Below, one piece after another: positions 1 to 41,779 of a stretch of DNA of 41,779 nt. The stretch is taken from contig JAHIRD010000138.1 of the NCBI GenBank assembly GCA_018818835.1, forward strand, positions 1-41,779. Reading direction: 5' to 3'. Source of the stretch: Pseudomonadota bacterium (lineage in GTDB: Bacteria > Desulfobacterota > Desulfobacteria > Desulfobacterales > Desulfolunaceae). The first letter of the stretch is position 1, and each line of letters begins with the position of its first letter. The notes below the pieces were generated by a model that was not told where the DNA came from, did not search any database, and saw nothing but the letters and a program-made list of their open reading frames with translations. The position numbers and the translations under genes are program-made.

Positions 1-82
1 CCATGGGAATATGGGTCAGGGCCGGATGGAGAGGATGTTTGAATCCAACCAGATGGAGCAGATTGAAAATAAATTCAGTCAT
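1..82 (-). CDS. DUF2231-like membrane protein, N-terminal fragment (cut by window edge)
   Basis: A minus-strand ATG at 82 has a strong ribosome-binding site (AAGGAGGAATTTC before the ATG). It opens a frame that runs off the window after 27 residues. The visible protein begins MTEFIFNLLHLVGF and continues with KHPLHPALTHIPM. The HPxHPxxTHxPxG pattern is typical of the N-terminus of DUF2231-type small membrane proteins, where the motif precedes the first transmembrane helix. Function is unknown; some relatives sit beside heme or Rieske proteins. Identification rests on 27 residues only. A plus-strand reading of the same bases (2-97) also stays open, but it has no visible start and the minus-strand SD is far more convincing. 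Confidence 0.6.
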   Translation of the reverse strand, partial: MTEFIFNLLHLVGFKHPLHPALTHIPM

Positions 83-268
83 GAAATTCCTCCTTAAAAA
101 TAAGACAACTTCTGATACACGAACAGACACAATCAATGCTGGCGGGTTCTGACGAAAAATGGAGAATGATGTGATTTAAATGTAACGAAACGACGTTGGT
201 ACTGTGGCATATAATTTAAATATTATACGTCTTATATAGGAGAGCGTCAAAGATTTTCTATATTCAAA

Positions 269-607
269 TTATTTAACGTACCTGGCATACATAGGTTCAT
301 TGAACCCGATGAGAAGAGTCTTTTCAACAAGAACACTGGGTGCACGTAAGCTTCCACTCCGGCCCATGGCAAGGGTGAGGATCTCCTTTTTGTTTTCAGG
401 GCTTGGCGTCAACGCCACCATCTTCTTCCCTTTGGCGATCACAACATGCTCACAGCCTTTAATCCTGTCCCAGGCCTTGGTTTCATCGATTTTTTCCTTT
501 CGGGCGTCATGAATGTCCGTCTGGCTTCCATGTTCGGCACCAAGAACCTCCTGGGCCTTTGAACAGGACACTCACCCTTTCCTCATGTAGGACCATGCAA
601 TATCCAT
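269..607 (-). CDS. ArsC-like (thioredoxin-fold) selenoprotein, UGA read as Sec
   Basis: The frame starts at ATG 607 behind AGGGAG (6-base spacing) and reads MDIAWSYMRKG, then UGA (572-574), then VSCSKAQEVLG, for 112 residues if UGA is selenocysteine. This gives a U-x-x-C redox motif (Sec12, Cys15) where the arsenate-reductase-like fold carries CxxC. The rest matches ArsC-like family proteins known to occur in Sec and Cys forms: an AKGKK strand, then GRSGSLRAPSVLVEKTLLIG, a cis-Pro-like Ala-Pro and a closing GFNEPMYARYV. It is probably a cytoplasmic thiol or selenol oxidoreductase; the natural substrate is not known, and arsenate reduction should not be assumed. A conventional gene caller would start at GTG 571 and lose the active site. 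It stands alone, downstream of the sensor kinase gene. Confidence 0.85.
549..568 (-). promoter_or_regulatory. Candidate SECIS hairpin of the ArsC-like selenoprotein
   Basis: Immediately downstream of the UGA at 572-574 the mRNA can form a 5-bp stem TCCTG/CAGGA around the 10-base loop TTCAAAGGCC. The loop contains a GG pair, as expected for SelB recognition. The stem lies a few bases nearer the UGA than in fdhF-type elements and is short, so it is supporting evidence and not proof. Confidence 0.45.
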
Positions 608-633
608 ATAAAACTCCCTGAAAAACGTTAAGC

Positions 634-3273
634 TCACCGCCGCAAATGGGCCTTTAAAGCCTCCTGATCCAATACATCCCGAACCCCAGTAACCAGTTCG
701 CGCAAATTAACAGGCTTGTTCATCACGGCCCGCAATCCCATGGACCTGGCCTTGGTCTCAGAAAGATCATCATTAAATCCTGTGCACAAAATCACCGGAA
801 TTCCCGGGCGTATTTCAAAAACATGTTGGATCAACTGGTCCCCTGTCATATGGGGCATGGACATGTCCGTAATAATCATATCATAGGACTCGGGGTTCTC
901 TTTAAACCGTTCCAGTGCCTCTAAAGAGCTCTTATGGGCGTCCACATCATAACCAAATCGTTCAAGAATTTCCTTGACGATATCCACCAGTGATTTTTCA
1001 TCATCCACAAACAAAATCCTCTCCGTACCCCTGGGAAGGTCAGGTATTTGCTGTTTTATTTTCTGGGGAGCGATCTGGGTGGCCGGAATCAGAATGCTGA
1101 CCGTTGTCCCTTTGCCGACTTCACTGTCAATCATAATTTCACCCCCATGCCGCTTGACCAGTCCATGAACAACGGCAAGACCCATGCCCGTGCCTTTACC
1201 GGTTTCTTTGGTGGTGAAATATGGTACAAAAATTTTGTCAATCAAATCCTTTGGAATCCCCTCACCGGTATCTCGCACCGAAAGGCAGACATATTGTCCG
1301 GATTTCAATTTTCTCATGGCCCCTTGGGACTCCCCGTTGATGTTACATTGACTGAGCCTTATGGTGAGAACCCCGCCTCCTTTTTCCATGGCATGGAAGG
1401 CATTGGTGCACAGGTTGATGACAATCTGATGAATCTGGGTGGTATTGGCCATCACCGGGGGGAGATGTTCTTCTTCCGAATAACGAATTTCAATACTTTT
1501 GGGAATGGAAGAACGAATCAGGTTGACGGTTTCCTTGACCACATGGGTGATCTGACTGGGCTCTTTACTGTCATCATCGGATTTCCTGCTGAAATTCAAC
1601 AGTTGTTTGACAACACCCTTGGCTCTGTTGCTGGCAATCAAAATTTCCGATAGATTTAACCAGGCCGGGCTGTCATCGGGAATCCACTGTATTGCCAGTT
1701 CAGCATTACCCAGGATAATACCCAGAATATTATTAAAATCATGGGCGACACCTCCGGCCAGTGTGCCAATGGCTTCCATCTTATGGGCATGTTTCAACTG
1801 CTCTTCCAGTTGACGCATTTCTGTCACATCAATGGTGGTGGCGGAAAAAAACAACGTTTTATCATTCTTGTCTTGAATCAAATTTTCATTCATCAGAGTG
1901 GGAAACACAGTACCATCTTTTTTTACATGCGGCACCAGCTCTGCAGAATAATGCCCCTTTTCCAAGAGGATTTTTGCCAATTCCTGAGTCCGTTCCTTCT
2001 GATCTTCGGGATACACGATGGAAATATGCTTTCCCGTAAGCTCTTCGGATCGATACCCATGCATGCGACAGAAACACTCATTGGTGTAGCTCAAAAACCC
2101 GTTGGAATCCACAATGGATGCACCAAAATTCGCTCTGTCTGTAATTGTTTTGAATTTGGTCATGCCATTTTCATAAAGGCGCCGTTGGGTGGTGTCGATG
2201 ATAATACAGTATATGGTCAGCTCCTCATCGCACATCACAGGCTTGGAAAACAGCTGGACCCACTTTTCCTCACCATCACGGGTTAGGGCTCGGACTTCCA
2301 CCGAATCCCCGATCCCCTTCAGGTTGGCTTTGTATAGATTGTCCGCAATATGAACATCGTCAGGATGAAAAAGAGAAAAAATCGATTTACCCTCAAAGGC
2401 AAGAAACTCCCTGCCTGAATATCCATAAATTTTTGAGAGGCCCTCATTGGTAAAAATCATTTTTCCATCCCGAATAATGCATATCCCGATGATGGCCTGC
2501 TCGGCAAAGGTCCTGAACCGTCGTTCGCTTTTTCTCAGCTCCCCCTCAACCCGTTCCTGTTCATCAATATAATAATTGATAGCGTTCCGTAAATTATCAA
2601 TGGTTGAAACCACCTCGTCAAGTTCATCCCGTTTGGAACTTTTGGGTTTTTTGCGATTCAAATTCAGGGGGGTATCAAAGGTTTCGAGGTTTACCTGACG
2701 CATATAGCCTGCCAGATCGATCAGATGCCGGGTGACCATATGATGCATGATAAAAAGGATGAAAAAGGACACGAAAAATGTCTTGATACCCTGTGCCGTG
2801 AGAATCACGAGGATACGCTTGAAAAGACGGTTGTAGACCCCCTTGAGATCCGCTTCCACATAGAGGGTTCCAATATCGCGTATAATATACCCGTTATTGT
2901 ACACCATATCAAAGATGCGAGACTTGTGAAGATTTGACACCGGCGGAATCCCTGCCCGATAGACAGCCTCCCCCCCTTCACGGATTTCCATATAAATGAT
3001 ATCCCGAAGGCTCAAGGCATTGTTCATCTGGATACCGATCTGCTCGTCATCAAGTTTCCACAGGCTATTGACAAGACTCCCCAGATGACTGTGTTCAATC
3101 TGGTCCAACTGGGAATCCACAAAGCCCAGATCTCCCTTGAACTCAATATACAACTGAACACTTGTATCAATCAAGGTCATCACGGAGCTGAATATCAGGA
3201 TAGCGAGCAGTTGTTTCCTGGCAAGTGGGCTCCTAAAGCCCTTTTTCATATTCTCAATGATTTGTTTTATCAT
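634..3273 (-). CDS. Membrane-bound hybrid sensor histidine kinase, PAS-PAS-HisKA-HATPase-receiver
   Basis: An 879-residue hybrid sensor kinase. TM1 lies at about residues 20-42, followed by a periplasmic domain of about 110 residues and TM2 at about 155-180. Then come a juxtamembrane HAMP-like or coiled linker (to about 250), PAS1 (about 255-365) and PAS2 (about 375-490). HisKA has the phospho-acceptor His near 511 in GGVAHDFNN. The ATPase shows its N box ([10 protein letters not shown]), G1 (DTGEGIP) and G2 ([13 protein letters not shown]). A C-terminal receiver has the acidic start VDDE, the phospho-Asp near 803 in IITDMSMP, and the Thr/Lys switch positions CTG and NKP. No DNA-binding output domain is fused, so signalling probably passes to an unlinked phosphotransfer protein or regulator. 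The ligand is unknown. Start ATG 3273 has only a weak SD. Confidence 0.93.
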
Positions 3274-3710
3274 AACAACTCTGAACTAAACACGTACACA
3301 ATGGTCTATCTCAAAAGGAATAGCTTGTTCCAAAAAATCCGGTTGTCACAATCAATAAAGAACAGTAACCGGGGTCAACGCATACGTAAGGATTTATAAT
3401 CTATATATTAAGCAACTCTTATTTTCACTACATATTCATCTTTTACATGCCATGTCAAACAGCTTGTTACAATTTTCAAAAAAATCGGATATCTAAAGTT
3501 TTTTCATTGCCTTCAATCACACTGAAAAAGTTGCCATTCCCATGGGCAACCCAACTGGAATCTTTTTTTCATTGAGAGACTGTGATACTATAATTTAATG
3601 TCTGACCCATGCATGGGTTTAGTTTAACTCATGCCACCTATTTTATAATTACCATACAATCACACAAACACATAACCAGCTCATACCAAAGCTATTTCTG
3701 AGGAGGACAT
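3274..3710. other. Divergent intergenic region between the kinase and citrate synthase
   Basis: This 437-bp AT-rich spacer between divergent genes contains no credible ORF; an in-frame-looking stretch near 3300-3399 is a shadow. The right-hand end carries the likely citrate synthase promoter and a palindrome, listed separately. Confidence 0.6.
3566..3618 (+). promoter_or_regulatory. Putative citrate synthase promoter with overlapping palindromic operator
   Basis: A -10 match TATAAT at 3589-3594 lies 17 bp after a TTTTCA -35-like hexamer (3566-3571). Directly downstream, where transcription would begin, is the perfect 14-bp palindrome ACCCATGCATGGGT (3605-3618). A dimeric repressor site over the start would fit this arrangement. 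The regulator is unknown and the assignment is inferred from position only. Confidence 0.4.
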
Positions 3711-4889
3711 ATGCCTGATAAAACAATCATCAATACCGGACTTCGTGGCGTCACCATCGCCAGCACTAAAATCAGTGATGTAGACGGCGCCATAGGCAGA
3801 CTGGTCTACCGCGGCTATCTGGCCAAGGACCTTGCGGAAAAAGTCACCTTTGAAGAAGTCATTCACCTTCTGCTTTATGAAAAACTCCCCAACCGAAATG
3901 AACTTGCCAATCTAAAAAAAAACATTCATAACCACAGCCATTTGCCCGACTCCATCATTGCTGCCATGAAAACGTTTCCCAAGGATTCCCTGCCCATGGA
4001 TGTGCTTCAGTCAGTTATCCCCATGCTGGCCCACCATGACCCCTTTGTTAAAAAAACCATCACCCGTGACATGGCCCTTGAAATAGGGATCAACCTCATT
4101 GCCAAGATGTCGTCCATCGTTGCTGCCTGGGAACGAATCAGAAAAGGCCTGGCCCCGGTCATGGCAGCCCCTGAAATGTCCCACGCCGCCAATTTCATTT
4201 ACATGATGAAAGGGAAAAAACCTGACAAGGACATTGCACATTTCATGGACACAGCCCTGGTGCTCCATGCCGAGCATTCCTTTAACGCCTCCACCTTCGC
4301 TGCCCGTGAAGTGGCGTCCACTCGGGCCCACATGTATGCAGCCATCACTGCGGCCATCGGATCCCTTTCCGGAGAACTTCACGGCGGAGCAAACACCAGG
4401 GTCATGGAAATGCTCAAGAAAATTGGCTCTCTGGACAACGTGGATGGTTATGTGGAAAATGAACTCAAAGCCGGACGAAAAGTCATGGGATTGGGCCATG
4501 CTGTGTACAAAGTAGATGACCCCAGGGCACTGGTCCTGGCCCCCATGTCCAAAAAAATGGGTGAAAAATCAGGCGAAACAAAATGGTACGAGATATCTGC
4601 CAAACTTGAAAAATGCGCCAAAGACGCCTTCCTCAAAGAAAAGAACATGGAAATCTTTGTCAATGTTGATTACTACAGCGCATCCCTGTATTACTCCATG
4701 GGCATTCCCATGGATTTTTTCACCCCGGTATTTGCCATATCACGTATCTCTGGGTGGGTTGCCCATGTGATTGAAGAGCAGTTTGCAGAAGCCGCACCCC
4801 AACCCGTGCTTTACCGGCCCGAATCCGAATACGTTGGTGAGTATTGCGGCCCCAACGTCTGTACCTACGAAGAAATCGACGAGAGATAA
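3711..4889 (+). CDS. gltA: Citrate synthase
   Basis: Condenses acetyl-CoA with oxaloacetate to citrate, the entry step of the oxidative TCA cycle used by complete-oxidising sulfate reducers. The 392-residue length fits the short Si-type/2-methylcitrate synthase group. Visible family motifs are SGELHGGAN (first catalytic His), MGLGHAVYKVDDPRA (second His) and NVDYYSASLYYSMGIP (catalytic Asp). The C-terminal SGWVAHVIEE helix is where the CoA/citrate-binding Arg region usually lies. The start is set by GAGGAGGACAT directly before ATG. It is monocistronic, with a palindrome-containing promoter upstream and a 14-bp hairpin downstream. 2-methylcitrate synthase activity cannot be excluded from sequence, but no prp genes are nearby. 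Confidence 0.93.
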   Translation: MPDKTIINTGLRGVTIASTKISDVDGAIGRLVYRGYLAKDLAEKVTFEEVIHLLLYEKLPNRNELANLKKNIHNHSHLPDSIIAAMKTFPKDSLPMDVLQSVIPMLAHHDPFVKKTITRDMALEIGINLIAKMSSIVAAWERIRKGLAPVMAAPEMSHAANFIYMMKGKKPDKDIAHFMDTALVLHAEHSFNASTFAAREVASTRAHMYAAITAAIGSLSGELHGGANTRVMEMLKKIGSLDNVDGYVENELKAGRKVMGLGHAVYKVDDPRALVLAPMSKKMGEKSGETKWYEISAKLEKCAKDAFLKEKNMEIFVNVDYYSASLYYSMGIPMDFFTPVFAISRISGWVAHVIEEQFAEAAPQPVLYRPESEYVGEYCGPNVCTYEEIDER

Positions 4890-4890
4890 T

Positions 4891-4932
4891 TGATGTCGTC
4901 GTAAAAAGCCCCCATGCAGCGTTATCGTGTTT
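4891..4932. repeat. Decayed end of the MITE-like repeat (partial copy)
   Basis: The segment beginning TGATGTCGTCGTAAAAAG and running through GCGTTATCGTGTTTA aligns base for base, with a few mismatches, to the reverse complement of the right end of the element at 8482-8643. Homology stops at about 4932, so this is one terminal arm of about 42 bp. Confidence 0.7.
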
Positions 4933-4962
4933 ATGGACTCACGTTTTTGTGAGTCCATAAAC
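4929..4962 (+). terminator. Perfect 14-bp hairpin downstream of citrate synthase
   Basis: A perfect stem GTTTATGGACTCAC with its reverse complement encloses the 6-base loop GTTTTT. It starts 40 bp after the citrate synthase stop. No U-tract follows, so termination may be weak; it could instead be a mobile-repeat remnant, because it abuts the partial MITE arm. Confidence 0.5.
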
Positions 4963-5110
4963 ATAAAAATCATAAGTCCCATAACTCCCATAAGTCCCAT
5001 TCCCATCCAACCCCAAAAAAAACCAGAGCCCCAATCTATCCTTCACACCTGAAAGCCCACCCTCCCCTTAAAAAACCAACAAAGCGCAAGCAAAAAGCCC
5101 CCCCATGTGT
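4963..5110. repeat. Low-complexity CATAAGTCCCATAAC-type spacer
   Basis: Degenerate tandem units of the form CATAAGTCCCATAACTCC, mainly at 4968-5006, followed by C-rich and A-rich sequence without ORFs. The same sequence style recurs at 27303-27370. Confidence 0.55.
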
Positions 5111-5155
5111 ATATTGACAATGCATAGAACATGTGTTAGCAAACATTTGGAATTT

Positions 5156-5185
5156 TTGGTTGGTATTATCCATTTTTTCTATAAT
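5156..5185 (+). promoter_or_regulatory. Candidate promoter of the formate dehydrogenase gene
   Basis: TTGGTT (5156-5161) and TATAAT (5180-5185) are separated by 18 bp, about 75 bp upstream of the fdhA ATG. A second possible -35, TTGACA, is at 5114-5119 but lacks a good -10. No sigma-54 motif was seen here. Confidence 0.35.
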
Positions 5186-5260
5186 TAAACACATATTAAG
5201 GCGTAAACAACCTTAAAATAACTTATAATAACTCCATACACGTTTAAGGAGAATGAGTCC

Positions 5261-7960
5261 ATGAGCGAAAACCTGTTAGTCATCGATGGCCAGGAGGTTA
5301 TGTTCGAGCCTGGTCAGACGATTCTTGAGGCCGCGGAAAAGGTAGGTATCGATATCCCCACACTCTGCCATCTCAAGGGAACCACACCCACTGGCGCCTG
5401 CAGGATCTGCATGGTGGAGGTTGAGGGAGCCCGGACCCTGATGGCGGCCTGCACTGTCCCTGCGGCCAAGGGAATGGTGGTTCAAACCGAATCAGCCACT
5501 GTGGTCCGGTCACGTAAAACAACCATTGAACTGATGCTGGCATCGGGCAGACACGATGACTGCCTTGTCTGTCCGGCCTCCGGAGATTGCAGACTTCAGG
5601 AACTGGCCTATCGATACAAAGTCAAAAGTGCTCGTTTTCCTGAAACCTTCACAGAGTATCCCATGGAAACGGTCAATCCTTTGATCGTCCGGAACTTCGC
5701 AAAATGTATCCTCTGCGGCCGTTGTGTTCAAGCCTGCCGCGACGTCCAGGTCAACGATGCCATTGATTTCGGTTACCGGGGTGCTACGACCAAAATCGTC
5801 GCCAAGGGTGACATGGCCCTCAAAGATTCGGACTGCGTGTTCTGCGGCCAGTGCATCCAGGCCTGCCCCGTAGGCGCTCTTGTTCCCAAGGATGCCTGGA
5901 AAAAACCCAGGGTCTGTGAAACAGAGCAGATCCGGACCACCTGTCCCTATTGCGGTGTGGGATGCCAGCAGATTCTCCATGTAAAAAACAAGAAGATCGT
6001 CCAGATTTCCGCCGCAGAAAACGCTGAGCCCAACCAGGGACGACTCTGTGTCAAAGGTCGTTTTGGTTACGATTTTATCCATTCTGATGAACGACTCAAA
6101 ACACCGTTGATTAAAAAAGACGGGGTATTCCATGAAGCCACCTGGGATGAAGCCCTGGATCTGGTGGCCAGTAAATTCACCCAGATCATAAAGGATCACG
6201 GCCCTGACGCCGTTGCCGGCGTAAGCTGTGCCCGAAGCATCAATGAAGATTCCTATCAGATGCAGAAATTATTCAGGGGGGTGTTTAAAACCAATAACAT
6301 TGATCATTGCGCCCGCACCTGACATGCTCCCACTGTGGCCGGTCTGGCCACCACATTTGGTTCAGGAGCAATGACCAATTCATTTAAAGAGTTCAAACAC
6401 GCCAAGATGTTCTTTGTCATCGGTTCAAACATGACCGAGGCCCACCCGGTTGCTGCGACCTATGTCAAAAACGCAGTGCGAAGCGGGGCCAAGCTGATCG
6501 TGGTGGACCCGAGAAAACACAAGCTGGCAGAATTTGCCGATCTCCATGTCCCCATCAAGGTGGGGTCGGACATCGCCTTTCTCAATGCCCTCATGTATGT
6601 TCTGATCAAAGAAGATCTCTATGACAAGGACTTTGTCACGAATCACACGGAGAATTTCGAGGCCCTCAAAGAGGTGGTGATGGCTTATCCTCCGGAACGT
6701 GCATCCGATATCTGCGGTGTTTCGAGTGAAACCATTGTCGAAACGGCCCGCTTGGCCGCGTCCATCAAACCCATGATGCTCTGCTATACCCTGGGCATTA
6801 CCGAGCATTCCTGTGGACGCAACAACGTGGTCAGCGTGGCCAATCTCCAGATGCTCCTGGGCAACATGGGCATGGAAATGGGCGGCGTAAACCCCTTGAG
6901 AGGCCAGAACAATGTCCAGGGTGCCTGCGACATGGGGGCTCTGCCCAATGTATTCCCCGGATATCAACAGGTGGTGAACCCCGATGCACGCAAAAAGTTC
7001 GAAGAGGCCTGGGGCGTTGATAATCTTCCGGACAAAAACGGATTGATGATCCCCCAGATGATGGACAAACTGGTCACGGGTGAGGTCAAGGCATTCTATA
7101 TTTTCGGAGAAAATCTCGCCAACACCGAGCCGGACATCCGTAAAGTGGAACACGAGCTTTCAAGCGCCGAGTTTCTGGTCTGCCAGGATATTTTCGAAAA
7201 CGAGACCACCCGGTTCGCCCATGTGGTGTTACCTGCAGCGGCCTGGAGTGAAAATGACGGAACCTTCACCAACAGTGAACGCCGTGTAAGCCGTGTCCGG
7301 ACAGCCTGTCCTCCCCCGGGAATTGCCAAACCCAACTGGTGGATCTTCCGGGAAATTGCCAAACGCATGGGCCAGACTTGGCCCTCTCAAAGTGCCAAGG
7401 AATTGTGGGACAATGAAATTTCTGTCCTGGCACCCTCTTTGGGCGGCATCAAGTACAGAAGAATCGAACTAGACGGTCTTCAGTGGCCCTGTCCCACTGA
7501 AGAGCATCCCGGCACATCCTTTCTTCACAAGGGCGGTCAATTCACCTCGGGCAAGGGACATTTCACCCCGGCTGAATGGACCCCCCCGGCCGAGGTTCCC
7601 AATGCAGACTATCCCTATGTTCTAAGCACAGGTCGCCGTCTGTATCATTACCATACAAGGACACAGACCGGCCGGACGCCAGGTCTCAACGAACTCCTGG
7701 GTGAGGAAACCGCGGATATTTCCATCAGTGACGCCCGGAAATTGGGCATCTCCAACGGAGAAACCATCCGCCTGTCTTCACGGCGGGGGTCTATTTCCCT
7801 CAAGGCACGGGTAACCCAAGAAGTTCCGGAAAACATGGTCTGGATGGCTTTCCATTTCAGGGATGCCAATGCCAATTGGCTGACCAATCCAGCCTTTGAT
7901 CCCTATACGTTAACGGCAGAGTACAAAGCCTGTGCCGTCAAGATTGAAAAGATGGTTTAA
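5261..7960 (+). CDS. fdhA: Selenocysteine-containing formate dehydrogenase, NuoG-like N-terminus
   Basis: Oxidises formate to CO2, or reduces CO2 at the head of the methyl branch of the Wood-Ljungdahl pathway. It is 899 residues long if UGA 6320-6322 is read as Sec354, in the context CARTUHAPTVAGL, the FdhF-type active-site motif. Domains in order: a 2Fe-2S ferredoxin domain (Cys near 38-65, CHLKGTTPTGACRIC), a His/Cys NuoG-type cluster site (HDDCLVCPASGDC, about 97-110) and two 4Fe-4S sites (CILCGRCVQAC; CVFCGQCIQACPVGA). Next come a 4Fe-4S site in front of the molybdopterin domain (TCPYCGVGC), the Mo/W-bisPGD catalytic domain, and a C-terminal molydopterin dinucleotide-binding domain. No twin-arginine signal is present, so the enzyme is cytoplasmic. 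No diaphorase or electron-transfer subunit gene lies beside it, so the partner is encoded elsewhere. The start follows AAGGAG. The gene ends at a strong terminator. Confidence 0.95.
6335..6351 (+). promoter_or_regulatory. SECIS element of formate dehydrogenase
   Basis: Twelve bases after the UGA (6320-6322) lies a perfect 6-bp stem GTGGCC/GGCCAC closing the five-base loop GGTCT. Loop sequence and distance match the classic E. coli fdhF SECIS bound by SelB. This strongly supports Sec insertion over a frameshift or nonsense mutation. Confidence 0.9.
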
Positions 7961-7989
7961 CATCGATTCATAAAACATGACCCATAAAA

Positions 7990-8025
7990 AACCCGAAACA
8001 AGATAACCTTGTTTCGGGTTTTTTT
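7990..8025 (+). terminator. Rho-independent terminator after fdhA
   Basis: A 13-bp perfect stem AACCCGAAACAAG with its complement, loop ATAAC, followed by a run of T. It lies 30 bp after the fdhA stop. The A-tract on the left arm could let it also serve the small minus-strand gene at 8099-8284. Confidence 0.93.
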
Positions 8026-8098
8026 CCCATGAAATTCATGATGTTTTCGATAATACGACCCATGAGCCATGCTGATGGATCATTAATGACAGATGCAG

Positions 8099-8284
8099 CT
8101 ACTTATTTGGGCCAAAGGGGGAATCATTCCCGCTACCATCGGGAACACCATCACCTGAATTTGGTGCTGGCCCGTTGGGTCCGCTTTCATAGACCCTGCC
8201 CGTGTTTACTGAAAAATCCGAGGCCACAGCCACATGTGAAACAGTCAGCATCACAAGGATCAAAACCGATATAAAACGTTTCAT
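8099..8284 (-). CDS. Small secreted glycine/proline/asparagine-rich protein
   Basis: A 61-residue protein, start ATG 8284 set by GGAGG five bases upstream. Residues 1-21 form a clear Sec signal peptide (MKRFISVLILVMLTVSHVAVA), with likely cleavage after AVA-SD. The mature 40-residue tail is disordered and rich in Gly, Pro, Asn and Asp (GPNGPAPNSGDGVPDGSGND). The DGVPDGSG part resembles calcium-binding Asp/Gly repeats, but one unit cannot define a site. No function recognised; I have an impression that similar tiny exported proteins occur in related sulfate reducers. Confidence 0.6.
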   Translation of the reverse strand: MKRFISVLILVMLTVSHVAVASDFSVNTGRVYESGPNGPAPNSGDGVPDGSGNDSPFGPNK

Positions 8285-8420
8285 GATATCCTCCATCGTT
8301 AAAGGTTACCCTGATGTTGGTGCATCAGAGATCGTTGGGATTGATACATGAAATATTAACGTGGGACATGGGAAAATGTTACAATCAAATTAACAAAACC
8401 AAAAATAATTATTTAAAAAA

Positions 8421-8471
8421 GCGAACGTTCGCTATTTTTTATTTGACATGATTTTAATGATACGGTATTTG
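8421..8471 (+). promoter_or_regulatory. 12-bp palindrome GCGAACGTTCGC next to a sigma-70-like promoter
   Basis: The perfect palindrome GCGAACGTTCGC (8421-8432) sits 10 bp upstream of TTGACA (8443-8448), with TATTTG 17 bp further (8466-8471). It is the only good promoter candidate for the sigma-54 activator at 8665, although the MITE-like element lies between. The palindrome resembles TetR/AcrR-type operators; the regulator is unknown. Confidence 0.35.
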
Positions 8472-8481
8472 TTAAGACAAT

Positions 8482-8643
8482 AAATTTGATGAACTCGTAA
8501 AAAGTCGACGGATGGCTATGGAAAAAGGTCCATAGGCAAGGCATAGTGTTTGGCCGGGCGTGAAGGCATACATGTAGTATGTCGAACGTCCGGCTAAACA
8601 CTATAACGCCGTATATGGGACTTTTTACGACGCCATCAAATTT
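8482..8643. repeat. MITE-like inverted-repeat element, complete copy (~160 bp)
   Basis: The ends are AAATTTGATGAACTCGTAAA at the left and the near-complement ending ACGACGCCATCAAATTT at the right, so the terminal inverted repeats exceed 20 bp with a few mismatches. Inside are further paired arms (ATAGTGTTTGGCCGG against CCGGCTAAACACTAT) and a central GCATAC/GTATG hairpin, so the whole unit can fold into one long cruciform. It has no ORF. Related arms occur at 4891-4932 and 19237-19261. It lies between promoter-like sequence and the activator gene and could affect its expression. Confidence 0.8.
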
Positions 8644-8664
8644 GACATTTACCAGGAAAAGGCC

Positions 8665-10233
8665 ATGAATAAACCTGTCACCAATCCCATCTTGTTTGAA
8701 CGGTTGCTATTTGAAATATCTTCAAAATTTGTTAACCTTCCGGCATCTGATGTGGACAAGGAAATCAATGCGGCCATCCGAAAAATCGTGGAATTTCTTG
8801 GGATTGACCAGTGTGTTTTCGGAGAATTCCGGGATGACGGCAGCTCACTGAAGATCAGTCACGGGTATACAACCTGCACCTGGCCGGAAACAGACGGCAT
8901 TATCCTCAATGACATTGCCCCCAATACCATATTACGCTTGAAACGGGGGGAAGTGGTCAACCTGTCCCAGCTGCCCCAGGATATCCCGGAAGACTGGCAT
9001 GAAGAGCTGGCCTATGCAGCCAAAGTGGGTCTTAAATCCTGTGTGGGCGTCAGCCTGAACGTCGGCGGTTCGGTTCTTGGGGTGATTATCTTTGAGTCCT
9101 ACCGGAGCTATCAGAACTGGACCGATCAATCCATCCAGCACATGAGGTTGCTTGCCCAGATTTTTGCCAATGCCCTGGAACGTAAACAGACCGATCTAAA
9201 ACTTCGCAAGGCCTTTGACAGAATCCATGAATTATCCGAACATCTCAAAGAAGAGAACCGGTACTTGAGGGAGACCATCAGCAGCCAGAGCCGTTATGAA
9301 AATATTATCGGCCGTAGCCCGGCCATGGGGTTTGTGCTTGGAAAAATCGAACAGGTGGCCGAGACGGATTCGACGGTTCTTCTCCTTGGTGAGACCGGGA
9401 CGGGAAAAACCCTGATGGCCCAACTGGTTCACCAGCTAAGCCGCAGAAAAAACAAAACCATGATCAAAGTGAATTGTGCCACCCTGCCGGCCAATCTTCT
9501 GGAAAGCGAATTATTCGGCCATGAAAAAGGAGCCTTCACCGGTGCGGTAACCAAAAAAATCGGCCGTTTTGAAATTGCCAACGGATCGACCCTGTTTCTT
9601 GATGAAATTGGAGAACTCCCCCTGGATCTCCAGTCAAAACTCCTCCGTGTCCTTGATGACGGAGAATTCGAACGCCTGGGGAATGCCACCTCTGTCAAAG
9701 TGGATGTGAGGATCATTGCTGCCACAAACAGGAACCTGGACAAGATGATCAGTGACGGGACATTCCGGTCTGATCTGTTTTACCGGTTGAATGTTTACCC
9801 GGTCCGCGTTCCCCCGCTGCGTGAGAGGCTTGAAGACATACCGGATATGGTGTGGTCCTTTACAAAAGAGTTCTGTAAAACCATGGGCAGGGATGTCACA
9901 CATATTCCCCAAAAAAATCTTGACGCTGTGATGAATTACGCTTGGCCCGGTAATATTCGTGAGCTAAAAAATGTGGTTGAAAACGCCATGATTTCAAATC
10001 AGGGAAACACACTTTACCTGTTACCCCCTGAACGATCCCAGACCCAGGACCAGGATGATCTGAGCTTTGAACGTGCTGAGCGGGCTCATATTATAAGTGT
10101 CTTGAAAAAGACCGGCGGCAGAATCAAGGGTAAAGGCGGGGCTGCAGATGCATTGATGCTTAAACCCTCAACCCTCTATTCCAAAATGAAGAAGTTAGGC
10201 ATTGATTCAGGTGCAGGCCCCATGTTGCAGTAA
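8665..10233 (+). CDS. Sigma-54-dependent transcriptional activator, GAF-AAA+-Fis HTH
   Basis: A 522-residue enhancer-binding protein. A GAF sensor domain (about residues 25-175) is followed by a coiled linker (about 180-205) and the sigma-54 AAA+ domain (about 215-440). The Walker A motif is GETGTGKT near 243, the sigma-54-contacting GAFTGA loop is intact near 290, Walker B is LFLDEIGEL near 310, and R-finger sequences follow. The C-terminal Fis-type HTH (about 468-515) starts [15 protein letters not shown]. It has no receiver domain, so it responds to a small ligand through GAF, not to phosphorylation. Its natural target is the downstream dehydratase operon, which has a -24/-12 promoter and matching dyad sites. 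The start is supported by AGGAAAAGG upstream. Confidence 0.93.
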
Positions 10234-10255
10234 AGGTCTTGCCATCACACAACGC

Positions 10256-10293
10256 AGGTCGACATTTCGACCCTCAGGATGATATGTCGACCT
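10256..10293. promoter_or_regulatory. Inverted repeat with GGTCGA-N4-TCGACC dyad
   Basis: A perfect 10-bp inverted repeat AGGTCGACAT/ATGTCGACCT spans 10256-10293. Its left arm also forms the tighter dyad GGTCGA-CATT-TCGACC (10257-10272), which recurs with one mismatch at 10738-10753. It may be an activator-binding site, or simply a hairpin after the activator stop; a short T-run follows. Confidence 0.45.
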
Positions 10294-10396
10294 ATTTTTC
10301 ATTATCAGGAATATAATCCATCGAACAATCATCTTATATATATCATAATAACAGCCACTTAACCACTTACCTTCGGCCATGGCATATAAATAGCAA

Positions 10397-10551
10397 TCAA
10401 TGTTTACAACCACGACATGTGGTTTTTGTATGTTCCTGATCCCTTGGACACTCATCCTGTGGATCAGGTAGCCTATGTCCCCACGGCAAGACGTAAGTTG
10501 TCACAGTTTATTGGTTACACATCCGGCCCCACCCGGGGCCGGACCTTTTTT
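10397..10551 (+). ncRNA. Candidate structured non-coding RNA ending in a terminator
   Basis: No ORF fits, yet the strand carries consecutive hairpins: CCAC/GTGG around 10411-10423, CCTGATCC/GGATCAGG around 10435-10468, and a final GC-rich terminator at 10522-10551. A TATAAA at 10385-10390 could be its -10. I do not recognise the family. It could also be an extended 3' leader or trailer of neighbouring genes, because the terminator is about 290 bp past the activator stop. Confidence 0.35.
10522..10551 (+). terminator. Strong GC-rich rho-independent terminator
   Basis: Perfect 9-bp stem TCCGGCCCC/GGGGCCGGA, loop ACCC, followed by CC and a seven-base T-run. It separates activator-side transcription from the dehydratase operon. 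Confidence 0.9.
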
Positions 10552-10724
10552 AAATTCTTGATTTTTTGTCACCCGTAAGGAACTCATACGATTTATATCA
10601 CATCAGGCTCTGTCCATGATATACACCTCCCATAAAACAGATCACGATCGTCATAACGCGACGTACCATTTTCGACCAATCACGACCTTGTGCCCTGAAT
10701 CCCATGGAACTATCCACAGGTTTC

Positions 10725-10753
10725 CATATCGTCCTACGGTCGACATATCGTCC
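10725..10753 (+). promoter_or_regulatory. Putative enhancer (UAS) for the sigma-54 activator
   Basis: Two copies of CATATCGTCC (10725-10734 and 10744-10753) are 19 bp apart, about two helical turns. The second lies in the near-perfect dyad GGTCGA-CATA-TCGTCC (10738-10753). The pair lies about 90-115 bp upstream of the -24 element, the usual distance for activators of this type. A related CATTTTCGACC occurs at 10667-10677. Confidence 0.5.
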
Positions 10754-10840
10754 TTCTTCTTGATCATTTTACCTGATTTCCCCTTATCAAAATCTAAATT
10801 AATCAAATTAATTTAAATGGTTACAAATACAGAATCGTTT

Positions 10841-10856
10841 TGGCACACTAATGGCT
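10841..10856 (+). promoter_or_regulatory. Sigma-54 (-24/-12) promoter of the dehydratase operon
   Basis: TGGCACACTAATGGCT matches the consensus TGGCAC-N5-TTGCW, with GG and GC dinucleotides at exactly the required spacing and one substitution in the -12 half. It lies about 155 bp upstream of the chosen dehydratase start and downstream of the activator gene, so a leader of about 140 bases is expected. Confidence 0.75.
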
Positions 10857-11009
10857 AATATACCCTGGCAACTGGATGCTTGTGCCGGTTTTTCAGCAGA
10901 TTCTGCTGGACATCCCCATATGGCACAGGTGAGAAGCCTCCGGATCTGACATCAAACCATGTCCATCCGGTCAACTTACAATTCAACATCGTTAGATGAG
11001 GATGTCATT

Positions 11010-12476
11010 ATGCGAACCAAACAACAATATCGTGAAAATCTTTTGAAACTCAAACGCAACATTTACTTCAAGGGTGAAAAAATCGGACGCGACCATGAGG
11101 TGCTCCAACAGTCCATCAATGTTCTTGGCCATACCTTTGATGCAGCCATGGACCCTGCAACAAAGGATCTGTGTACAGCAAAATCCCATCTGAGCGGTGA
11201 GACCATCAACCGGTTCTGCCATATTCATCAATCCACCGATGACCTTCACAAAAAACAGGACATGACACGTACCTTGTGCCGGCACGTTGGATATTGCATA
11301 GGCCGATGCATGGGTGTGGATTCCATCAATGCCGTTAACTCCGTATCATTTGAAGCAGACAAAATGAACGGCGGTAATACCGAATACCATAAAAATTTTC
11401 TAAAATGGCTGGACAACTTCCAGAAAAACGATCTGATCGGAACCTGTGCCCAGACCGATGTCAAAGGAGAGCGGATGCTCAGGCCGTCCCAGCAGACAGA
11501 CCCGGATCAGTATCTGCATGTCGTTGAAAAGCGCAGTGACGGGATCGTTGTCAAGGGATGTAAAGTTCATATCACCCAGGCATCGATTGCCGATGAAATC
11601 ATGGTTTTGCCCACCCGGTCCCTTGGGCCTGACGAAACCGAATATGCGGTGGCCTTTGCCGTTCCTGCGGATTATGACGGGGTGACCCAGGTGATTCATC
11701 CCCACAACATGCGTAAACGTGAGCACTATAAGCGCGGATTCGATTTTGGAGCGGTGGATTCCTATGTGATTTTCGATAATGTTTTCGTGCCTTGGGACCG
11801 CGTGTTTCTGTGCGGTGAATACCAGCACGGTGGACTTTGTGCCCTTTTGTTCGCACTGTTTCACAGACATAGTTATTCAGGCTGCAAACCTGCCATCGGT
11901 GATGTCACCCTGGGTATGGCTGCCTTGGCTGCAGAGGTTAACGGCATTGAAAAATCATCCCATGTCAGGGAAAAACTGGCAAGTATCATCCAGATTTCTG
12001 AACTGGGCTATGCCGCCGGATTCACAGCATCCGAATTGGGAAAACCTGAAGTATATATTCCAGGAATGGGCCAAGTCCCCTACGGTCCAGGCTCATACAT
12101 CCCCAATTCCCTCTACTGTAATGTGGGCCGATGCCTGACCGGGGAAGCGGTTTTCCACGAGCAGGAAATCCTCTGTGATATTGCAGGTGGCATTCCCGCA
12201 ACCTTTCCCTTTGAACAGGACCTGATGAATAAAGATCTCAAACCCATCATGGAAAAATATTTGAAACGGAATGCCAAGATGCCCATTGAAGATCAGATCA
12301 AATTCTGGATGTATCTGAGTGACATGACCGTATCCGATTTGGCCGGTGGAATGAATTACGGCGGCTATCATGGCGGCGGCTCACCCATCATGGAGCAGAT
12401 TGCCATTACGTCACAATACGATATCCGCTTACGGAAAGAGCTGGTGAAAAAGCTGGCAGGCATGTCAACAAAATAG
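11010..12476 (+). CDS. 4-hydroxybutyryl-CoA dehydratase-like Fe-S flavoprotein (AbfD family)
   Basis: The family eliminates water from 4-hydroxybutyryl-CoA through a ketyl-radical mechanism using FAD and one 4Fe-4S cluster. From ATG 11010 the protein is 488 residues, close to the 490 of clostridial AbfD, and MRTKQQYRENLLKL aligns with the AbfD N-terminus. An upstream ATG (10959) would add 17 unmatched residues. All four cluster ligands are present: Cys96 and Cys100 (CIGRC), and His285 and Cys292 (HRHSYSGC). By my recall of the family, the active-site Tyr in SYSGC and the Glu in CGEYQ are kept. The Gln between the first cysteines is Gly here, and the catalytic Glu before HGxGSP appears as Gly (YGGYHGGGSP). 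A different hydroxyacyl-CoA substrate is therefore possible. First gene of the sigma-54-controlled operon. Confidence 0.85.
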   Translation: MRTKQQYRENLLKLKRNIYFKGEKIGRDHEVLQQSINVLGHTFDAAMDPATKDLCTAKSHLSGETINRFCHIHQSTDDLHKKQDMTRTLCRHVGYCIGRCMGVDSINAVNSVSFEADKMNGGNTEYHKNFLKWLDNFQKNDLIGTCAQTDVKGERMLRPSQQTDPDQYLHVVEKRSDGIVVKGCKVHITQASIADEIMVLPTRSLGPDETEYAVAFAVPADYDGVTQVIHPHNMRKREHYKRGFDFGAVDSYVIFDNVFVPWDRVFLCGEYQHGGLCALLFALFHRHSYSGCKPAIGDVTLGMAALAAEVNGIEKSSHVREKLASIIQISELGYAAGFTASELGKPEVYIPGMGQVPYGPGSYIPNSLYCNVGRCLTGEAVFHEQEILCDIAGGIPATFPFEQDLMNKDLKPIMEKYLKRNAKMPIEDQIKFWMYLSDMTVSDLAGGMNYGGYHGGGSPIMEQIAITSQYDIRLRKELVKKLAGMSTK

Positions 12477-12497
12477 CGCCTGAGCATAAACGTGTCG

Positions 12498-12547
12498 GAT
12501 CTGACCTGGTCCCAAGGTGATGTCAAGGCCCTGACCCGGGTCAGATC
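12498..12547 (+). other. Intercistronic stem structure between dehydratase and small ORF
   Basis: GATCTGACC (12498-12506) pairs perfectly with GGTCAGATC (12539-12547), and the right arm contains the 14-bp palindrome CTGACCCGGGTCAG (12531-12544). Without a U-tract it is more likely an mRNA-processing or stability element than a full terminator. Confidence 0.5.
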
Positions 12548-12580
12548 ATTCATCAACCCAAGGTAAAGAGAGGTGACATC

Positions 12581-12751
12581 ATGAGTGAGAAAAAAATTGT
12601 TTCACCCCCGAAAAAACCCCATGAAATAGCCATGGAAAACGAAACAAACGATGATATCCAACGGGTTCTGTTGGAACAGCAGAGCCGGATTATCAATGAA
12701 GTAAACTCAAATATCAACGCTGAAAACGGCAGGAGTAATGATGAGAATTGA
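12581..12751 (+). CDS. Small charged orphan protein in the dehydratase operon (56 aa)
   Basis: ATG 12581 follows AAAGAGAGGTGACATC, an acceptable ribosome-binding site. It opens a 56-residue frame beginning MSEKKIVSPPKKPHEIAMEN and ending NAENGRSNDEN, which overlaps the next gene start by 14 bp. The protein is very hydrophilic, with no Cys, no signal and no membrane segment. A central amphipathic stretch (DDIQRVLLEQQSRIINEVNS) may form one helix. No family recognised. Position and overlap suggest a translationally coupled accessory or adaptor of the dehydratase or dehydrogenase. It could be non-coding, but the codon pattern resembles its neighbours. Confidence 0.6.
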   Translation: MSEKKIVSPPKKPHEIAMENETNDDIQRVLLEQQSRIINEVNSNINAENGRSNDEN

Positions 12752-13649
12752 ATCCATCAAAAAAATACTGATTCTGGGCGCAGGGACCATGGGCCAGCAG
12801 ATCGGCTTTGTCTGCGCCCTCCACGGGTATGATGTCGTGATCTACGACATCTCGGAAACCATGCTTGCAACCGCTGAAAAATATATCCGGAAAAGCACCG
12901 GAACCATGGGACTATACGGGGCCTTCACTCCCCAGGAATATGAGTCGGCTGTCAAACGGATACAATACACAAGCAATCCAAAGGAAGCGGCGGATGGGGT
13001 GGATCTTGTCAACGAATCCGTTCCCGAAGATCCGGGATTGAAAGGACAGATTTTCAGCCAGTTCAATGCGCTCTGTCCTCCGGATACCATTTTCACCACA
13101 AACACCTCCTCCCTTGTCCCCTCGATGTTTGCCCAGGCCACCGGGCGACCGGACAAGTTCTGTGCTCTCCATTTCCATGTTGTGAATATGACCAAAATTG
13201 TCGATGTCATGCCCCATCCCGGAACATCGTCCGAGACCCTTGAAACCGTCATCGAATTTGCAAAACGCATCGGGCAGATTCCCATTGCCCTGAGCAGCGA
13301 GCACTATGGCTATGTGTACAACCACATGCTGATGTCCCTTCTGGATTCGGCCCTGTCCATCGCATCCCGTGGGGTTGCAACGGTAGAAGATATTGACCGG
13401 TCTTGGATGGGGGTGATGAATACGGCCATTGGACCCTTCGGCATCATGGACAGCATCGGATTGATGACCTCGTACAAAATCACCGATTTCTGGGCCAATG
13501 TGAAAAAAGATAAAAAAGCCATGGCAAACGCAGCGTTTATCAAACAATACGTGGATCAGGGAAAGCTTGGGATCAAAACCGGTGAAGGATTTTATTCATA
13601 CCCGAACCCGTCCTATGCACATCCGGCCTTTATCAGCAGCAATGTGTGA
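12738..13649 (+). CDS. 3-hydroxyacyl-CoA dehydrogenase-like NAD-binding protein
   Basis: Probably oxidises a 3-hydroxyacyl-CoA (or related beta-hydroxy acid) with NAD+. The 303-residue protein has an N-terminal Rossmann motif ILGAGTMGQQIG (residues 10-21), the NTSSL active-site strand (about 120) and a His in LHFHVVN where family members have HFFNP. The C-terminal helical domain includes GPFGIMDSIGL and the closing G-x-G-FYSYP segment. The altered HFHVVN/VDVMPH block places it in a divergent branch, nearer gulonate/carnitine-dehydrogenase-like relatives than FadB, so the substrate is uncertain. Starts ATG 12738 or 12741 behind AGGAG. It lies in the AbfD-like operon, consistent with a hydroxyacyl-CoA to ketoacyl-CoA route. 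Confidence 0.85.
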   Translation: MMRIESIKKILILGAGTMGQQIGFVCALHGYDVVIYDISETMLATAEKYIRKSTGTMGLYGAFTPQEYESAVKRIQYTSNPKEAADGVDLVNESVPEDPGLKGQIFSQFNALCPPDTIFTTNTSSLVPSMFAQATGRPDKFCALHFHVVNMTKIVDVMPHPGTSSETLETVIEFAKRIGQIPIALSSEHYGYVYNHMLMSLLDSALSIASRGVATVEDIDRSWMGVMNTAIGPFGIMDSIGLMTSYKITDFWANVKKDKKAMANAAFIKQYVDQGKLGIKTGEGFYSYPNPSYAHPAFISSNV

Positions 13650-13701
13650 ACACAAAGATATTTAAGGGCCATAATGAGCCCATGAACACAGGAGGAAGCA
13701 C

Positions 13702-14457
13702 ATGGTGACATTTTCACTAAAAAATAAAATTGCCCTGATCACCGGCGCCAGCCGGGGAATCGGAGAGGATATTGCCCAGACACTTGCATCACAAGGGGCA
13801 CACTGCATTCTTGTCAGCAGAAAAATAGATGATCTTGAACGCGTTGTTTCGCTTATCAAGGACCAGGGCGGCTCAGCTACGGCCATGGCATGCAACATGG
13901 GGGACCTGGCACAAATTCAATCCCTGATGCAGCAGGTGGAAAAGGAACACGGCCGTCTGGATATTCTTGTGAACAATGCAGCGGCCAATCCCTATTTCGG
14001 AATGATGATCAATGCCGAGGAATGGGCATGGGACAAAACCCATCAGGTCAACCTCAAAGGGCCCTTTTTTATGACCCAGCTTGGAGCAAGGCTCATGAAA
14101 GACACCGGCGGATCCATTGTCAATGTCTCATCGGTGAACGGCGTCAGGCCGGCCATGATGCAGGGAATTTATTCCATTACCAAAGCAGCCCTGATTTCCA
14201 TGACAAAAGCCTTTGCAAAGGAGCTCGCACCCTACAATATACGGGTGAACGCCCTGCTCCCAGGCATGACCGAAACCAAATTTTCAAGTGCGATCACCGA
14301 GAATAAAGAGGTTGAAAAAGCGGTTATTGCCCAAATTCCATTAAAGCGGATTGCCAAGCCCTCTGAAATGTCAGGGGCTGTGCTTTACCTGGTATCCGAT
14401 GCCTCATCCTACACCACAGGCAGTTGTATCACCTGTGACGGCGGTATGCTGGCATAG
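13702..14457 (+). CDS. SDR-family oxidoreductase (3-ketoacyl reductase/hydroxyacid dehydrogenase-like)
   Basis: A 251-residue classical short-chain dehydrogenase. The cofactor motif is TGASRGIG (residues 14-21), NNAA lies near 93, and the catalytic Ser is in NVSSVNG near 140. The YxxxK pair is in YSITKAAL near 155-159, and a C-terminal TGSCITCDGGM motif closes the fold. An Arg/Lys pair at the end of beta-2 (VSRKID) suggests NADP(H) preference. It is the last gene of the sigma-54 operon, 52 bp after the preceding gene and with its own AGGAGG. It probably interconverts an alcohol or semialdehyde with a ketone or hydroxyacyl intermediate of the same pathway; the substrate cannot be read from sequence. 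Confidence 0.88.
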   Translation: MVTFSLKNKIALITGASRGIGEDIAQTLASQGAHCILVSRKIDDLERVVSLIKDQGGSATAMACNMGDLAQIQSLMQQVEKEHGRLDILVNNAAANPYFGMMINAEEWAWDKTHQVNLKGPFFMTQLGARLMKDTGGSIVNVSSVNGVRPAMMQGIYSITKAALISMTKAFAKELAPYNIRVNALLPGMTETKFSSAITENKEVEKAVIAQIPLKRIAKPSEMSGAVLYLVSDASSYTTGSCITCDGGMLA

Positions 14458-14473
14458 GACAGAGTGTAACGTA

Positions 14474-14659
14474 TCAAGGAGTCTTTATGTCGCCTTTGTT
14501 GTCTTTTATGGGGTTGAAATATTCTTTTTCATAGCCGCAGTAGGGACAGATCCAATCGTCCGGAAGGTCGTTGAAGTCCGTTCCGGGGGGGGTATGGGTG
14601 GATTTTTCCCCATTTGCAGGATCATATATGTAGCCGCAAGGGCATTTATATCGTGTCAT
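14474..14659 (-). CDS. Rubredoxin with shortened first cysteine knuckle (C-P-C)
   Basis: A small one-electron carrier, 61 residues. The C-terminal knuckle is normal ([15 protein letters not shown]) and the core signature GYIYDP and [13 protein letters not shown] is intact. The first metal loop reads [11 protein letters not shown], so the two cysteines are separated by one residue instead of the usual two. The nucleotide sequence (TGC CCT TGC GGC) leaves no alternative reading. The iron site may therefore be distorted or shifted in potential. An acidic/polar tail ([10 protein letters not shown]) extends past the usual 53 residues. It overlaps the upstream DUF3786 gene by 4 bp (ATGA), so the two are translationally coupled. 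Confidence 0.88.
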
Positions 14660-15489
14660 ATCTTGGGTGAATCACCGCACAAAAGTTGTCTGATCCGTTC
14701 ACTCAGAAACATAATGGATTCGATATCCAGGTGTTCGGTGATGGTTTCATCAAACATCAGTTTCACCTGGGGTTCAAACTCCTCACCCGGAACGCTGTCC
14801 CAGAATAGAAGCACCACAGGCACCCTGGGAAGGGGCGTAAAGAGGACTGAAATGTCCGCCGTCCCTTCTTCTTTGGGCAAAAGGGTACCGCCCAATGCCA
14901 GGGCTTTGTCACGCAGCTCTTCTTTTTTCCCTGCAAAATGTTCAATCAAAGGTTCTTCAACCGAGGTTGTCATGGAGATGATTTTTGATACGGTATTGGG
15001 GAACTGAACAAAGCCTTTCCAGACACCCCTGGGTTTGGACTTGCCGCCCTGGGCCAGATGATTCAAAATAAACACCTGCTCCCAGCGGGTCAGATCAGCC
15101 CCATCTGCAAGGGTCATCTTATCACCGAAAATAAGGACATAATTCTTGAAATAGGGAAGCTTCAAGCCCATACCAAGGTCACTTTCAATGATTTCGCCTC
15201 CAACCCGCTCGGGAAGGTCCTTGATATCCATGGAAGAGGCCCGTGATCTTGCCCAGGCCAGGGCATCTTCGGCAAGATCCCGTTTCAACCATTTTCCCTG
15301 GGCATACTGTTCTTCCAGTTCTTTTTCACATGAAGCCAGAACATCAGCGGGGATATGGGGACAGTTTTTTAGCGGGTGTTTTTCCGACACCACCATGCTT
15401 GCAAAGGCAAGACAGGTTGGAAAACCACAGTCTTTACAGTTGGTCCGGGGAAGAATATCCCGATACAGGTTCACCACAGATAAGGCCAT
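14656..15489 (-). CDS. DUF3786 protein with N-terminal Fe-S cluster domain
   Basis: A 277-residue cytoplasmic protein. Residues about 13-45 carry the Fe-S signature [14 protein letters not shown] with a later Cys in LKNCPH, the small 4Fe-4S domain also found in corrinoid Fe-S proteins and RnfB. The remaining 210 residues match the DUF3786 type, with [18 protein letters not shown] and a C-terminal metal-free helical section ending [13 protein letters not shown]. Function unknown. The family is largely confined to anaerobes with C1 or corrinoid chemistry; a role in activating or reducing a corrinoid or methyltransferase is a reasonable guess only. It is cotranscribed with ferredoxin (12-bp gap) and rubredoxin (4-bp overlap). 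Confidence 0.8.
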
Positions 15490-15501
15490 AGCTTTTTTAC
15501 C

Positions 15502-15693
15502 TTAAATTTCTTCACAATGGATGCAATCTGCTGGACAATGCTTTATCACATCACGGATACGGTCTTCGGGATAGTGTTCCATGTCAGCGATCTCCACAAA
15601 ACCCGCATCGTTCATGCCAAACACCTTCGGCCAGAGTTCTGTGCATATGCCGCAAAGGGTACATTCACTTAAATCCACAAAGGGTTTTTTCAT
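15502..15693 (-). CDS. Single-cluster 4Fe-4S ferredoxin
   Basis: A 63-residue ferredoxin, MKKPFVDLSECTLCGICTEL onward. CTLCGIC supplies three cluster ligands and a C-terminal CPADC the fourth; an extra CIHC pair near the end has no evident partner cluster. The acidic middle is typical of Desulfovibrio-type mono-cluster ferredoxins. Low-potential electron donor, probably to the adjacent DUF3786 protein. ATG 15693 is preferred because GGAAGG lies ten bases upstream; a GTG nine bases earlier is possible. Confidence 0.88.
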   Translation of the reverse strand: MKKPFVDLSECTLCGICTELWPKVFGMNDAGFVEIADMEHYPEDRIRDVIKHCPADCIHCEEI

Positions 15694-15807
15694 CACAACC
15701 ACCCTTCCTGTTCATCAGAACACTGCCGGAAGAGATAACATAATCATAATCCCTGCCGACAGCATGTCTTTTCTTTTAAAAGCGCACCCTTTCAAGGATT
15801 TCGCCCA

Positions 15808-15987
15808 TCAGGCTTTCCCAGCCTTCTTACACTTGGACAGATCCAGATCCGTGCCGCATGCGGTACATTTATGTTTTTTGTTCATCTCATCACCAAAAAT
15901 CTCGTTTGCCTTTCCACATGAGGGGCAATCACAGCTGAACGTACTTAACGATTTGTTGAGTTCATTTCCAGGGCATCTTGTATCCAT
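15808..15987 (-). CDS. Small zinc-ribbon-like protein (59 aa)
   Basis: Start ATG 15987 behind AGGAGGATGGAAC gives MDTRCPGNELNKSLSTFSCD, then a four-cysteine ribbon: CPSCG, sixteen residues, CTACG. Additional Cys residues (CDC, SKC) may tune metal binding. The lysine-rich end (SKCKKAGKA) could contact nucleic acid, or it may be an iron-binding rubredoxin-like knuckle. It follows cydAB and a 71-residue protein on the same strand, so a link to oxygen or redox stress is plausible but unproven. Confidence 0.7.
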   Translation of the reverse strand: MDTRCPGNELNKSLSTFSCDCPSCGKANEIFGDEMNKKHKCTACGTDLDLSKCKKAGKA

Positions 15988-16120
15988 GTTCCATCCTCCT
16001 TAAAAAAGTTTTAAAGTGGCAGGTCGGACGTCGAACACACTCGCCTGCCATGAACCACGAGACTTATCCTCACAAAAAGACTGCACATTATACATAAAGG
16101 AAGCCTTTTTCACACCCCTG

Positions 16121-16336
16121 TCAGTCATGGGGGGATTCATGCCACCAGCCTTTGCGAATGTGAGCAATCTTCTCTTTTTCAGCAAGCTGCTTGATCTTGT
16201 ATGCCGAATCACGGATGACTCCAAACATGATCCCGCAGCCGCTGTCTTCACGCTCTTCATCTCCTTTATCAGCAAGATCGAGCATTTGATTCACCAGCAA
16301 AAGAGTGGCTTTGATATTCAGGTTACATTTTCTCAC
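16121..16336 (-). CDS. Small conserved protein downstream of cydAB (71 aa)
   Basis: A GTG start at 16336 (GGAG nine bases upstream) gives a soluble 71-residue protein. A helical N-terminus (IKATLLLVNQMLDLADKGDE) precedes REDSGCGIMFGVIRDSAYKI and ends in KKGWWH-like KGWWHESPHD. A single Cys and a Trp pair are the only conspicuous residues. I recall similar small proteins in other sulfate reducers, but no function is known. It lies 54 bp after cydB on the same strand and is probably cotranscribed. Confidence 0.65.
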   Translation of the reverse strand: MRKCNLNIKATLLLVNQMLDLADKGDEEREDSGCGIMFGVIRDSAYKIKQLAEKEKIAHIRKGWWHESPHD

Positions 16337-16390
16337 GGCTTAATACTCCATCGTTATAATGAGTATCAGTTCAAATATCATGCCAACCCC

Positions 16391-17419
16391 TTAATACCCT
16401 TCGCCGTGATCAAGGTCCTCGTCTGTGATCTTTCCCATAAACATGGAATAAGCCCAGACCTGATAGGCAATGACCAGGGGAATAAAAACGAGGACAACTC
16501 CCAACATGATTTTCAGGGTCAAGGGACTGGATGAGGCATTAAAGGCGGTCAACGAATAGGCTGCGTCCATGCTTGATCCGAACAGGGTTGGGAAAAGCCC
16601 GATCACCCCGAAAAATGTTGCACCCACAATGGTTAACGATGACGCTGCCCAGGCCAAGACAAAGGCCCCTTTTTTCAGATATACACGGATACCAAAAATG
16701 GCTGCCACGGTGATAATAATCACCAAAAACAAGGCTGGATGAGCAAAATAATTGACAAAAAGATCCGTTGAGAAATAGGACGCCACCACAAAAACCAAGG
16801 TAAAGACAAGGACCAGAGGCCAGAGTTTTTCAGCTGTCCGGGCGGCCCTGTCGTGGAGATCCCCCTGGGTCTTCAAGCCAAGCCAGAGAGCGCCATGGAG
16901 CATGAAAAGAAGCAAAAACTCCACACCACCCAATAGCCCATAAGGGTTGAGAAGGGTCAGGAGATTGCCATGAAATATCCCGTTTTCATCAATGGGAATA
17001 CCCTTGAATATATTGGCGAAGGCCACGCCGAAAAGAAGGGCTGGAACTGAGCTGCCGATAAAAAAGCAGGTGTCCCAGACCCTTTTCCAGGCCTGACTTT
17101 CAATCTGATTTCTGAATTCAATGGAGACCCCACGGATAATGAGGGCGAAAAGAATCAGCATCAAGGGGGTATAAAGGGCTGAAAACATGGTTGCATATAC
17201 GGCTGGGAAAGCGGCAAAGGTCACACCGCCAGCGGTTATCAGCCAGACCTCGTTGCCGTCCCACACGGGACCGATGGATGCGATCATGGTCTTTTTTTCG
17301 TGATCGGTTTTTCCCAGGAACGGATAAAGTGTTCCAACACCGAAATCAAAGCCATCTGTCATGAAATAGACCGCCCAAAGCAAGCCCCATAAAAAAAACC
17401 ACGTTGATTGTAATGCCAT
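16391..17419 (-). CDS. cydB: Cytochrome bd oxidase subunit II
   Basis: Heme-free partner of CydA in the quinol:O2 oxidoreductase. The 342-residue start MALQSTWFFLWGLLWAVYFM is set by GGAGG five bases before ATG 17419; an upstream ATG at 17464 lacks a site. Eight to nine hydrophobic helices are visible, with the family segment TDGFDFGVGTLYPFLG after helix 1 and GPVWDGNEVWLITAGGVTFAAF following. In a sulfate reducer it serves oxygen removal or defence, not growth. It follows cydA after a 107-bp gap. No CydX-like peptide was seen. Confidence 0.94.
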   Translation of the reverse strand: MALQSTWFFLWGLLWAVYFMTDGFDFGVGTLYPFLGKTDHEKKTMIASIGPVWDGNEVWLITAGGVTFAAFPAVYATMFSALYTPLMLILFALIIRGVSIEFRNQIESQAWKRVWDTCFFIGSSVPALLFGVAFANIFKGIPIDENGIFHGNLLTLLNPYGLLGGVEFLLLFMLHGALWLGLKTQGDLHDRAARTAEKLWPLVLVFTLVFVVASYFSTDLFVNYFAHPALFLVIIITVAAIFGIRVYLKKGAFVLAWAASSLTIVGATFFGVIGLFPTLFGSSMDAAYSLTAFNASSSPLTLKIMLGVVLVFIPLVIAYQVWAYSMFMGKITDEDLDHGEGY

Positions 17420-17526
17420 GTGAACCTCCGAATATATTCCCGCTAAAACGGGTATGAAAATCACTATTTATGGTTATCATCTGTCCCAGGTGAGACAAAA
17501 ACGTTCCAGCCATGTGAAACACTTTA

Positions 17527-18831
17527 TCAGGCTGAAACAAGGCCTTTCCGAGCATGTTTGAACATAAGAAAATAGCCCACCGCACCCAGAAGTCCGTAGA
17601 CCAGGATAAAACCGATCAGAGTCACAAGAACCTGGGCCCCCCCAATGGGAGATGCTGCATCGGAAGTTTTCATCATGCCGTAAACAATCCAGGGCTGCCT
17701 GCCCACTTCAGCCAGGATCCATCCCGCTTCGATGGCAATCACAGGAAGAGGTATGGAATAGACCATAATCTTAAGAAGAAGTGGGCTTTCCATAAGTTTT
17801 TTACGTTTGACCCATAAAATAAAGGTAATCAGAGGGAAAAAGGTACCCAGCCCCACCATGGTTTTAAATGCAACGGCCGTGATCAATACAGGCGGCCGTT
17901 CGTCTTTGGGGATATCCTTGAGACCGGTCACCACCGCGTTGAAATCATGGGTGGCCAGAAAACTGAGAAGACCTGGAAGACGTCCGAATTCGAATAAATT
18001 TCGTTCATTTTCTTCATCGGGAATGGCAATCAAAAGAATGGGCGCTCGTTCCTGGGTTTCCCAATGTGATTCCATGGCAGCCAGCTTTGCAGGCTGAACT
18101 TCAGCCACATGGATACCGTGAAGATCTCCCGTTATAAATGAAATCACCGAGCACACCAGCCCCACAGTCAATGACAGGCGAAAGGCCTTGGTGAACAGTT
18201 CCACCTCATGTTTCCTGAGCAGATGATAGGCACTGATGCCCATAACCACAAAGGCTCCGAAAATATAGGAGGCTGGCAGGGTATGAACCATTTCAAGAAG
18301 AGCAAACTTATTGAAAATAACCGCAAAAAAATCATCCAGTTCTGCCCTTCCGTTGCGGATCACATAGCCTACGGGATGCTGCATCCATCCATTGGCTGAA
18401 AGGATCCATATGGCCGAAAGGGAGCCAGCCAGGGCAACCATCCACATCACGGCCGCATGGGCCTTGGCAGACAGTTTTTTCCAGCCGAAGATCCAGATTC
18501 CAATAAACGTGGATTCCAGAAAGAAGGATGTGGTGGCTTCAATGGCTAAAAGAGAGCCGAACACATCCCCCACATATTCCGAATAGCGTGACCAGTTTGT
18601 CCCGAACTGGAATTCCAGTGTAATACCGGTGACGATGCCCACGACAAAGTTAATTAAAAAGAGTTTTCCGAAAAACCGGGTCATCTTCAAATAATCCTCA
18701 TCGCCTGTCCGGGCGTACTGGGTTTCCATAATTGCCAGAATCACGGAAAGTCCCAGGGTCAGAGGGACAAATAAAAAATGAAACATCGTTGCCGCAGCAA
18801 ACTGTAACCGGGAAAGAAAAACCACATCCAT
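17527..18831 (-). CDS. cydA: Cytochrome bd oxidase subunit I
   Basis: Carries hemes b558, b595 and d and oxidises menaquinol, reducing O2 to water. It is 434 residues, shorter than E. coli CydA because of a short Q-loop. Visible landmarks: LQFAAATMFHFLFVPLTLG with the N-terminal His ligand, EFQFGTNWSRYSEYVGDVFG, FFLESTFIGIWIFGWKKLS, and the Met-containing MVHTLPASYIFG region. GWILAEVGRQPWIVYG is the signature near the last heme-ligand helix. The start follows GGAGGAATTC. An FNR-type box lies about 105 bp upstream. With cydB, NDH-2 and rubrerythrins in the same 10 kb, it forms an oxygen-protection neighbourhood. Confidence 0.95.
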   Translation of the reverse strand: MDVVFLSRLQFAAATMFHFLFVPLTLGLSVILAIMETQYARTGDEDYLKMTRFFGKLFLINFVVGIVTGITLEFQFGTNWSRYSEYVGDVFGSLLAIEATTSFFLESTFIGIWIFGWKKLSAKAHAAVMWMVALAGSLSAIWILSANGWMQHPVGYVIRNGRAELDDFFAVIFNKFALLEMVHTLPASYIFGAFVVMGISAYHLLRKHEVELFTKAFRLSLTVGLVCSVISFITGDLHGIHVAEVQPAKLAAMESHWETQERAPILLIAIPDEENERNLFEFGRLPGLLSFLATHDFNAVVTGLKDIPKDERPPVLITAVAFKTMVGLGTFFPLITFILWVKRKKLMESPLLLKIMVYSIPLPVIAIEAGWILAEVGRQPWIVYGMMKTSDAASPIGGAQVLVTLIGFILVYGLLGAVGYFLMFKHARKGLVSA

Positions 18832-18936
18832 GAATTCCTCCGTTATCTCAGAAATGAAAGGGGTTAAAAAGGTAAATGAAAATTTTCATGTCATAGTACA
18901 CATTCTATGCCAACAGGTCCTGTCATAATAGAAGTA

Positions 18937-18948
18937 TGATTCAAATCA
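18937..18948 (-). promoter_or_regulatory. FNR/CRP-family-type box upstream of cydA
   Basis: TGAT-TCAA-ATCA is a perfect core of the FNR consensus TTGAT-N4-ATCAA, lacking only the outer T/A. It is centred about 111 bp before the cydA ATG. A possible -10 TAGAAT (18903-18908, minus strand) would put the site near -46. Regulation by an oxygen- or NO-sensing FNR-like protein is inferred. Confidence 0.4.
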
Positions 18949-19236
18949 CTCTCATACCATAAACGGACGGACAATAACAAATCAATAGATGAGACGGGGC
19001 TGAACTCAATGTGTACCATGGATTTAGCACATCCAGCCAAAGGTCTTTAAACATATATCCCGGCACAGAAAGGAATGGATAAGGCTTTATCTTATGGGTG
19101 CTCGCCTGGAAGGTCTTAAACGGTTCATTGATCTATGCCGGACAACATTGTTTCAAATAGCATTATGAGACAGATTGTATCTTTAAGACAATGACGTCCT
19201 TATATAATACCCTGTGTCCAAAAATTCTCAATACAT

Positions 19237-19310
19237 TTTTGATGCCGTCGTAAAAAGTCCCAGTCCACCCCGCCCACCAAGTCCACCCAGTCCACCCATT
19301 CCACCCCCTG
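19237..19310. repeat. MITE arm remnant joined to TCCACCCA tandem repeat
   Basis: TTTTGATGCCGTCGTAAAAA (19237 onward) matches the end of the element at 8482-8643. Homology breaks at about 19261 into five or six degenerate TCCACCCA/GTCCACCCC units up to about 19310. Confidence 0.65.
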
Positions 19311-19370
19311 GCACGATACTTGTATATTTTATTAAAAGTTTTTCCATGCCCAACAATTAAGGAGGCTGTC

Positions 19371-19730
19371 ATGCTTAAACTCAATGAATTAAAAAAAAAC
19401 ATCCATCTTCTCAACACCGTTGAATGGGATCTTAACCCTGCGGTTGCCGTGGGGCGCCATCTGGAATGGGGCGCCGGATGGGCCGCAGACAAATACAGAG
19501 CACGGGGAAGTGCCGATGAATCAGTCTATTTCACCATCAACACCTGGGAAAAAATTCCCTATATTGTTCTTGTGAAACGGAACGGGTTTGATATGGAAGA
19601 AATGGCTCGATTCCGTATGCCACTGGAACTTGAAAAAAAATTTCTTGACTCCATAGGCTATCATAAGGGAATATACGAACTTGACACTGAAATTAAGAAC
19701 TGGCTTAGAACCACATTAAATAGTCACTGA
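19371..19730 (+). CDS. Conserved small protein of sulfate reducers (119 aa)
   Basis: The start at ATG 19371 follows AAGGAGG at five bases; an upstream in-frame ATG at 19320 has no site. The soluble 119-residue protein begins MLKLNELKKNIHLLNTVEWD and has the distinctive HLEWGAGWAADKY segment, FTINTWEKIPYIVLVKRNG, and a C-terminal GYHKGIYELDTEIKNWL. It resembles the family named after Desulfovibrio DVU0772, as I recall it; no biochemical role is known. It sits directly before a rubrerythrin-like ferritin on the same strand (31-bp gap), suggesting an oxidative-stress context. Confidence 0.7.
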   Translation: MLKLNELKKNIHLLNTVEWDLNPAVAVGRHLEWGAGWAADKYRARGSADESVYFTINTWEKIPYIVLVKRNGFDMEEMARFRMPLELEKKFLDSIGYHKGIYELDTEIKNWLRTTLNSH

Positions 19731-19761
19731 CATATTCATGAATAATTGAAAGGAGTTTGAG

Positions 19762-20232
19762 ATGGCACTGGATTTCAATGCTGATGAAATTTTTGAAATG
19801 GCTGAACAAATTGAAAAAAACGGGGCAATTTTCTATCGAAAAGCCGCTAAAAACGTATCTGGCGAGGAAAAAGATTTTCTCCTTGAACTCGCCAAAATGG
19901 AAGATGACCATGAAGTAACATTCAAGGCTTTGAGAAAAGAACTCACTGGCCTGCAAAAAGAATCCACCACCTTCGATCCAAACAATGAAGCGCCTCTGTA
20001 TCTAAAAGCCCTTGCCGATTCCAGGGTCTTCTTTGAAAAAGAACTGGATCCTTCAACCATGAAGGACATCCTCAAAGCCGCCATCGGCGCTGAAAAGGAT
20101 TCCATTGTTTTCTATCTGGGCATGAAAGACATTGTGCCTGCAAAACTTGGTAAAGAAAAAATCGACGGCATCATCAAGGAAGAAATGTCTCATATAAAAC
20201 TTCTGAGCACACGTCTGATCAATCAATACTAA
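19762..20232 (+). CDS. Rubrerythrin-like ferritin-family di-iron protein
   Basis: A 156-residue four-helix di-iron protein lacking the C-terminal rubredoxin domain of classical rubrerythrin. Helix A has the metal-ligand Glu in QIEKNGAIFYRKAA, helix B the ExxH motif in MEDDHEVTF, helix C EKDSIVFYLGMKD and helix D EEMSHIKLL. Likely an NADH-dependent peroxide reductase needing an external rubredoxin donor; the tandem-rubredoxin reductase at 21693 is an attractive partner. SD GAAAGGAG precedes the start. Confidence 0.88.
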   Translation: MALDFNADEIFEMAEQIEKNGAIFYRKAAKNVSGEEKDFLLELAKMEDDHEVTFKALRKELTGLQKESTTFDPNNEAPLYLKALADSRVFFEKELDPSTMKDILKAAIGAEKDSIVFYLGMKDIVPAKLGKEKIDGIIKEEMSHIKLLSTRLINQY

Positions 20233-20419
20233 TACCAGTCATTGTATGATCATGTGTTTGTGGGCGGCTATGAATGCCGCCCGCACCTTTCCTTAACAAG
20301 GTTGATCATTGAATCCAAAAGGACCTGTTCAGAAAAAAACATAAGGCTGTGTCCGCCTTTGTTCCCAAGGAAACAAAGCCCCCCACACTATTCTGAAGAA
20401 AGGTCTCACCAGGGGCACC

Positions 20420-21691
20420 ATGAAACATGTCGTCATTGTCGGAGCCGGGTTCGCCGGCCTGAAAGCCGCAAAAATCCTCGGGAAACACCCCAAAGAAATT
20501 CGTGTTACAGTTATCGACAAAACCAATCATCACCTGTTTCAGCCCCTGCTCTATCAAGTTGCCACGGCAGGCCTGAGCCAGTCTGATATTGCCGTTCCCA
20601 TCCGCAGCATTCTCTCTTCCTACGGAAATATTTCCGTTCTTCAAGGAACGGCGCTCCAGGTGGAATTTGAGACCCGGACGCTGATCACAGACTTCGGCCC
20701 TGTCTCATACGATTATCTGATTCTGGCCTGCGGTGTTCAGCATTCCTATTTTGGCCATCCCGAATGGGAAAAATACGCCCCTGGACTTAAAACCCTTGAG
20801 CAGGCCAATGAAATCAACCGCCGCATCCTCTCGGCCTTTGAAAAAGCAGAAAGGCAGCAGGATGCTACCCAGAAACGAAAATTTCTCACCTTCGTGGTTG
20901 TGGGTGGTGGTCCAACGGGTGTCGAACTGGCCGGGGCCCTGGGTGAAATGACCCGTTACACCCTGGTCAGGGATTTCAGAAACATCGACCCCAAACTCAC
21001 CCGGATCATCCTATTGGAAGCAGGAAAACGAATTCTTGCCATGTTTCCTGAAAGCCAAAGCAGTCGGGCCACACGTGATCTTGAAAAACTGGGTATCCAG
21101 GTATGGACGTCAAGCCCTGTTACGGCCATTGACGAGGGCAGCATCATGGTTGGAGGTGAGCGCATTGAAACAGCCACGGTTCTGTGGGCCGCCGGTGTTA
21201 CGGCCACGGATCTGAACCGAAAGCTTGGATTAGAACTGAACAGTCAGGGACGAATTCTGGTTGAACAAGACCTGAGTGTCAAAAACCATCCTGAGGTTTT
21301 CGTGGCTGGTGATCAGGCCTGCTTTATCCCAAGCGGCAAGGAAGCACTACCCACCCTTTCCCCGGTTGCCATCAACGAAGGGGAATGTGTTGCCGGAAAC
21401 ATTGTAAGGGACACTCGAAAAAAACCAAGGAAACCATTCACCTACAAGCATCTGGGAACCCTGTCCACCATCGGCCGAAGCAAGGCCATTGCCGATTTCG
21501 GTTTTTTAAGGGTTCAAGGATTTATAGCCTGGCTTCTCTGGATATTTATTCACATCTATTTTATAACAGGATTCAACAACAGATTTTTCGTTTTCATGAA
21601 ATGGTGCTTCGCCTACGTGACCAACAAAAAAGGGGCACGCATTATCCTGAAAAACAACTGGCGTTTTTTTGATGACAACAAGGGGAGTTGA
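20420..21691 (+). CDS. ndh: Type II NADH:quinone oxidoreductase (NDH-2)
   Basis: A 423-residue monotopic flavoprotein that oxidises NADH and reduces menaquinone without proton pumping. The FAD-binding motif is VVIVGAGFAGLKAA (residues 4-17), and NHHLFQPLLYQVATAGLS is a hallmark of the family. The second Rossmann motif VVVGGGPTGVELAGAL (about 157-172) binds NADH, and VFVAGDQA is the FAD-closing motif. A C-terminal hydrophobic amphipathic stretch (FIAWLLWIFIHIYFITGF) anchors it to the membrane. Together with CydAB it would form a minimal NADH-to-O2 chain. The stop is one base before the next ATG (TGACATG), indicating coupling. Confidence 0.93.
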   Translation: MKHVVIVGAGFAGLKAAKILGKHPKEIRVTVIDKTNHHLFQPLLYQVATAGLSQSDIAVPIRSILSSYGNISVLQGTALQVEFETRTLITDFGPVSYDYLILACGVQHSYFGHPEWEKYAPGLKTLEQANEINRRILSAFEKAERQQDATQKRKFLTFVVVGGGPTGVELAGALGEMTRYTLVRDFRNIDPKLTRIILLEAGKRILAMFPESQSSRATRDLEKLGIQVWTSSPVTAIDEGSIMVGGERIETATVLWAAGVTATDLNRKLGLELNSQGRILVEQDLSVKNHPEVFVAGDQACFIPSGKEALPTLSPVAINEGECVAGNIVRDTRKKPRKPFTYKHLGTLSTIGRSKAIADFGFLRVQGFIAWLLWIFIHIYFITGFNNRFFVFMKWCFAYVTNKKGARIILKNNWRFFDDNKGS

Positions 21692-21692
21692 C

Positions 21693-23189
21693 ATGAGTGA
21701 GATAATTAAAGAATGGCGCTGTTCGGTCTGCGGATATATACATAAAGGTGCGACACCACCAACCCAGTGTGTTGTCTGCGGTGCTCCGGAGGACGCATTC
21801 GAAGCTTTCGGAGGTGATCAACCCGAGAAAAAAGAAAAAGTTTCAGGCTGGAAGTGTCTTGTCTGTCATTACAACCATAAGGGAGATACCCCGCCGTCAA
21901 ACTGCCCCATCTGCGGCGCCGGGGCAAAAAAATTCGAGCCCCTTTCCCCATCCGAGCCCTCAAAAACAACGGATAGTATCAAACGCCGCATCCTCATCGT
22001 GGGGGCAGGTATCGCCGGTGTTTCCGCAGCTGAAGCCGCGCGGAAAGAGTCTTCGTCCGCTGAAATCGTGCTCCTGTCCAAGGAAGACCATCTTCCCTAT
22101 TACCGGCTTAATCTTACCCGGCTCCTGGCCGGAGAAGTGGATGTTGCATCCCTTCCCATCCACCCGGAGAGTTGGTATACAGATAACCGCATCGAACTGA
22201 TTCTCAATGCGGAAGTCGTGGAATGCAGACCTGCTGCCAGGGTCATCCAACTGAGGGACGGCCAGAGACTGGATTATGATAAATTAATCATCACAGCAGG
22301 AGCCCATCCCTTTATCCCCCCGGTGCCAGGGGCCCAGAAAAACGGTGTGACAACCATCAGAACCAAAGACCATGCCCAAATGATTTTGGAATCAGCCGCC
22401 ACCTCCACGTCCGCCGTTGTTATCGGTGGGGGGATCCTGGGCCTTGAGGTGGCCGCAGGACTGATCAAAGCCTCACCCGACCTGCCGGTCACCGTGGTGG
22501 AAGGATTTGAATACCTGATGCCCCGCCAGCTTAACCGCAAGGCTTCCACCCGCCTGATGGCCCATGTCAAAAGCCTGGGGATCACCCTTGAAACAGGAAC
22601 ATCGGTCAAGGAAATCGAAGGGGATGAACGGGCAGCACGGATAGTTCTTTCAAACGGCAAGACCCTGGATGCCGATCTTGTGATCTTCGCCGCAGGGGTT
22701 AGGCCCAACAGTTATCTGGCACGAACATCGGGACTGAATGTCAACCAGGGCATTATCGTCAACGACTTCATGGAAACTTCCGTGGAAGGCATCTATGCTG
22801 CGGGGGACACTGCCGAACATCGGGGGGTTCTCTACGGCTTATGGAACGCAGCCATGTACCAGGGTGCCATTGCCGGCATGAACGCAGCCGGGAAAAAAGC
22901 AGGATTCGGGGGAATTCCCCGGTCCAACACCATCAAAGTTCTGGGTGTGGATTTATTCAGCATCGGCAGCATCGAGGCTTGTGACGGAAGCTGTACGGTC
23001 ATTGAAAAAGACCAGGACGATGTCTATATCAACCTTATTTTCCGGGACGGTCACCTTGAAGGGGCCATCCTATACGGAGACACCACCACCAGTGCTGTGG
23101 TAAAAAAAGCCATTGAAGAAAAACGGGATTTTTCCCGTGCCCTTGAAGGAAGCCCCATCGTGGACAGCCTTTTGGAGTTCAAGGAATAA
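21693..23189 (+). CDS. NAD(P)H:rubredoxin oxidoreductase-like protein with two N-terminal rubredoxin-like domains
   Basis: A 498-residue fusion. Residues 7-40 (WRCSVCGYIHKGATPPTQCV, VCG) and 52-85 (WKCLVCHYNHKGDTPPSNCP, ICG) are two short rubrerythrin-type rubredoxin domains, each with CxxC...CxxC. From about 103 an FAD/NAD pyridine-nucleotide-disulfide-type reductase follows, with RRILIVGAGIAGVSAAE, a second Rossmann AVVIGGGILGLEVAAGL (about 245) and GIYAAGDTAEH. Built-in one-electron sites would carry NADH electrons to rubrerythrin, rubredoxin or flavodiiron proteins, matching the ferritin-like genes on either side. It starts at ATG 21693 behind AAGGGGAG. Second gene of a six-gene operon beginning with ndh. 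Confidence 0.9.
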   Translation: MSEIIKEWRCSVCGYIHKGATPPTQCVVCGAPEDAFEAFGGDQPEKKEKVSGWKCLVCHYNHKGDTPPSNCPICGAGAKKFEPLSPSEPSKTTDSIKRRILIVGAGIAGVSAAEAARKESSSAEIVLLSKEDHLPYYRLNLTRLLAGEVDVASLPIHPESWYTDNRIELILNAEVVECRPAARVIQLRDGQRLDYDKLIITAGAHPFIPPVPGAQKNGVTTIRTKDHAQMILESAATSTSAVVIGGGILGLEVAAGLIKASPDLPVTVVEGFEYLMPRQLNRKASTRLMAHVKSLGITLETGTSVKEIEGDERAARIVLSNGKTLDADLVIFAAGVRPNSYLARTSGLNVNQGIIVNDFMETSVEGIYAAGDTAEHRGVLYGLWNAAMYQGAIAGMNAAGKKAGFGGIPRSNTIKVLGVDLFSIGSIEACDGSCTVIEKDQDDVYINLIFRDGHLEGAILYGDTTTSAVVKKAIEEKRDFSRALEGSPIVDSLLEFKE

Positions 23190-23194
23190 GCATC

Positions 23195-23920
23195 ATGGAT
23201 TCAGACCCAGAGCAGACAGGGGGGATTTTCTGGCCGGAACTGATCCGTGGAACCCTGGTCAAACGGTATAAACGTTTCCTTGCCGATGTGCAGCTGGATG
23301 AAAAAACGGTGGTTACGGCCCACTGCCCAAATTCAGGGTCCATGAAAGCATGCTGTGAGCCGGGCAGCCCCGTGTATCTGTCCTATCATGACAATCCCAG
23401 GCGAAAACTGAAATACACCTGGGAAATCATTGACATGGGAACATCCCTGGTGGGCGTGAACACGATCATCCCCAACCGGCTTGTCAAGGCAGCGGCCCAG
23501 GCCGGACTGATTGATCAGCTAACCGGTTATGAGCGGATCGACGCCGAAGTCAAAGTCAGTGACCATTCCCGGCTGGATCTTGTTCTTTCAGACCCGATTA
23601 AAGGGAAATGCTTTGTGGAAATAAAGAACTGCTCCCTGGTAAACCAGGGTCATGCCCAGTTCCCTGATGCCGTGACCGTCAGAGGCTTGAAGCATATTAA
23701 CGAACTGATGACCCTAAAGAAACAGGGGCACCGATGCATGATGTTCTACCTGATCCAACGCATGGACGCCACCGTGTTCAGCCCGGCGGATCACATTGAT
23801 CCGGCCTATGGCAAGCAACTCCGGCTTGCCGTGGATGCAGGCGTTGAAATTGCTGTGTTTGATGTGGTTTTAACCACTGAATCGATTTTTCTTGGGAACA
23901 AGGTACCCCATATCTTATGA
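23195..23920 (+). CDS. sfsA: SfsA-family DNA/RNA nuclease-fold protein
   Basis: A 241-residue SfsA protein, usual length for the family. The N-terminal OB-like part has RGTLVKRYKRFLADVQLD and the signature AHCPNSGSMKACCEPGSPVY. A C-terminal restriction-endonuclease-like core shows SRLDLVLSDP and CFVEIKNCSLV with the Asp and ExK catalytic pattern, then GHAQFPDAVTVRGLKHINEL. E. coli SfsA was named for sugar-fermentation stimulation; nuclease activity has been proposed. It starts 5 bp after the preceding gene and overlaps the next by 4 bp, so it is part of the operon without an obvious functional link. Confidence 0.94.
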   Translation: MDSDPEQTGGIFWPELIRGTLVKRYKRFLADVQLDEKTVVTAHCPNSGSMKACCEPGSPVYLSYHDNPRRKLKYTWEIIDMGTSLVGVNTIIPNRLVKAAAQAGLIDQLTGYERIDAEVKVSDHSRLDLVLSDPIKGKCFVEIKNCSLVNQGHAQFPDAVTVRGLKHINELMTLKKQGHRCMMFYLIQRMDATVFSPADHIDPAYGKQLRLAVDAGVEIAVFDVVLTTESIFLGNKVPHIL

Positions 23921-25293
23921 AAATTCAAACATTTGTCAAGCGATCAATCATAGATGCCCCGGCAGAGGACGTGTTTGAGTGGCATGCCCAGAAAGGTGCA
24001 ATCCGGCGCCTCTCCCCGCCTTGGTCTCCCTTGAAAATCATATCCAAAACACCCGGTGTGGACACAGGCACCCAGGTCAGGTTAAAAATAAAAACCGGCC
24101 CGGTATTCTCCACATGGAATGCTGTTCATACAGCCTGTGAACCGGGCAGGATGTTCAGGGACACCCAGGTCAAAGGCCCATTCAAATCCTGGAATCACAC
24201 GCATCGGTTCATTCCATCGGACAACAACGCCATTCTGGAGGACCGGATTGAATTTGCCCTGCCCTTTCCTGCCTCCCACAGTCGCCTGATCAACAAATAC
24301 GTTCACAAGGACCTTGAACGAATTTTCACCTACAGGCACGCCATCACCCAAAGGGATCTTTTTCTTCACCGGAACACACCCCTTCCCAGGCATTCAAGAA
24401 TCGCCATCACCGGTGCAAGTGGTTTGATCGGCTCACGCCTGGTCCCCTTTCTGACCACCGGAGGGCATGAAGTCTATACCCTGGTCAGGAGAAAACCCGA
24501 CCCTGAAAACCTTGAAATATTCTGGGACCCGGAACAGGAAATTCTTGATCCAAAGGATCTGGAAGGCATGGATGTTGTCATCCACCTGGCCGGAGAAAAC
24601 ATCGGAGAGGTCCGGTGGACAGATGCCATCAAACATCGTCTCACACAGAGCCGGGTCAAGGGCACCACGCTACTTTCAAACACCCTTGCCAGACTTGAAA
24701 AGCCCCCAAAGGTATTTTTGTGCGCCTCGGCCATCGGTTACTACGGCCATACCGGGGACACGATATGTGACGAATCGTCCCAAAGCGGAAACCAATATAT
24801 CTCATCCATGTGCAAGGCCTGGGAAGACGCCTGTGAGCCAGCTATCCAAGGTGGAATACGCACGGCAAACATGCGGATCGGTGTGGTCTATTCTCCGGAA
24901 GGAGGGGCCCTGTCCAAGCTGTTGCCCCTGTTCAACATAGGACTTGGTGCATCCATGGGTTCAGGGTCTCAGTTTATCAGCTGGATCTCCATGGAAGACA
25001 CCCTTTATGCCATGCATCACCTGATCACGGATACACACCTTTACGGGCCAGTGAATCTTGTGGCCCCAAACCCGCAGACAAACAAGGCTCTTAGCCGGAT
25101 TCTGGCAAAAAAATTAAAACGACCGGCTCTGTTCAACATTCCCGAATCCATCATCCGGGCCCGTTTCGGACAGATGGGAGAAGAGATTCTCCTATCCAGC
25201 GCCCGGATTCATCCTGAAAAGCTCTTAACATCAGGTTACTCTTTTATTCATCCTGAAATCGACTCGGCATTGAACGAAGTCCTGGGGGTATAA
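23917..25293 (+). CDS. TIGR01777-family NAD-dependent epimerase fused to an SRPBCC domain
   Basis: A 458-residue fusion. Residues 1-150 form a START/SRPBCC-type ligand-binding domain (KRSIIDAPAEDVFEWHAQKG, then FRDTQVKGPFKSWNHTHRF). From about 163 an extended SDR begins with IAITGASGLIGSRLVPFL, has VIHLAGENIGEVRW and SAIGYYGHTGD (YxxxK region degenerate), and ends with the DUF1731-like segment PALFNIPESIIRARFGQMGE. E. coli YfcH and cyanobacterial SulA are single-domain homologues; substrates are unknown. The ATGA overlap with sfsA shows translational coupling. Confidence 0.9.
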   Translation: MKIQTFVKRSIIDAPAEDVFEWHAQKGAIRRLSPPWSPLKIISKTPGVDTGTQVRLKIKTGPVFSTWNAVHTACEPGRMFRDTQVKGPFKSWNHTHRFIPSDNNAILEDRIEFALPFPASHSRLINKYVHKDLERIFTYRHAITQRDLFLHRNTPLPRHSRIAITGASGLIGSRLVPFLTTGGHEVYTLVRRKPDPENLEIFWDPEQEILDPKDLEGMDVVIHLAGENIGEVRWTDAIKHRLTQSRVKGTTLLSNTLARLEKPPKVFLCASAIGYYGHTGDTICDESSQSGNQYISSMCKAWEDACEPAIQGGIRTANMRIGVVYSPEGGALSKLLPLFNIGLGASMGSGSQFISWISMEDTLYAMHHLITDTHLYGPVNLVAPNPQTNKALSRILAKKLKRPALFNIPESIIRARFGQMGEEILLSSARIHPEKLLTSGYSFIHPEIDSALNEVLGV

Positions 25294-25298
25294 GACCC

Positions 25299-26426
25299 AT
25301 GAGCAATAAATTGAAATCATTGTTTGTATTTTTAATGACCACGGCCCTGGCCTTTGGTTTTCTCCATCAGTTTTTCGGCCATGTGTCCCTGAACTTTGAC
25401 AGACTCCACATTTTTTTGTTCAACCTCTGTTCCGGTGGAACCATCGTGCTTTACTACACCGAAGGGCTTAAGCACCTCTCTTTAAAAGCCTCTGCCTTTC
25501 TTGTCATCTCCCTTTGCTATGCCTGTTTTGCCTTTTTTGAACTGTATCCATTGGCCATCTTTTGTTCTCTGATTTTAGCCGGTATTGTGGAATCCATTCG
25601 AATCAGGTGTTTTTCATTTTTCCCATGGGACTTCTTTGATGCCAAGGCACCAATATCCAAAAAATTCAACCAGGCATCCCTTCTCTGCCTGTCCATGGGT
25701 CTTGTGATTTCATCGGTGGTCATTGTCAACAATGAGTATCTTCACCTGGTGACGATACCCAAGCTAAAGCTTGATACCTTTTTTCTGGGATTTTCATTTC
25801 CACTGTCTCTTATCACCATGTCCGTCATGTTTTCCATCATGAAGCCCGCCAGAGAATCCATTTCCGTTTTTATCCGGAATCTGTGCTTCTGGACCGTGAA
25901 CCTGGGGGTGATCATCTTTTTCATGTTTATCCTCTTGGAAAAACTGGCTCCCCAGGTCCTTGTGACAACGCTCTTGTTTGCCTGTGTGGGGACCATTCTT
26001 TATATTTTTCTAAACAACGTGGATAGCCTTCAGCAGAAAACCTTTCTCACTTCGGGCATGCTGTTCCTTTTATACACAGCCATCAGCGGCATTGCCTACA
26101 TCATTCTGGAATTTTTCCCGATGCAATATGAACAAAGTTCAAAGTTACTGCTTAAAATTCATTCGTTTACAGCACTTTACGGCTGGAATCTCAGCGGCCT
26201 TGCCGTCATTCTCAGGTACGAAGACTTTCCCATCCGACTCCATTCACGCCGTCTGATCCTTGCCCATTGGATCATTGTGGCTTTTCTTGCCCCAATGGGC
26301 TATTATTATCCGCTTTTTGCATTTTTAGCCACCGGTGGATACTGCCTTTTGCTGTGCTTGCTTTTTTTCACCCGGGGGAAAAACAACATCAACCGGTCAC
26401 CGCTCACACAAGGGGGAAACCTATGA
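25299..26426 (+). CDS. Polytopic membrane protein of unknown function
   Basis: A 375-residue protein with about ten to eleven hydrophobic helices spread over its full length and short basic loops (KPARESIS, RLHSRR). No recognisable catalytic motif. Several His, Glu and aromatic residues lie in or near helices (GFLHQFFGHVSLNFDRLH near the N-terminus), so heme or quinone binding is conceivable but speculative. It starts 5 bp after the epimerase gene and overlaps the following rhodanese gene by 4 bp, which ties it to this operon. The name can only be descriptive. Confidence 0.75.
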   Translation: MSNKLKSLFVFLMTTALAFGFLHQFFGHVSLNFDRLHIFLFNLCSGGTIVLYYTEGLKHLSLKASAFLVISLCYACFAFFELYPLAIFCSLILAGIVESIRIRCFSFFPWDFFDAKAPISKKFNQASLLCLSMGLVISSVVIVNNEYLHLVTIPKLKLDTFFLGFSFPLSLITMSVMFSIMKPARESISVFIRNLCFWTVNLGVIIFFMFILLEKLAPQVLVTTLLFACVGTILYIFLNNVDSLQQKTFLTSGMLFLLYTAISGIAYIILEFFPMQYEQSSKLLLKIHSFTALYGWNLSGLAVILRYEDFPIRLHSRRLILAHWIIVAFLAPMGYYYPLFAFLATGGYCLLLCLLFFTRGKNNINRSPLTQGGNL

Positions 26427-27247
26427 ATATAAAAGATATTACCGACTTAACAGCGGATCAGTTAAAAGATTATATCAGCACACACGATGAACGGGATTAT
26501 GTCATGATTGATGTCAGGCAGCCTGAGGAGTACTATGAAAGTCATATCCCGGGCTCCAAACTCATTCCCTTTCCCACCATGGGCACCAATATCGAATCAT
26601 TGCCCCACAAGGTGGATATCATTTTCACCTGTAGATCCGGCGCACGATCACGTGCAGCCGCAGCCCTGACCTTTGGAACAAGCAAGGACCTGGGACGTAT
26701 CTACAACCTTAAAGGAGGCATTCTGGCCTGGAACGGAAAAACCATTCAGGATTTCCCAAAAGTGCAGGTGCTTGGAAAGAAAAACGATGTCGAAGACATG
26801 CTGATGTCAGCAATGGATCTTGAAAAAGGGGCCTGGAACTTCTATAAATCCATTCTTGAAAAATTCCCCAAAGAGCCCTTCAGTGATGCCATTGAATACC
26901 TTTCCCTGGCCGAATCCGATCATGCCGAAGCCCTGTATCGAATTCTTGTCACCAAAAAAAATGATCTTCCGGAATTCGATACCTTTTTCCACAGCATGAA
27001 GGGTGATATCCTTGAAGGCGGTGTGGAACTGAAAGACGCCCTGAAACGCCTGGACACTGTAAAAACAGCACAACCGCTGGCCATCCTCGACATGGCCCTG
27101 GACATCGAATATTCGGCCTTTGACCTTTACCGAAGCGGCGCGGATATCGTGACTGATCCTGACATCAAACGCATTTTATACGGCATCGCCAACGGCGAAA
27201 AACAACACATGAAAAAACTGGCCACGGCCTTCAGTTATCTGAAATAG
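26423..27247 (+). CDS. Rhodanese-rubrerythrin fusion protein
   Basis: A 274-residue two-domain protein. Residues about 10-115 are a rhodanese domain with MIDVRQPEEYYESHIPGS and the catalytic Cys loop TCRSGARSRAAA. From about 130 a ferritin-like di-iron bundle follows: the Glu helix LMSAMDLEKGAWNFYKSI, the ExxH SLAESDHAEALY, the Glu helix MALDIEYSAFDLYRSG and the final ANGEKQHMKKLA. A persulfide carrier linked to a peroxide- or O2-reducing di-iron site suggests handling of sulfane sulfur under oxidative stress. The ATG at 26423 overlaps the membrane-protein stop (ATGA). It is the last gene of the operon begun by ndh. Confidence 0.9.
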   Translation: MNIKDITDLTADQLKDYISTHDERDYVMIDVRQPEEYYESHIPGSKLIPFPTMGTNIESLPHKVDIIFTCRSGARSRAAAALTFGTSKDLGRIYNLKGGILAWNGKTIQDFPKVQVLGKKNDVEDMLMSAMDLEKGAWNFYKSILEKFPKEPFSDAIEYLSLAESDHAEALYRILVTKKNDLPEFDTFFHSMKGDILEGGVELKDALKRLDTVKTAQPLAILDMALDIEYSAFDLYRSGADIVTDPDIKRILYGIANGEKQHMKKLATAFSYLK

Positions 27248-27554
27248 ATCGTAGTTTGGGAACGAATAACGTGGCCTGAAATAATATTCAAATAAAGACG
27301 AGATAAAAATGACATAAGTCATATAGATCACATGGGTCTTATGGGACCTATAGGACTCATGGGACCTATTTTTGCCCTTCTTCGTGCTCTTCGTGTGCTT
27401 CAGCGACCAACGGGAGTACTGAAGGACACGAAGAAAAAGCGTCCAGTTCCTACGTTTATTGGGATTTAGGTCCTTTGGGATCGAATTCGCTATCGGTAAC
27501 AAGGACGACTCCGCGGTCTATGGATTTTAGTAAATCGATTTCGATCCCGATATA
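27248..27554. repeat. Nest of low-complexity and inverted repeats, no gene
   Basis: Three repeat styles follow one another. First, CCCATAAG/CATAGG-type units (27303-27370, e.g. CATGGGTCTTATGGGACC). Second, TTCTTCGTG with its complement CACGAAGAA enclosing a GCTTCAGCGACC segment (27377-27436). Third, GGGATCGAA paired with TTCGATCCC (about 27477-27548). No ORF or terminator is evident. Confidence 0.6.
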
Positions 27555-28181
27555 TTACCCGCACCCGGTGGTCACCGTTGTGGATGTGCCACCCGTTGCA
27601 CTGGGCATAGAGATGTAAGAACAGCCCCCTGCTGAATTCCCCACGCCATAGCGGGAACTCCAAAAATTGTCTGAATAACCCGAATACGACATGGCATCCG
27701 GAATATTCCCTCGCGAGTCGGGATTGTAGGGGTCATCAGTTGGGAAAATATCGCCATTTGAGAGCAATGTATAATTGCCTTGGGGGACCTCCTCAATAGA
27801 AAATATTTGTTTGAGAAAGTTAACTTCATCACGTGTAATTTCACGGCCGTTGACAAGAACACCGGTATTGCCGCGGGATGCATCTTGATGAATCGGCGCA
27901 AAGGGAAGACCAGGGGGAAGAAATGCCGTGGCCAATTGCCCTACGTTGCCCGCCAATCCTGACGTTGAGTCATACCAGTAATTACCCGGCGCAGGTTCTA
28001 CACCAAAAAATTGAACTATTTCGTCGATCTCTTGTTGGGAAAGAGCCTGGCCATTGACAATAACATTATTTCCAATGCCATCCTCGGAAGAATCACTCCC
28101 CCCACAGGATGCAAAACTAAAAAATAAAGCCATGACACATATAAAAGCCAAACAAAGACGGCGAAAACGATCATCTTTCAT
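27555..28181 (-). CDS. Lipoprotein with two internal VNGxxxxxxEI repeats
   Basis: A 208-residue exported protein. A type II signal peptide ends in a lipobox (FSFASC, Cys near 26), so it is membrane-anchored. Two homologous units are visible: IVNGQALSQQEIDEIVQFFG (about 40) followed by PAPGNYWYD, and LVNGREITRDEVNFLKQIFS (about 108) followed by VPQGNYTLLSNGD. The C-terminus is Ser/Thr/Gly-rich (SATGGTSTTVTTGCG) and contains two further Cys. No database family recognised; the VNG...E units look like small peptidoglycan- or self-binding modules. The start is set by AGGAGGTTGTC. It appears monocistronic. Confidence 0.7.
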   Translation of the reverse strand: MKDDRFRRLCLAFICVMALFFSFASCGGSDSSEDGIGNNVIVNGQALSQQEIDEIVQFFGVEPAPGNYWYDSTSGLAGNVGQLATAFLPPGLPFAPIHQDASRGNTGVLVNGREITRDEVNFLKQIFSIEEVPQGNYTLLSNGDIFPTDDPYNPDSRGNIPDAMSYSGYSDNFWSSRYGVGNSAGGCSYISMPSATGGTSTTVTTGCG

Positions 28182-28379
28182 GACAACCTCCTAAAATTGT
28201 AGCATTAGAAGAATTAATGAAAAATATTTTAAAATCAAAATGATATAAAAAATCAATTAAAAATTTATATACATCACTGACTATCAAGAATTATTGCGTT
28301 GATGGCAACGGAGGATGTAGTGCCCGGCCAGGTGATCCCTATTATAAGTTGGACAAGGCCAGGCGCTGTTATTAATTGA
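28182..28379. other. Spacer between lipoprotein and ComEA-like gene
   Basis: AT-rich promoter-side sequence for the lipoprotein plus a GGCCAGG-containing segment (about 28323-28365) that looks like a degraded version of the hairpin at 28804-28836. No gene. Confidence 0.4.
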
Positions 28380-28724
28380 TTATTGACCTGATGGCCGCTT
28401 AACGGTTATCAACGTTGTGATTTTAGATAGTTTTTTTTCACCGATTCCTTTGACTTGCTGAAGGTCCTGGGTTGTTTTAAAAAGACCATATTCATTACGA
28501 TAGGCAATAATCCTATCGGCCAGAGCCTCACCAATTCCAGGCAAGCCCGAAAGTTGTATCGCATCTGCCGTATTGATATCAATCAATACATTTTGGACCG
28601 TGACTTCTGTTTTAACCTCTGGCACATCCTGGACCGAAAACGATGACAAAGGCATTGCGACAAACATCAATACAAACAAAAGCGTCAAACACATACGTTT
28701 ATCAAACAGCTTTACATTCAACAT
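28380..28724 (-). CDS. ComEA-like exported helix-hairpin-helix protein, copy 1
   Basis: A 114-residue protein with an N-terminal signal or anchor (MCLTLLFVLMFVAMPLSSFS) and a C-terminal double helix-hairpin-helix (VLIDINTADAIQLSGLPGIG, then GLFKTTQDLQQVKGIGEKKL). The NTAD and LPGIGEA(L)A segments are diagnostic of ComEA-type DNA-binding domains. It may bind DNA in the periplasm, but no other competence genes are here. The start at ATG 28724 follows AGGAGG; a longer start at 28796 would bury the signal peptide. It is a tandem paralogue of the next gene. Confidence 0.85.
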   Translation of the reverse strand: MLNVKLFDKRMCLTLLFVLMFVAMPLSSFSVQDVPEVKTEVTVQNVLIDINTADAIQLSGLPGIGEALADRIIAYRNEYGLFKTTQDLQQVKGIGEKKLSKITTLITVKRPSGQ

Positions 28725-28803
28725 AATTGTTCCTCCTACCTTGAATAAGTGGCATTTTTTATGATTCAACACATGGAGATGAAGGGCAGGATTCATTTGG
28801 GAT

Positions 28804-28836
28804 TCGCCTGGCCCTTCACATGTCAGGGCCAGGCGA
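28804..28836. other. Perfect 12-bp hairpin between the ComEA-like paralogues
   Basis: TCGCCTGGCCCT pairs exactly with AGGGCCAGGCGA across the 9-base loop TCACATGTC, 8 bp past the stop of copy 2. The T-run (TGTTTTTG) lies on the plus-strand side, so on the coding (minus) strand it lacks a U-tract. It may limit read-through or stabilise the 3' end. Confidence 0.6.
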
Positions 28837-28844
28837 TGTTTTTG

Positions 28845-29186
28845 TTACTTATCCGATGGTTTGACGGTTATCAGAGTCGCAATCTGGGAAAGTTTGTCTT
28901 GTCCCATACCTTGGACCTGCTCAAGGTCCTGGGTCGTCTTGAAAAGTCCGTGTTCGTTACGATACGCGACTATCCTCTCCGCCAGTTCCCCGCCAATACC
29001 CGGAAGGGCTGAAAGCTGCATGGAATCAGCTGTATTGATGTCAATCAGTGATTCCGGTGCCTTAACCTCGGATTTCATCTCCGGGCCAGCCTGGGCTGCA
29101 AATGAAGACAAAGGAATTGCAATAAACATCATGGCAATTAAAAAGGTAACGCATAAACGTTTATCAAACCGTTTGACTTTTAGCAT
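28845..29186 (-). CDS. ComEA-like exported helix-hairpin-helix protein, copy 2
   Basis: A 113-residue protein closely similar to the preceding copy over its whole length: MLKVKRFDKRLCVTFLIAMM signal segment, LIDINTADSMQLSALPGIGG and EHGLFKTTQDLEQVQGMGQD. Divergence is greatest in the signal peptide and the Glu/Lys linker, as expected after an old tandem duplication. The start is set by GGAGG upstream of ATG 29186. DNA binding is inferred from the fold only. Confidence 0.85.
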   Translation of the reverse strand: MLKVKRFDKRLCVTFLIAMMFIAIPLSSFAAQAGPEMKSEVKAPESLIDINTADSMQLSALPGIGGELAERIVAYRNEHGLFKTTQDLEQVQGMGQDKLSQIATLITVKPSDK

Positions 29187-29533
29187 AAATGCCTCCTTCC
29201 TTAACGTCTTTCTTATTGTTTATGTTACCGTTTAAATCCGACTGTCATCATTTGCATAAGAACGAAAACTTGTCAATACTATTTTTATATTAAACCATGC
29301 CGAACACATACCTGATCAATGGATTTTAATTATAAAATCGTTATTTATGTAAAGAAATTATTCCCAAACGCCGAGCTAATGCCCATGGACCGTAATAAAC
29401 AATCCCTTTATTAAATAGTCTTTTCCAATAACTAATCAATAATGTGGGCACCCATGGATCTATCCGTTGCAAATGCTCTTTCAGGGCTTATTCTTATCAA
29501 AAGCACATTCCCCATGGGGAAATCATTGAATGA
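29187..29533. other. Intergenic region between RNA-binding and ComEA-like genes
   Basis: A 347-bp AT-rich stretch without ORFs. The only visible structure is the 14-bp palindrome TTCCCCATGGGGAA (29508-29521), just downstream of the RRM gene stop, possibly part of its 3' end. Confidence 0.5.
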
Positions 29534-30040
29534 TCAGAATCCTCGTCCACCGCCCTGCCCACCATCTCTGCCGCCACTCCGGCTGCCTCGTCCACTGCCC
29601 TGACCTCCTCTGTCAGTGCCTTGGCCGCCTCGTCCACCACCCTGCCCTCCTCTACCACCGTCCTGCCCTCCTCGACCTCCACCCTGACCACCGCGACCTC
29701 CGCCCTGACCGCCGCGACCTCCGCCCTGACCACCGCGACCTCCGCCCTGACCACCCCGGCCTCCCCCGTAACCGCCACCTCGGTTGCCGCGACTTTCGGT
29801 ACGGGGGCGAGCTTCATTCACCGCCAGAGCTTTTCCGTTCAAATCTTTTCCATTGAGTCCATCAATGGCAGCCTGCCCTTGCTCTTTTGAACCCATCTCT
29901 ACAAACCCAAAACCTTTTGATAGGCCACTGTCCTTATCTTTGATAATTGCTGTTGACTCAACCTGTCCGAATTGTTCAAATGCTGACCGTAATTCATCTT
30001 CGGTGACATCACTTGATAAACTTCCTACATAAAGTTTCAT
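29534..30040 (-). CDS. RRM RNA-binding protein with long RGG tail
   Basis: A 168-residue protein with one RNA-recognition motif (residues 1-80): RNP2 LYVGSL at 3-8 and RNP1 KGFGFVEM near 42-49 carry the RNA-stacking aromatics. Then follow about 85 residues of near-perfect GGRGGQGG repeats with RGG boxes and a RSGGRDGG end. The same layout is known in cyanobacterial and deltaproteobacterial glycine-rich RNA-binding proteins linked to cold or stress response. The disordered RGG tail could drive RNA condensation. SD AAGGAGATCAGG before ATG. The nucleotide tandem repeat makes the tail length prone to slippage. Confidence 0.93.
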   Translation of the reverse strand: MKLYVGSLSSDVTEDELRSAFEQFGQVESTAIIKDKDSGLSKGFGFVEMGSKEQGQAAIDGLNGKDLNGKALAVNEARPRTESRGNRGGGYGGGRGGQGGGRGGQGGGRGGQGGGRGGQGGGRGGQDGGRGGQGGGRGGQGTDRGGQGSGRGSRSGGRDGGQGGGRGF

Positions 30041-30220
30041 CCTGATCTCCTTTTGGAATCATTTAGACTTCTTTGCATGGATTAATAAAAATATATCTCA
30101 AACCGTTCTTAAGGCTTAACATGATTTACGCCGGCACAGCCCCATTGGGCTAATCGATCACATATATTGACCCATGGGATAACAGATTTCAAACGGTCCA
30201 GATCCTGTGCCAGACCAGAA

Positions 30221-31399
30221 TCAATTCCGGATGTTTGCCAGAAACTGGTCGATCAAACCCGTCATCTCATTAAAATAAGGATTATAAGCCAGTCGTTGCA
30301 TATAATGCTTCTTTTTAAGCGACCCCGTGAGCTCGCCATAAAAAATCTGATCTTTACTTATACCATTTGAATTCTGTTTTAACCATGGATGGGGAGAATA
30401 GACATAATCACCTTTTTTACCATAATGCGGGTCATCTGGCGACACAATAATTGACAAATGCGAAAATGAGACAATCCTGTCATCAGGGATTCGACTGTCT
30501 TTGAAAATAACCTTTCCAGACGGATCAGGCTGATACTTGGCGGGATTTGAGCAATATACAACCATCTTGTTTTCGTCTGATGAGAACAGGGTGTGGAACA
30601 GGGCCATCGTATGTTCAGAACTCACCGTGATATCATCATCGCTCAAGGCGATAAAAACAGGAACAACCAGGTTTTTTTTTGTTTCTATCAGGCGATCGAC
30701 TTCAACGGTCAATTGATAGACTTGGGCCACGGCATTGGATGCCAGTGAATCATACCGGGCAAAATCTTTTTCATCTTGTTTTAAAAGCCAGTCTGGCGCG
30801 GCAAAGGTTGTAGAAAACCAGGCTGTCTTTGTCTTTATCTTTGTGACCGGGGCGAAGAGAAACAGCCCCTTGATGTCATACCCTTTCAGGCACATATAGA
30901 TGGCAAGCTCACCGCCGGTTGAAAAACCACCCAGATACAGGTTGTCAACGAGGCCTGAAAATCCATGAACGCCATATTCCGTGGCTTTTGCCCAGGCTTC
31001 CCATGTGACTTCCAGCATATCACCAGGGACTGTGCCATGACCGGGCAGCAAAATGGTCCTGACCAGAAAGCCCTTTGAAAGAAAATGCGTTGCCAGATCT
31101 TTCATCTGATAGGGGGAATCGGATAAGCCATGGATCAAAAGAATGCCGTTTTGAATGGGTCTTTGTTTCGGTATCAATTCAAATGGCGTATTGGCTTGGA
31201 CAACACGGTCCCGGTTTGTATCATTCAGATCAACACGCGCTTTTTCCACCATCTTCCGAGTGGCTTTAACATACTCATCAAAGGGTGTTTCCATGGAAAA
31301 ATCAAAGGTGGAATTTAATCCACTGGGGAAGTAATTCGCACGTGCCACATCAGATCCGAACATAATCAGTATTCCAAATAAACATATTCCGATTTTCAT
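30221..31399 (-). CDS. Exported alpha/beta-hydrolase (esterase/lysophospholipase-like)
   Basis: From ATG 31399 (AGGAG six bases upstream) the protein is 392 residues with a signal peptide (MKIGICLFGILIMFGSDVARA). The hydrolase core has GILLIHGLSDSPYQMKDLAT (HG oxyanion motif) and LPGHGTVPGDM. The nucleophile elbow is GGFSTGGELA, Ser near residue 160. VFIALSDDDITVS carries the likely acid, and SFSHLSIIVSPDDPHYG the His region. It probably cleaves an ester or lipid substrate in the periplasm. A longer reading start at 31522 lacks a ribosome-binding site. Single gene, no obvious partners. Confidence 0.82.
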   Translation of the reverse strand: MKIGICLFGILIMFGSDVARANYFPSGLNSTFDFSMETPFDEYVKATRKMVEKARVDLNDTNRDRVVQANTPFELIPKQRPIQNGILLIHGLSDSPYQMKDLATHFLSKGFLVRTILLPGHGTVPGDMLEVTWEAWAKATEYGVHGFSGLVDNLYLGGFSTGGELAIYMCLKGYDIKGLFLFAPVTKIKTKTAWFSTTFAAPDWLLKQDEKDFARYDSLASNAVAQVYQLTVEVDRLIETKKNLVVPVFIALSDDDITVSSEHTMALFHTLFSSDENKMVVYCSNPAKYQPDPSGKVIFKDSRIPDDRIVSFSHLSIIVSPDDPHYGKKGDYVYSPHPWLKQNSNGISKDQIFYGELTGSLKKKHYMQRLAYNPYFNEMTGLIDQFLANIRN

Positions 31400-31989
31400 C
31401 ATTTGCTCCTGGGATATATAAGCAATCCAAATACAGAAGTGAGACAAAACCCAAGGCCCAGATCCACGTGGGCAATCCCCGGAATGAACCCCTCTCTTTG
31501 GTAAATTTTCTTTTATCTGCATGAGATATCGTCATGTGAGATAGACTTCCAGCTATCCTAAAGAGTCCGTGGCAAACGCTTCTTTTTAAACTTTATACAC
31601 GATATGATGATATTATAAATCAATTTTTTATGGATTTAAGTCCCCGCAGGTATTGTTGCGCAAATCATGGACTTTATCACATTAACAGCCTGTGAGATTG
31701 TATCCGAGTGTCTACCAATCTCTTATTAAAAAAAATTTTCCAACCGATTACCCAACTCGTTGACCTGCGTTTTTATTGGGTCCACGAATTGGGCCTTAAA
31801 ATTAAAGCAAATCCATACTCCACCATCCCCATCATCACTACTTTGGTTTGTGATGAAATAAAAAAATCCAATTTATCAGCAAGTTAAAAGCCAACCGTTT
31901 CAAAAAACCAATTTGGATTGTAATAAACGTTATACCCAGGTGGGGATGTACCTGGCATATACTGTCATATGTTAATTCGGGGAATGATA
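31400..31989. other. Intergenic region between hydrolase and HNH nuclease
   Basis: A 590-bp AT-rich stretch with no credible ORF on either strand. CCAGGT/ACCTGG (about 31936-31956) forms a weak 6-bp hairpin downstream of the HNH gene. Nothing else recognised. Confidence 0.5.
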
Positions 31990-32883
31990 TCAGGAGGGAT
32001 GTCTTCCATCACCTTGGAAAACCTCGCGAATATGCCAGGATACAAATTGAGGTTCCGGGAAAAAAGATGGCCTTTGTGGTTGGATCAGTTTTTTACCATG
32101 ATAAGCCATGAGCCATTCTTCAAAGCCTCCTGTTCCATGAGCCCGATCAGAGACAATAATTTTCATGTTATCCGACAATGTGAAAGCCCCGCGATCGAAA
32201 AGCTTGTGATGCAAGGCACAGAGTGCAACACCATTTTCTTCAATGTCAGGGCCACCGGCCTGGTGCCATTTAATATGAGCGGCTTCAAGTGCCACCAATG
32301 AATTGCCGACACGGACATTAAAACCGCAAACCGCACATCGATACTCATAGGCATTTAAAATTCTATCCCTGAAATTGGGGTCACGATTTCGTTTTATGTT
32401 TTCAGTAAACTCAAGATCAAGGCCAACGGCTTGCAGAATATCTTCGTGGATGGACGCCGGAAAATTGTTTTCTAAAATGGATGATACGATTTCAGGGATC
32501 TGGTCTTTGTTGCATACAAGAAAATCGTAGATCTGTTTTTTAAAACCGCCTTGAACATTATATTTGATCAGTTCACCTTTTTTTGCATCGGAATTACATC
32601 TCCGCGACGTAACAAGTTCTGTGTTCGTTAATTCCCAAATGCCATCATTCTGCAGCCGCCAGAATGGATACTCGGGATGGTAGCGTTTCCGTGTCGGGCC
32701 GAATTCGATCAAAATCTGTTTCAGTTGGTTTTCAATATCTGAAAAACTGATAAGCCTTCCCTTTTCCTGGATACAATGTGCCAAGGCAATTAAAATCAAT
32801 AGCGGCTTGTGCGGTGCTCGTTGTCCGCCTCTTTTCCACATTGTAATATGATCGAACAGGTTTTTTACTGTTTTTGTGTCCAT
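31990..32883 (-). CDS. SBD-HNH endonuclease, phosphorothioated-DNA-binding type IV restriction enzyme-like
   Basis: A 297-residue two-domain nuclease. The N-terminal 150 residues match the sulfur-binding domain of the ScoMcrA family, which recognises phosphorothioate linkages in Dnd-modified DNA: MWKRGGQRAPHKPLLILIAL, FGPTRKR and HPEYPFWRLQNDGIWEL. The C-terminal HNH has a zinc knuckle CAVC (about 183), EAAHIKWHQAGGPDIEENGV, and CALHHKLFDRG supplying the metal-binding His/Asn/His. It would cut DNA carrying foreign phosphorothioate marks. No dnd/dpt genes are in view. It is the last gene in the same-strand defence block, 69 bp after the large partner gene, with only a weak SD. Confidence 0.85.
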   Translation of the reverse strand: MDTKTVKNLFDHITMWKRGGQRAPHKPLLILIALAHCIQEKGRLISFSDIENQLKQILIEFGPTRKRYHPEYPFWRLQNDGIWELTNTELVTSRRCNSDAKKGELIKYNVQGGFKKQIYDFLVCNKDQIPEIVSSILENNFPASIHEDILQAVGLDLEFTENIKRNRDPNFRDRILNAYEYRCAVCGFNVRVGNSLVALEAAHIKWHQAGGPDIEENGVALCALHHKLFDRGAFTLSDNMKIIVSDRAHGTGGFEEWLMAYHGKKLIQPQRPSFFPEPQFVSWHIREVFQGDGRHPS

Positions 32884-32952
32884 AATTTTCTAAAACTTTA
32901 TTGTAATTCTGGTTTCATGAAAGATCTTCTTTCTCCCCTTGGTTTCACCTCA

Positions 32953-35781
32953 TCACACCCCTGTTAATTCATTATAAAGTTGCTCTATACCTTTTAACTG
33001 CCTAACACTATTCGAAAACTCTATCACTTCTGTTCTAAGTCCGGTACCTGCCAATTTGGTCAACAACCCCCTCAATCGATCTTCATAGTCATAAGTTGGT
33101 TTATAATTGTTTAGAACTTCTCGTAAAATTCTACAGACTTCTTTTGGGGACATTGTTGCCAAACGATCAAGCTCTTCTATAAAGATATCGGCATTATGAT
33201 TTATACTCACATATGGGGCCACTGCCACCATTAGTTTTAAGGAATTTTTGTCTATTTCATGTAAAACGCAAGATAATTTACTGAGCGATGAATATAATTT
33301 TGTAGGTTGACTGGATAAGGCTTCGCCCCATTCAACACACCATTTCCAAAAATTCACTATAAGCTCAATTTGTTTTTCGGATAGACCTTTTTTATGCACT
33401 TTCTTAAAAAAACTGCAGATGTTTATAAGATCATTAATTTTATCTTCAGCCAATAAAAGGGTAAACCTTGATGAGTCAAGTGTCTCATCGCCCCAAAGAT
33501 AAGCAAGAGCGACTCTGTCAAGAATTCTCTCACGGACCTGTTCATTATTTAGTTCAATACTCAATGCCTTGTCTATGATCTCATTTGAAACCAAAAGTTG
33601 ATATAAGTCTTTGGCCGCCGATGCATAAGTCAGACCCGCAATTGCACATCTGAAGTTTTCATTCAAATCAAATGGAAAGATTTGCGTTATTCTCGAATAC
33701 AACCAATCTTTGCTAAGATAATTTAAATTGGGAAGGTAACACCCAGAAAGAGTTGAAAAATCATGGTTGGCCCCTGTAATGCACTTCTCAATCTCTTTAT
33801 TAAATACATGTACAATATCCGCCCAAGTATCTTCGTGTTTCCCTATTTTTTTGTCTGCAACACGACATGCCCTTAGTGCATGGATAAAAAGTGCTTCAAG
33901 GGACTTTCCTCTTGATGAATTAATAGCATGCAACATTGGGTCTCGATCGACCGCATCTTCGATTTCCAAGTTATCCAACAGAAGGATTATGAGATCCAAT
34001 GTTCTTGGCAACAAATCAGGGGAATAGGCTTTTTCGTCTTTCAGAGTTCCCGATTTAAGCAACTCTGCTATTAGAGGTGGTATCCAGTCCCGTGTCGGAG
34101 TTAAATCATGCTGCTCATTGACTTTCTCGCTCCAAAAAGTTTGATCACCAAGTAGGCTTTCAAAAAAATCGATTAACTTTACCCAAGCCGAATCCCAATC
34201 AATCGTAACTTTATCGTAATCACTACCGTTCCAAAGGTTCTTAAATCCATTTATAATACCATACTGATAAGCTCTTTTAGCCTCCCTGAATTGAGGGAGT
34301 ATCCCTAAAATAGTATCCGGCTGACTTGTAACAACATTTTCAAGAGTCGTTACAAGTGCTTTAATATTCGGACCACGCCATAAATCCGTCTGTTCAAAAG
34401 CATTCAGTTTTTCAACTATAGTTCCATTTTCAGAAAAGGTGAGTAACTCATCAAGCTCATAGGGAGAGGGCCCTGGTCCCCATCCTGTTTCCATATAGAA
34501 ATTAAAATCGGGGTGGTCAGATAATTTTCCCATCTCTTTATCTTGATTTAGCTCGTCAAACAAATCATCAACAGGCTTATATCCTTGGTTATTGACAGCC
34601 GAAAGCCAATTCTGCATCAAATAACGTCGATATTGCTCAGGATTTTCGCCAACATTCTTTAAGGGTAACTCACAAATCGCCTTGAGAGTCGCCTGTTTAT
34701 AATTATCATTGAAAATGATAAAACGTCTTTTCAATAATTGATACAACTCATGTAGATTCTTCGAATCAAACAAGTCTGGTCCTACGAGGTCTCCGTAAAG
34801 GCAATTTAATTCAGTCCATCGTTCATTCAATAGAAAAATTCCGATACGATTAATCATATCATTTTTATTTTTGAGCATATCCTTGATAAATTCACGAGAG
34901 CCCGCAGGATCAGCCGAAACCCAAGAAACAAGGATCTCCCTGAGTCCCATAACCAAACAGTTTTCTGTTTCATGCCATTTACGATTTTGCTCGTGCTCTT
35001 CAACCGCTGGACGTATCATATAACTGGGCATAGCTCTTTCTTCTCTTTTAAACGCCTCTTTAATCCGTTCAACAAACATAAATGAAGCAATTTCACCAAT
35101 TTTATGCCCTAACTTTTCCGCATGCTTTTCAATTATTTTATTAAGGAAATAACCGTCCACTACTGTTACAAGCTCACTATCTCGTCGTTTCGTTGGAACG
35201 TCTTCCCCACATTTTAACTCAGTACAATAATTCAATATGGTGCAAGCCATCTCCAAGTCTCCACGAGATTCACTCTCCAAAAATCGACTGATTACGCCTT
35301 TACTAAGAGCAGTACCAACAAGACTTCTATCAAATTTCCCATTAAGCCACACTGGTATCATTGGCAAATCTTCTTTTAAAAACACTTCACGCGGTATGAG
35401 TCCAATAATTTCAGCAAAAATTCGATAGGTATGGTAGTTGTCTTGAGCCTCGCCACTTTCATCACGAAATCGACTTACCTCCCTAACAACATTCATTACT
35501 TTTTCCGCAAGTTCTAAATCGTTTCGTTCCCCTGAGATCTGAGCCAAATGTTTGAGATAATCCAAAGGCGCCCAATACGGGATACGTACATAGCCAGGCT
35601 CATCAGCTGGAGTGGGGCCAGGGGCTTTTTTGGGTTCAAAAAAACCATCTGCTTTTAGTGAATCAAAAAAAACTTCCGGGTCAGGCTTGGTAATTAACAA
35701 CTGAAATCCTCGTTGTGCATGTTCATCGCTCTTTTCCATTAAAACTATGAATGACTTTTGATTCGCCGTTAAATTATTCAT
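32953..35781 (-). CDS. Large helical protein coupled to SIR2 (possible DUF4020-type defence partner)
   Basis: A 942-residue soluble protein without signal peptide or membrane helices. It is almost wholly alpha-helical and Trp/Leu-rich (DIVHVFNKEIEKCI, FWKWCVEWGEAL, LYQLLKRRF), reminiscent of helical-repeat scaffolds. I cannot assign a catalytic motif. SIR2-type proteins are sometimes paired with a DUF4020 protein; I suspect that relation without proof. Its ATG overlaps the SIR2 stop by 4 bp (ATGA), so the two products are made together and probably form a complex. A sensor or regulator of the SIR2 NADase is the most natural role. The DNA is visibly more AT-rich than the housekeeping genes, a sign of transfer. 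Confidence 0.7.
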   Translation of the reverse strand: MNNLTANQKSFIVLMEKSDEHAQRGFQLLITKPDPEVFFDSLKADGFFEPKKAPGPTPADEPGYVRIPYWAPLDYLKHLAQISGERNDLELAEKVMNVVREVSRFRDESGEAQDNYHTYRIFAEIIGLIPREVFLKEDLPMIPVWLNGKFDRSLVGTALSKGVISRFLESESRGDLEMACTILNYCTELKCGEDVPTKRRDSELVTVVDGYFLNKIIEKHAEKLGHKIGEIASFMFVERIKEAFKREERAMPSYMIRPAVEEHEQNRKWHETENCLVMGLREILVSWVSADPAGSREFIKDMLKNKNDMINRIGIFLLNERWTELNCLYGDLVGPDLFDSKNLHELYQLLKRRFIIFNDNYKQATLKAICELPLKNVGENPEQYRRYLMQNWLSAVNNQGYKPVDDLFDELNQDKEMGKLSDHPDFNFYMETGWGPGPSPYELDELLTFSENGTIVEKLNAFEQTDLWRGPNIKALVTTLENVVTSQPDTILGILPQFREAKRAYQYGIINGFKNLWNGSDYDKVTIDWDSAWVKLIDFFESLLGDQTFWSEKVNEQHDLTPTRDWIPPLIAELLKSGTLKDEKAYSPDLLPRTLDLIILLLDNLEIEDAVDRDPMLHAINSSRGKSLEALFIHALRACRVADKKIGKHEDTWADIVHVFNKEIEKCITGANHDFSTLSGCYLPNLNYLSKDWLYSRITQIFPFDLNENFRCAIAGLTYASAAKDLYQLLVSNEIIDKALSIELNNEQVRERILDRVALAYLWGDETLDSSRFTLLLAEDKINDLINICSFFKKVHKKGLSEKQIELIVNFWKWCVEWGEALSSQPTKLYSSLSKLSCVLHEIDKNSLKLMVAVAPYVSINHNADIFIEELDRLATMSPKEVCRILREVLNNYKPTYDYEDRLRGLLTKLAGTGLRTEVIEFSNSVRQLKGIEQLYNELTGV

Positions 35782-36776
35782 TTTAACAATTTCTCCATAT
35801 CACCAAATTCTTGAAGTGGTATTACGTCCTTGGCAGGAGCTTTTTGTGCCAATTCTTCCATTACATCTAAGAGTTGGTCCCAGTCTTTTTGATCCCGAAG
35901 AAAAGGTATTAACTGAATCCCACACTCTTGGAGGTAGTATCGCTTTAGGCTGACCATGAGCTCTTGTTCGTGGGAAAAAAAACCTTGCAACAAATAGTGT
36001 TTAGCCTCTTTCGTGGTGAATCCTGGCTTATGCCTTGCTTTCAGTATGACATATTCAAGAATTTCCAATTCTTCCAGACCGTAACCAATGAAAAGCACCG
36101 TTTTACGATCAAACAGATATTCCAAAAAGGTCAGAACTCGATTCTCTACACCTTGCCCAATCGAAAACCGGTCATTTGCATAATGTTGCACATAATCTTG
36201 TGTAGTAAGAACCATACCATCTGGGTCAAGCAAAGAACCATGCAAATGAATCACTAAGTTATTTTTATGCAGTGTATCCGCAGTAAAATCACTAACTCGA
36301 TGAATAGCTTTTCTTTTTTGAACAAATATAATTTTACTGTGGTCTGGTTCAATCCCGGGTGAAAGCTCTTGTGTCTTCAGTTCCTCATCCAACCATTCAT
36401 CATAATTGGTTGTGACAAAGGTTTTACCCAAGGCTGACAAACTCCCAAAAAGCCGTAGACCTTTAGGATTTTTCTTGTGGCCTTCAGGATGTATTAATTT
36501 TTTAAAGTCGATGGGTATTTGATGTTCCTCTTGTAAACCTTTGGCAATAGCAAGCTTGACCCTTGGGCTGAGATGGCTTATTTGAGCAAGCTGTCCATGA
36601 GAAAATTTGCCTTTTTCAACAAAAAATCGAAGCGCCGCATCAGCAAAACCATTCCAGTCTGGGCATCCTGCAAGGCGGGAAGCGCCTGCCCCAACAAATG
36701 GTATCAGAGTTCCTCTTATTGCTGCTTCACGTAAACCTTCTGGAATCCGCGGTATGGGAAGAATTTCATCGTTCAT
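35778..36776 (-). CDS. SIR2-like NAD-hydrolase domain protein (defence effector)
   Basis: A 332-residue protein with the SIR2 fold: LIPFVGAGASRLAGCPDWNG (NAD-binding GAGAS near 29-33), TTNYDEWLD near 122 (catalytic Asn/Asp region), NLVIHLHGSL near 172 (active-site His), and VLFIGYGLEELEIL. In Thoeris, DSR and SIR2-HerA systems such domains deplete NAD+ and abort phage infection, so an effector role is inferred. The start follows AGGAG. It lies 160 bp downstream of the helicase gene on the same strand, so it may have its own promoter. It is coupled to the 942-residue gene by a 4-bp overlap. Confidence 0.87.
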   Translation of the reverse strand: MNDEILPIPRIPEGLREAAIRGTLIPFVGAGASRLAGCPDWNGFADAALRFFVEKGKFSHGQLAQISHLSPRVKLAIAKGLQEEHQIPIDFKKLIHPEGHKKNPKGLRLFGSLSALGKTFVTTNYDEWLDEELKTQELSPGIEPDHSKIIFVQKRKAIHRVSDFTADTLHKNNLVIHLHGSLLDPDGMVLTTQDYVQHYANDRFSIGQGVENRVLTFLEYLFDRKTVLFIGYGLEELEILEYVILKARHKPGFTTKEAKHYLLQGFFSHEQELMVSLKRYYLQECGIQLIPFLRDQKDWDQLLDVMEELAQKAPAKDVIPLQEFGDMEKLLK

Positions 36777-36936
36777 CTAAACCGACTCCTAATTTTTCTT
36801 TATTTTTAAGCCGTTTAAGTTTTTTTGATCTCATTCTTGTTTATTGATAGTTATCAAATAACGCAAAGACCTGATTCATATGACTATCTCTCTTCGATTA
36901 GAGAATTAGCTGTATCACAATACTATTCAAAAATTT

Positions 36937-39900
36937 CTACCCCCCCCGCCGATTCTCTTCAAACATCTCCACAGGCATGGGATAGTGAAGTCGCCACATG
37001 ATCTTGATCGGCCGTTCACTTTCATGGCTCACATGGTCGACCGGTCCCAAATACACGAAGGGAACGGTGCAGTTGTTGCGCCTCTTTTGGTCGCGGGCAA
37101 AAACGAGAATTGTATAACCACGGGACTGGTGATCGATCAGATTCTGGCCTGTGGGGGATTCTTGCGTTGTGTTTGATTGGGATTCCCAGTGAAGCAATTC
37201 CCTGCTCACAGGATAATCGGCATACATGGTGCTTGGGGAAAATTCTTTTTCGGTCTTTTGATATGTAATCAGCAGAGCGTAAGCCTTGATCTCTTTAAAG
37301 TGCATAACACCGACACCACTCTGCCCCGGAGAAGATAACGTGGCACGATCGAAAGCTGCCTGAATATCTTTGATGCCATAGTAGGCATGCAGTTCGAGGG
37401 CGCAAGGGAACGGCAGTTCTGCAAAGGCACCACTGACCTGCGATGCTGAATCTGCCCATTCAAGGATTTCATCCATGTCCCGGAGGATGGTTTGATTTTG
37501 GCACAAACGATCAAATGAATCGTAAAGGTTATTAAACCCCAACTTTGATGCCGGTTCGCCCCAAAAGCGATAATACACGCTGTTTTGCTGGTGTTGAATC
37601 AGCGACATGGCACCCTCTACATCATTATTTTCAAGCAAACCGATCACCTGCCGCATCCGCGTGATTTCATGGGGGCCTGAAATAAAAGCGGCACGCACCA
37701 AGGTTTTTTTCAAAGCATTGAAATCCGGATCAACCGGAGTTGGGGCAAGTTGTGCTTTGGCCTTCCAACCGGTCCAGCTTTCCGCCACCAACAGCCGCTC
37801 AGGCTCGTAATCATGATAGTGAATAAAATTTGCGAAGGTGAGATCTTGTCCTGTATCCGACCTAAAGGTCTGGAGGCGTTCCGGAATCTGGACGGCAAGG
37901 TTTTTAAGATTTGTTCGAATATTCTCAAGAACATACTGCCGGGATATGCGGTCAAACTGGATGGAACAACCCGCCGGAAGATGAGGGAAATTGTGTTCCA
38001 CTTCGCGGTCAATGGCATAACGGTGCTTGGGCAGCAAGGATTTTAGCTTAATATCAAGGCGGTAACGCCGGTGTGCCTGCCCTACAAAGTCAAGGACGGT
38101 CAGGCAATCTTTACCAGGGGCGTGTCGCAAACCCCGGCCCAGCTGCTGGAGAAAGACGGTCAGACTTTGTGTGGGGCGAAGAAACAGGACCGTGTTGATA
38201 TCCGGCACATCCACCCCTTCACTGAGTTTATCGACCGTAAACAGAAAAATGAATGTTCCGGTCCTCAATCCTTCAAGCATGGATTCACAGGCTGAGCTCT
38301 CAAGCCTGGACACAAAGGCTGCCGAAGAAATACCCCGTTTGTTGAACATATCAGCCATGAATTGTGCGTGCTTGATCGACACACAAAAACCGATGCCTTT
38401 GACGTTTTCAAGATTTGGTTCGTAAAGAAACAGAGTCGAATAGATGACATCAAGACGCTGTTTTGCCAGGATGTGTTCTCCCGTGTATATTTTTTCAAGT
38501 GCCTTTTCGTCATATTTGCCGTTTCTCCAAAAACGGTCACTGCTGATGTCAATGGGATCGGCAACGCCAAAATAGTGAAAAGGACAAAGCAATTTCTCTT
38601 CCAGGGCCTCAGGAAGTCTGATTTCAGCAGCAAAACGGTTTCCGAAATCCGCGGCCACATTGCCGCCATCCATCCGTTCCGGTGTTGCCGTCAACCCGAG
38701 CAAGATTTCAGGGTTAAAATGATCATAAATCGGACGATAGCTGGCTGCGGTTCCGTGATGGGCCTCATCAACGACAATAAAATCGTAAAAGTTAGAACCC
38801 ACGTGTTCCCATAAACGCCGACTGGCAAGCATTCCCACCGAACAAAAGAGATGCTCCATGCGTTCGGCCTGATAAGACCCCACCAGCAATTCGCCAAAGT
38901 TAGAGTCTCGTAAAACATTCCTGAACGTCATTAAGGCTTGTTGAAGAATCTCCTTCCGATGAGCGATGAACAGCAACTTGGCGTTCTTTTTCTTTTCGAG
39001 AAAAAAGCGATGATAGTCGAAAGCCGAGATCACTGTCTTTCCTGTTCCTGTAGCGGCGATAACCAGATTCCGGTAATGATTGCGGGTTGTTCGTTCACGG
39101 GCCAGGGCTTCAAGAATCCGCTCCTGGAAAGGATGGGGGCACAGATCGAAAAAGAAGTCTGTCTTTAAGTCGCTGGACTTCCGGGCCTGTTCAATCGCCC
39201 GACGAAGTGTTGCGGGATTGCCGGGATCATAGGGTATAAATTCGCGACTGTTCCAATAGGTCTCAAACTCAGCCGTAAACTTATCAAGGACATGATCCAT
39301 ATCAACGCTGGTGATTTTGAGATTCCATTCCAAACCACTTGTCATTGCGGCATGAGACATGTTGGCGGACCCGATATAGGCGGTTGAAAAACCGGAAAGC
39401 CGTTTGAAATGGTACGCTTTTGCATGAAGTCTGGTCCGATTGGTATCGTAGGAAATCCTGACCCGCACATTGGTCATGGCGGCCAGCCATTCAACGGCCG
39501 GGGCGTCCGATGCCCCCATGTATGATGTAGTAATAAGCCTAACCGGTACATCGCGCTCACGCATATCCTCAAACGCTGGCATCAACAGCCGTAAACCGGA
39601 CCACTTGATAAACGACACCAGGATATCCACGGAATCTGCCGATCGCATTTCCTCCATCAATTCATGGACGAGTTGCGGCTCCATGGGTGATCCGGTAAAA
39701 AGGCTGCTTTCCACAACGGATGTCTGAGGCCGGGGAATGCCTGGCCGACCATAATTGGGTGGGGTAATCTCCAGAAGTAACGTCTTTCGACCTGATACCA
39801 ATTTACGGTTTTCAAGATATTCCATTCCCTCTGTTCCCGACATCAATTCGATGATTCGGTTGCACAAGGACAAGCGTTTCTCAGGGTCATCGATTACTCG

Positions 39901-40068
39901 CAAGGCCTGTTCAAGAAATTTGGAAACAAAACTGGCGTAACGGGCCGGTTGTTCTTCATGATCAATTTTATCGAGGACTATTCGCAGTTCAGGATTGGAG
40001 GCTAAAAGCTCTTGTAACGAGCAATCGACAAGAGCATCATACAGGCCGGGATAAAGTTGATTCGGCAT
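36937..40068 (-). CDS. PLD nuclease-DEAD/DEAH helicase-DUF3427 fusion
   Basis: A 1043-residue multidomain enzyme. After a helical N-terminus, a phospholipase-D/HKD-type nuclease domain (about 135-270) contains RTRLHAKAYHF and AYIGSANMS, a single HxK...GSxN half-site implying dimerisation. The superfamily-2 helicase follows: Walker A IAATGTGKTVIS near 339, VVDEAHHGTAA near 432, LTATPERMDG, and motif VI FLQQLGRGLRH. The C-terminal third (about 700-1043) is of the DUF3427 type, with FANFIHYHDYEPERLL and HFKEIKAYALLITY. Such proteins occur in defence islands and are thought to process DNA. It begins 5 bp after the Nudix gene, so the two form an operon. All nuclease and helicase motifs look intact. 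Confidence 0.9.
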   Translation of the reverse strand: MPNQLYPGLYDALVDCSLQELLASNPELRIVLDKIDHEEQPARYASFVSKFLEQALRVIDDPEKRLSLCNRIIELMSGTEGMEYLENRKLVSGRKTLLLEITPPNYGRPGIPRPQTSVVESSLFTGSPMEPQLVHELMEEMRSADSVDILVSFIKWSGLRLLMPAFEDMRERDVPVRLITTSYMGASDAPAVEWLAAMTNVRVRISYDTNRTRLHAKAYHFKRLSGFSTAYIGSANMSHAAMTSGLEWNLKITSVDMDHVLDKFTAEFETYWNSREFIPYDPGNPATLRRAIEQARKSSDLKTDFFFDLCPHPFQERILEALARERTTRNHYRNLVIAATGTGKTVISAFDYHRFFLEKKKNAKLLFIAHRKEILQQALMTFRNVLRDSNFGELLVGSYQAERMEHLFCSVGMLASRRLWEHVGSNFYDFIVVDEAHHGTAASYRPIYDHFNPEILLGLTATPERMDGGNVAADFGNRFAAEIRLPEALEEKLLCPFHYFGVADPIDISSDRFWRNGKYDEKALEKIYTGEHILAKQRLDVIYSTLFLYEPNLENVKGIGFCVSIKHAQFMADMFNKRGISSAAFVSRLESSACESMLEGLRTGTFIFLFTVDKLSEGVDVPDINTVLFLRPTQSLTVFLQQLGRGLRHAPGKDCLTVLDFVGQAHRRYRLDIKLKSLLPKHRYAIDREVEHNFPHLPAGCSIQFDRISRQYVLENIRTNLKNLAVQIPERLQTFRSDTGQDLTFANFIHYHDYEPERLLVAESWTGWKAKAQLAPTPVDPDFNALKKTLVRAAFISGPHEITRMRQVIGLLENNDVEGAMSLIQHQQNSVYYRFWGEPASKLGFNNLYDSFDRLCQNQTILRDMDEILEWADSASQVSGAFAELPFPCALELHAYYGIKDIQAAFDRATLSSPGQSGVGVMHFKEIKAYALLITYQKTEKEFSPSTMYADYPVSRELLHWESQSNTTQESPTGQNLIDHQSRGYTILVFARDQKRRNNCTVPFVYLGPVDHVSHESERPIKIMWRLHYPMPVEMFEENRRGG

Positions 40069-40073
40069 GGTTC

Positions 40074-40475
40074 TTATTCACCCATAATCTGACAATAGGT
40101 TGCAAGCACCGGCAAATCAGCCTCAGCCCAGTCAAGCGTGTCAAGTTCTTCAGATGGCAGCCACGCCACAGCCTCATGTTCATGGAGCTTTATTTCACCG
40201 TCAAAAATAGAACAAATAAATGGATGCAGTGTCACCGTAATTGTTGGATAGGTGTATGTGGAAGGAGGTAAGGCTTTGAGTATTTTTATGGTGACGTCGA
40301 GTTCTTCAAGGATTTCACGCCGAATTCCGTCTTCAGGGCTCTCACCTTCTCTAATTTTTCCGCCTGGGAATTCCCACTTCAACGGCAAACTCATGGCTGT
40401 GCTTCGTTGAGCAGCAAGAACAAGCCCGTTTCGTTCGATGATTGCGCAAGAAACACTAATATGCTCGTTTGCCAT
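40074..40475 (-). CDS. Nudix (MutT-like) nucleoside triphosphate pyrophosphohydrolase
   Basis: A 133-residue MutT-type Nudix enzyme from MANEHISVSCAIIERNG; ATG 40484 is an alternative start three residues earlier. The Nudix box is present as GGKIREGESPEDGIRREILE, then ELDV, with the RExxEE metal ligands intact. PLKWEFPGG is typical of 8-oxo-dGTP or (d)NTP pyrophosphohydrolases. In this position, five bases before the PLD-helicase gene, it may clean nucleotides for the defence system, hydrolyse a signalling nucleotide, or be a housekeeping gene caught in the operon. Confidence 0.85.
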   Translation of the reverse strand: MANEHISVSCAIIERNGLVLAAQRSTAMSLPLKWEFPGGKIREGESPEDGIRREILEELDVTIKILKALPPSTYTYPTITVTLHPFICSIFDGEIKLHEHEAVAWLPSEELDTLDWAEADLPVLATYCQIMGE

Positions 40476-40792
40476 TATTACCATCACACCCTGTACAATG
40501 TCATTGTTATAAAATTTAAAGATATATTGAAGCGGGATTCATGGAATTAACAACTAAAGGCCCCACACCATTTTGCCGTCCTTCATTACTCATTCGTATG
40601 AATGGTATTGAAGTAGCTAATGTCTGTCAATACCTTTTCAATGAAGCTTGTGAATCAAAAATGTGAAGGGTTTGGGCACAATCACAAACATTAATTTTAA
40701 ATTTTGATAGATTGAGTCTCGCTTTCCCATTACAAATCAGACATATTGTCACTACTTGTCATTATAGAGAAACGTTTTGTCTGGAAATAACT
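40476..40792. promoter_or_regulatory. Promoter region of the defence operon with inverted repeat
   Basis: A 317-bp AT-rich region between the divergent Nudix gene and AbiEi remnant. GGTATTGA (40604-40611) pairs with TCAATACC (40627-40634), and CATTC/GAATG flank 40591-40603. They could be operator sites for regulation of the Nudix-helicase operon. No clear -35/-10 pair stands out. Confidence 0.4.
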
Positions 40793-41032
40793 ATGAAGAA
40801 TAAACCAGAAGACATATTCCGCAGACATGGTGGGCAGCTTCGAATGAGTGGCGCCATTAAATATGGAATAACCTGTAATATGCTTTATTCGCTCAGAGAT
40901 AAAGGTATCATCGAGCAAGTCAGTCGGGGGATATACAGGCTTGTAGACCTCACCCCCGTCAGTAATCCGGATGTTGTAACGGTGGCCCTTAGATATCCAA
41001 ATGCTGTCATATGTCTGATTTCTGTTCTTTGT
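40793..41032 (+). pseudogene. Truncated AbiEi-type antitoxin / winged-helix regulator
   Basis: From ATG 40793 about 80 residues match the N-terminal winged-helix of AbiEi-like type IV antitoxins: FRRHGGQLRMSGAIKYGIT, LYSLRDKGIIEQVSRGIYRL and PDVVTVALRYPNAVICLISV. After LISVL at about 41031 the frame runs into palindromic repeat sequence (CIPHGSSHASGG onward) unrelated to the family. The C-terminal domain and the AbiEii toxin gene are both missing. It is therefore a broken gene; the residual DNA-binding domain might still be made with a foreign tail up to 41383. Confidence 0.75.
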
Positions 41033-41040
41033 ATACCGCA

Positions 41041-41128
41041 TGGCTCCAGCCATGCCTCTGGAGGCAAGAGCCTTCAAGTATGCATTCCCAGGCAGGAGCC
41101 TGGGAACGAGGCGGCAAAGCCCCACCAA
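41041..41128. repeat. Palindromic repeat cluster interrupting the AbiEi remnant
   Basis: Consecutive small hairpins GGCT/AGCC and CCTC/GAGG are followed by the 9-bp stem TTCCCAGGC/GCCTGGGAA with loop AGGA (41085-41106) and CGAGGCGGCAAAGCCCC. From memory, this CATTCCCAGGC-AGGA-GCCTGGGAACGAG unit is frequent in environmental Desulfobacterota genomes. It behaves as a mobile REP-like repeat. Confidence 0.7.
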
Positions 41129-41164
41129 CGACACAGAGGGATATATAACAACACCCAATGCAAC

Positions 41165-41325
41165 ACGTTTTTCTCTGCGTCCTCAGCGCCTCAGCGAGAT
41201 CCATTTCTTTTTTATCGAATAACCTTAACACCAGCAACTGAGACTCACTATAAACGTTCAGGTTCCATAACGAGTTCGGTGTATTTTTTTCTCTCGCAGA
41301 GTCGCAGAGGACGCAGAGGGGGGAT
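41165..41325. repeat. Inverted pair of CTCTGCGTCCTC-type repeats
   Basis: TTTTCTCTGCGTCCTCAGCG (41168 onward, continuing CCTCAGCGAGA) and, in opposite orientation, CTCTCGCAGAGTCGCAGAGG (41291 onward, continuing ACGCAGAGG) flank about 80 bp of unremarkable sequence. Both arms belong to a common low-complexity repeat type; no gene lies between them. Confidence 0.65.
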
Positions 41326-41359
41326 GAAAATATTCTACAATAAATTACTAAAATTATTT

Positions 41360-41517
41360 GTTTTTCTTCATGTCCTTCAGTGAGCGCAGCGAACGGGTGG
41401 TTTTTTTAAAAAAAAATCAAGTTTACCATGAAGAGCATGAAACTCATGAAGAAAAGAAGACATCTCCACCCTAAACTTCATGTCCTTCATGACCTTCATG
41501 GTGAAAAAAAAAGTTAA
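41360..41517. repeat. CTTCATGTCCTTCA / CATGAAG low-complexity array
   Basis: Units such as CTTCATGTCCTTCAGTGAG, CCATGAAGAGCATGAAACTC and CTTCATGACCTTCATGGTGA alternate in both orientations between A-tracts. A similar but degenerate block lies in 27377-27436. No coding potential. Confidence 0.6.
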
Positions 41518-41779
41518 GTTTCCAGGCTTTGCCTGGAAACGAAATGAAAAAACGGTTTAACAGACCACGAGCGTGCGTCGTGGGGGGATTCTCCCCCCAC
41601 ACACCCCATTTTTTTAATTTAACCTTAACTTTAATCTTACCAGCAATTCCCGGTGAACAGCGTTTACAGCGATTGATTCGCCTTTGAGTGCAAATGAGGC
41701 CCCCTTCTCGTCATCTAAAGGGCGATCAAAAGAGCAAGATCGAACAAGTTTTAAGATTGAGGAGATTGTTCCGGTTCAA
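41518..41779. repeat. Hairpins and remaining non-coding sequence to the window end
   Basis: GTTTCCAGGC-TTT-GCCTGGAAAC (41518-41540) is a perfect 10-bp hairpin related to the one at 41085-41106; both are followed by ACGA or CGA. Then come CCACGA/TCGTGG and GGGGGGATTCTCCCCCC hairpins (about 41564-41601). I see no gene from 41600 to 41779. Confidence 0.55.

Follow-up and report, generated by a model that had tools for sequence, protein, structure and literature searches.

The closest described systems are the 4-hydroxybutyryl-CoA dehydratases, among them AbfD of Clostridium aminobutyricum (1U8V) and the enzyme of Nitrosopumilus maritimus (6VJR). To our knowledge, AbfD is the only characterized kind of enzyme that performs a radical dehydration with a tyrosine, FAD and a [4Fe-4S] cluster; it also isomerizes vinylacetyl-CoA. 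The roles of Tyr296, Glu455, Glu257 and Thr190 in AbfD were reportedly worked out by Zhang et al. in 2015: Glu455 is thought to take the tyrosine proton, and Glu455 and Glu257 variants are said to be inactive. 4-Hydroxybutyryl-CoA dehydratase is used to recognize carbon-fixation cycles that run through 4-hydroxybutyrate. For the reaction of AbfD, one article (PMC13101534), which uses the enzyme as an analogy only, gives a proposal in which an internal one-electron transfer yields a flavin semiquinone and dehydration proceeds via an allylic ketyl radical.

The window protein and its active site

The window, by which we mean the whole stretch of 41,779 nt that was analyzed, contains a gene whose product is, judged by its sequence, homologous to 4-hydroxybutyryl-CoA dehydratase but a member of a separate, uncharacterized branch (Table 1). 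The open reading frame spans positions 10959–12476 (505 aa) with the first ATG at 10959; translation more likely begins at 11010, because the homologous ATG of the nearest relative (locus L037, at 8001) sits in the same place. Residues 18–502 of the 505-aa frame align to 1U8V with an E-value of about 1e-101, and PF11794 (307.8 bits) and PF03241 (180.9 bits) both pass their Pfam cut-offs. The AF2 model of the protein (pLDDT 90.6) has its best fold matches in 6VJR (Z 48.5 over 472 residues) and 1U8V (Z 47.8 over 473 residues); the HGGGS loop is of low confidence in this model and in a canonical control model, too. Flavin monooxygenases of the HpaB type (2YYG and others) have the same fold and the same two Pfam families, but they show only 25–26% identity and lack the aligned cysteine ligands. 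The score of the window protein against TIGR02309 (4-hydroxyphenylacetate 3-monooxygenase HpaB) was 156.1, with a cut-off of 480.2.

The window protein is 38–40% identical to AbfD, whose fold it is predicted to share over the full length. As a preliminary description of this DNA had claimed, the four cluster ligands are present: Cys96, Cys100, His285 and Cys292 align to Cys99, Cys103, His292 and Cys299 of AbfD, and they align to the ligand residues of 6VJR as well. Tyr289, Lys293 and Thr189, the counterparts of Tyr296, Lys300 and Thr190, are likewise retained. The same description had pointed out that the glutamine between the cysteines and the glutamate in front of HGxGSP both appear as glycine, and this is borne out by the alignment, in which Gln101 is replaced by Gly98 and Glu455 by Gly451; the motifs read CIGRC and YGGYHGGGSP in the window protein, in contrast to the canonical CFQRC and TESMHGAGSP in 6VJR. 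A check for shifted positions found no Gln or Glu in columns 101 or 455 of the window protein. A new glutamate, Glu462, lies 11 residues beyond the lost Glu455; its column (AbfD position 466) holds Glu in 117/117 rows of the branch versus Gln in 31/31 canonical rows. Further replacements had been overlooked: Glu257 is Asp250, Met149 is Gln148, His196 is Asp195, Gln294 is His287, Ala460 is Gly456 and Gln466 is the aforementioned Glu462.

Table 1. Coordinates of the dehydratase gene, its neighbors and candidate regulatory sites in the window
Feature	Position	Strand	Remarks
Sigma-54-dependent activator	8665..10233	+	522 aa; GAF, AAA+, Fis-type HTH
Candidate activator site GGTCGACATTTCGACC	10257..10272		inverted repeat
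Weaker candidate activator site	10277..10292		2 mismatches
Candidate activator site	10738..10753		1 mismatch
Candidate sigma-54 promoter TGGCACACTAATGGCT	10841..10856	+	GG-N10-GC retained; 1 mismatch to TGGCACN5TTGCW
AbfD-like enzyme, non-canonical branch	11010..12476	+	488 aa
3-Hydroxyacyl-CoA dehydrogenase	12738..13649	+	303 aa; NF006143 above cut-off
Short-chain dehydrogenase	13702..14457	+	251 aa; NF005446/PRK07035 above cut-off; best solved structure DHRS4, 3o4r

Conservation and distribution of the branch

From whole-genome and genome-contig searches we aligned 153 rows, of which 117 belong to the branch (more similar to the window protein than to AbfD), 31 are canonical and five fit neither group. 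The 117 rows include near-identical records (108 at a 99.5% cut); four short HSPs from a broken copy (L004/L027) were left out of an earlier alignment, and the counts omit three duplicates of the window gene. Selection by Gln149, His294 and Gly460 returns the same 117 rows as overall similarity, so that conservation at the other positions is not built into the definition of the branch.

All 117 branch rows retain Cys99, Cys103, His292, Cys299, Tyr296 and Lys300 (AbfD numbering, used from here on). Equally invariant are Gln149, which replaces Met149, His294, Arg370, Glu380, Gly460 and Glu466, and Gly147 has become Cys in 113/117. On the scheme proposed for AbfD, the FAD-side relay is kept, with a hydroxyl at position 190 (Ser 94, Thr 23; Thr in the window protein) and an ionizable group at position 257 (Asp 111, Glu 4, His 2), and position 196 is also acidic (Asp 114, Glu 3). 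The acid on the tyrosine side is gone: position 455 is Gly in 97 rows, Ala in 18, Ser in one and Asp in one, i.e. non-acid in 116/117. Position 101, however, is still Gln in 103 rows (Gly 12, Leu 1, Arg 1), and the 12 Gly rows fall within or close to the part of the tree that holds the window protein. The two losses named in the preliminary description hence are both real but differ in kind, that of Glu455 being branch-wide and that of Gln101 limited to 14 of the 117 rows, the window protein among them. Its picture of an active site deprived of two residues also has to be amended, as the site is not merely emptied but re-equipped with other conserved polar residues (Gln149, Asp/Glu196, His294, Arg370, Glu380 and Glu466).

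The 31 canonical rows carry Met/Leu149, His196, Glu257, Lys370, Glu455, Ala460 and Gln466, with Gln101 in 31/31; they were picked by positions 149, 296, 455 and 460, so that Glu455 was partly selected for. One canonical row has Phe at the ligand position 299. After thinning to <80% identity the same pattern was found in 44 branch and 21 canonical rows: the invariant residues hold in 44/44 branch rows, and position 455 is Gly in 28, Ala in 14, Ser in one and Asp in one. In a tree of 69 rows (44 of the 117 branch rows, 23 canonical and two outgroup rows; L026, L031 and L033 were left out), calculated with ten active-site columns removed and columns 370, 380 and 466 kept, the branch groups on one side with an SH-aLRT value of 100 and the window protein lies outside the canonical clade. 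Residues 149, 294, 455, 460 and 466 separate both groups among the rows examined. A search of the literature, covering titles and the openings of abstracts, yielded no description of this branch. A large natural branch that has the ligands and the tyrosine but not the glutamate presumed to deprotonate it offers a ready-made test of the AbfD mechanism.

Among the best 80 of at least 568 relatives, the branch was found, as judged by record titles, in deltaproteobacterial groups, Bacillota (many of them Desulfosporosinus), Dehalococcoidia, one spirochaete bin and one Lokiarchaeota bin. By an identity criterion at least 47 of the 297 genomes of the phylum carry it, and its genes resemble 4-hydroxybutyryl-CoA dehydratase by similarity, which is a warning for annotation. 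Branch and canonical genes lie close together at some loci (L043, L060, L105 and L125); at L125 (6913–15033) four AbfD-type genes, two of each kind, are found on one strand within ∼8 kb, with one TetR and one ECH gene between them. At least five branch copies are present in genome G266, four rows at 63–66% identity and one at 48%, and such numbers suggest varied substrates. The window's own genome contains two intact canonical copies, the window gene and a second, decayed activator-plus-dehydratase locus (L145, 5251–7724, on contig C99 of G000), in which the dehydratase is without ∼72 codons including the cysteine pair.

Gene neighborhood and candidate reactions

In the window, the activator gene is followed by candidate sites, the dehydratase, the 3-hydroxyacyl-CoA dehydrogenase and the short-chain dehydrogenase (SDR), and L037 has the identical order. 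Across 83 neighborhoods, the commonest partner clusters, whose names come from one or two representatives apiece, were AMP ligase (23), HADH (22), activator, SDR and FadE (18 each), ECH (17), thiolase (16), TetR and DUF362 (14 each); 9/83 have ferredoxin-like and weakly Hdr-like genes. Near-complete beta-oxidation operons with FadE, HADH, FadB and thiolase enclose the branch gene at the deltaproteobacterial loci L041 and L049 and at the Desulfosporosinus loci L085, L089 and L091, which are close kin within each group. The TetR representative is similar to FadR of Bacillus, although its 94.8 bits fall short of the cut-off (200), and the acyl-CoA dehydrogenase representative is like FadE5-type enzymes; other representatives are long-chain-type AMP ligases, MaoC pairs and a carboxyltransferase similar to that of propionyl-CoA carboxylase. 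At L101, L113 and L125 the branch gene's run includes a BaiCD/FadH-like flavoenzyme (below cut-off), a type to which 2,4-dienoyl-CoA reductases belong. At many loci the same gene run has no other gene, or no beta-oxidation gene, partly because contigs are short.

As a control we compared proteins encoded near branch genes (118, the preset maximum, from 34 of the 35 loci selected) with those encoded near canonical genes (70, from 20 of the 22 loci), the 25 commonest families being listed on each side. CoA-transferase (7/70) and Fe-ADH (2/70) were found on the canonical side and neither is among the 25 commonest branch-side families, each of which has at least four proteins; both are also absent among the 20 window ORFs scanned. 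Conversely, TetR (10/118) and HADH (8/118) were found on the branch side and are missing among the 25 commonest canonical-side families. Acyl-CoA dehydrogenase (7/118 versus 2/70) and ECH (6/118 versus 2/70) differ as well, whereas AMP-binding proteins (8/118 versus 6/70), SDR (9/118 versus 5/70), thiolase (4/118 versus 4/70) and sigma-54 activators (4/118 versus 3/70) do not separate the two sides. We therefore no longer regard acyl-CoA ligase or SDR as typical of the branch, both being just as frequent around canonical genes. From these counts, the context favors a role in beta-oxidation more than it opposes an overlap with canonical genes. The preliminary description had hinted at an uncharacterized radical dehydratase acting on another substrate: the separate branch and the gene context, which is partly unlike that of 4-hydroxybutyryl-CoA dehydratase, make another substrate likely, and the chemistry may still be a radical dehydration.

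Our preferred reading, offered tentatively and as falling somewhat short of probable, is that the window enzyme is an FAD- and [4Fe-4S]-dependent hydro-lyase with a re-plumbed proton relay that handles a larger acyl-CoA during anaerobic beta-oxidation. The enzyme would bind FAD and a [4Fe-4S] cluster held by three cysteines and one histidine. Upon binding of the CoA thioester, the conserved tyrosine would give one electron to FAD, with the Thr/Ser at position 190 and the acidic residue at 257 assisting, and the hydroxyl group would depart via a ketyl-type radical with a cluster iron acting as Lewis acid. Given how widely the branch occurs and how strict its conservation is elsewhere, another invariant residue may have taken over from Glu455 as acceptor of the tyrosine proton; Glu466, His294 or Glu380 would be candidates. 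With the side chains at positions 455 and 460 trimmed, and in the window protein that at 101 as well, the pocket may accommodate something bulkier than 4-hydroxybutyryl-CoA. Taken with the beta-oxidation neighbors, this suggests a larger hydroxyacyl-CoA, most likely medium- or long-chain or branched. The product could enter beta-oxidation via the co-encoded 3-hydroxyacyl-CoA dehydrogenase and SDR, and the adjacent sigma-54 activator probably turns the operon on. In more general terms, the branch enzyme probably either takes water from a molecule larger than the known substrate of the family or rearranges it. A more far-reaching version, which we regard as rather unlikely, is that strict anaerobes beta-oxidize long-chain or branched hydroxy fatty acids with the help of radical hydroxyacyl-CoA dehydratases that form a widespread family of their own, apart from 4-hydroxybutyryl-CoA dehydratase, with a Tyr/FAD/[4Fe-4S] site that has its tyrosine proton acceptor moved to a new invariant residue.

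As AbfD variants at Glu455 and Glu257 are reportedly inactive, the enzyme may have adopted another chemistry instead of a re-plumbed version of the old one. The main rival is enoyl-CoA isomerization: the enzyme could be a Δ3,Δ2-enoyl-CoA isomerase for unsaturated fatty acids, the dehydratase half of the AbfD chemistry having been lost along with Glu455. The near-complete beta-oxidation operons, the FadR-like regulators, the BaiCD/FadH-like flavoenzymes in the same gene run and the non-acid position 455 would all fit such a role. However, the four ligands and Tyr296 are invariant, which goes beyond the need of a plain isomerase, crotonase-family ECH genes able to isomerize are already present in 17/83 neighborhoods, and the at least five branch copies in genomes such as G266 point to varied substrates; we consider this reading unlikely. 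It is improbable, too, that the acyl-CoA dehydrogenase-like fold uses the cluster for some other reaction of acyl-CoAs, such as an alpha,beta-reduction or oxidation or the loss of another leaving group. The fold is common to HpaB hydroxylases and acyl-CoA dehydrogenases, and the changes at positions 149 and 147 lie in the loop that, by analogy with acyl-CoA dehydrogenases, contacts the flavin; the ferredoxin-like and weakly Hdr-like genes would also agree with it. Yet the ligands, tyrosine and lysine common to AbfD are all invariant, and the window gene adjoins no electron-transfer gene. We also find it improbable that the enzyme is an unchanged 4-hydroxybutyryl-CoA dehydratase whose acid has simply shifted from position 455 to 466, although Glu466 in all branch rows, the retained groups at 190 and 257 and the equal frequency of AMP ligase and SDR near canonical genes can be read that way: two canonical copies, both intact, are already present in the genome, CoA-transferase and Fe-ADH are missing from the scanned window ORFs, and several branch loci lie within beta-oxidation operons. 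Finally, a decayed or misassembled gene and a chance or misread base are ruled out, because the active-site pattern is common to 117 rows from several phyla.

Oleate hydratase (PF06100) was also considered as a co-occurring partner; such co-occurrence would be predicted if a 4-hydroxyacyl-CoA were usually derived from 10-hydroxystearate. It is found in 8 of the 297 genomes, and the association is unconvincing as only three of these eight are branch carriers, two of them of one genus (one-sided Fisher p 0.12). The window's genome has an oleate hydratase gene (G000 contig C278:67895-68923) that is broken by the contig end.

Candidate promoter elements and other features of the window

A study of sigma-54 regulons (PMC12316311) describes COG2368, which includes 4-hydroxybutyryl-CoA dehydratase, as sigma-54 regulated mainly in Clostridia. 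The candidate activator sites of the window (Table 1) were found with a pattern derived from the first of them itself, and at least three matches in the window were obtained in 11/100 shuffles, which makes them moderate evidence. L037 has a similar site of the GGTCGA type, GGTCGAAATATCGTCC, 3′ of its activator gene. The sigma-54 consensus occurs at chance level across the whole window (25 matches versus 23.7 expected), and the candidate promoter therefore rests on its position and on its conservation in L037, where the counterpart is TGGCACATTTCTGGCT. A promoter-like site with at most two mismatches was found at 12/12 loci with an activator upstream (11/12 if the window's 10841 site is not counted), most of them close Desulfosporosinus kin, versus 12/67 other loci, which were searched 5′ of the AbfD-like gene and not of the operon's first gene; we take this enrichment as supportive only.

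Further upstream, at 5261–7960 (+), the alpha subunit of a formate dehydrogenase is encoded in two frames with an in-frame TGA at 6320–6322 (ART-TGA-HAPTVAGLATT), which is probably a selenocysteine codon. An Rfam scan of the window at the gathering threshold gave no matches. A defense cluster on the minus strand (31990–40487) comprises an HNH nuclease, a DSR1-like system, a type IV restriction-like helicase and PDC-S07; the DSR1-like system is split into a SIR2 frame (35778–36776) and a 942-aa frame (32953–35781) that overlap by four bases.
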